Origin: Henriciella sp.
GTDB taxonomy: Bacteria > Pseudomonadota > Alphaproteobacteria > Caulobacterales > Hyphomonadaceae
Reading direction: 5' to 3'
Assembly (NCBI GenBank): GCA_013213785.1
Contig: JABSPZ010000017.1
Coordinates: forward strand, 1-64,000
Length of the DNA: 64,000 nucleotides
Of the stretch, positions 1 through 64,000 are shown piece by piece; the first letter of the stretch is position 1, and every line of letters starts with the position of its first letter. Below the pieces are notes generated by a model that ran no database searches, had not been told where the DNA came from, and saw only the letters and a program-made list of their open reading frames with translations. The position numbers and the translations under genes are program-made.

Positions 1-88
1 CCGGACACAGGTCAGTACCAGACCAAGGTGCGCCGAAAACTCGAAAAAGACCTTGCAATGCAGGAGCCATCCACACAAGACGCTCAGA
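1..88. other. window edge, unresolved
   Basis: This short stretch lies downstream of the lysyl-tRNA synthetase stop codon. On the minus strand an ATG at 68-70 opens a frame that stays open to the window edge and could be the first 23 codons of a following gene, but it has no good ribosome binding site. A plus-strand frame is also open from base 1 to a TGA at 130-132 and could be the tail of a gene ending inside lysK. Neither can be decided from this window. Confidence 0.2.
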
Positions 89-1675
89 TCAACGCGCCAG
101 GGCATCCTCGATCAGCTGTGCGGTCTCTTTGACGCCATAGAGCGCTATGAAGCCGCCAAAGCGTGGGCCTTGGCTTTGGCCGAGGAGGACTTCGTAGAGG
201 GCTTGGAACCAGCCGCGCAGGTTTTCAAATTCGTGCTCTTTGCCGACGGTGAAGGTCAGCGTTTGTAGCTCACCTTGATCGACCGGGTCGCTCCATTCGC
301 GCAGGCGTTTCGCCAGGTCTTCCATTGCGGCGCGTTCTTGCTCATCCGGGGCGCGGTAGGATTTGGTTGGCTCCACGAAGTCGCGATAATATTCCATCGC
401 ATAGCCTGCCAGTCTATCCAGAAGCGGATGGCTCTCGGGTGAGGCCTCTGGCGCATAGCGGGAGATGAAGCCCCACAGCTGTTCGCGGGTTTCTGGGTTC
501 GCGGCGCTGACCAGATTGAGCAGCAGAGCAAAGCTGACGGGCGACGTCTCTGCTGGCGGGTTGCCGTCATGGATGTGCCAGACCGGATTGCCGATTTGCG
601 CTTTTGGTTCCTCGCTCGGGAATTTCTCCAGGAAGGTCAGATACTCGTCCACGGCCTTTGGGATGACGTCGAAATAAAGCTTCTTCGCCACGCGTGGTTT
701 CTGGAACTGATATAGCGACAGGCTTTCCTGCGGCGCATATTTCAGCCACTCTTCGACGGCGATGCCATTGCCTTTGGTTTTGGAGATTTTGGTGCCGTGC
801 TCGTCTAGGAAGAGTTCATAGACATATTGTTGTGGCGGCTGACAGCCGAGGATGCGCGTGATCTTGGAATAGATCGGGGCATTGTCTTGGTGGTCTTTGC
901 CGAACATCTCAAAGTCGACGCCGAGCGCGGCCCAACGCATGCCGAAATCCGGCTTCCATTGCAGCTTCGTATTGCCGCCTGTGACAGGAAGTGTGACGTC
1001 CGTGCCGTCCTCATCCTCGAACGTGATCGTCCCAGCCTTCGCATCGATCGCTTTCATCGGGACGTAAAGTACACGGCCAGTCGTCGGTGAGATTGGCAAG
1101 AAAGGCGAATAGGTCGCCTGACGTTCTGCGCCGAGGGTTGGCAGCATGACGCCCATTATCTCGTCGAACTTTTCGAGTGCGCGCAGCAGCATCGGGTCGA
1201 ACGTGCCGTCTTTATAGCAATCGGTGGCCGACAAGAACTCATACTCAAAGCCGAAACTGTCCAAAAAAGAACAGAGCCGCGCGCCCATATGCGCGCCATA
1301 GCTGTCATGCGTGCCAAACGGGTCCGGCACATCGGTTAGCGGCTTTTGCAGATATTGATCGAGGCTTTCCGGGTTCGGCACGGTTGGCGGCACTTTACGC
1401 ATGCCGTCCATATCGTCTGAGATACAGATGAGTTTGGTTTCAAAGTCGCCGCCGGTCAGCGCTTCAAACGCGGTTTTTACCATCGTTGTGCGCACAACTT
1501 CGCCGAAGGTCCCGATATGCGGCAAGCCAGACGGACCATAGCCGGTCTCGAACACCACGGGCCCCTGTTTCGGTTTGCCCTGTTTCTCCATATTGCGCAG
1601 GCGTTTGAGTAGGGCGCGCGCTTGTTCGAACGGCCAGGCTTTTGCGGTTTCTGCGAGCGTTTGGAGATCACTCAT
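89..1675 (-). CDS. lysK: Lysine--tRNA ligase, class I
   Basis: This is a cytosolic class I lysyl-tRNA synthetase, which charges tRNA-Lys with lysine using ATP. The protein is 528 residues. The Rossmann nucleotide-binding fold is marked by a HIGH-type motif (PHIGT, residues 52-56) and a KMSKS-type loop (KISKTKG) in the second half. The archaeal/alphaproteobacterial class I family is normally about 500-550 residues, so it looks complete. The start at 1675 is chosen over an upstream ATG at 1717 because AAGGAG lies eight bases before it. Alphaproteobacteria commonly use this class I enzyme in place of the class II LysS. It is transcribed away from the membrane-protein cassette at 1834. Confidence 0.95.
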
Positions 1676-1770
1676 GAATTGGGCTCCTTGGTTGAGGGCC
1701 GGGAGGTACCACTCCAAGCGCTCCTGTCAAAGGTGGATTCAGAGGAATTCGCGATATTGAGTTAAAAATG

Positions 1771-1784
1771 TTTGACATGTCAAA
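1771..1784. promoter_or_regulatory. Perfect palindrome, probable operator/promoter of the XRE cassette
   Basis: TTTGACATGTCAAA is a perfect 14-bp palindrome containing a -35-like TTGACA (1772-1777). It is flanked by direct copies of AAAAATGTTT at 1764-1773 and 1782-1791, and the half TTGACATG recurs at 1816-1823, just before the first gene. The XRE regulator encoded last in the same cassette is the obvious candidate ligand, which would give autorepression. A -10 box is not clear (TACATG lies 17 bases after TTGACA). Binding is inferred. Confidence 0.6.
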
Positions 1785-1833
1785 AATGTTTTACTACATG
1801 GGGTGTACAAGATTTTTGACATGGGGGTCTCTA

Positions 1834-2256
1834 ATGGGATTTCAAGAAAAGATGGCTTGGGCCATGGTTGTGGTTCTGATCGTCACGGGCGTAACGTACT
1901 TTAGCACAGTCTTTCAGGCGTCGGCGGCGCTCGGCGCTGTTGCACCGCCAGACCTGCCTCTTATGTTTGGATATGCGGTGTTTTTGGTGGTTTTGACCAT
2001 CGTGGCAGCGGTTATCATATCAGTTTCTCGGCCATCTGAAGCGGGCGAAGGGCCGGATGAACGCGACAAACTCATCCAGTATAAAGGCGAGGCCCAGAGT
2101 GGTCGCTTGATGGGGGCTCTAATGATTGGCGCCCTGCTAGGCGTGGGCATGAGCGGCGACGCGAATTTACTATTCCATTTTGTCTTTGCGAATTTGATTA
2201 TCGCACAGATCGCCCAGTTTGGTTTTCAGATCCTCTATTATCGCAGAGGAGCTTGA
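1834..2256 (+). CDS. Small four-helix membrane protein, first of a paralogous pair
   Basis: Unnamed integral membrane protein of 140 residues. Four hydrophobic segments are visible (about residues 8-28, 42-64, 92-106 and 111-131). The loop between the second and third carries GPDERDKLIQYKGE, which matches DGDERDRLIRMKSEG in the next gene, so the two are tandem paralogues. The start at 1834 follows a GGGGGT ribosome-binding-like stretch; an ATG at 1768 would place the start inside the palindromic promoter. It heads a tight cassette (3-bp gap to the next gene) ending in an XRE regulator, an arrangement known from DUF2178-like membrane proteins paired with YozG-type regulators. Substrate and function are unknown. 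Confidence 0.75.
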   Translation: MGFQEKMAWAMVVVLIVTGVTYFSTVFQASAALGAVAPPDLPLMFGYAVFLVVLTIVAAVIISVSRPSEAGEGPDERDKLIQYKGEAQSGRLMGALMIGALLGVGMSGDANLLFHFVFANLIIAQIAQFGFQILYYRRGA

Positions 2257-2259
2257 GTC

Positions 2260-2694
2260 ATGTCATTCTGGGAAAGGAACACCATCGTCCTCGCGCTTGG
2301 GTCGATCATCGGAGGCGTCTTCTACTTTTCGATTGTGACCTGGCAGTCTCTCGCCGCGGGAAGCCTGGTCGCACCAAGCCTCGCGGTCTGGATCGGCTAT
2401 ATGGTCTTGCAATTCTGCGTCTCAATGCTGGGCATGTGGCCAGGTGCACGCAAACTAAAAGCTGATCCAGAAAACACGGCGCCTGCTGACGGCGATGAAC
2501 GCGACCGCCTCATTCGGATGAAGTCTGAGGGCCTGCAGGGGCACATTATGTCCGCCCTGATTTTTGTTTGCATGGCGGCTTGGTTTTTCCATTCGAGTGT
2601 AGCGCTTCTGTTCCATTCCCTGGTGGCCGCTTTAATCTTGAGCGAGCTGGCGCGTGCGGGCTGGCAAGTCTTCAATTACAATCGGGCGATCTGA
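2260..2694 (+). CDS. Small four-helix membrane protein, second of a paralogous pair
   Basis: Membrane protein of 144 residues with four predicted helices (about residues 7-28, 41-61, 94-111 and 114-134) and the conserved cytoplasmic-loop motif DERDRLIRMKSEG shared with the preceding gene. It starts three bases after that gene's stop and ends one base before the regulator's ATG, so all three are almost certainly one transcript. The two copies differ throughout their helices, which suggests a heterodimer or old duplication. No enzymatic motif is visible. Confidence 0.75.
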   Translation: MSFWERNTIVLALGSIIGGVFYFSIVTWQSLAAGSLVAPSLAVWIGYMVLQFCVSMLGMWPGARKLKADPENTAPADGDERDRLIRMKSEGLQGHIMSALIFVCMAAWFFHSSVALLFHSLVAALILSELARAGWQVFNYNRAI

Positions 2695-2695
2695 T

Positions 2696-2914
2696 ATGGC
2701 GAAGCGTCCACCGATCACCAATCGCGTCAAAGAACTGCGCGAGGCGAAGGATCAAATGAGCCAGTCAGCCCTGGCGAAAGAAATTGGGGTCACGCGCCAA
2801 ACCGTCATTGCGATCGAGCAAGGGAAATACTCGCCCAGCTTGGAAAGCGCTTTCCGAATTGCCCGTGTGTTCGACGTCGGATTAGAGGATGTCTTTGGGT
2901 GGGACGGCGACTAA
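2696..2914 (+). CDS. XRE-family helix-turn-helix regulator
   Basis: A minimal 72-residue DNA-binding protein of the Cro/CI (YozG-like) type. The HTH spans roughly residues 8-62 with the typical SQSALAKEIGVTRQTVIAIE core followed by SPSLESAFRIARVFDVGLEDVF. It has no effector domain. The ATG at 2696 directly follows the previous stop codon (TGATATG), indicating translational coupling to the membrane proteins. It probably represses its own cassette through the TTTGACATGTCAAA palindrome at 1771. The membrane proteins may modulate it, but that is only inferred from linkage. Confidence 0.88.
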   Translation: MAKRPPITNRVKELREAKDQMSQSALAKEIGVTRQTVIAIEQGKYSPSLESAFRIARVFDVGLEDVFGWDGD

Positions 2915-3078
2915 AGCCCAACCGGATGCACCTCTGAGAGACCGCGGAGGCGAAGCCGAGCAAGCAATTCCTTGGAGCGTTCGACCGTGACTGGATCGCC
3001 ATACTCCATAATGGTACGCTCTCTCTGATCGGACTTGGTGTCACGATGGAACACTTTTGTGGCGATTAGGCGTTTCAT
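2911..3078 (-). CDS. 55-residue basic small protein
   Basis: Small ORF below the usual length cut-off. It starts at ATG 3078 and ends with TAG at 2911-2913, overlapping the XRE stop codon tail to tail. The product is rich in Arg, Lys and Leu with an amphipathic C-terminal half (ERSKELLARLRLRGLSEV). It lies 71 bases downstream of the alkylsulfatase on the same strand, so it could be the last gene of that transcript. GGGAAG, six bases before the ATG, could serve as ribosome binding site, but both it and the first two bases of the ATG are buried in a long hairpin. I recognise no family. Coding status is plausible, not proven. Confidence 0.45.
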   Translation of the reverse strand: MKRLIATKVFHRDTKSDQRERTIMEYGDPVTVERSKELLARLRLRGLSEVHPVGL

Positions 3079-3118
3079 ATTGCTTCCCTTCGACTTTCTG
3101 TTCGATGAGAAGCAATAT
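3077..3118 (-). promoter_or_regulatory. Hairpin covering ribosome binding site and start codon of the small ORF
   Basis: On the minus strand ATATTGCTTC (3118-3109) pairs perfectly with GAAGCAATAT (3086-3077). Inside, U-G and C-G pairs and a 4-bp UCGA/UCGA helix extend the stem with one A-A mismatch, leaving an 8-base loop. The 3' arm contains GGGAAG and the first two bases of the AUG at 3078. No U-tract follows, so it is not a normal terminator. It could block translation unless opened, for example by temperature or a trans-acting RNA, or it could be a DNA operator. Confidence 0.5.
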
Positions 3119-3149
3119 TCGCGCCATAGGCGAGTTTTCTGAGCCCGTT

Positions 3150-5147
3150 TTAAGGCGTAACCGTGTTAAACCAGAAAGGCGGCTGATCGAGTGCATCGAA
3201 CATCGCGGAAACAGCGCCGCGTTTGCCGCCTACTTTCATCTTACCTGTCGTTACCAATCCAAGCGGGCTGGCATCTCCCAAGACTAATCGATCAAAATTC
3301 AGGCGGTCGATCGTGACGGTGGCCGCGGGATCTTCGATTGTCCCTTCGCGCGGAACGATGACGGCTTTCTCTACCAGAAGCGAGATGGTCTCGCCCGTGT
3401 CCGGAAAGTCAAACACAATCGCGAACGGGTCCCGGTCAATCTTCGACGGATTGTATCGGGCCGCGAGTGCATCGAACAAATCGATCGATGGAACAGCTCT
3501 CAGAAAATCTGCATTGCCAAGTTGCGGGTTGCCAACATTGGGAAGTCCGCGGCGAAGTTCCGCGGCACCGGTCAGATAATAGCTGCGCCAAGCTCCGCTT
3601 TCCGCTTGAAAGCCGAGCTGTTCATAGGCGGCCGATAGCCAATCCCGCGCCTCTTGGTTCTCCGGTTCTGCAAACACCAAGTGGTTGAACACTTCTGCGG
3701 CCCAGCGGTAATCCCCAGACGAGAAGGCATTCTGCCCGATTTCCAACACTGAAGCGGCCCCGCCCATGGCTTCAACATAGCGTTCGGCGGTGACCTCATG
3801 CGGCAGACGATTATACTCTGCTGGAACACCGCCCCACCATCCGAAATAGTGCTGATAGACGGCTTTGGCATTGTGATTGAGCGTGCCGTAATACCCTCTT
3901 GTCGCGAAATCATCGGCTTGGAAAGCGGGCTCTTCAACCGCTTCCGCCGCCTCGACCATGGTCGCGCCAGCATTTGCATTGCGCAGCGTCTGATCATGCA
4001 CATAGCGATAGATGTCACGCTGACTGGCGAGGAATTGAACCACATTCTCTTGGCCCCAAGTGGGCCAATGGTGGGAGGCAAAGACGACGTCACTGGTTTC
4101 GCCATACTCGGCCAGAACATAGTCGATCGCGCGGCTCCATTTGAGCGCGTCTCGAACTTTCGCGCCACGCGGGGTCAGCACGTTATGGAAGGTCGCGGTT
4201 GCAACTTCAGCCGTGCAGAGCGCGCGCTTCTCAGGCAGGTAGAACATAAATTCTGCTGGCGCCTCAGTGCCAGCCGCATCGATGAATTCGAAGGTCACAC
4301 CATCAATGACGCGGACTGTTCCGCGGCCTTCAATCTCTTCGGTTGGAAGAAGTAAGCTAATCGTCCCGTTCGGGAGGCCGGGTCCTAGACCCGACCCAAC
4401 ATGCGCGGTCGTAGAGCGGGGCAGCGTATTACCGAACATTAGCGTTGAACGGCGGCCCATCTGATTGCCTGCGATCAGGTTTTCCGACACGGCGCTTTCT
4501 GAAAATCCAATCGGGGCAAGAACAGGCACGCCATTGGCGACATCCTCGTCCGAGATAACGCCGCGCGCGCCGCCAAAATGGTCCGCATGAGAGTGCGTGT
4601 AGAGGACCCCTGTCACGGGCCGCTCGCCGAGTGTGTCATTTACAAGCTTCAGCGAGGCGGCTGCGGTTTCAGTTGCGGTGAGGGGGTCGACGATAATCCA
4701 ACCCGTGTCGCCCTCGATTACACTCATGACCGAGAGATCATAGCCGCGCACCTGATACACGCCATCCATCACTCTGAAGAGGCCGTGATGCGCTGCGAGT
4801 TGGGATTGCCGCCAAAGCGAAGGGTTCACGGTCTCTGGCGCATTGCCGTCTAGGAATTCAAACTGCGGAATGGCCCAAACGACCGAGCCGTCATCTCCGA
4901 GAATAGCCTCGTCTTCGATGTACGCGATGCGATCACGGCGGGCATCTTCACCGTCAGAGCCGGGCGCTAGATCAAGCCGCGCCGCGAGGGAGGCATTGGC
5001 TTGCTTCGTTGCTTCGGTTGCTGTGCCTGGAGACGGGAGGCCCGCTTCGATAGCCGCTGCAGTAGGTTCAGGCGTAGGGGGAATTGCTGGGTCTTGGCCA
5101 CAGGCCGATAAGAGCGCTCCGCCGAGCGCCGCCATCCATGTTCGCAT
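3150..5147 (-). CDS. Secreted SdsA1/YjcS-type alkyl sulfatase (metallo-beta-lactamase fold)
   Basis: A 665-residue lipoprotein (signal peptide ending LLSAC, Cys16) that likely hydrolyses primary alkyl sulfates such as SDS in the periplasm. The metallo-beta-lactamase domain shows the Zn-binding motif THSHADHFGG (184-193), with further ligands plausibly Glu299, Glu314 (CTAEVA) and the SHHWPTWG histidines near 359-360, matching the order in SdsA1. The middle region supplies the dimerisation domain (about 380-520) and the C-terminus the SCP2-like domain (about 530-665). Length fits the family. A GGGAGGCGAG ribosome binding site precedes the ATG. A strong inverted repeat sits just upstream, suggesting dedicated regulation, but no regulator gene is adjacent. 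Confidence 0.9.
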   Translation of the reverse strand: MRTWMAALGGALLSACGQDPAIPPTPEPTAAAIEAGLPSPGTATEATKQANASLAARLDLAPGSDGEDARRDRIAYIEDEAILGDDGSVVWAIPQFEFLDGNAPETVNPSLWRQSQLAAHHGLFRVMDGVYQVRGYDLSVMSVIEGDTGWIIVDPLTATETAAASLKLVNDTLGERPVTGVLYTHSHADHFGGARGVISDEDVANGVPVLAPIGFSESAVSENLIAGNQMGRRSTLMFGNTLPRSTTAHVGSGLGPGLPNGTISLLLPTEEIEGRGTVRVIDGVTFEFIDAAGTEAPAEFMFYLPEKRALCTAEVATATFHNVLTPRGAKVRDALKWSRAIDYVLAEYGETSDVVFASHHWPTWGQENVVQFLASQRDIYRYVHDQTLRNANAGATMVEAAEAVEEPAFQADDFATRGYYGTLNHNAKAVYQHYFGWWGGVPAEYNRLPHEVTAERYVEAMGGAASVLEIGQNAFSSGDYRWAAEVFNHLVFAEPENQEARDWLSAAYEQLGFQAESGAWRSYYLTGAAELRRGLPNVGNPQLGNADFLRAVPSIDLFDALAARYNPSKIDRDPFAIVFDFPDTGETISLLVEKAVIVPREGTIEDPAATVTIDRLNFDRLVLGDASPLGLVTTGKMKVGGKRGAVSAMFDALDQPPFWFNTVTP

Positions 5148-5158
5148 TCTCGCCTCCC

Positions 5159-5185
5159 AATTATGACACCAGAAGTGTCATAATT
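5159..5185. promoter_or_regulatory. 11-bp inverted repeat, probable operator of the alkylsulfatase gene
   Basis: AATTATGACAC (5159-5169), spacer CAGAA, and GTGTCATAATT (5175-5185) form a perfect inverted repeat that ends just upstream of the ribosome binding site of the alkylsulfatase. A possible -10 (TAAAAT) lies just upstream on the minus strand, so the repeat would cover the transcription start. The size and symmetry suit a dimeric repressor. The cognate regulator is not in the neighbourhood. Confidence 0.6.
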
Positions 5186-5221
5186 TTATTGGGTCAACAA
5201 GAACGCGTTGCTGTTGTTATT

Positions 5222-5890
5222 TTAGAAGCGGTCGAGCCGTGTGGGTAAGCCGTATTCGGTGAGGCGTGTGCAGGCCCAAGCGTATTCGCTGGCGCAGGAC
5301 TCTTGCAGCAGACGGGTCGCGGTCGGTCGGTCACGCCGTCCGCCTAGGCCCATATACATCATATTACCAAGCCCTGCGCAGCCGCCTGGGTCCTTTAGGC
5401 TGCAAGCCTGCTCGTATAAGGCGCGTGCATGTTCGAGATCCACACTGCCATCCTCATCTTTTTGAGACGTATAGGCCTGTTGCATACAAGCTTCCGGATG
5501 GCGCCCTTCAAGGCAGGCGGCGTCATAATATGTTTTGGCCTTGGCATAATCTTGGACGGTGCCATTGCCACGGCGATACATTTCGCCGAGCGAGAAACAG
5601 TTCCGGGCCCACTGATCCTGTGGGAGCGAGCGGTCCGTGCAAAGCTTATCAAAAATGACCAAGGCTTCTTCCATCCGGCGTTCCGCGCGCGCTAGGTCAA
5701 CGCCATCTGAAGGACGGATGATGTCGCGGTCCTCAGCACCGAAGGTCAAACGCGCCGCATCACGCATAGCGCGTTCTGCGAAATACTCATCGGCGTTCTT
5801 TGGCGTTGGTTTTGGTTTGCCAAACTGAGCTGAGGCCGCGCCGCTCAGCATCGCCATTGCTATCAGAAGGGCGAATAATCTAACCAACAT
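5222..5890 (-). CDS. Secreted Sel1-repeat protein
   Basis: A 222-residue exported protein with a signal peptide ending in SGAASA. The mature part carries Sel1/TPR-like repeats, visible as the series LGEMYRRGNGTVQDYAKAKTYYD, AYTSQKDEDG...ARALYEQACS and LGNMMYMGLGG...ATRLLQESC, each ending in a cysteine-containing helix. Such repeats mediate protein-protein contacts in the periplasm. The start at 5890 is preferred to one at 5923 because GGAG lies seven bases before it and it gives a clean signal peptide. The gene precedes the alkylsulfatase on the same strand but is separated from it by an operator-like repeat, so co-regulation is uncertain. Confidence 0.8.
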   Translation of the reverse strand: MLVRLFALLIAMAMLSGAASAQFGKPKPTPKNADEYFAERAMRDAARLTFGAEDRDIIRPSDGVDLARAERRMEEALVIFDKLCTDRSLPQDQWARNCFSLGEMYRRGNGTVQDYAKAKTYYDAACLEGRHPEACMQQAYTSQKDEDGSVDLEHARALYEQACSLKDPGGCAGLGNMMYMGLGGRRDRPTATRLLQESCASEYAWACTRLTEYGLPTRLDRF

Positions 5891-6006
5891 GAAACGCTCC
5901 GTGATTTGTGTCATGTGTAACAAGATAACTAGGAATGCGGCGCTTTTCTGTCGAGTCTTGCCAGACAGTCATTGCGCTGCCACCGTGAAGAAAAGCGGAG
6001 GATCTC

Positions 6007-6978
6007 ATGTCACACGAAAATCAGAAACCCATCGGCTCGGGCTTTGGCGCAAAAACACCTGCCGCAGATGTTGTGAAAGGCTTGGATCTAAGCGGCAAGA
6101 ACGTGATCGTTACCGGCGGATATAGCGGGATTGGCATTGAAGAAGTTCGCGCTTTGGCGGGCGTTGGCGCGCATGTGACGGTCCCAGCGCGGCGTCCGGA
6201 TGCAGCCAAGGAAGCCCTCGCGGAGGTTGATGGACAGATTGAAGTTGCGAGCATGGATCTCGCTGATCTCGCCTCGGTCGGGAAGTTTGCCGATGACTAT
6301 GTCGGAAGTGGTCGCCAGCTCGATATCTTGATCAATAATGCCGGCATCATGGCCTGTCCCCTCGCGCGCGTCGGCCCTGGATGGGAAAGCCAATTCGGCA
6401 TCAACCACTTGGGACATATGGCGCTGGCGCAAGGCCTGCTGCCTGCGTTGAAAAAGGCGGGAAGCTCGCGTGTTGTGGCTCTTTCCTCAACAGCGCACAT
6501 TCGCGGCGACGTGAATTGGGAAGATCCGCATTACGAGAACAGTGAGTATGATAAATGGGGTGCCTATGCGCAGGCCAAGTCTGCGAACGCCTTGTTTGCG
6601 CTCGGCGCAGACCGCCGCTGGGATGAGTTTGGCGTCACAGCGTTTGGTGTCCATCCGGGCGGTATTTTCACGCCTCTGCAACGCCATCTCAGCGTAGAAG
6701 AAATGGCGGCCATGGGTTGGATGAACCCAGACGGTACCGTTCCGCCTGCCATCCAGGCCATGTTCAAAACGCCGGAGCAGGGCGCCTCGACGGCGACGTG
6801 GGCAGCAACGTCGCCACAACTTGAGGGACGTGGCGGCGAGTATTGCGAAGACTGTGATATCGCGCAGCTTGCTGGACCTGATAGTCAGCGATGGGAGCAC
6901 GCGCGTCCCTGGATTTGCGATAACGAAAAGGCGGACCAGCTTTGGTCTATGAGTGAGAAAATGCTCGCTGACGCTTAA
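6007..6978 (+). CDS. Short-chain dehydrogenase/reductase
   Basis: A 323-residue NAD(P)-dependent oxidoreductase of the extended SDR type resembling retinol dehydrogenase/protochlorophyllide reductase-like enzymes. The cofactor glycine motif TGGYSGIG is at about residues 36-43, the NNAG motif near residue 110, the catalytic serine in ALSST and the Tyr-Lys pair in YAQAK. HPGG follows, as usual in this subgroup. GGAGG lies eight bases before the ATG. The substrate cannot be read from the sequence. It is followed by the independently promoted ArsR cassette. Confidence 0.88.
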   Translation: MSHENQKPIGSGFGAKTPAADVVKGLDLSGKNVIVTGGYSGIGIEEVRALAGVGAHVTVPARRPDAAKEALAEVDGQIEVASMDLADLASVGKFADDYVGSGRQLDILINNAGIMACPLARVGPGWESQFGINHLGHMALAQGLLPALKKAGSSRVVALSSTAHIRGDVNWEDPHYENSEYDKWGAYAQAKSANALFALGADRRWDEFGVTAFGVHPGGIFTPLQRHLSVEEMAAMGWMNPDGTVPPAIQAMFKTPEQGASTATWAATSPQLEGRGGEYCEDCDIAQLAGPDSQRWEHARPWICDNEKADQLWSMSEKMLADA

Positions 6979-6993
6979 TGCTCAACTTTTTGG

Positions 6994-7041
6994 TTGAATA
7001 AAATCCTTCCTCTGATATATTCATCTATATGGTTGAATATA
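6994..7041 (+). promoter_or_regulatory. arsR promoter with inverted-repeat operator, apparently leaderless
   Basis: A -35-like TTGAAT (6994-6999) and -10-like TATATT (7016-7021) are separated by 16 bases, placing transcription start at about 7028, one base from the ATG at 7029. No ribosome binding site precedes that ATG, consistent with a leaderless mRNA. TATATTCA (7016-7023) and TGAATATA (7034-7041) form a perfect 8-bp inverted repeat with a 10-bp spacer spanning the -10 and the start codon, a typical ArsR-type operator position. TGGTTGAATA also occurs twice, at 6991 and 7030. Confidence 0.6.
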
Positions 7042-7349
7042 ATGATGTCCTGAACCAAACATTTCGTGCGCTGGCCGATCCAACGAGACGCGCGATGCTG
7101 GAGGATTTGCGCCGCGGTCCCAAAACGATTGGCGCGCTGGCTGAGCCATTCGCGATCAGTTTCGCCGCCACATCGAAGCATTTGGGTATTCTCGAAGACG
7201 CTCGACTGATCCGGAGGGAGAAGCAGGGCCGTGAACGCCTCTGTCATTTGGAGCCTGGCGCGATGCAAGAAGCGAAGGCGTGGCTCGAGCAGCATGCAGC
7301 CTTCTGGAACTCAGCTTTGGAAGCTTTGGAAACTGCTTTAAACGAATAG
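7029..7349 (+). CDS. ArsR-family transcriptional regulator
   Basis: A 106-residue winged-helix repressor. The DNA-binding core runs from LADPTRRAMLEDL (about 14-26) through ALAEPFAISFAATSKHLGILEDARLI (about 37-62) to the wing REKQGRERLCHLE. It lacks the cysteine motif of metal-sensing ArsR proteins, so it belongs to the subgroup that travels with SRPBCC genes. It is followed after one base by the SRPBCC gene and then by DUF3052, a common three-gene unit. It probably autoregulates through the repeat at 7016-7041. Confidence 0.9.
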   Translation: MVEYNDVLNQTFRALADPTRRAMLEDLRRGPKTIGALAEPFAISFAATSKHLGILEDARLIRREKQGRERLCHLEPGAMQEAKAWLEQHAAFWNSALEALETALNE

Positions 7350-7350
7350 G

Positions 7351-7893
7351 ATGATGCAAATGGGTGATTATGCGACTTATCCGGAGAACGCCGTGCTCGA
7401 AATCTATCGGGATTTGCCGGGACCGATTGATCGCGTGTGGGACTATTTGACGAAGTCGGAACTCCGCAAGAAATGGCTCTGTGCGGGTGTGGTTTCAAAT
7501 GAAGTCGGCGGGGAAATCCAGTTTCAGTTTGATCACTCTTTGCTTTCTCAACACCCAACACCGGACAGTCACCAAAACAGCGGCGATCAAAAGATGACGG
7601 GCATCGTACGCGTGTATGAACCACCGCATCATCTTGCCTTCTCATGGCCATCTGCAGAGGCTGAAGCGCCGACGGAAGTGGTCATCAAGTTGACTGAGAC
7701 CGAAGCGGGTGTTCGGTTGCATCTACGTCATGAAAGAGTGATCACCTCTGATTATAAGTCAGGTGCATCAGCCGGGTGGCATACGCATTTGGACATTCTC
7801 GGCGACACACTCGCGGGCGGTGTCGGTCGCGATTTCTGGGAGCACTTTTTGCCATTAGAGCAGGAATATAAGGCTAAACTGGCGGAGGTTTGA
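7351..7893 (+). CDS. SRPBCC (AHSA1-like) domain protein
   Basis: A 180-residue protein of the START/AHSA1 fold, a helix-grip ligand-binding domain. Diagnostic pieces are the N-terminal LEIYRDLPGPIDRVWDYLTKSELRKKW, a central GIVRVYEPPHHLAFSW strand pair and the C-terminal long helix HTHLDILGDTLAG. Ligand unknown. Three ATGs at 7351, 7354 and 7360 compete as start; the first lies one base after the arsR stop. Its TGA overlaps the ATG of the next gene (TGATG), indicating translational coupling in the ArsR-SRPBCC-DUF3052 unit. Confidence 0.85.
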   Translation: MMQMGDYATYPENAVLEIYRDLPGPIDRVWDYLTKSELRKKWLCAGVVSNEVGGEIQFQFDHSLLSQHPTPDSHQNSGDQKMTGIVRVYEPPHHLAFSWPSAEAEAPTEVVIKLTETEAGVRLHLRHERVITSDYKSGASAGWHTHLDILGDTLAGGVGRDFWEHFLPLEQEYKAKLAEV

Positions 7894-8294
7894 TGGCTCA
7901 AACGGCAGGATACTCAGGCAAACCACTTTACCAAAAGCTGGGGATGAAGCCCGGTATGACCTGTTTGAGCATGCGTGCGCCGGATCATTATACCCAGCTA
8001 GTCGATGGGGCCGAGGGTGTTCGGATCGTTCGCCGAGCGGCGCCTGCCGAGATCGTTCATGCCTTTTGTGCACGCCGTCGAGACGTCGCGCCTATGTTTG
8101 AGCGCGCATTGGCGAGCGTGAAGCCTGGCGGGATGATTTGGATGTCCTGGCCCAAAAAGAGCTCGGCGCTTTTCAAAGACCTGACAGAGCAGGACTTGCG
8201 GGATCATATCCTGCCACTTGGCTAGGTCGATGTGAAAGTCTGCGCGGTTGATGCTGACTGGTCAGGATTGAAGTTTTTGAAGCGAAAGGCTTGA
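7893..8294 (+). pseudogene. DUF3052 protein interrupted by an in-frame TAG
   Basis: The frame begins at ATG 7893 and matches DUF3052 (MAQTAGYSGKPLYQKLG..., then MIWMSWPKKSSALFKDLTEQDLRDHILPLG). It stops at TAG 8223-8225 after 110 codons. The same frame then continues for 22 codons to TGA 8292-8294 with VDVKVCAVDADWSGLKF, exactly the conserved C-terminus of the family (usual text PLGLVDVKVCAVD). A TTG leucine codon changed to TAG would explain it. The gene is therefore broken, read through, or affected by a base-call error. Everything else about it, including coupling to the SRPBCC gene, looks intact. Confidence 0.85.
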
Positions 8295-8348
8295 GCGTCT
8301 TCCCGGCAACCGCTTGACGAACTTGGACACTCAGAGCAGGGAAGCCAG

Positions 8349-9065
8349 ATGTCTGGAACGGAATCCAATTCCTCACCTGAGCGCCAAAAGGGAAAAACGG
8401 GGCTCTGGCTCGCTGCCGCAGCCTTTGCCCTGATCATCATTCTATTCCTGTTTGGTCGCTACACCGAGTTCCTAAACATCGAAGCTCTGCAGAATGCGAT
8501 CATGCAGTTCGCGAGCGGGCCGTGGGGTGTTCCGGCTTTGATACTGACCTTTTGCGGCTGCGCGTTTATAGGTGTGCCGCAATTCTTGCTGATTGGGATT
8601 GGCGTCTATGCCTTCGGTCCTGTTTGGGGCGCGGTTTGGTCATGGGTTGCCACGCTTTGTTCTGGCACGCTGACATTCTGGCTCGGGCGCCTGTTTGGTG
8701 AGGCGACCCTGCAGCGCGTAGGGCAGGGGCGACTTAAGCGGTTCGCGGATTTTGTGGCAAAGAATGCCTTTATCGCTAGCGCCGTTGTCCGAAATGCGCC
8801 AACCGGACCATTCGTGATGGTCAATATGTTGTTTGGGGCGATCCGCGCGCAATACCTGCATTATCTCGCCGGTATGGGGATTGGTATTATTCCAAAGATC
8901 GCGCTGGTCGCGTTTGGGCTGCAGGCGATACAATCAGCGCTCCAGGGGAATATCTGGACGGCAGTCATCGCAGCGGTAGCGGCAGTCGCGGTCTTTGTGG
9001 GTGGTTTCCTTTATGTGCGGCATCGGCGTCGTAAAGGGGAAAATATTGCGCTTAGCGCAGATTAG
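8349..9065 (+). CDS. TVP38/TMEM64 (VTT/DedA-like) membrane protein
   Basis: A 238-residue inner-membrane protein. A first helix (about 19-37) is followed by the VTT core with re-entrant loops: FCGCAFIGVPQFLLIGIGVYAFG, WSWVATLCSGTLTFWLGRLFG, and the conserved VVRNAPTGPFVMVNMLFGA segment with its RNAP signature, then two further helices and a basic tail. VTT proteins act as lipid scramblases or proton-coupled transporters. No operon partner is evident; it is separated from the leuA leader by a short gap. Confidence 0.87.
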   Translation: MSGTESNSSPERQKGKTGLWLAAAAFALIIILFLFGRYTEFLNIEALQNAIMQFASGPWGVPALILTFCGCAFIGVPQFLLIGIGVYAFGPVWGAVWSWVATLCSGTLTFWLGRLFGEATLQRVGQGRLKRFADFVAKNAFIASAVVRNAPTGPFVMVNMLFGAIRAQYLHYLAGMGIGIIPKIALVAFGLQAIQSALQGNIWTAVIAAVAAVAVFVGGFLYVRHRRRKGENIALSAD

Positions 9066-9099
9066 GCTGTTGACACTGCCGGCTCGTCGCCGCATTGCA

Positions 9100-9177
9100 A
9101 TGGCCATGCGCAAGAATTTGCCTCTTCTGGACCTACTCCTCCTTATCGGCCCCTGGCCGGTAGCGACGGCGTCGTAG
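9100..9177 (+). CDS. leuL: leu leader peptide
   Basis: A 25-codon ORF located 63 bases upstream of leuA encodes a peptide with the run LPLLDLLLLI: seven leucines in eleven codons, including TTG, CTA, CTC and CTT. This is the classic design of an attenuation leader, where slow leucine decoding changes downstream RNA folding. There is no ribosome binding site, but a -35-like TTGACA at 9070-9075 would put transcription start near 9105, at the second ATG (9106), so the peptide could be translated from a leaderless mRNA, as known for trpL in Sinorhizobium. The stop TAG lies inside the loop of the 9150-9199 hairpin. Confidence 0.8.
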   Translation: MAMRKNLPLLDLLLLIGPWPVATAS

Positions 9178-9199
9178 AGCGCACGTCCACGGCCAGGGG
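9150..9199 (+). promoter_or_regulatory. Candidate leuA attenuator hairpin
   Basis: CCCCTGGCCG (9150-9159) and CGGCCAGGGG (9190-9199) form a perfect 10-bp stem around a 30-base loop. The 5' arm overlaps the codons right after the leucine run, so a ribosome stalled on leucine codons would leave it free while a translating ribosome would cover it. No U-tract follows; the next bases are ATAGACCTTAAAAAG. It is therefore not a standard intrinsic terminator, and the terminator or translational sequestration step is unresolved. CCAGG beside the leuA start could compete for the CCTGG of the 5' arm. Confidence 0.6.
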
Positions 9200-9239
9200 A
9201 TAGACCTTAAAAAGTTCTTCACATCACCAGGCCAGATAG

Positions 9240-10772
9240 ATGACCGATACAACTGATATTGTAATTTTCGACACAACCATGCGTGACGGCGAACAGTCGC
9301 CAGGCGCATCCATGACCCATAATGAGAAGCTTGCGCTCGGCGAACTCCTCGAAACAATGGGCGTCCACGTGATCGAAGCTGGCTTTCCCGCTGCTTCGGT
9401 CGGCGACTTTGAGGCGGTGAGTGAAATCGCCCGCCGTTCTAAAACAGCCACGATTTGTGGTTTAGCGCGCTCGACGCCCGGCGATATCGATCGCTGCGCT
9501 GAAGCGGTGCGCAATGCAGCGAAGCCGCGGATCCACACGTTTATCTCGACCAGTCCGGTGCACATGAAGCATAAGCTCAAAATGGGACCGAATGCTGTAC
9601 TTGAGGCGGTTGGTCGGTCTGTCGCACAGGCGCGAAACCTCGTCGATGACGTTGAATGGAGCCCGGAAGACGCAACCCGCACAGAGTTTGGTTTCCTGTG
9701 TAAGTGTATCGACGCAGCGATCGCGTCAGGGGCGACGACGATCAACATTCCGGACACGGTCGGATATTCTCATCCAGAAGAGTATGGCAACCTAATCCGT
9801 CGCTTGCGTGAAACGATCCCGGACAGCGACAAAGTGATTTGGTCCACGCACTGTCACAATGATCTGGGGCTAGCCGTCGCGAACTCGATTGCTGGTGTAC
9901 AAGGCGGCGCGCGTCAGGTGGAGTGCACAATCAATGGCCTCGGTGAGCGCGCGGGGAATGCCGCGTTGGAAGAGGTTGTGATGGCGTTCAATACGCGCCG
10001 TGATGATCTGCCATTCACAACAGGTCTGGATACGACAAAACTGGCTTCTGCCAGCCATATGGTGAGCCGGATTACTGGCTTTCCGGTGCAATACAACAAG
10101 GCGATCGTCGGCAAGAACGCCTTCGCTCACGAGAGCGGCATTCACCAGGATGGCATGCTGAAGAATGCCGAAACGTATGAAATTATGCGGCCGGAAGACG
10201 TAGGTGTCTCGAAAACGAGCTTGGTAATGGGCAAGCATTCAGGCCGCCACGCGTTCCGCGATAAGCTCGAGAGTTTGGGCTATGAGCTCGACAAAGATAG
10301 CCTGAACGAAGCGTTTAAGCGCTTTAAAGACCTCGCGGACCGTAAGAAACATGTTTTCGACGACGATTTGATCGCCCTCGTTGATGATCAATTGTCTGCC
10401 ATGGGTGAGCGTATCGCGTTTGAGCGTTTGCGCGTCGTGGCGGGGTCTGAAGGGCCACAGACCGCGGACCTCAGCGTTCTGGTCGATGGTGAAAGCCACT
10501 CCGTCTCTTCTGAAGGCAATGGTCCTGTCGATGCTGTGTTCAACGCCATTCGGACGATCATTCCGCACGAAGGAAAGCTTGATCTCTTCCAAGTGAGCGC
10601 CGTCACGGGCGGGACTGATGCTCAGGCAGACGTGCATGTTCGCTTAAAAGGTGAGGGCATCATGGCGACAGGTCGGTCGTCAGATCCAGACACTTTGGTG
10701 GCTGCGGCGAAGGCATATATTCACGCGTTGAATAAGCTGGAAGCGCGTCGTTTGAAGCGAAAAGCGGCTTAA
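9240..10772 (+). CDS. leuA: 2-isopropylmalate synthase
   Basis: Catalyses the first committed step of leucine synthesis, condensing acetyl-CoA with 2-ketoisovalerate in the cytosol. The 510-residue protein starts with DTTMRDGEQSPGASM (the DRE-TIM metallolyase signature, residues 10-24), carries the metal-site THCHNDLGLAVANS segment near 203-216 and the GLGERAGNAALEEV motif, and ends in a LeuA allosteric domain (about 390-500) for leucine feedback inhibition. Full family length. The start has no strong ribosome binding site. It follows a leucine-rich leader peptide and hairpin, so expression is probably leucine-attenuated. Confidence 0.95.
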   Translation: MTDTTDIVIFDTTMRDGEQSPGASMTHNEKLALGELLETMGVHVIEAGFPAASVGDFEAVSEIARRSKTATICGLARSTPGDIDRCAEAVRNAAKPRIHTFISTSPVHMKHKLKMGPNAVLEAVGRSVAQARNLVDDVEWSPEDATRTEFGFLCKCIDAAIASGATTINIPDTVGYSHPEEYGNLIRRLRETIPDSDKVIWSTHCHNDLGLAVANSIAGVQGGARQVECTINGLGERAGNAALEEVVMAFNTRRDDLPFTTGLDTTKLASASHMVSRITGFPVQYNKAIVGKNAFAHESGIHQDGMLKNAETYEIMRPEDVGVSKTSLVMGKHSGRHAFRDKLESLGYELDKDSLNEAFKRFKDLADRKKHVFDDDLIALVDDQLSAMGERIAFERLRVVAGSEGPQTADLSVLVDGESHSVSSEGNGPVDAVFNAIRTIIPHEGKLDLFQVSAVTGGTDAQADVHVRLKGEGIMATGRSSDPDTLVAAAKAYIHALNKLEARRLKRKAA

Positions 10773-10773
10773 A

Positions 10774-10802
10774 CGTTAACAAACGAAGCGTTTGTGTTAA
10801 CG
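10774..10802 (+). terminator. Hairpin after leuA
   Basis: CGTTAACA (10774-10781) pairs with TGTTAACG (10795-10802), and AACG pairs with CGTT inside with a 2-base bulge, giving a 12-bp stem directly after the leuA stop. No U-tract follows, so it may be a weak terminator, a 3' stabilising hairpin or a protein-binding site. Confidence 0.4.
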
Positions 10803-10846
10803 AGACGTGTATCACAACTTCACGCTGAATAAGCCTTTAAACATTG

Positions 10847-10887
10847 ATAATTTGCCATGTGTACGGATCGTACGCATGGCAAATTAT
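10847..10887. promoter_or_regulatory. 41-bp near-palindrome between leuA and mreB
   Basis: ATAATTTGCCATG (10847-10859) pairs perfectly with CATGGCAAATTAT (10875-10887); a T-G wobble and a 5-bp GTACG/CGTAC helix continue the stem to a 3-base loop. With A-rich 5' and T-rich 3' ends (ATTATTTT) it could be a terminator working in either direction, though it lies 75 bp after leuA. A -35-like TTGACT follows at 10889, so it may also be an operator of the mre promoter. Confidence 0.55.
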
Positions 10888-10921
10888 TTTGACTTGCTTT
10901 AATCAAATCTAAACGGCATGA

Positions 10922-12040
<1,119 letters not shown>

Positions 12041-12088
12041 TCTGATTGACGCAGCCGAAGCTGCGCTCATAGAGGAAGGAAGCTGCCC

Positions 12089-12949
12089 ATGCCTCGCAGC
12101 AGCGGCAAGGGATATCGTCAAAGACCGCTCCGTCGGTACGGCTTCTTTATAGCTGTTGCAGGCCTGATGGCGCTGTTGCTTTTGCAAACCTCTCCGCGCC
12201 TGAGTGAAGGTGTCGAGCCGATCCGAACGGCAGCCTCAGACCAACTATTCCATGTGACCCGCCCGAGCTTGATTGATCGCTTGAGCGGGGCGTCTGCCAA
12301 GGAACGACAGCTCCTTGAACTGGAAGCCCGTGTGCGCGAACTGGCGCAGTATAAGGCGCTCGCGCTGACCATGGCGGAGCGTCTGGAAGTCTATGAAGAC
12401 ATTCTGAACATGCAGGGCGAACCTGGCGGTGCGGAAGTTACGGCGCGGATTATGGCTGAAACGAATGGTCCGTTCGCAGAGGCGCTTCTAGCAAATGCTG
12501 GCGCCACGAACGGTGTCGCGGAAGGCTATTACGCTGAAAATGACCGCGGTTTGGTTGGCCGGGTCGTGCAAGTTGGACAGCGGTCCTCTCGTATCTTGAA
12601 GGTGACCGATTTTAACAGCCGTGTTCCGGTCATGGGCGAAGCGAGTGGATTGCGCGCCATTATGTTCGGTGGTCGCGACGGGTTGGGTCACTTAACTGAT
12701 CTCCCGGAACAGGGTGCATTTTTGCCGAACGAGCGCATCCTGACATCGGGCGAAGGCGGACTTTTCCCGCGCGGCGTTGTGGTCGGTCATGTGCGCGGTG
12801 ATGATAGCAAGGATATTCGCGTTGATTTGGCGATGCTCACAGGGCAGCTCAGCTATGTTCGACTGAAGCCCATCATTACGATCTCTCCGCCTGAAGAAAG
12901 TCCGATCGAGACAGAGTTATCTGCTTTGGCCGAGGAAGATCCGTCATGA
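12089..12949 (+). CDS. mreC: Rod shape-determining protein MreC
   Basis: Bitopic inner-membrane protein of the elongasome, scaffolding MreB, MreD and PBP2 from the periplasmic side. The 286 residues comprise a basic N-terminus, one helix (about 16-34), a coiled coil (about 67-110, KERQLLELEARVRELAQYKA) and the beta-barrel pair with GLVGRVVQVGQRSSRILKVTD and FLPNERILTSGEGGLFPRGV. It ends with ATGA overlapping mreD (4-bp overlap), typical of coupled translation. Confidence 0.93.
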   Translation: MPRSSGKGYRQRPLRRYGFFIAVAGLMALLLLQTSPRLSEGVEPIRTAASDQLFHVTRPSLIDRLSGASAKERQLLELEARVRELAQYKALALTMAERLEVYEDILNMQGEPGGAEVTARIMAETNGPFAEALLANAGATNGVAEGYYAENDRGLVGRVVQVGQRSSRILKVTDFNSRVPVMGEASGLRAIMFGGRDGLGHLTDLPEQGAFLPNERILTSGEGGLFPRGVVVGHVRGDDSKDIRVDLAMLTGQLSYVRLKPIITISPPEESPIETELSALAEEDPS

Positions 12950-13497
12950 ACGGGCTTGGCGGGTTTGCTGATTTCCTGGCCCTTCGCTGGGAGAATGCCC
13001 GGCCTAGGTCCCGTTTGATCGTTGGTGTGCTTCTTGTGGCGATGATCGGTCTGGTTGGTTTGACCCCAAAAAGCTTATTCGGTGTACAATTGTCATGGCC
13101 GTACATTGGCTTGATTGCAGCCGTGGGGTGGGGGCGATCTGGTATCGCTTTTGGACCAATGGTGTTTCTCGTGCTGTTCGGGTTTGCGCAGGACGCGTCG
13201 CAAGCGCCGTGGGGCAGCCACGGGCTCGCCAATCTGCTGACTTATGGTCTCGCTGTGATTGTGTCGCAAATGGCGGATACAGAACGGTCACCGATCCTGA
13301 CCTTTGTTCTCCCCGTTGTAACTTTGTTTTTCGGCATCATGCTCGTATGGCTCGTGGCCAGCGTCTCATCCGGACATGCTGCGCGCGTTACTCCGATGCT
13401 GACAGCATATTTCGCGACTCTTGTTGTGCACATGTTGATCGCGCCGCTTTTTGATCTCGGAATTCGACGCGGTGTTTCAGGAGGGGCTGTCTCGTGA
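12946..13497 (+). CDS. mreD: Rod shape-determining protein MreD
   Basis: A 183-residue integral membrane component of the elongation machinery with five to six hydrophobic segments (LIVGVLLVAMIGLVGL, WPYIGLIAAVGW, FGPMVFLVLFGFAQDA, TYGLAVIVSQMA, ILTFVLPVVTLFFGIML and the last helix ending LFDLG). The FGFAQDA...HGLANLLTYGL stretch matches the conserved MreD region. The start overlaps the mreC stop by four bases, and its own stop overlaps the GTG of mrdA. Position in the operon supports the call more than sequence, which is poorly conserved. Confidence 0.88.
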   Translation: MNGLGGFADFLALRWENARPRSRLIVGVLLVAMIGLVGLTPKSLFGVQLSWPYIGLIAAVGWGRSGIAFGPMVFLVLFGFAQDASQAPWGSHGLANLLTYGLAVIVSQMADTERSPILTFVLPVVTLFFGIMLVWLVASVSSGHAARVTPMLTAYFATLVVHMLIAPLFDLGIRRGVSGGAVS

Positions 13498-15422
13498 GAG
13501 GAACAAGACCCGTTGATGCGATGTTTAATCGCCGCGCCATGATCGCTGCGGGCGGCGGCGCTATGCTGTTTGGCGGTTTGATCACGCGTCTCTTCCAGCT
13601 TCAAATCATGGAGCATGAGAGGTTTGAAGTTGCGGCGGCTGAAAATGGCGTTCGCTTGGACCTTGCCCCGCCGCAGCGCGGGCGAATTCTCGATCGTTTC
13701 GGGCGGCCGCTGGCGGCCCATCGCCAAGCTGGACGGGTTTCATTTGTACGTGAGCAATCTGACGATATTGCGCGGCTGCTATCGAAGCTATCCGACCAGA
13801 TCGAGATTTCCCCAGAGCAACAAGCTCGCTTGATCCGCGACTCCCGTCGCCATGCGAGCTTCCAGCCGACCATTGTTCGCAGTGAGCTCTCTTATGAGGA
13901 CTTCTCGCGCCTCTCTGTCCTCGCGCCTAGTCTGCCAGGCTTGCAAGTTGAGATGGCGCCGACGCGCTCTTACCCGCGAGGCCGCGATTTCGCACACGTT
14001 CTCGGCTATGTAGCAAAAGCCAGTGAAACGGATTTGGTGCGCCTGAGCGAAGGCGCCAACGCCCAAGAGCGCGCAGCTGTTCGCCGACTGTTTAAACACC
14101 CTGACATGCGCACCGGCCGATCCGGTGTTGAGCGTTTCGCAGAGGAATGGCTTCGTGGAGAAGCGGGTTTCCGGAAGCTTGAAACCAACGCAGCTGGCCG
14201 GATTATTCGAGAGTTTGACGACCCAAGCCTCGCGCCGAAACCCGGGCGCGATCTTTATCTAACGGTCGATGCGGAGCTCCAAAAGTTCGCAATTGATCGG
14301 TTCGGAAAAGAGAGCGGCGCCGCTGTCGTTTTGGACATCGAAACCGGCGATATTCTCGCCTTTGTGTCGACACCGGCCTTCGACCCGAATGATTTCGTGA
14401 ATGGGATTTCGTCTGCCGACTACGCGGTCCTACGCGATGATGTTGAGTATTCTCCGCTCTATCACAAAGCCTATGACGGCACCTATCCGCCCGGCTCGAC
14501 CTTCAAAATGGTTGTTGCGGCGGCTGCGCTAGAAGCCGGTGTGATTGATCCGAATGAGCGGATCTATTGCCCAGGCCACTATCGATTCGGGAACAATACC
14601 TGGCACTGTTGGAAGCACCGTGGTCATGGGTCGGTCAACATGCACTGGGCGATCAAAGGCTCGTGCGACGTCTATTTCTATGAAATCGCAAGACGGATGG
14701 GTATCGAGAAAATTGCCGACATTTCCAAGCGTTTTGGATTTGGTCAGCGCTGGGAGCTTGGCTTGACCGGCGGACGTAGCGGCGTTGTCCCGAACGATGA
14801 GTGGAAGCGGGCCACGCGCGGGGAGCCTTGGTATGAAGGCGAGACACTGAACGTTGGTATTGGTCAGGGGCAAGTCTCTACATCGCCGCTCCAACTCGCC
14901 GTGATGAGCGCGCGGATTGCTGCGGAAGGCAAGGTAATTACACCTCGGATCATCGGTGAGGGGCCACGCCCAGAGAGCGATATCCCTTTTGATGCCCCGC
15001 TTGATCCCGAATTTATGAAGCGCATGAAGGCCGGCATGTACGGTGTGACGTCCGAAGCGGGCGGAACTGCATTGCGCTCAGGTGATTTGGGGCTGGGCGG
15101 GCCAAGGCTTGCTGGCAAAACCGGAACCTCGCAGGTGCGCCGAATTTCTGCCGCCGAACGCCGGAGCGGGATCCTAAAAGGTGGTGCGATTGATCGCCGC
15201 CTTCGAGATCACGCTCTTTTTGTCGCCTATGCGCCGCATGATGACCCGAAATATGCGATCTCTGTCATTGTTGAACACGGGGAGGGCGGGTCTAAAGCCG
15301 CAGCGCCCGTGGCTCGCGATATTATCGCGGAGGCGCTTCGCCTCGATGCGCGCCGCACCCCTGCCTACACGCGAACAGCGTCTCTTGGTGGAAGCGGCGG
15401 CGCCGGTGGCGGGGGGCGCTAG
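13494..15422 (+). CDS. mrdA: Penicillin-binding protein 2
   Basis: Elongasome transpeptidase that cross-links new peptidoglycan during cell elongation, anchored in the inner membrane by one N-terminal helix (about 17-34). The 642-residue protein has the PBP dimerisation domain (about 50-220) and a transpeptidase domain with the active-site Ser335 in PPGSTFKM, the second motif SCD at 390-392 and KTGTS at 542-546. The start is GTG with a strong GGAGGGG ribosome binding site and overlaps the mreD stop (GTGA). The C-terminus ends in a glycine-rich tail (GGSGGAGGGGR). Confidence 0.95.
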   Translation: MRGTRPVDAMFNRRAMIAAGGGAMLFGGLITRLFQLQIMEHERFEVAAAENGVRLDLAPPQRGRILDRFGRPLAAHRQAGRVSFVREQSDDIARLLSKLSDQIEISPEQQARLIRDSRRHASFQPTIVRSELSYEDFSRLSVLAPSLPGLQVEMAPTRSYPRGRDFAHVLGYVAKASETDLVRLSEGANAQERAAVRRLFKHPDMRTGRSGVERFAEEWLRGEAGFRKLETNAAGRIIREFDDPSLAPKPGRDLYLTVDAELQKFAIDRFGKESGAAVVLDIETGDILAFVSTPAFDPNDFVNGISSADYAVLRDDVEYSPLYHKAYDGTYPPGSTFKMVVAAAALEAGVIDPNERIYCPGHYRFGNNTWHCWKHRGHGSVNMHWAIKGSCDVYFYEIARRMGIEKIADISKRFGFGQRWELGLTGGRSGVVPNDEWKRATRGEPWYEGETLNVGIGQGQVSTSPLQLAVMSARIAAEGKVITPRIIGEGPRPESDIPFDAPLDPEFMKRMKAGMYGVTSEAGGTALRSGDLGLGGPRLAGKTGTSQVRRISAAERRSGILKGGAIDRRLRDHALFVAYAPHDDPKYAISVIVEHGEGGSKAAAPVARDIIAEALRLDARRTPAYTRTASLGGSGGAGGGGR

Positions 15423-15424
15423 GC

Positions 15425-16588
15425 TTGGTTACAATCCGGTCCAATACGCTCGATTTTTCGCGAAAATCACTCTGGAGCCAATTTCAGGCGCTGCCCTGGG
15501 GGTTGATCCTGATGATTTGTGCGATGGCGATGATTGGCGTCGCGATCTTGCATTCAGCAACCTTCACCAATCCAGAGGAAGCCGGCTTGCCTATGCGCCA
15601 AGCGACCCGGTTTGGTGTGGCGTTTGTCGTGCTTCTCGTCACAGCTATGGTGCCCGTCCGTTGGTGGTTTTGGGCGGCCTGGCCAAGCTATTTGGCAACT
15701 CTCATCCTACTCGTGGGCGTAGAGTTTTTCGGGACAACCGGCGGCGGTGCGCAGCGTTGGCTGCAGATTGGGCCGATCGGGGTCCAGCCATCTGAGTTTA
15801 TGAAAGTGACGCTCACGCTCGCATTGGCGGCCTATTACCATAAACGATGGAATGATTACTCTGGCGGGTTCCTCATTCATTTGCCAGCCTTGGGTTTGAT
15901 CCTGTTGCCGGCGGCCTTGATTTTTAGGCAGCCGGATTTCGGTACGACCCTCGCTTTATTTGCGTCCGGCGGGATCTTGATCTTTCTCGCTGGCCTTTGG
16001 TGGCGCGTGATTATGGCGATCAGTGTGGCCGCTGTGGCGAGTATTCCAGCGATCTATTTCTTTGTCCTCCAGGACTATCAACGCGAACGCGTCGATACTT
16101 ATCTCGCACAGCTGACGGGCCAATCCGTCAACGTCATGGATGACGGCTATCAAATTGAACAAGCCAAGATTGCGATCGGGTCCGGGGGATGGACCGGCAA
16201 GGGATATATGGAGGGTACACAGTCTCAACTCGACTATATTCCAGAACAACACACGGATTTCATTTTGACCGTGTTGGCGGAGGAGTTTGGCTTCTTGGTG
16301 ACCAGCGGTGTTCTGGTCTTATGGATGTTGATCTTAGGATTGGGGATGGCCATTGCGCTGCGTGCGGCAAGTCTCTTCGCCAGGTTTGCAGCGGCTGGCG
16401 CTGTTGCGACAGTAGCTTTCTACATCTTGTTTAATGTTGCCATGGTGCTCGGCTTGGTGCCGGTTGTGGGCGTTCCCTTGCCGCTTCTATCCTATGGCGG
16501 AACGGTTATGATTACGACCGCGGCGTGTTTTGGATTGGTTGGCGCAGTACATCTTGGCCGGAAAGACCCGATCAATACAGGCGCTTGA
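15425..16588 (+). CDS. rodA: Peptidoglycan glycosyltransferase RodA
   Basis: SEDS-family polytopic enzyme that polymerises glycan strands from lipid II in partnership with PBP2. The 387 residues contain about ten hydrophobic segments. SEDS hallmarks include GGAQRWLQIGPIGVQPSEFMK (about 103-123), the EQHTDFILTVLAEEFGF loop, and the terminal VGVPLPLLSYGGT motif. Start is taken as TTG 15425, two bases after the mrdA stop, with GGGGGGCG upstream; no better start is available before the first helix. It closes the mre operon. Confidence 0.94.
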   Translation: MVTIRSNTLDFSRKSLWSQFQALPWGLILMICAMAMIGVAILHSATFTNPEEAGLPMRQATRFGVAFVVLLVTAMVPVRWWFWAAWPSYLATLILLVGVEFFGTTGGGAQRWLQIGPIGVQPSEFMKVTLTLALAAYYHKRWNDYSGGFLIHLPALGLILLPAALIFRQPDFGTTLALFASGGILIFLAGLWWRVIMAISVAAVASIPAIYFFVLQDYQRERVDTYLAQLTGQSVNVMDDGYQIEQAKIAIGSGGWTGKGYMEGTQSQLDYIPEQHTDFILTVLAEEFGFLVTSGVLVLWMLILGLGMAIALRAASLFARFAAAGAVATVAFYILFNVAMVLGLVPVVGVPLPLLSYGGTVMITTAACFGLVGAVHLGRKDPINTGA

Positions 16589-16699
16589 TCTTCAGCCAAT
16601 TTTAGCAATGAATCTTGCTCTGAAACCCAGTGATCGCGTTGATTTTTGCTGCCTTACGGCTAGTGTTCGGCCAAAATCATTCCCTGGGAGGAGACATTT

Positions 16700-18028
16700 A
16701 TGGCAGCGATCGGTCGTAAGACAGATACGTGGGGCTCGCGCTTTGGATTCATTATGGCCGCGGTTGGATCATCCGTCGGCCTAGGGAACTTTTGGCGCTT
16801 TCCATTTACAGCAGGTGAGAATGGCGGCGGTGCGTTCATCGTGATCTATCTCGCATGCGTTGTACTCTTTGGACTGCCCGTTTTGATGGCCGAATACGGC
16901 ATGGGTCGGAAATCCGGCATGTCCGCTGTGGAGGGTATTCACTCCTTGGCGCGCGCCGAAAGTAAGAGCGCGAATTGGGGCTTTGTGGCTTGGGTCGGAT
17001 CCCTCGCGGCGTTCTTCATTTTGACCTTCTATATGGTGATCTCGGCTTGGGTGATTGCCTTTATCCCGCAGGCATTTTCTGGTGGATTTGAAGGCTTTAC
17101 GGCGGAATCATCAGGCGCCAATTTTGGTGAAACGATCAGCAATCGCGGCATGATCCTTTGGTGTCTCGGTGGCTTTATAGCGGTGAACACATTCATCGTG
17201 GCGCGCGGCGTTAAAGGTGGGATCGAGCGGGCAGCTACGATACTGATGCCGCTCTTCTTCATCCTATTATTGGGCATTGTTGCGTTTGCATTGATCAATG
17301 GTGACGCTGCAAAAGCAGCGGCATTCTTGCTACAACCTGACTTCAGCAAAGTAACCTTCAGCACGTTCTTGGCTGCGGTCGGACAAGCCTTTTTCTCAAT
17401 CGGCGTCGGATCTTGTTTGATGATCACTTACGGGGCGTATCTCTCGCGGGAAACCAATATTCCAAAGTCTTCCGCCATCGTTGCAGGCGCCGATACGATG
17501 GTGGCCTTGATCGCAGGGTTTGCCATATTCCCAATCGTGTTTGCGTTCGGTGCAGACCCGGCAGGTGGTCCAAGCCTGTTCTTCGTTTCACTGCCGATTG
17601 CATTTGGTTCCGAGGCCATGCCGATGGGAACTCTCATTGGCGGCGCCTTCTTTACGCTGGCGCTGTTCGCAGCTCTGACATCGTCCATCTCTTTGATGGA
17701 AGTCGGTGTTTCTTGGTTGGAAGAGCGCCAAGGCGTGAACCGCTGGGGCGCAGCGCTCGGCGTTGGCTTTGTACTGTTTATGATCGGAGCAGGTTACGTC
17801 TATTCCGCAGACTATATCGACTTTGCTGACATGATCACCGGTACCGTAATGTTGCCGCTGTGTGGTCTGCTCGTTGCGGTCTTCTCAGGCTGGGTCCTAA
17901 GCCGTGATATGCTGACATCAGAGTTTGGCGAAGGAACGGTCATGAACCTATGGCGATTCGCGGTCCGCTGGATCGTGCCACCAGCCATCGGCGTGATCCT
18001 CGTGTTCGGGATCATCGATAAATTCTAG
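16700..18028 (+). CDS. Sodium-dependent neurotransmitter/amino-acid symporter (NSS family)
   Basis: Inner-membrane Na+-coupled transporter of the SNF/NSS family (LeuT fold), 442 residues with about 11-12 helices. The family signature is the unwound helix 1, GSSVGLGNFWRFPF (about 23-36), followed by ENGGGAFIVIYLACVVLFG and the conserved AEYGMGRKSG loop. Bacterial members usually carry amino acids; substrate is not predictable. GGGAGGAG lies before the ATG. A strong terminator follows, and it has its own 111-bp upstream gap, so it is probably monocistronic. Confidence 0.93.
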   Translation: MAAIGRKTDTWGSRFGFIMAAVGSSVGLGNFWRFPFTAGENGGGAFIVIYLACVVLFGLPVLMAEYGMGRKSGMSAVEGIHSLARAESKSANWGFVAWVGSLAAFFILTFYMVISAWVIAFIPQAFSGGFEGFTAESSGANFGETISNRGMILWCLGGFIAVNTFIVARGVKGGIERAATILMPLFFILLLGIVAFALINGDAAKAAAFLLQPDFSKVTFSTFLAAVGQAFFSIGVGSCLMITYGAYLSRETNIPKSSAIVAGADTMVALIAGFAIFPIVFAFGADPAGGPSLFFVSLPIAFGSEAMPMGTLIGGAFFTLALFAALTSSISLMEVGVSWLEERQGVNRWGAALGVGFVLFMIGAGYVYSADYIDFADMITGTVMLPLCGLLVAVFSGWVLSRDMLTSEFGEGTVMNLWRFAVRWIVPPAIGVILVFGIIDKF

Positions 18029-18050
18029 AGGCCGAAAAAGCCTAAAAGGA

Positions 18051-18085
18051 AAACCCCGCCTCATCACTGAGGCGGGGTTTTTGTT
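18051..18085 (+). terminator. Rho-independent terminator
   Basis: AAACCCCGCCTCA, a TCAC loop and TGAGGCGGGGTTT form a 13-bp stem followed by TTTGTTT. It terminates the NSS transporter and, being A-rich on the other side, probably also the minus-strand carbonic anhydrase gene coming the other way. Confidence 0.92.
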
Positions 18086-18127
18086 TAGGATAGGTTTTTC
18101 ATTGCGCCAGATATGGCCACGGAATGA

Positions 18128-18999
18128 CTATTGAATTGGCGACAGCAATTCTGGAGCTGTGACCAGTTGGCGGACGCCGTGGGACTTTGTCTCGTTGAAG
18201 ACGTTTCCTTCAGCAGCCCATTTGTGCAGCGAGTTGATATCCAGTTGTGCGCACATTGGACGAACGTTCCACGTCACTTGAGCTGGTAAGCACACAGCCT
18301 GCCTATAGCTTGGACCGGTGGTGGAGCCCGGGAAGGTGACAGGTGTGCCTGTATCTGACGGGATCATACCTGCCTGGTAAAAGCCGCCTTTCTCTTCCAC
18401 GACAGCGGCCATTTCTGTGAAATCCAGCGCATTTGCGTCGTTCACGACCAGGAAGGTTTGCGCTTCAACACGTAGAAGCGGATCCGTGCAGCCCTCTGGA
18501 ACGCATGCGCCAAGGCCCTCGCCTGGGGTGGCGTCACAAGTTGTGTGCACCCAGTGCACTTCGATGGTTTGACCTGGAACAACGCCCTTATAAGCGCCCT
18601 CAGATGGTGCCAGCTCCGCTGCGGAAAGATCGGTTGTTTCGTTACAGGCGTACCCACCGTTGTCCGACGCGTCGACGAAGACACTAAAGCCTGGGCCCTT
18701 ATGCTCGGCATTGGTGTGAGTGTGGATATTGCAGAGGTTCATGGCGCTCGAAGTCGGTGCTTTCGGGAACGTCACCGTGTTCAATCCCATAACATTTGAA
18801 ATATCGCGCGGCGTTTGCGGGCCTGCATCGAGGCAGAGCTCAGGTGCGGCTGCTTCGACGATTTCTGCTACGTCCTCGACGGCTTCTTCGGTTTCAGTCA
18901 CGGCCGTTTCAACAGCCTCTTCTGGCGCGTCTGTTGTTTCAACGTTCGCACAGGCGACAAGGGCGGCCTAGCTGAGGCCACCAGCAAAAGATGTTTCAT
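18128..18999 (-). pseudogene. Delta-class carbonic anhydrase lipoprotein, frameshifted in the signal peptide
   Basis: The body of the gene encodes a delta-class-type carbonic anhydrase (CO2 hydration, zinc enzyme): NVMGLNTVTFPKAPTSSAMN, then the histidine cluster NIHTHTNAEHK, and several paired cysteines (LCLDAG, YACNE, CDATPGEGLGACVPEGC). In the main frame no ATG is found, only GTG at 18901, and a TAG sits at 18968-18970. An ATG at 18999 with GGGAG upstream opens another frame reading a signal-peptide start (MKHLLLVASA), and a single missing base near 18966-18971 would join it to AALVACANVE, a perfect lipobox. So the intact form is a periplasmic lipoprotein of about 290 residues. Mutation or sequencing error cannot be separated here. 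Confidence 0.8.
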
Positions 19000-19124
19000 T
19001 GAATGTCACTCCCAAGTTTGACACTCTTGGAAATGGTTCGGCACACCAATAAGGCGAATACAAAATCCGGATTATTTTGATAGTTTCAAACAATCAAGCG
19101 TGATGTGCTGAGTAGGTGTTCCCG

Positions 19125-20087
19125 TTAGGTAGACCGAAAGCGTCGACCAAAATCACGGGTGCTGCGGATCAGTTTGTCTACGATACCAGGCTCTAGGCTC
19201 GAGTGTCCCGCATTCGGGACAATGTCCAACTCTGCGTTTGGCCAGGCCTTTTTCAGACCCCAAGCCGTGGAGAGCGGCGTGACGACATCATAGCGGCCAT
19301 GCACGATTTTGCCTGGTATGTCCGCGAGCTTTTCAGCGGCTTGCTCCAGCAGCCAACCATCTTTTTCGAAGAAGCCTTTGTTCACGAAATAGTGGCACTC
19401 AATGCGCGCGAACGCGTCGGCGAAATCGTCTTCTTCAAATCGTTTCGGCCGGCTGGTGGGACCTTGGATGGTGATCGTTTCCCCTTCCCAGCAGGCCCAC
19501 GCCTTCGCCGCCTTTTGCCGTTCCGCTTTATCATCGCCGGTCAGGCGTCGATGGAAGGCATGCAAAAGATCGTCGCGCTCGGCTTCTGGGATTGGCGCGA
19601 CATAGCGATCGTATGAATCTGGGAACAGTCGGCTTGCACCTTCTTGATAGAACCAGCGGACTTCCGACTGAGTGAGCAGGAAGATGCCGCGTAGGATCAG
19701 CCCGAAGACGCGGTTTGTGTGGGTCACGGCATATGAAAGTGCAAGGGTGGAGCCCCACGATCCACCAAACAGAACCCATTTTTCGATCCCGAGATGCTCA
19801 CGCACCGCTTCCATATCGCTGACCAGATTCCAGGTATCGTTTTCGCGTAGCTCGGAATGCGGCGTAGATTTCCCGCAGCCGCGTTGATCAATCAAAATGA
19901 TGCGATAGACGGTCGGATCGAAGAATCGGCGCATTTCGGGGCTAGAGCCGCCCCCTGGGCCGCCATGAATTCCAATCACGGGCAGGCCTTCAGGATTGCC
20001 TGATTCTTCCCAATGGATCTCGTGTAGGTCGCTGACGCGCAAGAAACCTGTACGGCGCGCTTCTATCGGTGGATAAAGTTTAAGCAT
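19125..20087 (-). CDS. pip: Proline iminopeptidase
   Basis: Cytosolic alpha/beta-hydrolase (peptidase S33) that releases N-terminal proline from peptides. In 320 residues it shows the oxyanion region HGGPGGG, the DQRGCGKSTPH segment, nucleophile elbow GGSWGS, acid HGRYDVVTP and catalytic His in NAGHS. These match the Xanthomonas-type proline iminopeptidase, whose usual length is about 315. It is transcribed alone, 126 bp upstream of the carbonic anhydrase gene on the same strand. Confidence 0.93.
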   Translation of the reverse strand: MLKLYPPIEARRTGFLRVSDLHEIHWEESGNPEGLPVIGIHGGPGGGSSPEMRRFFDPTVYRIILIDQRGCGKSTPHSELRENDTWNLVSDMEAVREHLGIEKWVLFGGSWGSTLALSYAVTHTNRVFGLILRGIFLLTQSEVRWFYQEGASRLFPDSYDRYVAPIPEAERDDLLHAFHRRLTGDDKAERQKAAKAWACWEGETITIQGPTSRPKRFEEDDFADAFARIECHYFVNKGFFEKDGWLLEQAAEKLADIPGKIVHGRYDVVTPLSTAWGLKKAWPNAELDIVPNAGHSSLEPGIVDKLIRSTRDFGRRFRST

Positions 20088-20217
20088 TTTTTGCCTTTGT
20101 TCACGACCTCTTCACCTATCGGCAGTTAGCTTATGAATAAAGGGTATGGACGGCGTTTTTCTCATCTGTATGTGTTATTGCAGGTGAGGGATGAATTTAG
20201 GCAGGTGAGAAGCCGGA

Positions 20218-20835
20218 ATGCGTAGTGTACTTGTTTCTATCCTTCTAGCGGCGAGCCTTACCGGCTGCGCAACTGTTTCAATGGTGGCCTCAGAAGCGAC
20301 TGTAGAAACCGAACTTACTGCCGCTGAAAGCAGTCTGCGAAAAGTCTCAGACGCTTATACCGACCTCGCAGAGCGTAAGCTTTGGATTGAGAAAAGCACC
20401 GGTCTGCTCGGTTTCGCGCGCGTTTTAATGGACGGCGCGAGCGATGCAGACGCGTCATCTGAGGGAACTTACCTCAAGCTCGTCACGACTGAAGCGCCCG
20501 TCGGTACGGATCAAATCACGTTCGTTAAGTCCGATATTGAGAGCGCCGCACATGGTCTCGATGTCGCAACAATGGAAGTTCAAAAGCTGTTCGGCGCTGG
20601 GCTTACAGCTAAGGCTCTTCGGGCGGATTTGCTGAGCTATGAAAGCGCGCTTGTTACGGCGAAAAAAGCGCGCCGAACGTTCGTCACGACGCTCTCTGAT
20701 CTGGACGTTGAAGAGGTAAATTCGGCCTCTTATGCACTTACCGAATTAGACGTCAGCATCGACAAAGCTCGTGATGCAGCCGACAAATTGGCAGATTACG
20801 CTGCTGACCGAAAACTCGAAGAGTCACTCTCCTAG
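20218..20835 (+). CDS. Uncharacterised helical lipoprotein
   Basis: A 205-residue lipoprotein with signal peptide ending LTGC (Cys17). The mature part is nearly all helical, with coiled-coil-like stretches (about 30-60 and 150-200) rich in Ala, Asp, Glu and Lys, and no enzyme motif. I do not recognise the family. The 5' region carries a direct repeat GCAGGTGAG at 20180 and 20201, 21 bp (two helical turns) apart, which may be a regulator site. A 7-bp inverted repeat (CTAGCGC/GCGCTAG, 20832-20862) lies between this gene and the converging DUF262 gene. Confidence 0.7.
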   Translation: MRSVLVSILLAASLTGCATVSMVASEATVETELTAAESSLRKVSDAYTDLAERKLWIEKSTGLLGFARVLMDGASDADASSEGTYLKLVTTEAPVGTDQITFVKSDIESAAHGLDVATMEVQKLFGAGLTAKALRADLLSYESALVTAKKARRTFVTTLSDLDVEEVNSASYALTELDVSIDKARDAADKLADYAADRKLEESLS

Positions 20836-20858
20836 CGCCGCCAAACTGCTCGCAAGCG

Positions 20859-22520
20859 CTAGATAACCGGCATCGCTCTATCAAGTTGCCAAGCGTTTTC
20901 CATAATCGTTGAAAGATGTTCGGTGCGCTTCCGGGTCACTTCTGGTGTCCAGGCGACCTTATCTTTGATGTCCCGCGTGAGCGCGAATTCCGGATCACCT
21001 TGAGCGAAATAGAGATCTCTCTTTTCATTAAAGGAGAGGTTGTCAGCTTTTTGATTGATTGCCGAAGAAAGCAGCGCGAAGTTTCCGATCGTGTCGACCA
21101 AGTCGCGGTGGACGGCAGAATTCGGCCAAGCATTCTTCCAGGGAGACTCCTCAGGGAGGTTTTTCGGCAGCACGTGTTCGACGGTTGCACCATCACCCGG
21201 TCCGAGCGCTTGCCCGCTTTCAATCTCGGCATTCATTCGAAGCGCGATCGCGCGCCGCTGTGAAAAGGCACCAAAGCGACTTCGCAATCGGTTGGAGATC
21301 TCTCGGCGTTCTTCTCTCGACAGAGATAGAGGTCCGTTTTCCGCGAACAGTGCGCGCACATTGTCCGCATTGTCCGCGATTTTTTGGTACCGGCGCTGCC
21401 GGCTGCGTTGATCGGTAATGGCCATCATCGCGCCGAAGGCAAAACGCTCCAGGCTTTTGAAGAAGACGTATGCGTTCTCTGGGCTGCCATTGTGGTTCAC
21501 AAGGAATTTCAGAGCCGGTGCCCGCCACAATTGGTGATCGATCAGGCGCAAATGGTTCAAGCATTCATTCACTTGATCGGTCATATTCCCGAACGTGCCT
21601 TTTCCGGTCGAAATCGTCACATAAGCATCGACATAGGCGGGCAGCTCTTTGCTCAGGAATTGCCGCGCACCGCCAGAGGTCTTGTTGATCACGGCTTTGC
21701 GAAACTCGCTCGCGCCTTTTCTCGCCTTGCGCGCATAGAGTGTTGAGATCTGATTGAGCAGGTCATCAAAGCCAGAGCCGCCAAGGCGCGATTCGTGTTC
21801 AGACCACTCGCGGGAGAACTTATCTGCCTCTTCCGGGGTCAGGTTCGCGTTCTCAAGAAGGTCGGTTTTGATAATATCGTGCGTGTTGGGGGATTTTCCG
21901 CGCGTGTTGAGAACCCGGAACACGTTGTAACCACCGTCCCAGTCTTCCACGACCACTTTCACGAGCAAAATGCGATTTCTGATCGTCTCAGCCAGCGCGC
22001 GTTGCGCTTCAGGAGACATATCGCGCACTGTGTTGATGAAATTCTGAAGGTTGCGCTTCATCCGCCGCTGGCTCTCGCTATCGTTCGGCTCAACATCAGA
22101 CCGAAGGGAGGCACCAGGTGTTTGGATCGCCTCGCGCAGATAGGGACCATCAATATGATTGAGTGAGATGCGCCACAAAGGGGCGGCTGAGCCGTCCACG
22201 TCTGCGATCAGAGCGTGGATTTCTTCTCTCCGAGCCTCATCGGGCTCCATGTCCCGGAGGACGCTGAGCAGAATTGTAAGCGTGGTCAGGCGCTGCTGAC
22301 CGTCTACGATCAGATACCTGTCGGCTTCTTTCACCAATACGATCGCACCGATAAAGTGTTTCTCGTCGCCTTCGCTGACATCCTGGAGATCGGATAGCAG
22401 CGCTTGAGCTTCATTTGACTCCCAGGAATAGCTGCGCTGGTAAGGCGGCATCGCCATTTCCATACCGCTGCACAATAGATCCGCGAGTGTGCTTTCTTGG
22501 GCGCGAAGGCCTTGTGTCAT
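20859..22520 (-). CDS. DUF262/DUF1524 protein (GmrSD-like)
   Basis: A 553-residue protein with the two-domain plan of GmrS/GmrD-type nucleases. The N-terminal DUF262 (ParB/Srx-like) domain has PPYQRSYSWE (25-34) and IVDGQQRLTTLTILL (about 72-86); the C-terminal DUF1524 His-Me finger region has VEHVLPKN and IGNFALLSSAINQKADN. GmrSD cleaves DNA with glucosylated hydroxymethylcytosine in an NTP-dependent way, and many relatives are antiphage. Here it stands alone, with no methylase, and is flanked by a lipoprotein and an FAH-family gene, so a defence role is inferred from domains only. Confidence 0.82.
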   Translation of the reverse strand: MTQGLRAQESTLADLLCSGMEMAMPPYQRSYSWESNEAQALLSDLQDVSEGDEKHFIGAIVLVKEADRYLIVDGQQRLTTLTILLSVLRDMEPDEARREEIHALIADVDGSAAPLWRISLNHIDGPYLREAIQTPGASLRSDVEPNDSESQRRMKRNLQNFINTVRDMSPEAQRALAETIRNRILLVKVVVEDWDGGYNVFRVLNTRGKSPNTHDIIKTDLLENANLTPEEADKFSREWSEHESRLGGSGFDDLLNQISTLYARKARKGASEFRKAVINKTSGGARQFLSKELPAYVDAYVTISTGKGTFGNMTDQVNECLNHLRLIDHQLWRAPALKFLVNHNGSPENAYVFFKSLERFAFGAMMAITDQRSRQRRYQKIADNADNVRALFAENGPLSLSREERREISNRLRSRFGAFSQRRAIALRMNAEIESGQALGPGDGATVEHVLPKNLPEESPWKNAWPNSAVHRDLVDTIGNFALLSSAINQKADNLSFNEKRDLYFAQGDPEFALTRDIKDKVAWTPEVTRKRTEHLSTIMENAWQLDRAMPVI

Positions 22521-22649
22521 CTGAACTCTACTTTCTATTATCCCGCCAGCGAGAGCGACAGGGTTAGACTTCTATAGGTCATGCTTCAATTGAAACTCTC
22601 ACAGAAATCATCCGGTTTCGTGCAATCGTAGCGAAGAGGTCACACGCCA

Positions 22650-23504
22650 ATGAAATGGGTCAATGTTAAGTGGAAAGAGGGGACCCGCGCAGGGCTGATA
22701 CAGGGCGAAAACGTTCATCTGACGAGCGCTACGGATGTCGCGGATCTGCTTGCTGATTTGAAGGCTGCTGCCCAGTCTGCGGCGAACGGCGAGCAAGTTC
22801 CATTGAAAGATGTGCAAATCGTCCAGCCCGTTTTGAAGCCGAGAAAAATCCTCGGAATTGGATTGAACTACGCCGAACACGCCAAGGAATCTGTGTCCTT
22901 CATCACGAACGCTGCTCCGAGCGTACAAAAATGGTTTAACAAACAAGCGACGGCGGCGAACGGCCCATATGCAAAAGTAGATTTGCCGAGCGTCTCTGAG
23001 CAGCTCGATTACGAAGCCGAGATTGTCGCCATTATCGGTAAAACAGGTCGGCATGTGCCCGCAGATAGGGCGTGGGAGCTGATAGCAGGCCTATGCTGCG
23101 GCTGTGATTTTTCCGTGCGAGATTGGCAACGCGCGAGCCAGACTATGATCATGGGAAAGGGGTTCGACACGCACGCACCCTTCGGGCCGTTCTTGGTGAC
23201 GCCCGATGAGATCGACGATTTTGGCGCGGTTGAAGTGCGGGGCTATGTCAACGGAGAACTCCGCCAAAGCGGGCATGCCCGCGACATGACGTTCTCTATT
23301 TCTGAACAAATTGCGCACCTCACTGCGGCGTTCACGCTGGAGCCGGGAGACGTTATTTTTACCGGTACACCGGCCGGTGTAGGGGCTGGATTTGACCCTC
23401 CAAAATGGCTCAAAGCAGGCGATCGGGTGCGTGTAGAGGTCTCCGGGTTAGGACATATGGAAAATGAAATTGTGGCTGAGAAAAAGGTAACGGTTTTGAA
23501 TTAG
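22650..23504 (+). CDS. Fumarylacetoacetate hydrolase family protein
   Basis: A 284-residue enzyme of the FAH superfamily, which hydrolyses or decarboxylates dicarbonyl acids with Mg2+. Visible marks are GLNYAEHAKE (72-81), the metal-binding DYEAEIVAIIG region, CDFSVRDWQ, KGFDTHAPFGP and the terminal IFTGTPAGVGAGFDPPKWL. The N-terminal YISK-like cap suggests a 2-hydroxyhepta-dienedioate isomerase or acylpyruvase type of reaction. It is divergent from the DUF262 gene and 24 bp upstream of the MBL-like lipoprotein gene, with which it may be co-transcribed. Confidence 0.88.
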   Translation: MKWVNVKWKEGTRAGLIQGENVHLTSATDVADLLADLKAAAQSAANGEQVPLKDVQIVQPVLKPRKILGIGLNYAEHAKESVSFITNAAPSVQKWFNKQATAANGPYAKVDLPSVSEQLDYEAEIVAIIGKTGRHVPADRAWELIAGLCCGCDFSVRDWQRASQTMIMGKGFDTHAPFGPFLVTPDEIDDFGAVEVRGYVNGELRQSGHARDMTFSISEQIAHLTAAFTLEPGDVIFTGTPAGVGAGFDPPKWLKAGDRVRVEVSGLGHMENEIVAEKKVTVLN

Positions 23505-23528
23505 TCCGTTTCGGCAGGAGACTGATTT

Positions 23529-24218
23529 ATGCGTTTGCCGTTTCGCTCATTCTTGCTTGCGTCTGCTTTTCTGATTTCTGCGTGTAGCGGGCATCAAAGC
23601 ACGGAAGACGCAGAACTCGTTATCGAGCCGCATCAGTTCGTTTTGATCCCGTGCGGACCCGTCACAGGTGATCATCCTTGCGCGCTCGCATCGATCGGCG
23701 GAAAACGAATCTTGTTCGGCGCGCCCGCGGGCGTAACGTCAGCTCTCTCATCGGAAGACCTCAAGCTTTTAGACGCCGTGATGCTGTTTTCGCTGCGCGC
23801 CGGGGATACCAACGGTCTCTCCGAGGTTCGCAACCAATCTTGGGAAGCGGGAAGAGATGCGCCCTTGCTCGTTGTCGGTCCGAGCGGTGTGGATGCTTTC
23901 GTGGCCGGGCTCAATCAAGCCTACGAAATGGCGGATGCTTTGCGCATCGTAGAAGACGGCATTCCGGCTGGGGGCTATGACGCGGCTCTACTCAGAACGA
24001 TTTCAGGAGCGCAGCAGAACACCGTTTTCAATACGGGCGATGTGGTCGTGGTGCATTCAACAGCAGGGTATTCGATAGACTATCTCGAAGCGACGCGTGT
24101 TTGGCTGTCTAGCTGTAAGAGCGAAACCGTGCCGGAGGTGGACTATGCAGTGCTGTGCGACCCGCAAACAGGCGCAGATGTTTGGCCGCTCGAGCGAGCC
24201 GTATTTGTAAAAGAGTAG
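23529..24218 (+). CDS. Lipoprotein with degenerate metallo-beta-lactamase-like sequence
   Basis: A 229-residue lipoprotein (signal ending LISAC, Cys19). The middle resembles the arylsulfatase/RNase Z-like group of metallo-beta-lactamases: LFSLRAGDTNGLSEVRNQSWEAGRD then PLLVVGPSGVDAFVAGLNQAYE, corresponding to the usual text around HxHxDH, the LRxQSW segment and the PVYGPPGVxxVVAGFNxAY segment. All four first-shell residues are changed (Ser88, Arg90, Gly92, Asp93 in place of H, H, D, H). It is therefore probably a non-enzymatic, non-metal member. It follows the FAH-family gene closely. Function unknown. Confidence 0.7.
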   Translation: MRLPFRSFLLASAFLISACSGHQSTEDAELVIEPHQFVLIPCGPVTGDHPCALASIGGKRILFGAPAGVTSALSSEDLKLLDAVMLFSLRAGDTNGLSEVRNQSWEAGRDAPLLVVGPSGVDAFVAGLNQAYEMADALRIVEDGIPAGGYDAALLRTISGAQQNTVFNTGDVVVVHSTAGYSIDYLEATRVWLSSCKSETVPEVDYAVLCDPQTGADVWPLERAVFVKE

Positions 24219-24233
24219 CCTAGAAAAAGCGAC

Positions 24234-24257
24234 GGGGTCCCGCTTGCGCGGAACCCC
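24234..24257 (+). terminator. GC-rich hairpin after the MBL-like lipoprotein gene
   Basis: GGGGT (24234-24238) and CCGC pair with GCGG and ACCCC (24253-24257) across one C-A mismatch, with a TTGC loop, 15 bases after the stop codon. No U-tract follows. A second small inverted repeat (GGTCA, AAAAG, TGACC) lies about 20 bases further on. The remaining sequence to 24440 shows no ORF or recognised element. Confidence 0.4.
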
Positions 24258-24442
24258 TGTCTCCCCCGAGACGCCCCCATCCGGTCAAAAAGTGACCGTG
24301 GACCGTGGGTGTGTCGGGATCAGACCCCATGCGTAGAAATCTCCGTCAACGCTGTCAAACCCAGGACTGCGAGAAGCGAGTAATAAATCCGAATGAACAC
24401 AAGACTGTGGCCCAGAGGTCACGATGAACTTGACCAGAAATT

Positions 24443-24480
24443 GAATTTATATTAGTTAGTAAATTAACTAATATAAATTC
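24443..24480. promoter_or_regulatory. 38-bp perfect inverted repeat, probable MarR operator
   Basis: The arm GAATTTATATTAGTTA (24443-24458) is repeated inverted at 24465-24480 around a 6-bp centre (GTAAAT), with no mismatch. It ends exactly one base before the AAGGA ribosome binding site of the flavoprotein gene whose operon encodes a MarR regulator. The inner TTAGTTAGTAAATTAACTAA is typical of MarR-family operators. In RNA it would fold into a 16-bp hairpin abutting the ribosome binding site, so post-transcriptional effects are also possible. Confidence 0.75.
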
Positions 24481-24493
24481 AAGGATTATGGTT

Positions 24494-25651
24494 ATGATCA
24501 ATCGACGCAGTTTGCTTATTTCGGGTGGCGCGGCGGCTCTTATTGGCGGGGTTGGCACCGTGACAACCGCGAACGGGCCCGGGCTCGCGAAGGCGAGGGC
24601 GCCCTGGAAGCAAGCCGGTGAAAGCTTGGGAGATCCACGTCTCGATGCGCTGGCCTATGCGATTCTTGCCCCCAATCCGCATAACCGGCAGCCTTGGCAA
24701 TTTGATCTCGTCGGCGATGACCGGATCGACGTTTATGTCGATCTGGATCGCCGCCTGCCGCACACAGATCCGTTCGATCGTCAGATCACGATTGGATTTG
24801 GTTGCATGCTTGAGCTGCTCCGTATCGCGGCTGCTGAGCAAGGATTTCAGGCTGAAATCACACCATTCCCAGATGGGCAGGCCTATCCACGCCTGAATGG
24901 CAATCGAATCGCGCAGGTACGATTTGTCCGACAGACCGGAATACAAACTGATCCGTTGTTCGAAAGCATCTTAGAGCGTCGATCTACGAAAGAACCTTAC
25001 GACACTGCACGGCCCGTCGCGCGAGAGGCGATCGACAAAATCATCGCTGGTGGAGGCGGCGCCTTGGACATTGGAGGTGCGATCGACGCTGCGCAGCGCG
25101 ATCGAATTATAGGCCTCGCCTGGGAAGGCTTTCAAATCGAGTTGGCAACAGATGTCACCCGCCGCGAGAGTGTTGATTTGATGCGCATTGGCAATCGCGA
25201 AGTGGTCGAAAATCCAGACGGCATCGATATGGGCGGGATTCCTATGGGACTCTTTAAAATGACCGGTATCGTCAATCGCAAGGATCTCGATACGCCCGGC
25301 ACCACGGCTTATAATGAAGGCCTGAAAATGTACGATCCAATCATTCATTCAGCGCAAGGGTTTGTTTGGGTGAAAGCCGAAGAGAATACACGCCTCAGCC
25401 AGTTGGAAGCCGGCCAAGCTTGGGTGCGCATGAATCTTGCCGCACAGCAAAATGGCGTATGTGTCCATCCGCTCAGTCAGATCTTACAAGAGTTCCCCGA
25501 AATGGCTGAACCGTATGAGGCCATTCGAACAGAGCTCAATGTTCAGCCAAATGGGGTCATCCATATGCTTGGGCGCGTCGGCTACACAAAATTCCCTGCT
25601 GCCAGCCCGCGCTGGCCGATTGAAAGTAAGCTGATAAACTCAGCTACATGA
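24494..25651 (+). CDS. Tat-exported Acg-family nitroreductase-like flavoprotein
   Basis: A 385-residue FMN-binding protein of the Acg (nitroreductase-fold) family. The N-terminus has a twin-arginine signal (NRRSLLISGGAAALIGG), so it is probably folded in the cytoplasm and exported. Key segments are AILAPNPHNRQPWQF (about 56-70), RLPHTDPFDRQITIGFG and ILERRSTKEPYD. Members bind FMN; some are thought to sequester flavin rather than reduce substrates. ATG 24494 is preferred to 24488 because AAGGA lies eight bases before it. The stop overlaps the marR start (ATGA). Expression is probably controlled by that MarR at the palindrome directly upstream. Confidence 0.85.
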   Translation: MINRRSLLISGGAAALIGGVGTVTTANGPGLAKARAPWKQAGESLGDPRLDALAYAILAPNPHNRQPWQFDLVGDDRIDVYVDLDRRLPHTDPFDRQITIGFGCMLELLRIAAAEQGFQAEITPFPDGQAYPRLNGNRIAQVRFVRQTGIQTDPLFESILERRSTKEPYDTARPVAREAIDKIIAGGGGALDIGGAIDAAQRDRIIGLAWEGFQIELATDVTRRESVDLMRIGNREVVENPDGIDMGGIPMGLFKMTGIVNRKDLDTPGTTAYNEGLKMYDPIIHSAQGFVWVKAEENTRLSQLEAGQAWVRMNLAAQQNGVCVHPLSQILQEFPEMAEPYEAIRTELNVQPNGVIHMLGRVGYTKFPAASPRWPIESKLINSAT

Positions 25652-26115
25652 GCGATTCCAACCCGCACCGCCTGATCTTCACTTTGTTCAATGAGATTGG
25701 GATCATCCAGCAATTGAGCACAGCACGGTTCTCTAGAGTGCTGGCGCCGGACTTAAACCCTTCGGAGTTCGGCGTGCTCAACCATTTTGTCAGGCTTGGG
25801 GACGGCAAAACGCCAACCTATTTGGCGAAAGCCTTTCAAATGACGAAGCCGTCCATGACCGCGATTTTGGGAAAGCTGGAACGCAAGGGATATATCGAGA
25901 TCGTGGCAAGCAAAGAAGACCGCAGGCAGAAAATCGTCACCCTAACCGAAGCAGGCCGAACCGCACGGGGCAAAGGCCTACAGGCGATGGCGCCGCTCGC
26001 AGATATTGTCTTGAAATCTCAGGACATTTCGGACCTGGAAGCCATGCTCCCAAAACTGCAAGCGTTGCGCGAATTCCTCGATGAGGAAAGAAATGTTGTG
26101 GACGGAATAAACTGA
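25648..26115 (+). CDS. MarR-family transcriptional regulator
   Basis: A 155-residue winged-helix regulator. The HTH includes TYLAKAFQMTKPSMTAILGKLERKGYIEI (about 52-80) and the wing SKEDRRQKIVTLTEAGR, both diagnostic for MarR. N- and C-terminal helices form the dimer interface. Its ATG overlaps the flavoprotein stop by four bases, so it is translated from the same mRNA and probably autoregulates through the inverted repeat at 24443-24480. The inducing ligand is unknown; MarR partners of oxidoreductases commonly respond to electrophiles, phenols or quinones. Confidence 0.9.
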   Translation: MSDSNPHRLIFTLFNEIGIIQQLSTARFSRVLAPDLNPSEFGVLNHFVRLGDGKTPTYLAKAFQMTKPSMTAILGKLERKGYIEIVASKEDRRQKIVTLTEAGRTARGKGLQAMAPLADIVLKSQDISDLEAMLPKLQALREFLDEERNVVDGIN

Positions 26116-26211
26116 TCTTGGCACGCACTGCAAATCAGCCCTATTGCTACCAATTCGTTAACATTTAGCGCCTATTTGTTAAGATTATCGAATTCACAGG
26201 GGCTGTGAGAA

Positions 26212-27444
26212 ATGATCGCCTTGGTCTTTTTAGTGTATGCCTTGATGGGGGCTGGAGCTGGTTGGGCGCTGCATACCTATGCTGCGATCGAGCTACCTCT
26301 CGCGATTTGTGCTGGCGCTATTGTAACCGCGTTGATTGGCCAAGTGCATCTTTTTGCGACCCGTTCTGGCAAGTCGGATGATCTCTCTACTCGCGTCGAC
26401 GCGCTTGAAAGTTTGCAGCGCGAAAGTGCTCAGCAAATGGACGTTGTTGAAGCCCGCACCGCAGCGATCGAAACAACCGTCAAACAAGAACTGACCGAGC
26501 GCCGTGATGCGTTGGTCAGCGAAATGCGTCAGCTAGAGACCTTAATTGAGCGCCTGTCGCGCAGTTTCGAGACAAAGCTTGCGGATGCGGAGGTGACGGG
26601 GGATGTCGCACCGCAGGATGACGCCGTCCTTCGGCGTGTGAAAGACGCGCTCCAAGATGGCCGTGTCGATTTGCATTTGCAGCCCATCGTATCGCTGCCG
26701 CAGCGCCGTGTATCTTTCTATGAAGGGTTCACGAGACTTCGGGATCCGGATGGCTCTCTGATCTTGCCAGCTGATTTCTTGGATGCGGCCCGCCGCGCCA
26801 ATCTACTGGGCGTTCTCGACAATATGATGCTGTATCGCTCTGTGGAAGTTGTGCGCCGATTGGCAGCGCGTGACCGCCGCGTCGGTGTTTTCTGCAATGT
26901 GTCGTCGCACTCGCTTGAGGATCCGCACTTCTTCCCGTTCTTCCTAAACCATATGGAACAGAACAGGGATCTTGCGGGTGCCCTCATTTTTGAGATCCGC
27001 GCCAGTCGGTTCGAGCATCGCTCGCGCCAAATGCGCGAAGCGATGGAGCGTTTGACCGCGCTTGGCTTTCGCTTCTCTATCGATCATGCAGAGAGCATCG
27101 ATATCGACCTTCCACGCCTCCAGGATGCTGGAATTCGGTTCGTCAAATTTAATGGTGGTGATCTGATTGATCAGCTCCGAGATCCGTTTGGACCGCGCCC
27201 CAACTCATCCGCTGATCGTAAGATCGCGGGCGAAGAAGTGGCGGCCGTTTGCTCACGCTATGGTGTGACGCTGATTGCTGAGAAGATCGAAGAAGAGGTC
27301 AGTGTCGTTGAAGTGTTGGAATATGGCATTCCATACGGCCAGGGGCACATCTTCGGGGCGCCGCGTCCGATCAAATCATCTTTGATGGAAGAAACAGCGC
27401 CGCCTGCCGAATTGGTGCGGATGCTGACCTCACGCGCATCTTAA
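26212..27444 (+). CDS. tipF: TipF-like membrane EAL-domain protein
   Basis: A 410-residue protein with two N-terminal helices (about 4-20 and 28-48), a coiled coil (about 57-126) and a C-terminal EAL domain (about 138-400). This plan matches TipF of Caulobacter, a c-di-GMP receptor that recruits flagellar assembly factors to the new pole. The catalytic signature is degenerate: EGFTRLRD (171-178) replaces EALLR, and HAESID replaces the DDFG-type loop, so it probably binds rather than degrades c-di-GMP. No other flagellar gene is nearby. GTTAACATTT at about 26157 resembles a CtrA half site, weak evidence only. Confidence 0.75.
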   Translation: MIALVFLVYALMGAGAGWALHTYAAIELPLAICAGAIVTALIGQVHLFATRSGKSDDLSTRVDALESLQRESAQQMDVVEARTAAIETTVKQELTERRDALVSEMRQLETLIERLSRSFETKLADAEVTGDVAPQDDAVLRRVKDALQDGRVDLHLQPIVSLPQRRVSFYEGFTRLRDPDGSLILPADFLDAARRANLLGVLDNMMLYRSVEVVRRLAARDRRVGVFCNVSSHSLEDPHFFPFFLNHMEQNRDLAGALIFEIRASRFEHRSRQMREAMERLTALGFRFSIDHAESIDIDLPRLQDAGIRFVKFNGGDLIDQLRDPFGPRPNSSADRKIAGEEVAAVCSRYGVTLIAEKIEEEVSVVEVLEYGIPYGQGHIFGAPRPIKSSLMEETAPPAELVRMLTSRAS

Positions 27445-27481
27445 GATTGACGCACGGTGCAGCGGCACCTAACTCGCCGAC

Positions 27482-28339
27482 ATGACAGCACCACATTTTC
27501 CGGGCGGGCTTGCCGCTATCTCCGACCAATATGATGCCATACTTTGCGATGTTTGGGGTGTCATTCATAATGGACGCTATGCTTTCGAAGAAGCTTGCGA
27601 AGCCCTCGTGCGATTTCGTGATCAAGGCGGTGCGGTATGCTTGATTACCAATGCTCCTGTCCCGAAAGAGCAAGCGCTTCGACATTTCGATCCTCTTGGC
27701 GTCCCACCCGAAGCTTATGATGACTGCGTCACCTCCGGCGATGCGACGCGTGAGGTGCTGAGCCAGCGCGTTGGGGACGTGTTCTGGCGCATGGGCGCAG
27801 ATGAAGGCTGGGAGCATGATCGCTATCTCTATGAAGGCTTGGATCTTCAGTTTGGAGATGAGCGTAATTCTAATGCAGTGCTGTGCATTGGGCTTGAGGA
27901 TCAGCTTAATGATCATCCGGATGATTACCGTGATCGACTGGCCGAAGCAGCGGACCGCGGCATGGATATGATTTGCGCCAATCCCGATATTCGCGTGCGA
28001 ATTGGCGACCAGCTGCATTGGTGTGCCGGCGCGCTTGCGCAAGTTTTCGAAGAAGAGGGCGGGACGGTCATCTACCCGGGCAAACCGCACGCTCCGATCT
28101 ATGAACTGGCTTTGTCAAAGCTCGCTGATCTTGGAGTTGAAGCAGCGGCGGAACGGACGCTCTGTATTGGCGATAGCCCTGCAACGGACATGCGCGGCGC
28201 GCTCAATCAGACGTTTCATGGTTTATACGTCGGGACCGGTCTCAAAGAGCATGGCGCAAACTTTGAGCATGAGGTTGCTGACTTGCTGAATGACTATTCG
28301 GTGATCGCCAAATGGGCGATGCCGAAACTCACATGGTGA
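27482..28339 (+). CDS. HAD-superfamily IIA phosphatase-like hydrolase
   Basis: A 285-residue haloacid dehalogenase subclass IIA protein (TIGR01459-type). Motif I is LCDVWGVIHNG (21-31), motif II LITNAP, motif III the Lys in IYPGKPHAPIY and motif IV LCIGDSPATDMRGA. The substrate is unknown; relatives act on nucleotide or sugar phosphates. There is no ribosome binding site. TTGACG (27447-27452) and TAACTC (27470-27475), 17 bases apart, would set transcription start at the A of the ATG, so the mRNA may be leaderless. Confidence 0.87.
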   Translation: MTAPHFPGGLAAISDQYDAILCDVWGVIHNGRYAFEEACEALVRFRDQGGAVCLITNAPVPKEQALRHFDPLGVPPEAYDDCVTSGDATREVLSQRVGDVFWRMGADEGWEHDRYLYEGLDLQFGDERNSNAVLCIGLEDQLNDHPDDYRDRLAEAADRGMDMICANPDIRVRIGDQLHWCAGALAQVFEEEGGTVIYPGKPHAPIYELALSKLADLGVEAAAERTLCIGDSPATDMRGALNQTFHGLYVGTGLKEHGANFEHEVADLLNDYSVIAKWAMPKLTW

Positions 28340-28394
28340 CGAATCCTGAAACACACTGTAACACGCCGTGAACGAGAATGGAGACGTATCCGCC

Positions 28395-28826
28395 ATGACG
28401 TATAAAGAAGGCTACAAATACGAAGACATGTCGATCGGCATGACGCACCAGACGGTGCACACGATTACCGAGAAAGACATCGATCTTTTCGCCGAGGTTT
28501 CGGGCGATCGAAACCCGCTTCACATGGATGAGGAATTCGCCAAGCAAACTCAGTTTGGCCAACGCATCGCCCATGGCGCGCTGACCGCGAGTTACATTTC
28601 GGGTATCCTTGGAAATGATCTTCCGGGTCCAGGGTCCATCTTTGTTGGCTTGAACATGCGCTTCCGTCGCCCGGTTTACATTGGCTCTGAAGTGATCGTG
28701 AAGGTCGAAGTGACCGAGATGAAAGAGCGCGGCAATCGCGTAACGCTCAAAGTCACATGCAGCGTTGACGGAAAAGCCGCCATTTCAGGCGAAGCCATGG
28801 TCATGGTGCCAAGCCGAGACGCATAA
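28395..28826 (+). CDS. MaoC-like (R)-specific enoyl-CoA hydratase
   Basis: A 143-residue hot-dog-fold enzyme. The hydratase-2 motif is clear: GDRNPLHMDEEFAKQTQFGQ (residues 38-57) followed by IAHGALTASYISGILG, containing the catalytic Asp and His. Such PhaJ-like proteins hydrate enoyl-CoA to (R)-3-hydroxyacyl-CoA, linking beta-oxidation to polyhydroxyalkanoate or lipid synthesis. ATG 28395 is chosen because GGAG lies upstream and MTYKEGYKYED is the typical N-terminus; a GTG at 28368 is the alternative. Its last base overlaps the ribF start (TAATG). Confidence 0.88.
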   Translation: MTYKEGYKYEDMSIGMTHQTVHTITEKDIDLFAEVSGDRNPLHMDEEFAKQTQFGQRIAHGALTASYISGILGNDLPGPGSIFVGLNMRFRRPVYIGSEVIVKVEVTEMKERGNRVTLKVTCSVDGKAAISGEAMVMVPSRDA

Positions 28827-29743
28827 TGACGGTCATTGCCCATTATAAAGACGTTCCAGACTCCGCTCGCGGATACTCCGTTGCTTTGGGCAACTTTGAC
28901 GGCGTCCACGCGGGACACCGTGCCGTAATTGAAGGCGCCGCCACCGCGGGCGGTAAGCTGGGTATCGCAACGTTTGAGCCGCCGCCGCGCGCCTTTTTCC
29001 GCCCGGACGATCCGCCGTTTCGAATCTACCGGCCTGCGCGACGCAATGCGCGGCTCGCTGAGATTGGTGCTGCTGCGATTTTCGAGCTGCCGTTCAATGC
29101 AGATATGGCCGCGATGACGGATGAGGCGTTTGCACGAGACGTACTTAAAGAGGGCATTGGCGCCTCACACGTAACGGTTGGCTTTGATTTCCGCTTCGGA
29201 CGCGGACGCATGGGTGATGCCGGCCGTTTGGCCTCGCTCGGCCGGGCTTTGGGCTTTGGCGTTACGATTATTGAGAAAATTGAGGCCTTGGGCGCGAAAG
29301 CCTCATCAACGGCGATTCGAGAAGCTTTAATCGCTGGTGCTCCAGAAAAGGCTGCTGAGATTCTCGGTCATGACTGGGTTGTTGATGGCATTGTTGAGCA
29401 TGGTGAAAAGCGCGGGCGCACGATTGGGTTTTCGACCGCAAACCTGCATCTGGGAGAACTGATCCACCCGCGACATGGCGTGTATGCCGTTCGCGCGCGT
29501 CTTGCAGGAGAGAGCGAGTGGCGCCCTGGTGTTGCAAACTTTGGGCGGACTCCGACCACCGGAATTCGCGACCCGCTGCTCGAGACTTTTATCTTCGATT
29601 TCGAAGGCGATATTTATGGCCAGCAATTGGAGATCGCTCTGGTTCGCTATTTGCGACCTGAGCTGAAATTTGACGTCCTTGATGACATGGTCGCGCAAAT
29701 GCACCGCGATGTTGAGGATGCTCGGAATCATCTGGCGGGATGA
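28826..29743 (+). CDS. ribF: Bifunctional riboflavin kinase/FAD synthetase
   Basis: Makes FMN from riboflavin and FAD from FMN. In 305 residues the N-terminal nucleotidyltransferase domain has LGNFDGVHAGHRAVI (22-36) and the STAIREAL segment (about 151-158); the C-terminal kinase domain has RGRTIGFSTANL (about 189-200) and GVYAVRA. Length matches the family. It overlaps the maoC-like gene by one base and precedes ileS, an arrangement common in proteobacteria (ribF-ileS-lspA). No FMN riboswitch is visible upstream. Confidence 0.95.
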   Translation: MTVIAHYKDVPDSARGYSVALGNFDGVHAGHRAVIEGAATAGGKLGIATFEPPPRAFFRPDDPPFRIYRPARRNARLAEIGAAAIFELPFNADMAAMTDEAFARDVLKEGIGASHVTVGFDFRFGRGRMGDAGRLASLGRALGFGVTIIEKIEALGAKASSTAIREALIAGAPEKAAEILGHDWVVDGIVEHGEKRGRTIGFSTANLHLGELIHPRHGVYAVRARLAGESEWRPGVANFGRTPTTGIRDPLLETFIFDFEGDIYGQQLEIALVRYLRPELKFDVLDDMVAQMHRDVEDARNHLAG

Positions 29744-29893
29744 CAGGGCCTACGACCCCTGCTAAGCGGCCCTCATGAGCAAAGCCGCGCGCATAATCAT
29801 TATTCGAATTAGCGGCCCGGTCGTCCGCCCTTAGGGGCTCGCGGCCGGGGAGCCCTTAGCCCTTTCTTCACACGCTGATCCGAAGACGACCAA

Positions 29894-32839
29894 ATGGCCG
29901 ATACTGACAAACCGAAAAAACCAGAAAATCCCTACAAGGACACACTGTTCCTTCCGACCACCGATTTCCCAATGCGGGGCGGCTTGCCAAAGGCCGAGCC
30001 AAAGTGGATCGAAAAGTGGGATGAAATGAAGCTTTATGAGCGGTTCCGCGCCGATGCGAAGGACCGCGGTGCAGAGCCGTTTATCCTGCACGATGGCCCG
30101 CCATATGCGAACGGACCGATCCACCTCGGTACCGCGATGAACAAGATCATCAAGGACATCATCGTCCGCAATCACCAGATGCGCGGTTATGATGCGTCTT
30201 ATTTGCCAGGTTGGGACTGTCACGGTCTCCCGATTGAGTGGAAAGTTGAAGAGCAGTTCCGCTCCAAAGGCCGCACCAAAGATGATGTGCCGGGCGACGA
30301 GTTTCGCCGGGCTTGCCGCGAATATGCGGCGGGGTGGATCGAGTTTCAGAAAGCGGGTTTCCGTCGCTGCGGCGTCGAAGGCGAGTGGGACGATCCTTAC
30401 ATGACCATGAACTTCAACTCAGAAGCTGCGACGGTGCGTGAATTCTTGCGCGTTGCGATGGGCGGGCGACTGGTGCGCGGGGCGAAACCCGTGATGTGGT
30501 CGCCAGTTGAGCGGACCGCGCTGGCGGAAGCGGAAGTGGAATATCACGACCGGAAAGTGCCGGTGATCTGGGTGAAGTTTCCGGTAAAATCAGGGCCCGC
30601 TGAGCTTGCCGACACGGCCGTGGTCATCTGGACGACGACCCCATGGACGATCCCCGCCAACCAGGCGGTGTCTTACAATGCCGGGATCGCTTACGGCCTT
30701 TATCGCGTCGAAGACGTGATGACCGAGGAAGAACTTGGCTTTGCACCTTATGCCAAAGCCGGTGAATTGCTGGTCGTGGCAGACGCGCTCGCGGCAAGCG
30801 TGCGGGACAATGCCAAAATCAAGTCTTGGTCGCGCGTTTCCGACGTCGACCCCTCCAGCATAGAGACCCTGTCGCATCCGCTTCACGCGCACGACAGCTT
30901 CTTCGGCCACGATATCCCAATGTTTGCTGGCGATCACGTTACTGACGACGCCGGTACAGGCTTTGTGCACACCGCGCCAGCGCACGGTGAGGACGACTTT
31001 AATGTCTGGGTCGAATCCGGCCGCACGACACAGCAAATCCGCCAGATCGTCGATCCAGATGGCTGTTATATCGAAGACGTCCCAGCACCGCTGGCAGGGC
31101 TCGATATCATCCGTACTTCCGGCAAGAAGCGCGGCGAGCAGGGCAAAGCCAATCCGGAAGTCATCAAACTACTCGCGGAGAGCGGCAACCTGCTTGCCCG
31201 CGGGATGACCAGCATTCGCGATGCGCACTCCTGGCGGTCGAAAGCTCCGGTTATCCGCCGAGCAACGCCGCAATGGTTCATCGCCATGGACACGCCCGGC
31301 AAAGATGGCTCTCGCCCGCTGCGTGAGATGGCGCTCGAAGGCATTGAGCAAACCAAGTTCGTGCCGCCAACTGGATATAATCGTCTGAAATCCATGGTCG
31401 CGGATCGCCCGGACTGGTTGATCTCCCGCCAGCGCAATTGGGGTGTCCCGATCACACTGCTCGTCAACGAAAAGGGTGAGCCGCACACGGCTGCGCTTTC
31501 TGAGGCTGACGCGGCTGCAGTGAATGAGAAGATCCTTGCAAAGATCCGTGAAGAGGGCGTCGAAGGATGGTTCTCTGCCAAAGTCAGCGATTTTCTCGAC
31601 GACCCAGCTGGCTGGGATAAAGTCAATGACGTGCTCGATGTCTGGTTTGACTCAGGCACGACGCACGCGTTCGCTCTCCGTGATCGCGGGATCATTGATG
31701 ATGAGACCGGCGTCGCCGACGTATACATGGAAGGCTCTGACCAGCATCGCGGTTGGTTCCAGTCATCTTTGCTGGAAAGCTGCGCAACGCGCGGTATGGC
31801 CCCGTTCAAACAAGTCGTCACGCACGGCATGATCGTGGATGGCGAGGGTAAGAAAATGTCGAAATCGATCGGGAATACGATCGATCCAGCCGACTTTGCC
31901 AAACAGTACGGTATTGAAATTCTTCGTCTGTGGACCGCCAGCGCGGACTATACCGAAGACCTGCGCATCTCTGACGAGATCATCAAGGGCGCGGTTGAGA
32001 ATTATCGCCGTCTCCGCAACACGTTGCGCTATCTGCTTGGCGCGTTGGACGGCTATAAGCCGGAAGAAGCTGTTCTCCCGGTTGAGATGCCAAGCCTTGA
32101 GAGCTGGGTGCTGCATCGTCTGGCGGAGCTCGATGATCTGGTCCGCAAAGCCTACCAAGAGCATGATTTCAAACGGGTTATGTCCGCGCTTTTGAACTTC
32201 TGTTCAGTCGATCTTTCTGCGGTCTATTTCGATATCCGAAAAGACAGCCTTTATTGCGATGCGCCTAGTGACGTTCGCCGCCGGTCAGCGCGTACGGTTA
32301 TGGCAGCGATCCTGGAGCGTTTGCTCGGTTGGCTCGCACCGATCATGCCCTTCACGACCGAAGAAGCCTTCTTGCTCAGCGTCTTTGCTGACAAGGCAGA
32401 CAGTGTTCACTTGCTGCAAATGCCGGAAACGCCGCTCGATTGGAAAGACGACGAGATTGCGGCGCGCTGGGAGAAAATCTTCCGCGTCCGCCGCGTTGTC
32501 ACCGGCGCAATTGAGGTCGAGCGCCGTGAAAAGCGCATTCGCTCGTCACTGGAAGCTGCACCGACTGTGTTCATTAAGGATGCAGACCTAATGGCGGCCT
32601 ATGAAGGTGAAGCGGCTGAAGACATTTTCATCACCTCGCAAGCGAAGCTGGTAGCGGAGGACGCACCCGCTGATGCGTTCAATCTCCCAGAGGAGGCGAG
32701 TGTCGCCGTTCTGCCAGGACAGGCGAGCGGGATTAAATGCGCCCGCAGCTGGAAATATTTCGATCCAACGAGTGCTGACCCTGAGTTTCCTGATGTGACT
32801 CCGCGCGATGCGGCTGCTATTCGGGAAATCAGAGGATAA
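29894..32839 (+). CDS. ileS: Isoleucine--tRNA ligase
   Basis: Class Ia synthetase charging tRNA-Ile, 981 residues. HLGT of the HIGH motif lies at 77-80 and KKMSKS at about 653-658; the CP1 editing domain is between them (WTTTPWTIPANQA, VHTAPAHGEDDF). The C-terminal zinc-finger region is degenerate: KCARSWKYF keeps only one cysteine of the usual CxRC pair and the second pair is missing, the tail reading PDVTPRDAAAIREIRG. The 150-bp upstream gap holds a 6-bp GGGCTC/GAGCCC hairpin near 29835-29855 but no riboswitch. lspA follows after two bases. Confidence 0.96.
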   Translation: MADTDKPKKPENPYKDTLFLPTTDFPMRGGLPKAEPKWIEKWDEMKLYERFRADAKDRGAEPFILHDGPPYANGPIHLGTAMNKIIKDIIVRNHQMRGYDASYLPGWDCHGLPIEWKVEEQFRSKGRTKDDVPGDEFRRACREYAAGWIEFQKAGFRRCGVEGEWDDPYMTMNFNSEAATVREFLRVAMGGRLVRGAKPVMWSPVERTALAEAEVEYHDRKVPVIWVKFPVKSGPAELADTAVVIWTTTPWTIPANQAVSYNAGIAYGLYRVEDVMTEEELGFAPYAKAGELLVVADALAASVRDNAKIKSWSRVSDVDPSSIETLSHPLHAHDSFFGHDIPMFAGDHVTDDAGTGFVHTAPAHGEDDFNVWVESGRTTQQIRQIVDPDGCYIEDVPAPLAGLDIIRTSGKKRGEQGKANPEVIKLLAESGNLLARGMTSIRDAHSWRSKAPVIRRATPQWFIAMDTPGKDGSRPLREMALEGIEQTKFVPPTGYNRLKSMVADRPDWLISRQRNWGVPITLLVNEKGEPHTAALSEADAAAVNEKILAKIREEGVEGWFSAKVSDFLDDPAGWDKVNDVLDVWFDSGTTHAFALRDRGIIDDETGVADVYMEGSDQHRGWFQSSLLESCATRGMAPFKQVVTHGMIVDGEGKKMSKSIGNTIDPADFAKQYGIEILRLWTASADYTEDLRISDEIIKGAVENYRRLRNTLRYLLGALDGYKPEEAVLPVEMPSLESWVLHRLAELDDLVRKAYQEHDFKRVMSALLNFCSVDLSAVYFDIRKDSLYCDAPSDVRRRSARTVMAAILERLLGWLAPIMPFTTEEAFLLSVFADKADSVHLLQMPETPLDWKDDEIAARWEKIFRVRRVVTGAIEVERREKRIRSSLEAAPTVFIKDADLMAAYEGEAAEDIFITSQAKLVAEDAPADAFNLPEEASVAVLPGQASGIKCARSWKYFDPTSADPEFPDVTPRDAAAIREIRG

Positions 32840-32841
32840 GA

Positions 32842-33381
32842 ATGACGAAGCCTTTCCGCTACGCCCTGTTTTTTGCGATCCCGATCATTGTGATCCTGGA
32901 TCAGTGGACCAAGTGGCTGATCCTGAGCGAGCCGAAGTTCAATGCTTTGGGGTGCTTGGATCAAACACAGCGCTGCGGGCAAATTGAGGTCATGTCCTTT
33001 TTTGATCTCACTATGGTTTGGAACCGAGGGATCAGTTTTGGTATCGGGCAATCAGAAGGCCTTATGCGCTGGTTCTTAGTTCTGATGACGACGGGGATCG
33101 CGATTGGTTTCACGGTTTGGCTGTTCCAAGCGACGCGTCGCTTCACGGGCATCGCGCTGGCGCTCGTGATCGGCGGGGCGTTTGGCAATGTCATTGATCG
33201 CGTGCGATTTGGCGCGGTGGTCGATTTTCTAGATTTCAGCGGAATTCTGCGACCTTACTTTTTCAACTACGTTTTTAATGTTGCAGACGCGGCGATTTCT
33301 GTTGGCGCGGTCTTGCTCTTTGCTGACCAGTTTCTAATGTCGCAAGAAGAGAAAACGGCTGGGGCCGTAAACGAGGAATAG
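32842..33381 (+). CDS. lspA: Lipoprotein signal peptidase II
   Basis: Inner-membrane aspartic protease that removes signal peptides from prolipoproteins. The 179-residue protein has four helices, the DQWTKW motif near residue 20, the conserved WNRGISFGI loop, and the catalytic aspartates in GNVIDRVRFGAVVDF and FNVADAAIS. It starts two bases after the ileS stop, forming ileS-lspA, and is followed by a lipoprotein gene that is itself a substrate. Confidence 0.95.
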   Translation: MTKPFRYALFFAIPIIVILDQWTKWLILSEPKFNALGCLDQTQRCGQIEVMSFFDLTMVWNRGISFGIGQSEGLMRWFLVLMTTGIAIGFTVWLFQATRRFTGIALALVIGGAFGNVIDRVRFGAVVDFLDFSGILRPYFFNYVFNVADAAISVGAVLLFADQFLMSQEEKTAGAVNEE

Positions 33382-33392
33382 GCGAGGACGCC

Positions 33393-33866
33393 ATGAAGAA
33401 GACAGCTATTATACTTTCTGCCGGGGTGGCGATTGGCATGTTGAGCGGATGCGCCTCTCTTGGCGGCACCAACAGTCCGGATGAGTTTCGCGTCGTTAAA
33501 AAGGCGCCATTGGTGATCCCGCCGGATTATAGCCTGCGCCCGCCTGAGCCGGGGGCTGGCCAGCCTTTCGAAGTTGATCCAACGCGGGCCGGCACAGCAT
33601 CGGCGTTTGGTACAGATATTGGCCAGGATGCGAGTGCATCAGAACGCGCTCTGGTGGCTGCGGCTGGTGCGAATGCCGTAAGCCCTGTCATCCGCCAACA
33701 AGTAGATTGGGAAGAGGCTCGCATTATTCGTAAGTCTCAAAGCCTCTCTGATCGCGTGATGAACTCAGACGGATCAGACAATGACGGCGAAGATAGCGCT
33801 ACAGGTGGTGGTGATATCACGATTGAACGCGGCAGCGGCGACCGGTTGAAACTGCCGGGGACGTAA
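33393..33866 (+). CDS. DUF3035 lipoprotein
   Basis: A 157-residue lipoprotein with lipobox LSGC (Cys20). It carries the DUF3035 core SPDEFRVVKKAPLVIPPDY followed by SLRPPEPG, then a flexible Ala/Gly/Asp-rich region. DUF3035 is common in alphaproteobacteria directly after lspA and before M16 peptidases, as here. Molecular function is unknown. Confidence 0.85.
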   Translation: MKKTAIILSAGVAIGMLSGCASLGGTNSPDEFRVVKKAPLVIPPDYSLRPPEPGAGQPFEVDPTRAGTASAFGTDIGQDASASERALVAAAGANAVSPVIRQQVDWEEARIIRKSQSLSDRVMNSDGSDNDGEDSATGGGDITIERGSGDRLKLPGT

Positions 33867-33910
33867 GCCCCGACAACACCAATCACAGGGACGCGCAAAC
33901 GGAGCATTGA

Positions 33911-35272
33911 ATGAAGTATTGGATTTCCGGCGGTCTCACTGCCTTAGCATTGTCTGGCAGTATTGCGATTGCGGACGACACGTCTGAGGCTTGGTCGCCT
34001 GAAACCTTCACACTCAGCAATGGTATGGACGTTGTAGTCCTGCCAGATCACCGCGCGCCGGTAGTCACTCATATGGTCTGGTATAAAGTCGGCGCGGTCG
34101 ATGAGGATCCAGGCAAATCTGGCATTGCTCACCTGTTTGAGCACGTCATGTTCAAAGACACTGATGACTTGGAAGATGGCGAGTTTGATTCCATCGTCTC
34201 CAGCTTAGGCGGTCAGCACAACGCCTTCACCAGCTGGGACTATACCGCTTACTATCAACGCGTCGCGAAACAGCATCTCGGTCAGATGATGGCGCTTGAA
34301 GCCGAGCGGATGACGGATCTGATCATTGATGAAGACCCAGAAGGAAGCTTCATCACCGAGCGTGACGTTGTGCGCGAAGAGCGCCGCCAACGCATCGACA
34401 ACAATCCAAGCGCGGTCCTGCAGGAGCAAGTCCTTGGCGCGTTCTGGGAAGGACACCCCTATGAGATCACGGTCATCGGCGTGATGGATGAGGTTGAGGC
34501 GCTAACCCCTCAAGATGGCATCGATTTCTACAAGAAATACTATTCCCCAGAGAATGCGATCCTTGTGGTGGCAGGGGATGTATCTGGCGAAGAAGTTCGC
34601 GCGCTCGCTGAAGAGCACTATGGGCAGATCGAGCCTTCCGGCCTGGTCGATGGATCGAGAAAGTGGGCGGAGGTTGAACCTCTCACCGAGATCCAGGAAA
34701 TTACCCACAGCGATCCGAAAGTACGCCAGCCGGTCTGGTACCGCTATTATAATGGGACGAGCCAAAGGCGTGATCCAGAATTCGCTTATGCGCTAGATGT
34801 TGGGCTGGATGTGCTGGGCGGCGGTAATACGAGCCTTCTTTATGTTGCGCTGGTTGAAGAGCAAAAAGTTGCTGTGAACGCCGGTACATTTGCTTGGACG
34901 GGTCTGCATGATGATGGGCCTGCGGTGATCTACGCGACGCCAAGCCCAGGCGTGACGATGGAAGAGCTGGAAGCGGCCGTCACAGCCGAGCTCGCGAAAC
35001 AATTGGAAGCCGGGTTCTCCGACGAAGACGTCGTTCGCGTTCGCAATTCCAAAGCGGCTGAATCTATTTATGCGCGCGACAGCCAACAAAGCATGGCCAA
35101 CCTGTTTGGGAGCTGGCTCGCGATTGGCGGCGATATCGAAACGCTGCTGAGCTATTCTGACGACATTCGCTCCGTCACGACGGATCAGGCCCTCGAGGCC
35201 GTTCGGTCGGTCTTTGCGGATGGCAATAACTATATTGAGGCACAGTTGCTGCCCGAAGACGGGGAGCTCTAA
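33911..35272 (+). CDS. M16 zinc peptidase, catalytic subunit
   Basis: A 453-residue secreted peptidase of the insulinase family with a short signal peptide ending near IAIADD. The inverted zinc motif HLFEH is in GIAHLFEHVMFK (about 74-85) with the downstream Glu expected in EERRQRIDNNP. Two homologous M16 halves are visible (about 35-240 and 250-440). It is paired with the following M16 gene, which lacks the zinc motif, the usual alphaproteobacterial heterodimer resembling mitochondrial processing peptidase. Stop and next ATG overlap (TAATG). Confidence 0.9.
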   Translation: MKYWISGGLTALALSGSIAIADDTSEAWSPETFTLSNGMDVVVLPDHRAPVVTHMVWYKVGAVDEDPGKSGIAHLFEHVMFKDTDDLEDGEFDSIVSSLGGQHNAFTSWDYTAYYQRVAKQHLGQMMALEAERMTDLIIDEDPEGSFITERDVVREERRQRIDNNPSAVLQEQVLGAFWEGHPYEITVIGVMDEVEALTPQDGIDFYKKYYSPENAILVVAGDVSGEEVRALAEEHYGQIEPSGLVDGSRKWAEVEPLTEIQEITHSDPKVRQPVWYRYYNGTSQRRDPEFAYALDVGLDVLGGGNTSLLYVALVEEQKVAVNAGTFAWTGLHDDGPAVIYATPSPGVTMEELEAAVTAELAKQLEAGFSDEDVVRVRNSKAAESIYARDSQQSMANLFGSWLAIGGDIETLLSYSDDIRSVTTDQALEAVRSVFADGNNYIEAQLLPEDGEL

Positions 35273-36660
35273 TGATGCGCAGCTCGATCCTTTTTAGCGG
35301 CGCAGCGCTCGCCCTGGCCCTTTCTGCTTGTACAGATGCAAACCAGAACGGAACCGACAACGGAAATGGGGCCTCGGCACCAGGCTTCGACGTCGAAGTT
35401 CATGATGGTGAGTTCGCAACAATCCAACAATTCACGACGCCAGGCGGTGTCTCTGTTTGGCTAGTCGAAGAGCCGTCCATTCCGATCCTGTCGCTGCGTA
35501 TGGCCTGGACAGCAGGCGAAACCAATGATCCGGAAGGCCTGGAAGGGCTGACCAATGCGATGGTCTATCACATGAATGAAGGCGCCGGAGAGCTTGACGC
35601 TCAAGGATTCTTCAAGGGCATGGAAGAGCTCAATATGAGCTTTTCTTGCGGCGCCTCGAATGAGAGTACTTACTGCAACGCCTCCATGTTGACGGACAAT
35701 GCAGACGCCTCGTTTGACATGATCGCGCTCGCCTTTGCGGAGCCGCGCTTTGATGATGGTCCATTTGAGCGGTTCAAGCGAGAGCAGGAAGTCAGCCTGC
35801 AAACCCGCGAGACGAACCCGCAATTCTTGGCGGCACGCGCGCGTGCGGCAGCCCTTTATCCTGATAGTGCTTATGCGCGTGAGACGGATGCCGAGAGTCT
35901 TGCGGCGCTAACCCAAGACGCCATGCGGGCGCAAAAAGACCTGTTGATGGTGCAAGAGGGCATGCTGGTCACGGCGGTGGGGGCGATGTCGCCAGAAGAG
36001 CTTGCACCATTGATTGACAAAGCGGTCTCAGGATTACCGGAATCGAGCGAAACCGCTGAAACCGATGATGTGGTACTTGCGGCGCCAGCGAGTGCGCCCG
36101 TGGTCATTGATCTGCCGCAACCGCAAAGCCTTGTCACCTTCGCAGCACCTGCCATGACCCGCGAAGACCCGGATTTCTACACAGCCGTCGTGCTCAATTA
36201 CACATTCGGCGGCGGCGGGTTTGAAAGCCGCTTGATGAAAGATCTGCGCGTGGCCAAGGGCCTGACGTATGGCATCTACACACAAGTGAGCAGCGCCGAC
36301 AAAATCCAGCTTTGGAGTGGCGGCGGCCAAACCAAAAATGAAAGTGCGGGCGAGTTCATCGAGGGCATTAAAGAGAATATGTCTGCCATGGTCGCGGAAG
36401 GCATGACCGAGGAAGAGCTGTCGGCTGCAAAGGCTTATCTCACTGGCTCTTATCCTCTTGGGTTTGACTCAAATGCTAAGATTGCCGCCCGGATGATGGG
36501 CGTTCGCCTGGATGAACTTCCCGTCGACTTCTTCGACAAGCGCAACGCGATGGTTGAGGCGGTGACGCTTGAGGATGTAAACCGCGTCGCGGCTGAGTAT
36601 CTGAGCCCTGAGAACTTCACGTTCATTGTCGTCGGGCAACCTGAAGGCCTGGACGGGTAA
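35272..36660 (+). CDS. M16 peptidase-like lipoprotein, non-catalytic subunit
   Basis: A 462-residue lipoprotein (lipobox LSAC, Cys21) of the M16 family. At the position of HxxEH it reads GLTNAMVYHMNEGAGE, so the zinc ligands are absent, while the C-terminal half keeps GGGFESRLMKDLRVAKGLTYG, the substrate-binding arginine-tyrosine region. This is the classic inactive partner of the preceding HLFEH protein. The lipid anchor would hold the complex at a membrane facing the periplasm. Confidence 0.88.
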   Translation: MMRSSILFSGAALALALSACTDANQNGTDNGNGASAPGFDVEVHDGEFATIQQFTTPGGVSVWLVEEPSIPILSLRMAWTAGETNDPEGLEGLTNAMVYHMNEGAGELDAQGFFKGMEELNMSFSCGASNESTYCNASMLTDNADASFDMIALAFAEPRFDDGPFERFKREQEVSLQTRETNPQFLAARARAAALYPDSAYARETDAESLAALTQDAMRAQKDLLMVQEGMLVTAVGAMSPEELAPLIDKAVSGLPESSETAETDDVVLAAPASAPVVIDLPQPQSLVTFAAPAMTREDPDFYTAVVLNYTFGGGGFESRLMKDLRVAKGLTYGIYTQVSSADKIQLWSGGGQTKNESAGEFIEGIKENMSAMVAEGMTEEELSAAKAYLTGSYPLGFDSNAKIAARMMGVRLDELPVDFFDKRNAMVEAVTLEDVNRVAAEYLSPENFTFIVVGQPEGLDG

Positions 36661-36663
36661 GTT

Positions 36664-38247
36664 TTGGCGGGGATCGGATTATCAAAAGAGGCGCGGGACG
36701 GATCCTTGCGCCTCTTTGTTATTTTGGTGCCGATGACGATATTCGTCAGCGCGGCGGTCGCCAGTCTGATCAATCTCGATGGTTTCTTTGCTGTCGCCAA
36801 GGCGATGAATGACTGGATCCTCGCGACGTTTTCCAGCCTGATCTCATGGGCCGTGTTTGGCTTTGTGCTGACTTGTATTGCCGTGGTTGTGTCCCCGCTG
36901 GGGCGCGTCACGATTGGCGGAGCAGGGGCTCAACCAATCTTGAAGCCGTGGAGCTGGTTCTCGATCACCCTCTGTACGACCATCGCTACGGGCATCTTGT
37001 TTTGGGCGATGGCAGAGCCTCTATTTCACCTCTACGATCCTGGTGGTGCGGCGCGCGGCATTGCGGCGGCAAGCGCGGAAGCTCAGCATTTTAGTCTTGT
37101 CAGTCTGTTCATGCATTGGACGATTTCACCCTATGCGATCTACACGGTTGCCGCGCTGACCTTCGCGCTCGCCTACCATAATCTGGGCAAGCCTTATTCG
37201 GTTTCAGGGCCTTTCGTCGCTTTGCTGGGTCGTCCTTTGCCGGTCGCGATTGCAGCCATTCTTGATGCAGCCATCTTGCTGGCGCTCGTCATGGGGATGG
37301 CAGCCTCTCTGGGGGCCGGCATGCTACTCCTATCAGGCGGGATCGCAGACATTACGGGCCTGGCAAGCGGACCTGTTTCGCTCGCTTTGGTGGCAGTTGG
37401 GATCGGTCTCGTCGTGTTGGTGAGTTCGCTCACGGGTCTTATGAAAGGGATCCGTATTCTGTCCGTCACCAATATCTGGTTCTTCTTCGCCTTTATCGGG
37501 TTCATCTTGGTCTTTGGACCAACGGGCGACATGATCGCTCAGGGCGGAAAAGCGATCATAGGCTATGGCGGCGAGTTCCTCGATCGCTCCTTAATGATCG
37601 GGGCTGCCAGCAGCGACCATGAGTGGGCGAAGGGTTGGACCACATTCTATTTCGCCAATTGGCTCGCTTGGGCACCGGTCACAGCTATGTTTCTAGGGCG
37701 TATCGCGAGAGGCTATTCTGTACGCGCCTTCGTACTGGTGAACCTTTTGCTCCCGGCCATTTTCTCAATGATCTGGATGACCGCATTTGGCGTGTTCGCA
37801 ATGGACATAGATCTCTCCCAAGGCGGCGTTTTGAAAGAGACACTCGACGCCAACGGGCCGGAATCGGTGATGTTTCGTGCGCTCGGCGAGTTGCCTATGA
37901 GCGCATTGATGATTCCCGTCTTACTGTTGCTATCGTTCATCTCTTATGTGACCGCGGCTGACAGCAATACCGAAGCCATCTCTCAGATCTGCAAAACTCA
38001 TACACACGCCATGAACGAAGTAGATGAGACCGAGCCAAGCGCGCCGCGCCTCAAGATCCTATGGGTTATCTTACTCTGTCTTTTAGCCTGGATCATGGTC
38101 GCGTTTAGCGGGATTGATGGCGTACGGATGCTCTCAAATGTCGGCGGACTTCCCGCTCTGTTCGTCGTTTTGGGATTGCAGGCGTGCTTGCTGCGAATGA
38201 TGCTTCAATCAGAGGCGCTCAACGCACCGAGAGAGCAAATAGACTAG
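36664..38247 (+). CDS. BCCT-family betaine/carnitine/choline-type transporter
   Basis: A 527-residue polytopic transporter with about 12 helices. Family marks include GILFWAMAEPLFHLYDP (about 100-116) and HWTISPYAIYTVAALTFA (about 141-158), and a long tail. BCCT carriers import compatible solutes or DMSP with sodium or protons, fitting a marine organism. The start is TTG at 36664, three bases after the M16 stop; no ATG precedes the first helix. It converges on the TIR-ParA gene with the two stop codons overlapping (CTAG). Confidence 0.88.
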   Translation: MAGIGLSKEARDGSLRLFVILVPMTIFVSAAVASLINLDGFFAVAKAMNDWILATFSSLISWAVFGFVLTCIAVVVSPLGRVTIGGAGAQPILKPWSWFSITLCTTIATGILFWAMAEPLFHLYDPGGAARGIAAASAEAQHFSLVSLFMHWTISPYAIYTVAALTFALAYHNLGKPYSVSGPFVALLGRPLPVAIAAILDAAILLALVMGMAASLGAGMLLLSGGIADITGLASGPVSLALVAVGIGLVVLVSSLTGLMKGIRILSVTNIWFFFAFIGFILVFGPTGDMIAQGGKAIIGYGGEFLDRSLMIGAASSDHEWAKGWTTFYFANWLAWAPVTAMFLGRIARGYSVRAFVLVNLLLPAIFSMIWMTAFGVFAMDIDLSQGGVLKETLDANGPESVMFRALGELPMSALMIPVLLLLSFISYVTAADSNTEAISQICKTHTHAMNEVDETEPSAPRLKILWVILLCLLAWIMVAFSGIDGVRMLSNVGGLPALFVVLGLQACLLRMMLQSEALNAPREQID

Positions 38248-39551
38248 TCTTCCATCAATTGCTTGAGCTCACCAGCGATCCCGGTGAGGCTTTGCCGGAT
38301 GCGTTTGAGGCCACCGCCGCGCCCGCGATGGATCACCAGGCGCTGCCATGGCAAATCCTCAGACCCAGCGCCGCGAACGACCAGATGGCCCGATCGAGGC
38401 AGTGCGCTGGCCAGCAGCGATTTCGATAGAGCATATCCTGCTTGCTCATCGAATGCACCGTTGCGCGCATCTGCTTCAAAGTTCGATTGCTCCGAGCGTC
38501 CAACCGTATTGAACAAAACGGAAAGATCCGGACGTTTGTCTTCGCTGATCTGCTCGCGGATAACTTGATTGAGCAGCTTCACCCCTCGCAGCGAGTAAAT
38601 GTCCGGATGCATGGGTGTCAGTACGCGGTCCGCTGCTTCTAAGGCGCACCGGGTGAGGAAGGTGGCGTTCGGATTGGTGTCGAAGACGATGAGATCGTAC
38701 TCGCTGCGATAGTAGTCGATCATACGCCGAAAATTGGCGCCGACGACGGCGAGCGCCTCCGGGCTGCTGGCGAACGCATACTTGGAAATCTCAAATTGCC
38801 CGGAGATCAAATCGAAACGGCCTTCCGGGGCTTTATCACCTGTCAGCAGATTATGAGCGATCGTTTCACGGTTCACCGGGTCAAACGGTTCCGTGTTGAT
38901 CTTTGACCAACTGTCGCCTGGCGATGTCATGTCATAGGCATGCAGACGCGACCGCTCGAAGAGAGAAATCACTGACTTATCGCGGGCAGAGCTCGCGTCA
39001 GCATATTCCATGTCAAAGAAGGTTTCGGTCAAATTGTATTGCGGATCGAGATCGATCAGTAGGGTCCGTCCGCCAAGGTTTGCTTGCCAAGCGCCAAACA
39101 CCTGACTGGCAATCGTAGTTTTGCCAACGCCGCCTTTCAGATTCATCACCGCGATGACAGGGCAGCGGCGCTCGTATCGTGTTTTTACGGCCTCGACGAG
39201 ACGTTCCAGGGCGCCTTTATCACCTAGGGAATCTGTCAGCTGATCTGCCAGAGCGGACTTAAACGGTTTTGAGAGGCGCGCATTGTCGACGCGTATGGGA
39301 AAGAGTTTCAGGCCTAGGCGCTGCGCCCGTGCGAGCTGGGCTTCGACGGCTTTCGATCGAATGGAGGAGGCAGAGACCAAGACGACCATGCCAAAGGCGC
39401 TATCGATCGCCTCATTCACGGACTCCGGATCGACTTCCTTACTTCCGGGCGGGGTATACCAAGTCGGGATAGATGCTCGCCGCATAGCCTCATGAACATG
39501 GAGAACAGAGTCCACATCACGATGACCATGAGCAATAAAGAGCTGCGACAT
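38244..39551 (-). CDS. TIR domain fused to ParA-type ATPase
   Basis: A 435-residue two-domain protein. Residues 1-125 are a TIR domain: LFIAHGHRD (4-12), [10 protein letters not shown] (28-37), [12 protein letters not shown] (55-66), [10 protein letters not shown] (80-89). Aligned without gaps to the SARM1 catalytic segment, the NADase glutamate position is Gln72, so it may be catalytically dead. Residues 130-435 are a ParA/MinD-like ATPase: [12 protein letters not shown] (135-146, deviant Walker A with Lys139), LLIDLDPQ (164-171), [15 protein letters not shown] (288-302), [10 protein letters not shown]. No ParB, centromere repeats or replication genes are near. There is no ribosome binding site before the ATG. 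Single gene between BCCT and DAHP synthase genes. A defence or signalling role is inferred from the TIR domain. Confidence 0.85.
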
Positions 39552-39693
39552 TCAGAAAAATCCGACTGGGAGGTGTTTTCTATTTGCTAGCGTGATTAGC
39601 GCGGAACGGCCACACTTTCATGTCATATCCGCGTTCGAACGCTTGATTGTCGAGGATTGCCTGTGCATAAAGCGCGACCTTAAGGAGAAACCC

Positions 39694-41073
39694 ATGACCT
39701 GGACGCCAAGCAGCTGGCGCGATCGCCCAGCTAAGCACATTCCGGAAGACTATCCGGATCTCAATCACCTCGCTGATGTTGAGGCACGCTTGGCTGCGTT
39801 TCCACCGCTCGTATTTGCGGGTGAAGTTCGGACATTGAAGCAACGCCTCGCCAGCGTCGCTGCCGGTGAAGCTTTCTTGCTGCAAGGCGGTGATTGTGCA
39901 GAGAGCTTTAAAGAGTTCAGTGCCGACAATATCCGCGACACACTCCGTGTGATGCTGCAAATGGCGGTCGTCCTGACATATGCGGCGTCTAAACCCGTCG
40001 TCAAAGTTGGTCGCCTCGCCGGTCAATTCGGGAAGCCACGCTCCTCACCGATTGAAGAGATTGATGGCGTGACGCTGCCATCTTATCGCGGTGACAATAT
40101 TAACGGGATGGACTTCACAGAAGCGTCTCGAACGCCTGATCCAGAGCGCTTGATCAAAGCATACTCACAGTCTGCCTCGACGCTGAACCTGGTTCGCGCT
40201 TTCTCGCGCGGCGGTTATGCGGATCTGGCTAACGTGCATCAGTGGATGCTTGGCTTTGTGGATCGGTCTCCTCTGGGAGAGCGTTACTGTGAGATGGCGG
40301 ACAAGATCTCTGACGCGCTCGATTTCATGCGGGCCTGCGGTGTGACATCTCAAAGTGTGCCGCAGATGGCGCAGGTGGAGGTCTATACCTCTCACGAAGC
40401 GCTTCTGCTGGGGTATGAAGAGGCCATGACGCGGATCGATTCCACGTCAGGCGATTGGTATGATACTTCGGCACATATGCTGTGGATCGGTCACCGGACG
40501 CGTCAGGTGGATCATGCTCATGTTGAATTCTGCAAGGGTGTCAAAAACCCAATCGGCATGAAATGCGGTCCGGGCCTCGAGCCAGACGAACTCTTGCGGA
40601 TCATTGAAGCGTTGAACCCAGATGACGAGGCTGGGCGTATCACGCTGATTTCCCGTTTCGGTGCAGAGGGTGTTTCAGAGGGGCTCGCTCCGCTCGCGCG
40701 CGCTGTTAAAGCGAGCGGCCGCACGGTCGTTTGGTCCTGTGACCCAATGCATGGCAACACGCTGAAAACGGATTCAGGGTTCAAGACCCGGCCGGTGGAC
40801 CGCATCCTCACTGAGGTTCGCGGGTTTATTGACGTGTTGAATGCAGAGGGCTGTGTCCCAGGCGGGGTTCATTTTGAAATGACCGGCCAGGACGTCACCG
40901 AGTGTATTGGCGGCGCGCAAGCGATCTCAGAAGCCGACCTGTCATCGAGATATCACACTCATTGTGATCCTCGCCTAAATGGCGAACAGGCTCTTGAACT
41001 TGCCTTCCTGATCGCAGAGAAGCTCCTTGAGATTAAGGACGCCTCCCCAATGCCATCACGCGTAACCGGATAA
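39694..41073 (+). CDS. aroG: 3-deoxy-7-phosphoheptulonate synthase, class II
   Basis: First enzyme of the shikimate pathway, condensing phosphoenolpyruvate and erythrose 4-phosphate. The 459 residues match the plant-type class II enzyme: [48 protein letters not shown], the [13 protein letters not shown] active-site loop, [10 protein letters not shown] and [26 protein letters not shown] lies seven bases before ATG 39694; an upstream ATG at 39592 would add a non-conserved extension. It is 14 bp from the MATE gene, but a functional link is unlikely. Confidence 0.95.
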
Positions 41074-41087
41074 GCAGGACTTTTACC

Positions 41088-42506
41088 ATGACCCAGCGGG
41101 CATGGCCCGCTTGGGCGCGGGCCTCTGAAATTCTAGACCTCTTGCGGCTGTCAGGGCCGATTGCGATCTCACGACTTGCGTGGATGCTCATGGGCCTGAC
41201 GGATGCGATTGTGCTTGGCCAGATCAAAGGCCAAGAGCATGAACTTGCCTTCATTCTGAATTCTTGGCTGCCGATCGGCATCACGCTCGGTTTTGGCATG
41301 GGCATCCTGCTCGGCGTGCAAGTGCTGACATCCGAAATGGTTGGCCGCGGCGAGGAGCATCTGTCTGGGCGAATTTTCCGGCGCGGAATGGCGTGGGCAA
41401 TCGGGATAGGGATCATTGTTACGGCGCTAGTCTATGTCCTCGCCACACCTCTTTTCAATTTCCTATTTGTTCAGATCAACCCGAATGAGGACATTAGCGC
41501 GTTGATGACGCCGCAGGAGTTTGCGGATGAGACAGCAATCGTGACACAGATTCTGGCGCTGAGCCTCATGGGCTTCATGATATCAACCGTCTGCAGCTAC
41601 TATCTCGAAGCGCTCCGTCGGCCTTTGATTGTCACGATCACGTCCTATCTCGGCGTTGGTGTTAATCTGGTCATCGATCTCGCCTTGGTGCTTGGCTGGT
41701 GGGGGATGCCGCAAATGGGCGGCGAGGGTGTTGCGTGGGCGACGGTTGGCTCACGCTGGGCGATTACCCTCGCGCTGATTGGATTTGCACTTTGGCTCAC
41801 GCCTGCGCTTAAACCATCAGAACCCGGTCCCGAAGATGAAGCCAAGCGGCAAATTAAAGTTGGCGGCGGGACAGCGGTTTCCAACATTGCGGAATGGGGC
41901 GGCTTCAACCTCACCTATACGATCGCGGCCTTTATCAGCGTCGCGGCAAACGCGGTGTATGGCTATTCCGTCCAAGTCATGGGCTTTTGCTTCATGTTCT
42001 TCCTAGGCATCGGCACCGCCACCAGCGTGCGCGTCGCAGAACATTATGGGCGAGGCGACATGCAGGGCGTGAAAGACGCGTCACGGCTCGGCGTGGTCGC
42101 AACCTTCGTGTTGGGCGTATTTTTGTCCATCCTGATCCTGATCTTCCAGGACGGCGTTGCGCTGCTGCTCGTCAATTCGGAAGCAAGTATCGATGGAACC
42201 ATGCTGGCGGTCGCGATTTCCAGCCTGCTTTTCTATACCGCGCTCGCGACGACTTTTGATGGCCTGCAGGCGACGGCGTCCATGGCGCTGCGCGCGCAAG
42301 GGATCGTGTGGGTGCCGTCAGCCATTCACTTAGCGTCATTCTTCTTGCTGATGATCCCGCTCTGTTATTTCATGGGCGTCACTCTGGAGCGGGGTGCTCA
42401 AGGGATGATGGAAGCGGTGACGATCACGCTATTGGTTGCCGGCGGTTTGCAGTGGGGACTGCTGGAATGGAAAACGGCGCGCCGCGAAAAGCAGCACGCC
42501 GTTTAG
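41088..42506 (+). CDS. MATE-family efflux transporter
   Basis: A 472-residue inner-membrane multidrug/toxin exporter driven by Na+ or H+. Twelve helices are arranged as two bundles; the MATE N-lobe reads ISRLAWMLMGLTDAIVLGQI and the C-lobe start GGGTAVSNIAEWGGFNLTYTIAAF, and SYLGVGVNLVIDLALV marks helix 6. Closest by feel to NorM-type MATE proteins. It converges on the HU gene. No regulator is linked. Confidence 0.92.
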   Translation: MTQRAWPAWARASEILDLLRLSGPIAISRLAWMLMGLTDAIVLGQIKGQEHELAFILNSWLPIGITLGFGMGILLGVQVLTSEMVGRGEEHLSGRIFRRGMAWAIGIGIIVTALVYVLATPLFNFLFVQINPNEDISALMTPQEFADETAIVTQILALSLMGFMISTVCSYYLEALRRPLIVTITSYLGVGVNLVIDLALVLGWWGMPQMGGEGVAWATVGSRWAITLALIGFALWLTPALKPSEPGPEDEAKRQIKVGGGTAVSNIAEWGGFNLTYTIAAFISVAANAVYGYSVQVMGFCFMFFLGIGTATSVRVAEHYGRGDMQGVKDASRLGVVATFVLGVFLSILILIFQDGVALLLVNSEASIDGTMLAVAISSLLFYTALATTFDGLQATASMALRAQGIVWVPSAIHLASFFLLMIPLCYFMGVTLERGAQGMMEAVTITLLVAGGLQWGLLEWKTARREKQHAV

Positions 42507-42529
42507 TAGGATCGCTTTCGCGAGTGACC

Positions 42530-42796
42530 TTAGATGTCTTTGAGAGCACCAGCTGGTCGGAACGCAGCTGAAGTTTTCTCTTTGATTTTGATGGTCTCGC
42601 CAGTCGCTGGGTTGCGACCTTCACGAGCGCCACGCGTTTTCGCAACGAACGTCCCGAAACCGGCAATAGCAACAGAATCACGGCTTTTTACCGCGCCTGC
42701 AATAGAATCAAAAACAGCGTCCACAGCACGGCCTGCCTCGGCTTGAGACATGTCAGCTGCTTCTGCGACTGCTTTGGTCAGTTCACCCTTGTTCAT
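42530..42796 (-). CDS. hup: HU-family nucleoid DNA-binding protein
   Basis: An 88-residue nucleoid protein that bends DNA as a dimer. It starts MNKGELTKAVAEAA, has the conserved core AIAGFGTFVAKTRGAREGRNPATGE with the DNA-intercalating arm (NPATGETI), and ends KTSAAFRPAGALKD. ATG 42796 has GGGAGAG upstream; a longer frame to 42841 is unnecessary. The HU/IHF distinction favours HU because a single subunit of this type is present and the N-terminus matches HU. Confidence 0.94.
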   Translation of the reverse strand: MNKGELTKAVAEAADMSQAEAGRAVDAVFDSIAGAVKSRDSVAIAGFGTFVAKTRGAREGRNPATGETIKIKEKTSAAFRPAGALKDI

Positions 42797-42901
42797 TGGG
42801 CTCTCCCTTAGTTCAACGGCGGAAGTTGCCGTTGGGGGCATTGTTCATGATTCGAATCCGTCGTGAATCCCGAAAAGCCAATAAATACGGGCGATTCAGC
42901 C

Positions 42902-43816
42902 TTATTTTGCCAAAATCCACCCTTCTTCGGCGGTAATTCTGTGAATTTCTCCATGAGAAATTGAGTTGGGAGGACCAAATGCGTCCGCTAACTCACCCGC
43001 CGAATCGAGTGATTCGAGGCGTTCAGAGAGCATTTTGACCTGTATTTCGTCCAGAATCTCTCCTGGTTTTGGGGCGATTGGAACGGTGCTGGGGTAGATT
43101 TCTGCGAACACACAGTCGGTATTTTCGAGTAACTCTGGGGTGAATGTCCGGAATCCCGTCTCGAACGGCCAGATCGCGGAGCGCGCTATTCGTTCGCGAA
43201 GAAATGAGACGTTTGGAATACCTAGCATGGCTTGTGACCCGACAGACCCGGCGCCTAAAAGCTGCCAGACTGATTTTGGATTGGCCTTGAAGTTCGCTTT
43301 GATCCAGCCCTCACAAATCCGATGCTCTGCGAGTGACTCCGTCAAAGAAAAGTCTCCCTTTCTCATAGAGAGGGTTGAGACGACGTCTTTCTTAGGTGCG
43401 CCCCAAAACGGATGTGGCCCCTTGGAGATGGCATAGTTCAAACCTGCTGCAAGCGCGAAGCGCGCATTGGAATTGTCCTCGCGTTCTTTGACTTTCGAAG
43501 TGAGGTGCTCATGCATCGCGCGCCAGGGCGGCGCGTTCTTCACATCCAATCCGATCGCATCCGCTGTGCCGGATGGATAGCCGAGTGCGAAGTCGAAGCC
43601 CATGAAAACTTTGTCTCCGCGATTGATCAGTTTTTCCGCGAGCTGGGCGATCAAATCCCTTGCTTCTAATCGGGTGCGTGGATTGGCGCTCGTAAATTTA
43701 AACTTCAGCCGTGCATCGCGGGCCCGTACGCCAACCCAAATCGAGTTTGCACCTGAGACAGGTTTCGCGGATGCGCTCCAATCGACAATTATATAAGCGT
43801 CAAAGAGACGAGCCAT
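42902..43816 (-). CDS. Conserved protein of unknown function, possibly RNase H-fold DUF429-like
   Basis: A 304-residue cytosolic protein. The N-terminal FDAYIIVDWSASAKPVSGANSIWVGV and the later VFMGFDFALGYPSG look like the paired acidic strands of an RNase H-like fold as in DUF429, but I am not certain of the family. Other notable pieces are NARFALAAGLNYAISKGPHPFWG and CVFAEIYPSTVP. Start three bases after the stop of the upstream membrane-anchored protein gene, so the two probably form an operon. Function unknown. Confidence 0.6.
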   Translation of the reverse strand: MARLFDAYIIVDWSASAKPVSGANSIWVGVRARDARLKFKFTSANPRTRLEARDLIAQLAEKLINRGDKVFMGFDFALGYPSGTADAIGLDVKNAPPWRAMHEHLTSKVKEREDNSNARFALAAGLNYAISKGPHPFWGAPKKDVVSTLSMRKGDFSLTESLAEHRICEGWIKANFKANPKSVWQLLGAGSVGSQAMLGIPNVSFLRERIARSAIWPFETGFRTFTPELLENTDCVFAEIYPSTVPIAPKPGEILDEIQVKMLSERLESLDSAGELADAFGPPNSISHGEIHRITAEEGWILAK

Positions 43817-43819
43817 GAC

Positions 43820-44407
43820 TCAGAACGACACGCCGGAAATCGGCTCTAACAGTGTAAAGATCTGTTCAGTTTCCGCATGTTTATTCTTGGTTGTTTGCAG
43901 GGCACCGGATCGCCCATCCCGCAGTTTCACGAGTTCGCCTTCCAAATACTGTCGCCTTGACTCACTGAGATGATCAGAAGCGGTGAGCTCCTTTTCAATC
44001 TCGTCGATATCATCCCAGGTTTCGACAAGTGCAACGAGTGGAACAGTCTCCTCTAAGAAATGCAGGTGAATGGCGCGCCTGAGCGGGATGTCTCGGATAT
44101 CGAAGAGACGTTCGCGGTTTCGCTCATACACCGCTGTTTCATCCAGCGCTGTTCGAAAAAGTCGTTTCGAGACAGGTCCCCATTCTTCGCCAATTTCCAA
44201 CGAGGCAAACGCACGATCCAGGACACGGTCTGCAGAGGTTAGAATTTCTCCAAAAAAGCGGGCCGCCTCACGCTCTTTGCGTTTGCGGCCCAGCCGATCT
44301 TGAACAAGTTCTGCCACCATCGCGCCGCCCGTTGCCAATAAGGCTCCGACAATCACGGCTAAAAGCGTGTCTAGATTGTCGATATAGTCGAAAACAGACT
44401 GGCGCAT
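43820..44407 (-). CDS. Single-pass membrane protein with helical cytoplasmic domain
   Basis: A 195-residue protein with one N-terminal helix (about 12-34, LDTLLAVIVGALLATGGAMVA) followed by a charged, wholly helical domain (DRLGRKRKEREAARFFGEIL..., later KELTASDHLSESRRQYLEGE) with coiled-coil character. No enzyme motif is seen and I do not recognise the family. It lies between an MDR oxidoreductase gene (12-bp gap) and the unknown 304-residue protein gene (3-bp gap) on the same strand. Confidence 0.6.
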   Translation of the reverse strand: MRQSVFDYIDNLDTLLAVIVGALLATGGAMVAELVQDRLGRKRKEREAARFFGEILTSADRVLDRAFASLEIGEEWGPVSKRLFRTALDETAVYERNRERLFDIRDIPLRRAIHLHFLEETVPLVALVETWDDIDEIEKELTASDHLSESRRQYLEGELVKLRDGRSGALQTTKNKHAETEQIFTLLEPISGVSF

Positions 44408-44419
44408 GGCGGTGAGGGC

Positions 44420-45445
44420 TTAGCTGAGTTTAACCAGCATTTTGCCTGTATTCTTGCCGGAGAAGAGACCCATAAAGGCGTTCGGAGCATTCTCGATGCC
44501 TTCCATCACGGTCTCCTCAAACTTCATTTGACCGCCTGTAATCCAAGTGACCATGTCGCGCTGGAAGTCCGGCAGCATGTCCGCATGGGTTGAGACGATA
44601 AAGCCTCGAATTTGCAACTGCTTGCCGACAATTTGAATGACATTGTTTGGGCCTGGGCGTGGCTCAGTGTCATTATACTGAGAGATCATCCCGCAGATCG
44701 CCATACGTGCAAACGGACGCGCGCATTCGATCGCAGCTTGGAAATGGTCGCCGCCTACATTGTCGAAATAGACGTCGATGCCTTTTGGTGCAGCTTCGCG
44801 CAGCGCAGCGAGTAAGCCTTGATAGTCACCAGCAGCGCGATAATCGACACAAGCGTCGGCGCCGAGCGATTTGACCAAAGCGCACTTCTCTTCGCCGCCT
44901 GCTGAACCGATCACGGTGCAGCCTTTGATTTTCGCAATTTGGACGACGGCAGAGCCAACCGCGCCAGCAGCGCCAGAAACGAAGACAACATCGCCTTCTT
45001 TCAACTCGGCGACGCGGAGGATTCCGGCATAGGCTGTGAGGCCTGGCATGCCGGCAATCCCGAGGAAAGCACTGTCCGGTAGGCCGGTATCACCGGGTAG
45101 TTTTTGCGCCATGACGACCTCTGGAGGAGCCGTCCAAGCTTCGCGCCAACCCGCCATAGACTGAACCAGATCCCCAACCGCATAGTCTGGGTGGTTGGAT
45201 GCGGTCACCCGGCCAACTGCGCCGCCTTGCAGCACTTCCCCGATCTGGAATGGCGGGACATAGCTTTCGCGATCATACATCCGTCCGCGCATGTATGGGT
45301 CGACAGACATCCATGAGTTTCGAACCTGGATCTGTCCTTCGGCTGGTGCTGGTGCGTCATTGCTCACCATCGCAAAATCATCGGTTTGCGGTTCCCCCAC
45401 GGGGCGTTTCGCGAGGGTCCAGTCTTTAGAGGTGATGGCGTTCAT
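44420..45445 (-). CDS. NADP-dependent MDR oxidoreductase (CurA/leukotriene B4 dehydrogenase-like)
   Basis: A 341-residue zinc-independent medium-chain reductase that reduces alpha,beta-unsaturated ketones. Visible marks: VDPYMRGRMYDRESYVPPF (about 45-63), the cofactor motif VSGAAGAVGSAVVQIAKIKG (about 152-171), GSAGGEEKCALVKSLGADAC, and DVYFDNVGG. The subfamily resembles YncB/CurA. ATG 45445 has AAGGA upstream; the frame continues to 45577 without conserved sequence. It could be co-transcribed with the two unknown genes after it. Confidence 0.9.
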   Translation of the reverse strand: MNAITSKDWTLAKRPVGEPQTDDFAMVSNDAPAPAEGQIQVRNSWMSVDPYMRGRMYDRESYVPPFQIGEVLQGGAVGRVTASNHPDYAVGDLVQSMAGWREAWTAPPEVVMAQKLPGDTGLPDSAFLGIAGMPGLTAYAGILRVAELKEGDVVFVSGAAGAVGSAVVQIAKIKGCTVIGSAGGEEKCALVKSLGADACVDYRAAGDYQGLLAALREAAPKGIDVYFDNVGGDHFQAAIECARPFARMAICGMISQYNDTEPRPGPNNVIQIVGKQLQIRGFIVSTHADMLPDFQRDMVTWITGGQMKFEETVMEGIENAPNAFMGLFSGKNTGKMLVKLS

Positions 45446-45611
45446 TTGAGATCCTTCCTGAAGGTTTTCCCAGCTATGTGGACGATACCGCTTGGGAAGC
45501 AAAGGGGCGGTTGAAAGATTTCGCAATGCGTTTTGATGGACCTTACCGATATGTTCAGTTGCAACCAACCAGATCAAAATGCGATGGAGCGCTCAGAGAG
45601 TGGAGTAGCCC

Positions 45612-46529
45612 ATGTCAGGATTAAAGACGGGACTTGTCGGTGCCGGTGTCTTTGGCGGATACCATGCGGGTAAAATCGCAGGATCCGATCAGACTGACTT
45701 TGTAGGTGTGTTTGATCCCGACCAGGTCCGATCCGCTGAGCTGGCAGACAAGCACGGCGTGAAAAGCTTCGCGTCTCAGGAGGCCCTGTTTGAGGCCTGC
45801 GATGCTGTCCTGGTCGCATGCCCAGCAACTTATCACGAGGCCGTCGTCCGTGCGGCGCTCACCGCGAATTGCCATGTCATGGTCGAGAAGCCACTGGCGC
45901 TGACCGGACACGCGGCGGACCAACTGGCGCAGCTTGCCGATGAAAAAGGTCTAGTCCTACAGGTCGGGCATCAAGAACGCTTCGTTTTGGAAGCCATGGG
46001 CTTGTTTGAAATCCCTGAAGCGCCAACCCGAATTGAGGCCTGGCGCATGGGACCACCCGCACCAGATGGCCGCGCGGGCGATGTGTCTGTGATTTGGGAT
46101 CTAATGACCCATGACCTGGACATGGTCGGCAAGCTGATGGGACCTGCGCTCAGCGTTGAAGCGACAGGGCGCAGCGCGCACACCGATCATATTGATGAAT
46201 CAACAGCGCGTTTGAACTTTGCCGTGGGTAGCGCCGAAGTGACTGCAAGTCGGTGTCATTCCGAGCGAGATCGCCGCATGGTCCTGACCTATCCATCGGG
46301 ATCGATCGCGATCAACTTCCTGACGCGCGAGATTGAAAACACAACACCTTTTGAAGTCAGAGGGGACGTTTCTGACTCCATGCCTGATCCGCTGGGCGCA
46401 GCGGATCAGGCCTTTTTCGAAAGCGCACTTGAGACGCGCCCGTGCGCTGTTCCAGGACGCGAAGCTGCCCTTGCAGTTCATATGGCCGAGCAAGCAGAGC
46501 TCTCGGCCCTTCACACAATAGGAGCTTAA
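45612..46529 (+). CDS. Gfo/Idh/MocA-family oxidoreductase, candidate GnnA
   Basis: A 305-residue NAD-dependent sugar oxidoreductase. The Rossmann motif is GLVGAGVFGGYHAGKIA (7-23), followed by the conserved EKPLAL with its lysine (about 93-98) and the WDLMTHDLDMV segment with His for catalysis. It sits three bases from a DegT-type aminotransferase gene. That pair is what GnnA and GnnB use to turn UDP-GlcNAc into UDP-GlcNAc3N for lipid A with 2,3-diamino sugar, known from Caulobacter relatives. The lipid A assignment is inference; another 3-amino sugar is possible. Confidence 0.82.
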   Translation: MSGLKTGLVGAGVFGGYHAGKIAGSDQTDFVGVFDPDQVRSAELADKHGVKSFASQEALFEACDAVLVACPATYHEAVVRAALTANCHVMVEKPLALTGHAADQLAQLADEKGLVLQVGHQERFVLEAMGLFEIPEAPTRIEAWRMGPPAPDGRAGDVSVIWDLMTHDLDMVGKLMGPALSVEATGRSAHTDHIDESTARLNFAVGSAEVTASRCHSERDRRMVLTYPSGSIAINFLTREIENTTPFEVRGDVSDSMPDPLGAADQAFFESALETRPCAVPGREAALAVHMAEQAELSALHTIGA

Positions 46530-46532
46530 GCC

Positions 46533-47705
46533 ATGGCTTATTCAGACCCTCAATCAGCCGAGTTGATCGAGCTTCCAGCCGATGCCCCGATCCAATTGTT
46601 TGATCTGAAAACGCAGCAGGCTCAAATCCGCCCGGCGCTGGAGCAGCGCTGGATCGATATTCTCGATCACGGGCGGTTCATCGGTGGTCCTGAGGTAACT
46701 GAGTGTGAAGCGAAGCTGGCCGAAGTGACGGGCGCTGCCGATGCGGTCGCAGTTGGGTCAGGGACGCAAGCCTTGGTGATGCCATTGCTCGCGATGGGGA
46801 TTGCCGAAGGCGATGCCGTCTTCATTCCAGGGTTTACTTACAATGCGACGGCGAACGCCGTCTTGCTCTCCGGCGGATACCCGGTGATCGTCGATATTCA
46901 TCCGGACACGTTTAACATGGACCCAGCAGATCTGGTTCGGAAAATCGACGCGGTCAAAGCTGAAGGCAAGCTGACACCACGCGCGATCATGCCGGTCGAT
47001 CTTTATGGCCTGCCAGCGGATTATTCTGCCATTCAAGCAGTGGCGGATGCCCATGGTCTGCGGGTCATCGCGGATGGGGCGCAGGCCTTTGGCGGCAAAG
47101 ATAATGGCCGCTGGGTCGGCAATCTTGCTGAGATCACCGCGACCAGTTTCTACCCAACCAAATCGCTCGGTGGGTATGGCGATGGCGGCGCGATCTTGTG
47201 CCAAGACAAAGACTTCGCTGAGCGTATGCGCTCTATTCGATGGCACGGTACTGGCGACAATCGCAAAGAGTCTGTGCGGGTCGGAATCAATGGCCGCTGC
47301 GACTCCATTCAGTGTGCGGTGATCCTTGAAAAACTGACCCTCTTTGATGCCGAGCGTGAGCGTCGCATCGCGGCGGCGGCTATCTATAATGAGCGTCTCG
47401 AAGGCGTCATTAGCCGACAAACATCCCTCGAAGGCCAAGAGAATGGCTATGGGCTCTACACGGTGCGCGTGCCCAACCGCGCCGAGGTCCGAGCCAAACT
47501 CTCAGATGCGAGCATCCCAAGCGGCATCTATTACGATATGGCGATCCATCAGATGCCGGCCTTCTCTCACTTAGCGGAGCCGGGCAGTCTGCCGGTTTGT
47601 GAGGCCGCTGCGGAAGAGTCGCTCAGCTTACCGATGCATCCCTATCTTTCTGCCGACCAAGTCAACAAAGTCTGTGATGTCCTGATCGAGGCTGTGAAGT
47701 CTTAG
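46533..47705 (+). CDS. DegT/DnrJ/EryC1/StrS aminotransferase, candidate GnnB
   Basis: A 390-residue PLP-dependent sugar aminotransferase. The N-terminal LFDLKTQQAQIRPALEQRW is followed by GSGTQALVMPLLA, PGFTYNATANAVLLSGG, the IADGAQAFGG aspartate and the PLP lysine in SFYPTKSLGGYGDGG, all family hallmarks. It would transaminate the 3-keto product of the preceding Gfo/Idh enzyme, in the GnnA/GnnB or WlbA/WlbE manner. Its stop is one base from that of the converging SRAP gene. Confidence 0.87.
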   Translation: MAYSDPQSAELIELPADAPIQLFDLKTQQAQIRPALEQRWIDILDHGRFIGGPEVTECEAKLAEVTGAADAVAVGSGTQALVMPLLAMGIAEGDAVFIPGFTYNATANAVLLSGGYPVIVDIHPDTFNMDPADLVRKIDAVKAEGKLTPRAIMPVDLYGLPADYSAIQAVADAHGLRVIADGAQAFGGKDNGRWVGNLAEITATSFYPTKSLGGYGDGGAILCQDKDFAERMRSIRWHGTGDNRKESVRVGINGRCDSIQCAVILEKLTLFDAERERRIAAAAIYNERLEGVISRQTSLEGQENGYGLYTVRVPNRAEVRAKLSDASIPSGIYYDMAIHQMPAFSHLAEPGSLPVCEAAAEESLSLPMHPYLSADQVNKVCDVLIEAVKS

Positions 47706-47706
47706 G

Positions 47707-48396
47707 CTAAACCTCTTCGGTCAGCTCAATGCCTCGATTGCGAACGTTACCCACCGCTGGGCCAACCGCCCATGCGTGCATGGCATCGCTCGCAAACGGT
47801 TCGTAGAGATCCTCCACGTCGCGCGAGGATGTATCCAGCCACCGATCATAATCGCTTGGGTCCAAGATGACTGGCATTCTTGTGTGAAGACCGGCCATGA
47901 GGTCATTCGGCGTGGTAGTCAGGATCGTAAACGTGTCGATCTCTGAGCCGTCGATCGTCGCGCGATCCCAAAGCCCTGCAAAGCAGAACCATCGACGATT
48001 TCGCAGACCGATTGCAAAGGGCGTCTTTTTGCCTTTGGGCCCCGTCCATTCATAAAAGCCGCTGACAGGCACCAAGCACCGCTTGTGCCGAAAGCTTCCG
48101 CGGAACGTGTTGGAGGTTGCGACGCCTTCGCTGCGCGCATTGAACGTCGAGAATTTCTTCTCGCTGAGCGGTTTGCGCCACCAACTGGGCACCAGTCCCC
48201 ACATGGCTGGGGCGAGATGGCGCTCGCCTTGCGGAACTGGCTCGTCCTCCATAGCGATGCGGACGATCGGCGCAATTTGTGTCGGAGCAATATTGTAGGC
48301 CGGTTCAGGCGGGTCGATGCCCGCATATTCGAACAGGTTGAGATAGGAACTATACTCTTCCCAGCTCACGCCATGTCTGAAAAAGCGACCGCACAT
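47707..48396 (-). CDS. SRAP-domain protein (YedK/HMCES-like)
   Basis: A 229-residue protein that forms a thiazolidine DNA-protein crosslink with abasic sites in single-stranded DNA. The catalytic Cys2 lies in MCGRF at the very N-terminus, which fixes the start at ATG 48396 rather than 48432. Other SRAP residues are Asn in AYNIAPTQ, Glu in VSGFYEWTG and His in GLHTRMPVIL. Full family length. Not linked to SOS genes. Confidence 0.93.
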   Translation of the reverse strand: MCGRFFRHGVSWEEYSSYLNLFEYAGIDPPEPAYNIAPTQIAPIVRIAMEDEPVPQGERHLAPAMWGLVPSWWRKPLSEKKFSTFNARSEGVATSNTFRGSFRHKRCLVPVSGFYEWTGPKGKKTPFAIGLRNRRWFCFAGLWDRATIDGSEIDTFTILTTTPNDLMAGLHTRMPVILDPSDYDRWLDTSSRDVEDLYEPFASDAMHAWAVGPAVGNVRNRGIELTEEV

Positions 48397-48415
48397 TAGC
48401 TCTCCCCCATAAGTT

Positions 48416-49825
48416 CTAGTCCACGGATACAACCCGGTTTGGGTTCATGATACCTGCTGGATCGAGGGCTTTCTTGATCGCTTTCATTGCCTGAGTAGCA
48501 GCCATCGGCCGGATTTCTTCCAACTCGTCGCGCTTCAATCTTCCAACACCATGTTCGGCGCTGATAGACCCGCCAAATGCCATCGCTTGATCGTGCACAA
48601 TCTCGGTAATTTTCGCGGCGAAATTACTGAGGATTGGGCGCGTCGCATCTTTCGGCTCGCACGCAGAATAATGCAGGTTGCCATCTCCGACATGTCCAAA
48701 CGCGACAATCTCAGCACTTGGAGAGAGATCTAGGATCGCAGTTTGGGTTGCTTCCAAAAAGCTCGGTATTTGAGATACCGGCACAGAAACATCATGGTTG
48801 ATGGACGTCCCATAAGCGCGTTTTGAGAGGGGAATGCTCTCACGAATGGTCCAAAAACTCTTTGATTGAACCAGCGTCTCAGCGATGAGTGCATCTTCAG
48901 CAAGCCCCACTTCGAATGCAGCACCGAGCGCCTGTTCCATCGTCTCGCGGGCATGGGTTTCTTTCGCCATAGAGATCTCGCAGAGGACCCGCCAAGGCAA
49001 GTCTGACGGGTTCGGGTCACGAACCTCCGGCATCTCAGAGCGCACCATTTCAATCGCATTGGCCGGGATGATCTCGAAGCTGGTCACTGTATCGCCAGCA
49101 TGGTCGCGCACGAGGGCCAGCAATTCGACGACGTCTTTCGAACTTTTGCAGCTGATCCAAGCCGAGCTACGCGCAACCTTTGGAAAGAGCTTCAGTGTTG
49201 CCGCTGTGATGATGCCGAGCGTGCCTTCTGCTCCTGCGAACAAGTGTTTGAGATCGTAGCCTGTATTGTTCTTGCGGAGCCCGGAGAGCCCGTCCCAAAT
49301 CTCGCCATTGGGCAGCACAACCTCTAGGCCTAGGATCAGGTCGCGCATCATGCCGTAGCGCAGCACCGCCACCCCGCCAGCATTTGTGGAGATCAATCCG
49401 CCAATTGTTGCAGTGCCTTCGGAGCCCAGGGAGAGTGGGAACAGGCGGTTGGCTTGATCTGAAGCGTCTTGCGCAATCACGAGCGGCGCGCCAGCCTCGA
49501 TGATCATCGAGTTGTTGAACGGATCCACCACGCGGACAGTCTGCATGCGGCGGAGCGAGATCGTGATCTCACCGTGCGGTGTTCCGGCATCGACGAGGCC
49601 CGTATTCCCGCCTTGTGGAGTGATCGCGACTTTGTGCTCAGCGCAGAGTTTGACCAGTGCGGACACCTCTTGCGTTGATGCTGGCAAGGCGAGGAAAGGG
49701 GTATGACCTTGATACGTGCCGCGCCAAGGCGTTGAAACATCTTCGAGGCTTTCTGCGTCCATGCGCCAGCCTTTGTCGCCCAGCAGGTTTTTTGCAGCGC
49801 TTAGAAAGTCAGATGAAAGGTCCAT
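48416..49825 (-). CDS. FAD-binding 2-hydroxyacid dehydrogenase (D-2-hydroxyglutarate/D-lactate type)
   Basis: A 469-residue flavoprotein of the FAD-linked oxidase C family. The PCMH-type FAD domain shows TPQGGNTGLVDAG (about 68-80) and SLGSEGTATIGGLISTNAGG; the C-terminal substrate domain has HVGDGNLHYS, SAEHGVGRLKR and the ending DPAGIMNPNRV. The profile matches D-2-hydroxyglutarate dehydrogenases, which oxidise the by-product of serine synthesis, though D-lactate dehydrogenase is possible. The sua5 gene lies 15 bp upstream on the same strand. Confidence 0.9.
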   Translation of the reverse strand: MDLSSDFLSAAKNLLGDKGWRMDAESLEDVSTPWRGTYQGHTPFLALPASTQEVSALVKLCAEHKVAITPQGGNTGLVDAGTPHGEITISLRRMQTVRVVDPFNNSMIIEAGAPLVIAQDASDQANRLFPLSLGSEGTATIGGLISTNAGGVAVLRYGMMRDLILGLEVVLPNGEIWDGLSGLRKNNTGYDLKHLFAGAEGTLGIITAATLKLFPKVARSSAWISCKSSKDVVELLALVRDHAGDTVTSFEIIPANAIEMVRSEMPEVRDPNPSDLPWRVLCEISMAKETHARETMEQALGAAFEVGLAEDALIAETLVQSKSFWTIRESIPLSKRAYGTSINHDVSVPVSQIPSFLEATQTAILDLSPSAEIVAFGHVGDGNLHYSACEPKDATRPILSNFAAKITEIVHDQAMAFGGSISAEHGVGRLKRDELEEIRPMAATQAMKAIKKALDPAGIMNPNRVVSVD

Positions 49826-49840
49826 GGGCGCACTCTACGC

Positions 49841-50773
49841 CTATTTCGCGGCTCGCGTAAGGCGGTCATTTATCGCTTCGCCTAATCCTTTGGTTGGTAC
49901 CGGCGCGACAGCAATGCGATCAAATCGAGCATCCAGATCCCGCAGCATAGCGAAGAGATTGGCGGCTGCTTCATTGAGATCGCTTGTGGTCGACAGATTC
50001 AGCGTCGCTTCCATTGGGCCAAAGCCGAGATAAGCCTCACCCGTATCAGGAACCTTCACGTTTAGGCGAAGCTTGGCTTTAGGCGCATAATGGCGGAGCA
50101 ATTGTCCCGGTGATTGCGGCGCATCAGGATTAAGCGCTGGGCGGATAAGACCCGGCCAGACTTCCTCGATCTCTGCAGGATCTAAACTACCAGGACGAAG
50201 CAGAGCAGGGCGCTCGCCGCGCGCATCAATGATGGTCGACTCCACGCCAGCCATGCAGGCACCGCCGTCTAGAATGAGATCGACCTTGTCCCCCATATCT
50301 GAAGCGACATGCTGCGACAGGGTTGGGCTGATCTTGCCGCTGGGATTGGCAGATGGCGCAACAAGCGGACCGCCAAAGGCTTCGATGAGGTGTCTCGCAA
50401 TCGGGTGACGCGGCATGCGTAGGGCGATGCTGTCGAGTCCGGCGCGTGCGAGCTCTGAGACCGCGCCCGTTTCTGCAACGTCCAAAACCAGGGTCAGCGG
50501 TCCCGGCCAAAACGCTTCTGCGAGGGCGCGAGCATGGATGCTGAAATGACCTTCCTTCAAAGCCATTTCCATTGAAGAGACGTGCGCGATGAGGGGATTA
50601 AACTGCGGGCGCCCTTTGGCGGCGTAGATGCTTGCAACCGCCACGCCGTCAGAAGCATTCGCAGCGAGGCCATAGACTGTCTCTGTCGGCATAGCGACCA
50701 ACCCGCCCTCGTTCAGGACGGTAACGGCTGCAGCAATGTTATCAGCCGTGCCAGACAGGATCCTAGCATTCAT
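49841..50773 (-). CDS. tsaC: Threonylcarbamoyl-AMP synthase, Sua5 type
   Basis: Makes threonylcarbamoyl-AMP from threonine, bicarbonate and ATP for the t6A37 modification of tRNAs reading ANN codons. The 310-residue protein has the YrdC domain (MPTETVYGLAANA at 28-40, AAKGRPQFNPLIAHV, APSANPSGKISPT) and the Sua5 linker and C-terminal domain (SPGQLLRHYAPKA, about 220-232), so it is the long Sua5 version rather than short TsaC. It precedes the FAD-linked oxidase gene, a frequent alphaproteobacterial pairing. Confidence 0.93.
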   Translation of the reverse strand: MNARILSGTADNIAAAVTVLNEGGLVAMPTETVYGLAANASDGVAVASIYAAKGRPQFNPLIAHVSSMEMALKEGHFSIHARALAEAFWPGPLTLVLDVAETGAVSELARAGLDSIALRMPRHPIARHLIEAFGGPLVAPSANPSGKISPTLSQHVASDMGDKVDLILDGGACMAGVESTIIDARGERPALLRPGSLDPAEIEEVWPGLIRPALNPDAPQSPGQLLRHYAPKAKLRLNVKVPDTGEAYLGFGPMEATLNLSTTSDLNEAAANLFAMLRDLDARFDRIAVAPVPTKGLGEAINDRLTRAAK

Positions 50774-50797
50774 GCAGCGCTCTTATGGGGCGGCGCG

Positions 50798-51499
50798 CTA
50801 AACTGCAACGCCGAACAGCCGTCCAACCAGCGCAGTGAGGGCCATCGCGGCCGCGCCCCAGAACACAATGCGCGCGACGGCCTTCAGCGGAGGAGCACCG
50901 CCAGCTTTTGCCGAAAGCACGCCCAGGATGGCCAGACCCAGCAGAGAGGAGGCGGCAATTGCGACTCCCACATGTGCGTGCGGCGCCATCACTGCGACGA
51001 GAATCGGTAGGGCGGCTCCAATTGTGAAACTCAGCGCCGAAGATCCAGCCGCTTGCAGAGGACGTGCCTTGGACAAGTCTGAGATGCCAAGCTCATCACG
51101 CGCATGCGCCTCGAGCGCGCCATGTTCCATCAACTTGTCAGCAACCTGACAGGCCAAGTCCTCAGGCAGTCCGCGCGCAATATAGATGCGCGCGAGCTCA
51201 TCCAACTCGCCATCTGGATTATCGAGCAGTGCTTTGCGCTCGGTCTCCAGGTCTGCCTTCTCTGTGTCTGCTTGGGAGCTGACAGAGACATACTCACCTG
51301 CCGCCATAGACAGCGCCCCCGCGACGAGCGCGGCAATGCCTGCAAGTAGAATGTCTTGCGCTGAGGCCGCAGCAGCAGCGATCCCAATCATCAGGCTCGA
51401 TGTGGACAGGATGCCATCATTCGCTCCCAGCACAGCCGCGCGGAGCCAGCCCGCCCGGTGGATATAATGGAGTTCTTCATGCGCACTGATGACTGTCAT
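50798..51499 (-). CDS. VIT1/CCC1-family iron/manganese transporter
   Basis: A 233-residue membrane protein of the vacuolar iron transporter family. The N-terminal helix LRAAVLGANDGILSTSSLMIGIA is the family signature, followed by SMAAGEYVSVSSQADTE with the metal-site Glu, a cytoplasmic metal-binding helical region (DLETERKALLDNPDGELDELA) and three C-terminal helices. ATG 51499 has GAGAGGA upstream and is preferred to a start at 51625. It probably exports Fe2+ or Mn2+ from the cytosol. Confidence 0.92.
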   Translation of the reverse strand: MTVISAHEELHYIHRAGWLRAAVLGANDGILSTSSLMIGIAAAAASAQDILLAGIAALVAGALSMAAGEYVSVSSQADTEKADLETERKALLDNPDGELDELARIYIARGLPEDLACQVADKLMEHGALEAHARDELGISDLSKARPLQAAGSSALSFTIGAALPILVAVMAPHAHVGVAIAASSLLGLAILGVLSAKAGGAPPLKAVARIVFWGAAAMALTALVGRLFGVAV

Positions 51500-51567
51500 A
51501 AGTATCCTCTCTCGCAAGACCATTCGTCGTACGTGAGGGATAATATAAGTCTCAAATTGCGAGAGCG

Positions 51568-52782
51568 CTAATTCGCGCGTGTCGCTTCGACGATGACATC
51601 GACGGTGATGTCTTCGGAGACCCAATCTGCGTTAGGGTCAGATGATTGCCCCAGATCTAGAGGCTTTCTTTGAAACACAGCTTGGCCGGTCATTTGCGCC
51701 GCATCGTCATTTATATTGAGCGTGAAAGGAAATGCGGTATCGACCGTGATGTCTTTCAAAGTGAGACGCGCGGTTGAGGTATATGCCGCATCGCCCGTGC
51801 TTGTGATATCGAGAATTTCGACACTTGCGGTCGGAAAGGCTGCGGAATTGAACCACTCCGGGGATGGCAAACTGTCTTCATAGAGTTTTTGGCTGGCGGT
51901 CGCGTTCGCCATGGCCACCGTGACGCGGACTTCGGCGTCAGCTGGGGCATCTGGGTCGAACTGAATGGCGGCATCCCAATTGGCGAACTCGCCCGTAAAG
52001 GTGTTGCCATCATGCGTGCCCGAGAATGTGATCGAAGAGGTTTCGGTGTTGACGATCCAGTTTGGTTGAAACGTCGCGTCCGCAGAGACAGGAGCGCCTG
52101 ATCCAGCAAGTGCAGAAACGACCGGCGGTGTGAGGGTGACCGCTGCTAATACGCCAATCGCGCTTCCAAAGGCCGTGGCAGCACCGCGCCCGGGTGTTTT
52201 CGGTTTGTCGGTCTTGCCGAACAAGCCCGGGAGCATTCGTTTGAGGACACCTTCTTCGGCGCTCAACTCATGTTTCACGGCGCCCGCAACGTGCAGGGCC
52301 AACAAAGCGAGCGTGACCCAAGCCAGTTTTGAATGGATGAAATTGACGACCCCGCTCGCGGCTTCAGTCTTTAATCCCTCAACGAATGGCACGTCTGGCC
52401 AGCTAATGGCGAAGTAAAGAACGGTAGGGACATCGAGTTTGACGCTGACCGAGCTATAGAGCCAACCTGTCAACGGGAGCAGGATCATCAGCCCGTAGAA
52501 CCCGAGATGAACGAGATGACTCGCGGTTTTTTCCAGCCCATTTATATCGTCAGGGAGAGCTGGCGGAGGGTTCATCACCCGCCAAATGATACGCGCAATC
52601 GAGAGCAACAAGATCGTGATCCCGACCGACTTGTGCATCTGATACAGGAAATACTGCCCTGGGGCGCCATCTGGGAGGTCGGTCATATACCAACCCCCGA
52701 AGATCATCCCCAGGATTGCGATCGCGATCACCCAATGCAGCGTGATTGCAACGCTCGTATATCGTTCCGATTGCGCGCTCAT
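51568..52782 (-). CDS. Cytochrome b561-YceI fusion protein
   Basis: A 404-residue inner-membrane protein joining two domains. Residues 1-180 are a four-helix b561 with heme histidines plausibly His16, His50 and the histidines of LLALHVAGAVKH. A linker and a further hydrophobic segment (about 203-222) lead to a periplasmic YceI lipocalin-like domain (about 240-404). YceI binds isoprenoid quinone-like ligands, so the fusion could couple quinone carriage to electron transfer. Two more YceI genes follow upstream on the same strand; the next is four bases away, so all are probably one operon. Confidence 0.9.
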   Translation of the reverse strand: MSAQSERYTSVAITLHWVIAIAILGMIFGGWYMTDLPDGAPGQYFLYQMHKSVGITILLLSIARIIWRVMNPPPALPDDINGLEKTASHLVHLGFYGLMILLPLTGWLYSSVSVKLDVPTVLYFAISWPDVPFVEGLKTEAASGVVNFIHSKLAWVTLALLALHVAGAVKHELSAEEGVLKRMLPGLFGKTDKPKTPGRGAATAFGSAIGVLAAVTLTPPVVSALAGSGAPVSADATFQPNWIVNTETSSITFSGTHDGNTFTGEFANWDAAIQFDPDAPADAEVRVTVAMANATASQKLYEDSLPSPEWFNSAAFPTASVEILDITSTGDAAYTSTARLTLKDITVDTAFPFTLNINDDAAQMTGQAVFQRKPLDLGQSSDPNADWVSEDITVDVIVEATRAN

Positions 52783-52785
52783 GGT

Positions 52786-53493
52786 CTATTCGTCCTGCAG
52801 GAACTCGCCTGAGAACTCTACTGTCACTTCGTCCCCGATATTGGGAATGTAAGCGCCCATGCCGAAGTCTGACCGCATCACTTTGGTGCTGGCATCGAAA
52901 CCGATCACATCGCGCTCACCGAACCAAGGTGGGTTGGCCACGCCATTATATGTGACGTCCAGTGTCACCGGCTTGGTGACGCCGAGAAGAGTGAGGTCTC
53001 CTGTTACAGTGCCCGAGAGATCACCTGTCTTAGTCGCTGAAGTCGACACAAAAGTGATTTGTGGGAACGCATCAGAGTTCAGCCATTTTGCATCGCGGGA
53101 AACATCTTCGTTCCAGCTTCCCCACTGGCTATCGGCGTGTCCAGCTTTGTAGTCGCCAGGGTAGTTTGTCTCGACGACCGCCGGATTGATGGAGAATGTG
53201 ATCTCAGAACTTTCTGGCGCTGCTGGATCAAACGTGAGATCCGCATCGATATCAGGGAAACTGATCCGATATTGCGAAATCCCGCCACCATGCCCGACTT
53301 TCACCGTCATAAAGGCATGCGTTTTTTCGAGCGAATAGGTGGCCGCTGCCACTTCAGCTAGGAGCGGGTGTATCTCAGCCTCGACTGGAGGTGTCTCAGC
53401 CGCTTCAACAGTCGCAGTCTCGTCGCTTGCGCCGCCGCAAGCCGCCAAGACCAATGCCCCAGCACCTGCGGCAATAGACGTTCTAATCTTCAT
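52786..53493 (-). CDS. YceI-domain lipoprotein
   Basis: A 235-residue lipoprotein (lipobox LAAC, Cys19) with a YceI beta-barrel: YSLEKTHAFMTVKVGHGG, FSINPAVVETNYP, and GVANPPWFGERDVIGFDAST. The latter strings recur almost word for word in the third YceI gene upstream, showing tandem duplication. It would sit in the periplasm, membrane-anchored, carrying a polyprenyl or quinone-like lipid. Located between the b561-YceI fusion and the soluble YceI gene. Confidence 0.92.
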   Translation of the reverse strand: MKIRTSIAAGAGALVLAACGGASDETATVEAAETPPVEAEIHPLLAEVAAATYSLEKTHAFMTVKVGHGGGISQYRISFPDIDADLTFDPAAPESSEITFSINPAVVETNYPGDYKAGHADSQWGSWNEDVSRDAKWLNSDAFPQITFVSTSATKTGDLSGTVTGDLTLLGVTKPVTLDVTYNGVANPPWFGERDVIGFDASTKVMRSDFGMGAYIPNIGDEVTVEFSGEFLQDE

Positions 53494-53537
53494 CGTTCGG
53501 TTTTCCTCTTGCTTGGAAATTTATCTTTTCCTGGGTC

Positions 53538-54158
53538 CTATTCCTCGGCTTGCAGGAATTCCCCAGAAAATTCGATCGTAACTTCATCTGAAATCACGCC
53601 AGCCATCGAGGTTTGACCAAATTCTGAGCGGTTGAGGGTGGTTGTCGCGGTAAAGCCGATCACGTCGCGCTGACCGAACCAAGGTGGGTTTGCAACACCG
53701 CCATAGGACACATCAAGAGTGACAGGCTTGGTGACGCCAAGAAACGTAAGGTCGCCCGTGACTGTTCCTTCGAACTCACCGGTTTGTTCAACGTTTGTCG
53801 AAGCAAATGTGATCGCTGGAAACTCGCCAGCGTTCATGAAGCGAGGATCAGTTCCGAGCTCTTCTTCCCACTCGACCTTTTTCGCAGGGTCCGGATAGTT
53901 CGTATTCAGCGCAGCTGGATTGATTGAGACTGATAGCTGCGAATTCGCTGGTGTCTCAGCGTCAAAGACCATGTCAGCGTCAAAATCGGTAAAGTTGACC
54001 GTGTATCCGGAGATTCCATTGTGCTTCACCGTCCAGGTCAGGAAGGCGTGAGTTTTCTCAAGCTCGTACAGACCTGATGCAACGCCTTCTAGCGTTGGCG
54101 CAGCTTGCGCGGGGAGGGTGAGGGCTAATAGACCTGCTGAAACGGCAAGAGTTCGCAT
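53538..54158 (-). CDS. Secreted YceI-domain protein
   Basis: A 206-residue exported protein with signal peptide ending LPAQA. The YceI fold shows YELEKTHAFLTWTVKHNG, SINPAALNTNYPDP and GVANPPWFGQRDVIGFTATT. Unlike the neighbour, it has no lipobox, so it is a free periplasmic carrier. ATG 54158 is supported by AAGGAG; upstream codons to 54296 are not YceI-like. It is probably the first gene of the three-gene YceI operon and is divergent from the acyl-CoA dehydrogenase gene. Confidence 0.91.
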   Translation of the reverse strand: MRTLAVSAGLLALTLPAQAAPTLEGVASGLYELEKTHAFLTWTVKHNGISGYTVNFTDFDADMVFDAETPANSQLSVSINPAALNTNYPDPAKKVEWEEELGTDPRFMNAGEFPAITFASTNVEQTGEFEGTVTGDLTFLGVTKPVTLDVSYGGVANPPWFGQRDVIGFTATTTLNRSEFGQTSMAGVISDEVTIEFSGEFLQAEE

Positions 54159-54280
54159 GGGAGGCTCCTTTGAGAGTTTTCCGTGTGTACTGCGCCAAAA
54201 GGTAGCGTGGGATTTTCTATTGGCTAGTCGCAATATATGAGGGCGGGGATTATAACTCTTATGCCGGAGCCGCATGATCA

Positions 54281-56050
54281 ATGACCTATACTGCACCCGC
54301 TACAGATATCGCCTTTGCATTGACCCATTTGGCGGGCTTGTCAAAATTCGAAGGTCACCCTGAATTTGAGAGTTATGATGCTGAATTGATCGAGCCGATT
54401 CTCGACGAGGCAGGCAAGCTTGCGCGCGATGTTTTGGCGCCGCTGAACCAGGTTGGGGACAAAGCTGGCGCGCAATTGACACCAGCCGGGGTAAAGTCCG
54501 CGCCCGGCTTTGCAGACGCCTATGCCGCATTCCGTGATGGCGGTTGGATGGGACTGTCAGCGCCAGAAGAGTGGGGCGGCCAAGGCCTACCAAAAGTGCT
54601 CGGTCTAGCGGTGATGGAAATGTTCCACGGCGCGAATATGGCGTTTGCCCTGTGTCCGATGCTAAGTTTTGGCGCGATCGAAGCGCTCTTGGCCCACGGC
54701 ACAGATGAACAGAAGGCGATGTATCTGCCCAAGCTGGTGAGCGCGGAATGGACCGGCACGATGAACCTGACAGAACCGCAAGCGGGTTCTGATGTTGGCG
54801 CGCTCAAGACAAAAGCGCTTCCAAATGGCGATGGGTCCTACGCAATCTCAGGTCAGAAGATTTACATAACTTGGGGCGATCATGACGTCGCCGAGAACAT
54901 TATCCACTTGGTGTTGGCGCGCTTGCCAGATGCCCCGGAAGGTTCTCGCGGTGTCTCGCTCTTCATTGTCCCTAAGCGCATTGTGAACGCAGATGGCAGC
55001 CTCGGCGATGAGAATGGCGTCAAATGTATCGGCCTCGAAGAGAAAGTGGGCATCCATGCGTCTCCAACCTGCGTCATGGAGTATGATGGCGCGCGCGGAT
55101 GGCTTATCGGCGAGGAGAATAAAGGCCTCGCTTGCATGTTCACAATGATGAACTCGGCTCGTTTGAATGTTGGACTGGAAGGTGTCGGCGTTGGCGAAGC
55201 CGCTTGGCAGACGGCGTTTGAATACGCTCAAGAGCGGAAACAGGGCAAAGCGCCCGGTGTGTCCGGCGCAGCGCCAATTTTGCACCACGCTGATGTTCGC
55301 CGCATGCTCACCACGATGCGGGCAAAGGTCATGGCGGCGCGGGCGATCTGCTATGCGACCGGTGTTGCGGCAGACCTCGCCGAAACCGGCCAAACAGCTG
55401 AGGAGCGCGAAGAGGCGCGTCTTCGAGAAGAATTGCTCACCCCAATCGCGAAAGCATGGTCTACAGATATGGGCGTCGAAGTGGCCTCGCTTGGCGTGCA
55501 AGTGCATGGCGGCATGGGCTTTATGAACGAGACGCTCGCCGCGCAATTGTACCGAGATGCGCGCATCGCACCGATTTACGAGGGAACTAACGGCATTCAG
55601 GCGATCGATCTGGTTGGGCGCAAGCTCTCCATGGCGGATGGCGCCGCGATGACGGCGATGCTCACAGAGATAGACCAGACCGCGCGCGAGGCACGTGAGA
55701 CGAATGATCCGAACCTCGTTCAAGTCGCAGATCGATTGAGTGAGGCCAATGGCGCGCTCAAAGACGCTACAGCATGGATGACGCGCATGATGGCCGAGGA
55801 CCGCGATGTCGCTCTCGCCGGTGCGACGGCTTATCTGGCGCTTGCGGGCGATGTGATTGGCGGTCACTTCCTGACCAAGGGCGCTGTCGGTGCTCGCGCT
55901 GAGGGCGGTCAAATTCGCGGTCGTATGACGGCGCTTGCTGGCTTCTTCGCGGAAACCTCACTCGCAGCTGCGCCGGGAGCTGTCGCAAGCATCACCCAAG
56001 GCGGGCAAGCTATGCTGGCCGAGAGTGAGGCCCTATTCGGGATCGGCTAA
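54281..56050 (+). CDS. Acyl-CoA dehydrogenase, long DmdC-like type
   Basis: A 589-residue FAD enzyme that desaturates acyl-CoA thioesters. Landmarks are MNLTEPQAGSDVGALKT (about 166-182), YITWGDHD, the flavin-binding GVQVHGGMGF (about 407-416) and the catalytic Glu in IYEGTNGIQAIDLVGRK (about 433-449), plus the extra C-terminal helical domain of the longer subfamily. DmdC acts on methylmercaptopropionyl-CoA from DMSP, but this subfamily also includes ordinary medium/long-chain enzymes, so substrate is open. No dmdB or dmdD is nearby. Confidence 0.92.
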   Translation: MTYTAPATDIAFALTHLAGLSKFEGHPEFESYDAELIEPILDEAGKLARDVLAPLNQVGDKAGAQLTPAGVKSAPGFADAYAAFRDGGWMGLSAPEEWGGQGLPKVLGLAVMEMFHGANMAFALCPMLSFGAIEALLAHGTDEQKAMYLPKLVSAEWTGTMNLTEPQAGSDVGALKTKALPNGDGSYAISGQKIYITWGDHDVAENIIHLVLARLPDAPEGSRGVSLFIVPKRIVNADGSLGDENGVKCIGLEEKVGIHASPTCVMEYDGARGWLIGEENKGLACMFTMMNSARLNVGLEGVGVGEAAWQTAFEYAQERKQGKAPGVSGAAPILHHADVRRMLTTMRAKVMAARAICYATGVAADLAETGQTAEEREEARLREELLTPIAKAWSTDMGVEVASLGVQVHGGMGFMNETLAAQLYRDARIAPIYEGTNGIQAIDLVGRKLSMADGAAMTAMLTEIDQTAREARETNDPNLVQVADRLSEANGALKDATAWMTRMMAEDRDVALAGATAYLALAGDVIGGHFLTKGAVGARAEGGQIRGRMTALAGFFAETSLAAAPGAVASITQGGQAMLAESEALFGIG

Positions 56051-56063
56051 CCAGTTCGACGCG

Positions 56064-57179
56064 CTAATCAGATGAATTGTCTTCGAGCACGTGAGTCTCG
56101 AGCCATTCGATCTGTAGATCATAATACCCGTTAGTCTTTTGTCGCGAGATCATGGTCAGCATCTCTTGAAGACTGCCGGTCTCTGCGATGTTGAGATTGT
56201 GATCTGCGTCTGGAAATGCCCTTGTCGTCAATGAGGCGTCAGGATTTTTGCCAATCGTCTTCTCATAGAGTGCAAGCGTTTTACGCCAGTCGACATTGAG
56301 ATCTTTCTCACCAAAAAGCGCTAGAACATCTGCGTCGACTGCGCTGAGCGTTTGATCGAACTCGGGCACGTAAATGTAAGAGCAAAACGTGTCATCAATC
56401 CCCTCGCACGATCCGTCGGCACAAACGGTCTGCTGTGCTTCATACTGCGCACGCGTTTGCCATGGCCCTCGCATTTGAAGGAAATAGGTGTTGGCTCTCA
56501 GAGCCTCAGTTGCCTCCAAATACGCATCATAAGAAGCACCTGACCGTTGCAAGGCGCAGCCTTCCTGCCATTCCGCAGAGAGTTTTTCGGCGTCTGCAAC
56601 AGATCCGCCTTCATGCGGGAGGTTCGATAGAAGCAAGTATGGGAAATTGTCTTCGCCGACGACGCCGCTCACTGAGATCCAAAAGTCCAAATATGGGTCT
56701 TGTTGCATCGCAAGCGGAGCGATCCAGCCCGCACGACTGATCCCCCATATGCCAATTTTCTCGCTGCCGGGTGCATTCATGGTGCGCAACGCCTCAGCCG
56801 CATCAATGACTTCCTGCGCGCTCTCATAAACTGACTGATTGATGTCAAAGCTGCCTTCGCTTCGGCCTTGTCCTGGCTTGTCCCAAACGGCGGAGGCGAT
56901 TCCGATCTCTCCGAAGCGTCGCCTGAGATCTCCGTAAGACTGATTGGCGCGAACATCCGTTCCGCCATAACCGTGAACGAATAGGATCAGCGCCTTCGCG
57001 GGGCGTTTGTCGGGCGTATCGAAAATACCCGAAAGTTCGAGGTCGTTTGATTGAAATGTGAAGTCCGTGGTTTCACCCAGCTCAAAGAGGCCCGAGGGTT
57101 CATCGGAGGGGGCCGGTCCGGCACAAGCCGTCATGATGCAGGCAAGTAGAGCCGCTGCGCTAGCTTTAGCGAAATTCAT
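56064..57179 (-). CDS. Secreted alpha/beta-hydrolase lipoprotein
   Basis: A 371-residue lipoprotein (lipobox MTAC, Cys20) with an alpha/beta-hydrolase fold. The oxyanion region is LFVHGYGGTD (about 66-75), the nucleophile elbow GISRAGW (about 148-154), the acid likely in LFGEKDLNVDW and the His in PDADHNLNIAE. Paired cysteines in CADGSCEGIDDTFC suggest disulfides in the periplasm. Resembles BAAT/dienelactone-type hydrolases; substrate unknown. Preceded by GTTTACTTT, also found upstream of tetR. Confidence 0.85.
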   Translation of the reverse strand: MNFAKASAAALLACIMTACAGPAPSDEPSGLFELGETTDFTFQSNDLELSGIFDTPDKRPAKALILFVHGYGGTDVRANQSYGDLRRRFGEIGIASAVWDKPGQGRSEGSFDINQSVYESAQEVIDAAEALRTMNAPGSEKIGIWGISRAGWIAPLAMQQDPYLDFWISVSGVVGEDNFPYLLLSNLPHEGGSVADAEKLSAEWQEGCALQRSGASYDAYLEATEALRANTYFLQMRGPWQTRAQYEAQQTVCADGSCEGIDDTFCSYIYVPEFDQTLSAVDADVLALFGEKDLNVDWRKTLALYEKTIGKNPDASLTTRAFPDADHNLNIAETGSLQEMLTMISRQKTNGYYDLQIEWLETHVLEDNSSD

Positions 57180-57216
57180 GGCAAGCCTTCCTGCAAAACT
57201 GTATCAGACGTTTACT

Positions 57217-57867
57217 TTATATCGCCTGTTCAGTGGTCCAGCGCTGGATCTTCGATGTGAGGTCAGGTCTGAGGCGTTCATGCGGATTTTCCTTGGCTGT
57301 GCCGAGATAAATGTATCCAGCCACACGCTCGTGTTCAGTGAGACCTAGGAGCGTGTTTATGCCTTCGCTGAAAGCAATCCACTCCGTTAGCCAGCATCCG
57401 GCCCATCCGCTCGCATTCGCTGTTAGAAGCAGGTTATGACAAACGGCGCCGCAGGACAGTTCTTGCTCCCAGACGGGCGTTTTGTGAGTAACATCCGGCG
57501 ACGATATCACCGCGATGACAACAGGCGCCCGGGTAAAATATCCGGCAGTGTCTGCGAGCATTGTCTCGGTCGCTTCGGGATTTTCTTGCTTTTGGATCTC
57601 AACCGCGCGCTCATTAAAGTCCGCTCTGGCTTGTCCTTCGAAGACTAAAAATCGCCATGGTGCCAGTCTTCGGTGATCCGGAACCCGGGCTGCCACCGTA
57701 AGAAAGTCATTCAAGGCTTCCTGGCTAGGCCCCGGTGCGATGAGTCCGCGTTTGCTGGTCGACCGTCGCAGCGCGATCAGTTTGCGCGCTTCGGCGCTGG
57801 CTCTGGCAGGAAGCATGGAAGACCCAAGCGGCGGGGCAGGCGGGAAAATAGACGTCATCCTTCGCAC
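57217..57867 (-). CDS. Nitroreductase-family protein (YdjA-like)
   Basis: A 216-residue FMN-dependent nitroreductase. LIALRRSTSKRGLIAPGPSQEAL (about 30-52) followed by RVPDHRRLAPWRFLVFEG is the YdjA subfamily signature, and SCGAVCHNLLLTANASGWAGCWLTEW is the FMN-contact helix region. GTG 57867 is chosen because AGGAG lies eight bases before it; the ATG at 57858 has no properly spaced site. Divergent from tetR. Confidence 0.88.
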   Translation of the reverse strand: MRRMTSIFPPAPPLGSSMLPARASAEARKLIALRRSTSKRGLIAPGPSQEALNDFLTVAARVPDHRRLAPWRFLVFEGQARADFNERAVEIQKQENPEATETMLADTAGYFTRAPVVIAVISSPDVTHKTPVWEQELSCGAVCHNLLLTANASGWAGCWLTEWIAFSEGINTLLGLTEHERVAGYIYLGTAKENPHERLRPDLTSKIQRWTTEQAI

Positions 57868-57905
57868 ATAGGGGCTCCTAGGAAAAACGCCAGAAAGATT
57901 ATTTT

Positions 57906-57922
57906 AGTGAACGGTGTTTACT
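57906..57922. promoter_or_regulatory. Candidate TetR operator
   Basis: AGTGAAC, GGT, GTTTACT (57906-57922) is a pseudo-palindrome with one mismatch lying over the -35-like TTTACT (57917) of the tetR promoter; a -10-like TATCTC lies 16 bases later. It sits between divergent nitroreductase and tetR genes. The TetR protein encoded next is the likely ligand. The half-site GTTTACTTT recurs at 57210, upstream of the hydrolase lipoprotein. Confidence 0.5.
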
Positions 57923-57964
57923 TTCTGAACGCGCGTACTATCTCTCGTTCAAAGGGGCCTCTAG

Positions 57965-58624
57965 ATGACTGCAACTGTTTCCTCCCCAGCCGAACGGCGG
58001 CGTAATAAAATCCGTGCACGCATCCTCTCTGCGGCAGAACGGGTATTTGCGCGTGAAGGCGTTGAGGGCCTCTCCATTCGGCGCTTAGCGGAAAACATCG
58101 ATTACTCGCCGGCCGCGATCTACAAATACTTCAAGTCAAAAGACGAACTGATCGACGAACTGAAAGAGACGTTTTTCGAGCTCATTCTGGAGAACGTACA
58201 CCGGATTGCTGACACATCGACACCGTTCAATGAGCGCGCGCGCGACTGTGTCGCTACTTATGTCATGATCGCCGTCGAGAAGCCTTATCATTACGCTGCC
58301 GCGTTCGCAGGAGAGGCCGCAGACAATCGCGTCGCGCCGGTTGATGACGAGCCTGGATTCGAGCTGTCGAAAAAGGGCCAAGCCTTCAATGTGCTGCGCG
58401 GAATGATCGCTGAAGGGGTGGAAAACGGCGCCTTCCGATCAGAGATTGACCCCTCGCTCGCAGCGAAGTCTGTTTGGGCGTCTATGCATGGTTTGACCAT
58501 GATGATCGTCCACATCCCAAGTTTCCCAGCCCTAAAGGCAGATCAAGCGACCATGTCGCGCGAAGATTTCATTTTGTTCCACGCCGATCAGGTGATCCGT
58601 GGATTGGAGATGCACAATGAGTGA
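57965..58624 (+). CDS. TetR-family transcriptional regulator
   Basis: A 219-residue repressor. The N-terminal HTH is ILSAAERVFAREGVEGLSIRRLAENIDYSPAAIYKYFKSKDELI (about 20-63), typical TetR, with a C-terminal ligand-binding helical domain like TetR_C_33. It overlaps the efflux adaptor gene by eight bases, so it presumably regulates the tetR-MFP-RND operon and itself. Confidence 0.92.
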   Translation: MTATVSSPAERRRNKIRARILSAAERVFAREGVEGLSIRRLAENIDYSPAAIYKYFKSKDELIDELKETFFELILENVHRIADTSTPFNERARDCVATYVMIAVEKPYHYAAAFAGEAADNRVAPVDDEPGFELSKKGQAFNVLRGMIAEGVENGAFRSEIDPSLAAKSVWASMHGLTMMIVHIPSFPALKADQATMSREDFILFHADQVIRGLEMHNE

Positions 58625-59804
58625 ACACATGCAGGATTATGAAATGGCGGAGAGACAAGTCCGTCCGACGTTCGGCAAAGGCCTAATTTTCTTGTTGGTC
58701 TTGCTGGTGATTGGAGCAGTTTTGGCCTTTTTCGTGCTGCAAAACCGTTCTTCGGAAGGCCCGCTGGTTCCGACCAGTCGACCCGTACCGATCTCTGTTG
58801 AAACGGTGTCTGCAAATCTGGAGCAAGCGTTTCGCGCCGAAGAGAAGTTTACCGGCATCGTGACGCCGCGCCGAACAAGTCAGCTTGGCTTCTCTGGCGG
58901 TGGGCGTATCGCGTCTATTCGCGCTGATATCGGGGACAAAGTTGAATCTGGCCAAGTGCTGGCCTCACTCGATACGCGCAGCTTGCGCGCCCAACTCGCA
59001 TCGGCCGAAGCGGTCGTCGATGAAGCGAAAGCCGCCTTTGATTTGGCCGAAACCACAGTCGATCGCCAAATCGCGCTCCTCGAACGCGGCCATGTCTCAA
59101 GCCAGGTGGTCGACGAAGCCCGCGCGCAATCGAACACAGCCTATGCCCGTATCGCGGCGTCAAAAGCCAATGCGGATACATTGCGCGTGCAGATCGATTT
59201 AGCGCGTATCAAAGCGCCTTTCTCGGGGACAATCACCTCTCGCATGTCTGATGAAGGGGCGATCGCGAACCCAGGACAGCCATTGTTTGAACTGGTGGAA
59301 ACAGAGGTGCTTGAGGCACGGATCGGCCTAACGGCAGCGCTCGCAGACACGCTGGAAATAGGCGCTGTTTATGACCTGACATCTGATCAAGGGACGGTGC
59401 CAGCGACCCTCAGATCTGTGACCGGCGTCATCGAAGCGAGCAACCGGACGGTCGCGACTGTATTTGATATCAATGATGCGACCCTCGTCGCAGCTGGCGC
59501 TGTTGTGCGGCTCGGAATGGACCGCGAGATAAATGAGTCTGGTCTATGGCTGCCAATCTCTGCGTTAACTGAGGCGGATCGTGGGCTCTGGTCGATCTAT
59601 AAGGCCCGCCGCGATGGCGATGGCTGGCAGGCCGAACCTGGGATTGTCGAAATTCTCCACCAAGACGGTGAACGCGTCTTTGTGCGCGGATCTCTGCGCG
59701 ATGGAGACCGCGTGATTGTAGACGGGTTGCAGCGCATCGCGCCTGGGCAGCCCGTGACGCCGAACGATGTCAGTACGGTCGGCCTGGTGGCTGGGAACGG
59801 GTGA
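58617..59804 (+). CDS. RND efflux periplasmic adaptor (membrane fusion protein)
   Basis: A 395-residue HlyD/AcrA-type adaptor that links an RND pump to an outer-membrane channel. One N-terminal helix (about 21-41) is followed by a barrel-sandwich/lipoyl half (GGGRIASIRADIGDKVESGQVLASLDT), a helical hairpin (about 120-190) and LARIKAPFSGTITSRMSDEGAIANPG. ATG 58617 overlaps the TetR stop; the GTGA at its end overlaps the RND start. No TolC-like gene is in the window, so the outer-membrane channel must be encoded elsewhere. Confidence 0.93.
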   Translation: MSEHMQDYEMAERQVRPTFGKGLIFLLVLLVIGAVLAFFVLQNRSSEGPLVPTSRPVPISVETVSANLEQAFRAEEKFTGIVTPRRTSQLGFSGGGRIASIRADIGDKVESGQVLASLDTRSLRAQLASAEAVVDEAKAAFDLAETTVDRQIALLERGHVSSQVVDEARAQSNTAYARIAASKANADTLRVQIDLARIKAPFSGTITSRMSDEGAIANPGQPLFELVETEVLEARIGLTAALADTLEIGAVYDLTSDQGTVPATLRSVTGVIEASNRTVATVFDINDATLVAAGAVVRLGMDREINESGLWLPISALTEADRGLWSIYKARRDGDGWQAEPGIVEILHQDGERVFVRGSLRDGDRVIVDGLQRIAPGQPVTPNDVSTVGLVAGNG

Positions 59805-62800
59805 TCCAAATGACCACTCTGTTCTATCGCTTGCCACGCCTGACCATTTTGGCCGTGATTGTGGCCCTGATCAGTGGGTTCTTCGCGATCCTGACGCTTG
59901 GGCGGCAAGAAGACCCGACTCTGATTGAGCGCTATGGCTTTGTTCTGACGACCCTGCCGGGCGCGGACGCCGAGCGGATCGAAGCGACAATCACCGAACC
60001 TATTGAGCGCCGCCTGCTCGAGCTGCCAGAAGTTTCGGAAACCGAGTCGAGCTCCCGGGCGAATGTTTCCCAGATCTCGATTGAAATTGATGAAGGCTTG
60101 AATGCGGCTGAGGTAGACAATGCTTGGACCTTGATCCGGCAGCAAGTTCAACTGGCGGAACCGGACCTGCCGCCGGGCGCTGCCACGCCATTTGTTCGAC
60201 GCGTCTATGTCGGTGCGGCGACGATGACGGTGGCGCTGACCTGGGAAGGCGAGGGCGAACCTAGTCTAGCTGTGATGTCCCGTCTTGCGGAAGTGTTGGA
60301 AGACCGCTTCCGCGGACTGAACGCCACCGAAGAAACCGAGATTATGGGGCTTCCGGAAGAAGAAGTTCGGATCATCGCCGATCCGGAGGCTTTGGCGGCT
60401 GCTGGACTCTCCCTGAACGATGCCGCGCGATTGGTCGCCGCAGCGGATGCCAAGGCGCCAGCGGGCGAGGTGCGCGGGGATCGCAGCAATGTTGGTCTTG
60501 AGATTGGCGGTGAGTTTGACGGCGTTGCACGCATCCGTTCAATCCCTTTGGTTCAATCTGCGAACGGAACAGCGCTGCGCGTCGGGGACGTGGCGGAGGT
60601 CGTGAAAGGCATTGAAGATCCGCCAACAAAGCTCGCCTTCTCGAATGGCAAACGCGCCGTCTTCGTGACCGCATATATTTCCGCCAATCAACGTGTGGAC
60701 GTCTGGGCCAAGGCGGCGTGGCAGATGGTCGAAGAGTTTGCGGTAACCGTGCCGTCCGATATCTCTGTGACGCCCATCTTTGACCAAAGCACGTACACAG
60801 AATCGCGCCTGAATGGCCTCGCGCAAAACCTGTTGATTTCCGCGTTCCTGGTCTTTGCGGTGCTGTTCTTCGTTATGGGCTGGCGGGCCGCAATTGTGGT
60901 CGGCATGGCTTTGCCGCTGACCGTCGCCTTGGTTCTGACGCTCTTCAAGTTCTTCAACTATCCGCTGCACCAGATGTCGGTGACAGGACTGGTGATTTCG
61001 TTGGGTCTGTTGATCGATAATGCGATCGTCGTCGTCGACGAGTATGATCAGGAAAGGCTGCACGGCCACTCGGTGCTCGATTCCATTGATCGCTCGCTGA
61101 AAAAGCTGTTCGGCCCGCTTTTCGCATCGACTTTGACAACGGCCTTGGCGTTCGCGCCGATTGCCTTCATGCCAGGCGCCGCCGGCGAGTTTATCGGTAT
61201 GATTGGCACCTCGGTGGTTTTCTCGGTTATCATGTCATTTGTCATCGCGATGACGGTTATTCCTGCACTCGCAGGGATGCTGGACCGGCCCCGAAAGCCC
61301 GGTGAACGCAGCTGGTTCTGGCGCGATGGGATAAAGTTTGATGTCATTACAGACGGTTATCGCTGGAGCATTGAACGGGTTCTGCGTAATCCTGTCATAG
61401 GCCTCTTGCTGGGTATCATTCCGGTGATGATTGGCTTCTATTTGGCAGGACAATTGCCGAGCCAATTCTTCCCACAGACTGAGCGTGATCAGTTTCAGCT
61501 CGACATCACTCTGAACCCGCAAGCGACAATCTATGAAGCGCAAGATATCGCCCAGGAAGTGAATACGTTCCTGCGCGATCAGTATCCGAACATTGAAGGC
61601 ATTCATTTCGTGGTCGGTGAGCCTGGGCCGCGCGTCTATTATAACAGTTTCAACAATACGGAGGGCGTCGCTGGCTATGCCAGTGGCTTTGTCCAGCTTG
61701 GGAATAATGAAACGACCCGGATCTTGGTGAGCGACATTCAAGCCACTCTACGGCGCGAGTTCCCGCAGGCGCAAATCCTGGCGACACCATTTGAGCAAGG
61801 TCCGCCCACCCCTGCACCGATTGCATTTTATATTCGCGGTGAAAACCTGGCGGTGCTGAACGATCTTGGCAACCAGGCTCGGCAGATCTTAGCCCAAACG
61901 CCTGGCGTGACGTTCACGACGTCTCAGTTGCAGATGGGCGCACCGATTGTCACGCTCGAAGCGGATGAGACCGCTACCGCGATGTCCGGGCTTCGCCTGA
62001 CCGGGCTTGCCAGCGATATTCGTGCGGAGCTCGAAGGTGTACCAGCAGGCTCGATCCTCGAAGGCATCGAAGAGATCCCGGTCCGCGTCATTGCGCCAGA
62101 GGATCGCCGCACAGAGATTTCTGATCTTCGATCCAAGACGGTTGGCAATGCTGCGATGGGCGGGGGCACGCCGCTATCGGCATTAGGCGAGCTGAAACTA
62201 GAGCCGCAAACAGCGACCATTCGGCGCCTAGACGGGCGGCGGGTGAACCAGATCTTTGCCTATGTCGAGCCTTACGCGCTGCCAGATCCGATCAATCAGA
62301 ATTTCAAACAAGCCTTGGAGGAGTCGGGGTTCACGCTGCCACAGGGCTATGACTGGATTGAGAGTGGATCAGCCAGCAACCAGTCCGAGGCGATGGCAAA
62401 CCTCGCGAGCCTGGCCGTGCCCTTGGTTTTGGTGATGCTCGGCGCTGTCGCACTCGTGTTTAACTCCTTCCGTATGGCTTTCTTGGTCATGGGGGTTGGC
62501 TTCATGTCCATGGGGCTCGCATTTGGCGGGGTTTGGATGTTCAATCTACCGCTCGGCTTCAATGCGATTTTGGGCGGGCTAGGACTTCTCGGTATCTCGA
62601 TCAACGGGACGATTGTTGTGCTCGCGCTTCTCACAGGGAATGAGGCCGCTCGAAATGATGACATCATCGCTCAGCGCGAAGTTGTTGTTGCCGCGACCCG
62701 GCACATTGTGGCGACAACCCTGACGACGATGGGCGGGTTCGTGCCGATTATCTTGCAAGGTGATGTTTTCTGGATGCCGCTGGCGACAGGGATTGCGGGG

Positions 62801-62941
62801 GGCGTGGCAGGATCTGCCATCCTCGCGCTCTATTTCACGCCTTCGGTCTACCGGATCATGACGATGAAACCGATCCGACGATTTATCGGGATGTTGCGAG
62901 GGCGTGGTTGGCAGCACCCCCAACGTGTCCCAGCAGAATAA
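59801..62941 (+). CDS. RND efflux permease
   Basis: A 1046-residue inner-membrane pump of the AcrB/HAE1-like family with about twelve helices and two large periplasmic loops. Marks include NA IVVVDEYDQE, LLIDNAIVV, LKKLFGPLFASTLTTALAF, and the C-terminal GISINGTIVVLALL. The usual pair of Asp residues in helix 4 reads GLLIDNAIVVVDEY. The start is GTG 59801 overlapping the adaptor stop, or ATG 59810. Substrates cannot be read; TetR control suggests toxic hydrophobic compounds. Confidence 0.94.
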   Translation: MIQMTTLFYRLPRLTILAVIVALISGFFAILTLGRQEDPTLIERYGFVLTTLPGADAERIEATITEPIERRLLELPEVSETESSSRANVSQISIEIDEGLNAAEVDNAWTLIRQQVQLAEPDLPPGAATPFVRRVYVGAATMTVALTWEGEGEPSLAVMSRLAEVLEDRFRGLNATEETEIMGLPEEEVRIIADPEALAAAGLSLNDAARLVAAADAKAPAGEVRGDRSNVGLEIGGEFDGVARIRSIPLVQSANGTALRVGDVAEVVKGIEDPPTKLAFSNGKRAVFVTAYISANQRVDVWAKAAWQMVEEFAVTVPSDISVTPIFDQSTYTESRLNGLAQNLLISAFLVFAVLFFVMGWRAAIVVGMALPLTVALVLTLFKFFNYPLHQMSVTGLVISLGLLIDNAIVVVDEYDQERLHGHSVLDSIDRSLKKLFGPLFASTLTTALAFAPIAFMPGAAGEFIGMIGTSVVFSVIMSFVIAMTVIPALAGMLDRPRKPGERSWFWRDGIKFDVITDGYRWSIERVLRNPVIGLLLGIIPVMIGFYLAGQLPSQFFPQTERDQFQLDITLNPQATIYEAQDIAQEVNTFLRDQYPNIEGIHFVVGEPGPRVYYNSFNNTEGVAGYASGFVQLGNNETTRILVSDIQATLRREFPQAQILATPFEQGPPTPAPIAFYIRGENLAVLNDLGNQARQILAQTPGVTFTTSQLQMGAPIVTLEADETATAMSGLRLTGLASDIRAELEGVPAGSILEGIEEIPVRVIAPEDRRTEISDLRSKTVGNAAMGGGTPLSALGELKLEPQTATIRRLDGRRVNQIFAYVEPYALPDPINQNFKQALEESGFTLPQGYDWIESGSASNQSEAMANLASLAVPLVLVMLGAVALVFNSFRMAFLVMGVGFMSMGLAFGGVWMFNLPLGFNAILGGLGLLGISINGTIVVLALLTGNEAARNDDIIAQREVVVAATRHIVATTLTTMGGFVPIILQGDVFWMPLATGIAGGVAGSAILALYFTPSVYRIMTMKPIRRFIGMLRGRGWQHPQRVPAE

Positions 62942-62944
62942 AAG

Positions 62945-62980
62945 AAAAGCCCCGCCAGATCGGCGGGGCTTTTGATTTTT
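62945..62980. terminator. Bidirectional Rho-independent terminator
   Basis: AAAAGCCCCGCC (62945-62956), loop AGATC and GGCGGGGCTTTT (62962-62973) make a 12-bp stem followed by GATTTTT. It lies between the converging RND permease and TonB-dependent receptor genes and can stop transcription from both sides. Confidence 0.92.
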
Positions 62981-62995
62981 GATGCGATGTTTCGC

Positions 62996-64000
62996 TTAGA
63001 ACTTGTAACCGAGCTCAATGCCCCAAGTGCGTGGCTCGTTCACGAAGCCCGTCAGGTTGTTAAAGTCGATTGCGCCTTCGAGAACCAGCTCGTCGGTGAG
63101 GTTCCGCACGAACGCTGAAAGGGCAACGCCATTGTCGCCTTCCCAACCTGCGCGGAGGCCGCCGAGCCAATAGCCGTCTTCAGCAAACTCAACACTCTCA
63201 TAGAGGAAGAAGTTGGTGTCGCCCTTATAGGCCCAGTCGGTGAACACGTAGAGCTCACCGCCTTGATATGGAATGCCATAACGCGCTGTGACGTTCGCAA
63301 TCCACTCAGGCGCGTTCGGGAACGAGTTGCCAGAGATGTTGAAGAAGGTCTGACCATCAACAACCACTTCAGGATCGAGCACAGTACAGCCTGCACCACA
63401 TCCTGGTGACAGAAGGACGTCATCCTTAATCTCGGTGTTGTTGTAAGACAATCCGCCGGTGACGACGAGATTGTCTGTGACCAAAGCTTCAACATCCGCT
63501 TCAAAGCCGTAGCCTTGGCTTTCGTCAGCGTTGAACAGAGCAACCGTGTTATCGAGGCCGCCAACAATCGTCAGCTGCTGATCTTCGAGCGTGTACAGGA
63601 ACACGTTCGCATTGGCGCGAATACGATTGTCATAAAGCTCCGATTTCACACCAGCTTCGTATGATAATACGGTCTCGCTATCAGCGTCTGAGATTGTGTT
63701 ACCGAAGACAAGGCGACCTTGAACCGATGGTCCACGGAAGCCGCGTGCAATCTTCGCATAGTAAGAAATGTCTTCAGAATATTGGTATGTCGCAGACACG
63801 TCCCAGCTGATCTGGTCATCGCCAACAGTGACAGAGCGTGGGGCGAGGGCGCCGGAGCCAAATGGACCGATTGAGCGTCCAGCAGTGAACTCTTTTTCTT
63901 CGTCGGTGAAGCGCACACCACCTGCAAGCGTCAACTGCTCAGAGACGTCGTACGCGACTGATGCAAAGATGCCTGTTGAGTCTGTGTCTTGGTTACGCAG
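62996..64000 (-). CDS. TonB-dependent outer-membrane receptor, C-terminal part (cut by window edge)
   Basis: The frame is open from the window edge to TAA at 62996 and covers the last 334 residues of a beta-barrel receptor. Repeated amphipathic strands are visible (YYAKIARGFRGPSVQGRL, YEAGVKSELYDNRIRANANV, TGGLSYNNTEI, NVTARYGIPYQGGELYVF) ending with WGIELGYKF, whose final Phe is the usual BAM signal. The plug domain and TonB box lie outside. Caulobacterales carry many such receptors for siderophores, sugars or vitamins; the ligand is unknown. A Cys-containing loop CGAGC (near 63390) is unusual for a barrel. Confidence 0.92.
   Translation of the reverse strand: MRNQDTDSTGIFASVAYDVSEQLTLAGGVRFTDEEKEFTAGRSIGPFGSGALAPRSVTVGDDQISWDVSATYQYSEDISYYAKIARGFRGPSVQGRLVFGNTISDADSETVLSYEAGVKSELYDNRIRANANVFLYTLEDQQLTIVGGLDNTVALFNADESQGYGFEADVEALVTDNLVVTGGLSYNNTEIKDDVLLSPGCGAGCTVLDPEVVVDGQTFFNISGNSFPNAPEWIANVTARYGIPYQGGELYVFTDWAYKGDTNFFLYESVEFAEDGYWLGGLRAGWEGDNGVALSAFVRNLTDELVLEGAIDFNNLTGFVNEPRTWGIELGYKF

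Follow-up and report, generated by a model that had tools for sequence, protein, structure and literature searches.

A TIR-ParA fusion protein at a conserved chromosomal site in Hyphomonadaceae looks more like a cell-organising protein than a phage-defence gene

Gene content of the TIR-ParA locus

The window analysed here is a stretch of 64,000 nucleotides from Henriciella sp. (contig JABSPZ010000017.1, positions 1 to 64,000). The window genome comprises 3.36 Mb in 50 contigs, and the nearest named relatives of the window are Henriciella (93% identity), then Hyphomonas. The features at the center of this study are as follows.

36664..38247, plus strand, BCCT transporter gene (Pfam BCCT), convergent neighbour
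38244..39551, minus strand, TIR-ParA gene, 435 aa, ATG start at 39551, stop included
38247..39167, minus strand, ParA/Soj-type ATPase domain, residues 129-435
39168..39551, minus strand, TIR domain, residues 1-128, with Gln72 at the catalytic-Glu position
ATPase motifs, deviant Walker A at residues 137-146 (includes KGGVGKTT), DLDPQ at 167-171, FDTNP at 290-294
39694..41070, plus strand, class-II DAHP synthase gene (Pfam DAHP_synth_2), divergent neighbour

A preliminary description of this DNA had proposed a TIR domain fused to a complete ParA ATPase, and both calls were borne out, the first by profile and fold (residues 1-128) and the second by motifs and fold (residues 129-435), with the gene lying on the minus strand. 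The start codons of the TIR-ParA and DAHP synthase genes are separated by 142 bp, and the DAHP synthase gene is a synteny anchor, outside the TIR-ParA system. At the opposite end, the BCCT gene and the TIR-ParA gene overlap by 4 bp in the window, and therefore no room is left for a partner gene at this locus. Besides these two flanking genes, Pfam matches among the window neighbours identified lspA, two M16 peptidases, a MATE transporter, HU, and a zinc-type dehydrogenase. We found no parB-like neighbour within the window and no pilus gene among the scanned window neighbours, while none of ten scanned neighbours had a PADLOC match; the earlier remark that no parB, plasmid, or defence genes lie adjacent thus holds for the window neighbours.

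The region 42902-43816 encodes a 304-aa protein whose gene stays near the TIR-ParA locus in many loci of both Hyphomonadaceae and f3, a second family within Caulobacterales and the sister family to Hyphomonadaceae. In NCBIfam it scored 113 bits against a MobB fusion model (cut-off 596), with the whole match falling in the model's unknown half, and Pfam gave no match at E values up to 1. Directly upstream of this gene is a 195-aa minus-strand ORF (43820-44407), for which Pfam likewise gave no match at E values up to 1; its NCBIfam match was at chance level only.

In the region upstream of TIR-ParA, 38 of 52 loci have a GANTC (CcrM-type) site, against an expectation of 47% in shuffles. When seven TIR-ParA loci were compared, five had such a site 90-95 nt upstream of the DAHP synthase start codon; none was seen at this distance in the fetched loci without TIR-ParA, and the region upstream of TIR-ParA in the window (39552-39693) has no such site. 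Control of TIR-ParA by CtrA was considered and rejected, as none of the 52 upstream regions has the full motif and 2 have the one-mismatch form, versus 4.6% in shuffles.

TIR-ParA is held at the DAHP synthase site

The divergent pairing of TIR-ParA with the DAHP synthase gene recurs in 72 of 75 loci fetched from Hyphomonadaceae (20/21 and 52/54 in two locus sets that overlap in genomes). The exceptions are L071 of genome G032 in the set of 21, and L087 and L105, both ending at a contig edge, in the set of 54. In f3, where loci were fetched for 18 of 29 matching genomes, the same arrangement is found in 16 of 19 loci, the others being L037, L039, and L040, and the distance between the two start codons is within 0.2 kb in 6 of the 16 and 0.6-1.5 kb in the other 10. 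Omitted from one of the locus comparisons were L009, L011, L012, and L020, which hold the same genes as longer loci, and the truncated locus L019. Given the four non-syntenic copies (L037, L039, L040, and L071), some TIR-ParA copies do move. Many Hyphomonas loci also have a 3′ side of TIR-ParA different from that of the window, with genes that we take to be gor, rpiA, and glmU.

For the 38 family genomes without a match, the DAHP synthase region was fetched for 19, plus G032. In loci without TIR-ParA, gor adjoins the DAHP synthase gene in 7 of 8 g1 (Henriciella) loci and 4 of 4 g7 loci, the eighth g1 locus having other genes. In the genera g3, g5, and g10, five of six fetched loci carry a TIR-less ParA (283-285 aa) near the DAHP synthase site, and the gene of a 122-aa partner overlaps the ParA stop codon; two further loci are cut by contig edges. 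The positions of these TIR-less ParA genes with their 122-aa partners are:

L200, 5029-6245
L201, 7978-9194
L202, 2192-3414
L203, 2406-3628
L208, 7943-9162

This module is absent from L204, and two of the 122-aa partners were tested and had no Pfam family match. Locus L053 carries both modules, TIR-ParA and TIR-less ParA with its partner. With TIR-ParA and TIR-less ParA modules both found at or near this site, the stretch is an old home for ParA modules.

Distribution and mobile-element scans

A TIR-ParA match was present in 67 of 105 Hyphomonadaceae genomes, one each (E ≤ 1e-20); 65 of these matches are long, and the remaining two are a piece of 85 residues in G022 and a distant copy in G032. 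The gene was found in 41 of 42 genomes of g4 (Hyphomonas), the exception being G052, which is 83% complete and also without DAHP synthase, and in 19 of 29 genomes of g1, where the ten without it include well-assembled genomes. In the order sample, a single-sequence query matched 70 of 299 genomes (E ≤ 1e-25), and profile A2 matched 64 of 261 genomes in 10 of 50 genera (E ≤ 1e-45). Given its absence from 10 of 29 g1 genomes and from most genera of the order sample, TIR-ParA is dispensable. With 4-10 candidates scored per genome in the searches of a class and a phylum sample, absence there is weak evidence: in the class sample, a TIR-plus-P-loop profile matched 16 of 385 genomes, two of them, both Hyphomonadaceae, over both parts, and a whole-length profile matched 2 of 385, while the phylum sample gave 3 of 349 genomes, all Hyphomonadaceae.

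None of 1,076 matching plasmid records or 12 matching phage records reached 80% coverage of TIR-ParA. Among the phage-record matches listed (10 of the 12), all were confined to the ATPase part, and no TIR-ParA relative was seen among viral contigs in a pattern scan with a single query. A phage or provirus gene was rejected on these two grounds, and plasmid addiction or partition was rejected given the plasmid records and the fixed chromosomal site. The best reading is that TIR-ParA is chromosomal and vertically inherited, and has long been held at a housekeeping site.

These data bear on the suggestion, made in the preliminary description, of a new antiphage sensor. In one such reading, the ParA part would detect invasion and the TIR part would kill the cell via NAD depletion. 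Killing of this kind is common for TIR domains, and the protein itself has weak PADLOC matches to PDC-M28B (E 6e-4, residues 111-169) and to the SAVED-TIR model (E 0.0095, residues 3-75); incomplete presence in g1 and the non-syntenic copies would also suit a defence gene. We nevertheless regard this idea as unlikely, given the fixed housekeeping site with one copy per genome, the nearly complete presence in the Hyphomonas group, and the loss of the catalytic Glu in the window's clade (Asp or Gln in 54 of 55, see below). Neither the mobile-element association nor, in the window, the defence neighbours that mark a defence gene were found in the record, viral-contig, and PADLOC scans described above.

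The ATPase domain belongs to a single TIR-ParA clade

The ATPase domain shows the KGGxGKT(T/S) loop with the signature lysine, the D-D-Q switch, and the Walker B Asp of the ParA/MinD deviant Walker A superfamily. All 75 distinct TIR-ParA sequences have K139, K144, D167, D169, and D291. For such residue counts, 101 rows were merged to 75 distinct sequences, whereas mean identities were computed before merging; A3 and A6 comprise 40 of the 54 named TIR-ParA loci plus the window, the other 26 of the 80 loci of that set being plain ParAs. The domain has the ParA/Soj fold, and the closest folds in a structure search were chromosome and plasmid ParAs; this whole-model search weighed mainly residues 126-435, and the TIR domain was folded and searched separately. 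With pNOB8 ParA (5k5z) and H. pylori Soj (8jmj), TIR-ParA shares the complete ATPase fold, the deviant Walker A with signature lysine, the Walker B, and the switch residues, but it differs from them in its N-terminal TIR domain and in having no ParB-like neighbour in the window. A role in DNA partition, in which TIR-ParA and a ParB-like partner would move a site on the chromosome or a plasmid, would match the closest folds, yet this is very improbable here, since the window shows no such neighbour and no plasmid record found reaches 80% of the protein.

A quick tree, in which branches are long, drew on 16 Hyphomonadaceae, 16 f3, and 4 non-syntenic sequences. By their ATPase domains, these 36 TIR-ParAs all fell into one clade (support 99), which stands apart from five window-genome paralogues and six TIR-less ParAs. 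The non-syntenic L037, L039, and L040 grouped together (support 94), separately from the 16 syntenic f3 sequences (support 99), and the branching among the family, f3, and non-syntenic groups was weak.

The TIR domain of the window's clade has lost the catalytic Glu but stays under purifying selection

The catalytic position of the TIR domain was placed by alignment to PDB TIRs, in which it aligns with the Glu of PdTIR and others; via the SARM1 motif, we take this position to be equivalent to SARM1 E642. The window has Gln72 here, in place of the Glu of TIR NADases. This position holds D in 35, Q in 19, and E in 1 of the sequences of the Hyphomonadaceae clade (n = 55 distinct), the sole family sequence with Glu being L056 (Ponticaulis). 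By comparison, f3 has E in 11, D in 3, H in 1, and A in 1 (n = 16), and the non-syntenic relatives have E in 4 of 4; since Glu is kept in these relatives, an enzymatic ancestor is possible. According to a passage of PMC7282519, the Glu is needed for NADase function in all examined prokaryotic TIRs. The TIR domain in the window's lineage is thus probably no longer NADase-active, although Asp at this position could retain weak activity.

Estimates of dN/dS were made for 12 close pairs, and 20 of 24 were obtained, with 4 lost to saturated dS. Omega was 0.02-0.12 in both domains, and the TIR and ParA domains are both under purifying selection. Family sequences share on average 52% pairwise identity over the TIR and 69% over the ParA domain; taken with the low dN/dS, the TIR domain therefore evolves faster than the ATPase, without decay. 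A TIR fold that is kept and constrained while its catalytic residue is lost might also be expected of a pseudo-enzyme that binds NAD or an ADP-ribose product without hydrolysis and tunes the ParA switch to the metabolic state. We consider such a sensor unlikely, as other TIR hallmark positions vary too: of the 55 family sequences, 34 have W31 and 3 have W68.

Bacterial TIR NADases (PdTIR, AbTir, SPARTA, and ThsB) share the TIR fold and profile with TIR-ParA, which differs from them in Gln72, the ParA fusion, and the conserved chromosomal site. Prokaryotic TIRs have mostly been studied as NADase effectors of immunity, and here one is fixed at a housekeeping site. A TIR domain that in this lineage has lost its catalytic residue yet stays under purifying selection offers a direct test case for a non-enzymatic, scaffolding role of TIRs in bacteria.

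A small basic protein accompanies TIR-ParA in the sister family

In f3, a small basic protein gene lies directly downstream of TIR-ParA in 16 of 16 syntenic loci, all of whose products belong to one family as detected by queries other than each locus's own protein; the matches were weak and partial for L043 (7e-5, 62 residues) and L045 (1e-9). The four non-syntenic loci all have a small basic gene at this position as well; here the matches were to the loci's own proteins, and kinship was tested apart. A profile of nine f3 partners scored 20.6 bits against L037, the best of 800 shuffles reaching 8.3, and its scores for L039 (6.5), L071 (0.6), and L040 (-1.8 bits) were not above shuffles. The comparison of f3 with non-syntenic partners by profile versus profile gave 94% probability (E 2e-7). 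For L037, common descent with the f3 partners is likely on these alignment scores.

The 13 aligned downstream proteins (9 f3, 4 non-syntenic) are 131-142 aa long with a pI of 9.7-11.2, and in their first 30 residues K/R exceed D/E in 12 of 13, the two being equal in one. Six downstream proteins had no Pfam or NCBIfam match at cut-off. No partner was found in the window genome (G000) by profile A4. As for a partner elsewhere in family genomes, only G032 of 105 was convincing, its own protein being within profile A4, and the matches in G033 (E 0.004) and G098 (E 0.009) were taken as chance. As described in parts of PMC10241942, partners of ParA/MinD ATPases bind the ATPase by a charged N-terminus, and many of these ATPases are called orphans because their partner is unknown. 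Our data point to the downstream basic protein and TIR-ParA as a ParA-partner pair so far unstudied, in the order of Caulobacter. Because this partner gene accompanies TIR-ParA in the sister family, TIR-ParA looks more like a cell-organising protein than a phage-defence gene.

The partner could also be read as the inhibitor of an ancestral NADase TIR-ParA, a toxin-antitoxin-like pair in which loss of the Glu made the inhibitor dispensable in the window's clade. All non-syntenic and f3 members with Glu do have the downstream small basic gene, and the partner-less family clade has Glu in only 1 of 55; however, 5 of 16 f3 members without Glu still have the partner, L056 (Ponticaulis) keeps Glu without one, the ATPase residues are invariant, and the partner shows the charge pattern of a ParA activator. 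We therefore give this reading little credence.

A proposed positioning role for TIR-ParA

We favour, with moderate confidence, a vertically inherited ParA-type positioning ATPase; as the Glu was lost while constraint was kept, its TIR domain would be a module for assembly or cargo contact and not an enzyme. ATP would drive sandwich dimerisation via the KGGVGKTT loop, for which motif and fold are in place, and, by analogy with ParA biology, the dimer would bind the nucleoid until a cargo-bound activator triggers hydrolysis and releases it. Through protein-protein contacts or self-assembly, the TIR domain may link the ATPase to cargo or cluster it. In the sister family, position and charge suggest that the activator is probably the downstream small basic protein; in Hyphomonas, Henriciella, and Ponticaulis, where the partner gene was not found, an unlinked protein or the TIR contact would substitute. 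Counted against this positioning role are the lack of a profile partner in the window genome, the patchy presence in g1 and the order, the Glu retained in relatives, and the non-syntenic copies.

The preliminary description had also raised a membrane- or nucleoid-surface patterning switch, and the nucleoid-surface form of that idea fits better than defence, still as a proposal. As to the findings it had named as refuting its claim, a TIR fold is present in the predicted structure, and the usual neighbour of the homologues is the DAHP synthase gene. A bolder and improbable form is that a domesticated TIR domain polymerises by TIR-TIR contacts on ParA dimers, giving a scaffold under ATP control by which one specific cargo would be placed or moved in Caulobacterales. 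If true, such a scaffold in the stalked budding Hyphomonas could be an unknown factor of cell or chromosome organisation, one candidate role being the active step that takes the origin through the stalk. A part of PMC6650430 describes passage of the Hyphomonas origin through the stalk as an active step that is probably not ParA-driven. The hosts of TIR-ParA include organisms already studied for related questions of cell organisation (Hyphomonas neptunium).

Comparison with known ATPase systems

The cargo-positioning systems McdA/McdB, ParC, and PpfA share with the sister family a ParA-type ATPase with an adjacent small basic partner, and TIR-ParA differs from them in the TIR fusion, in the six downstream proteins that fall outside Pfam/NCBIfam models, and in that the partner of the window's clade was not found. 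CpaE/TadZ proteins, in which a receiver-like flavodoxin-fold domain is fused to a MinD/ParA ATPase, act as a polar hub for Tad pili. Their layout of a Rossmann-like N-terminal domain before a ParA/MinD ATPase is shared, but the N-terminal domain of TIR-ParA is a TIR by profile and fold, without a receiver-domain match up to E = 1, and its scanned window neighbours include no pilus gene. MinD/ParA domains in conflict systems, predicted to be inactive, are described in a section of PMC7159879 and belong to a protein different from TIR-ParA. Among the matches listed for open-licence papers, none described a TIR fused to ParA/MinD in the title or abstract start. ATPase family and TIR fold are each established, and what appears to be new is their combination at a conserved chromosomal site, partnered in the sister family.

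Other TIR- and ParA-like proteins

A control search with TIR_2 gave a match in Caulobacter vibrioides, which may or may not be a TIR-ParA. The window genome encodes a second, degenerate TIR-like protein (L210 1288-2340; 27.3 bits, below the Pfam cut-off) with a hydrophobic stretch near the C-terminus, and its gene presumably sits between YchF-like GTPase and peptidyl-tRNA hydrolase genes. Two other ParA-like proteins are encoded in the same genome (L002 1144-2367 and L003 802-1953), with N-terminal hydrophobic segments that we take to be membrane-like, and the gene at L003 802-1953 adjoins what we assume to be an integrase-like gene.
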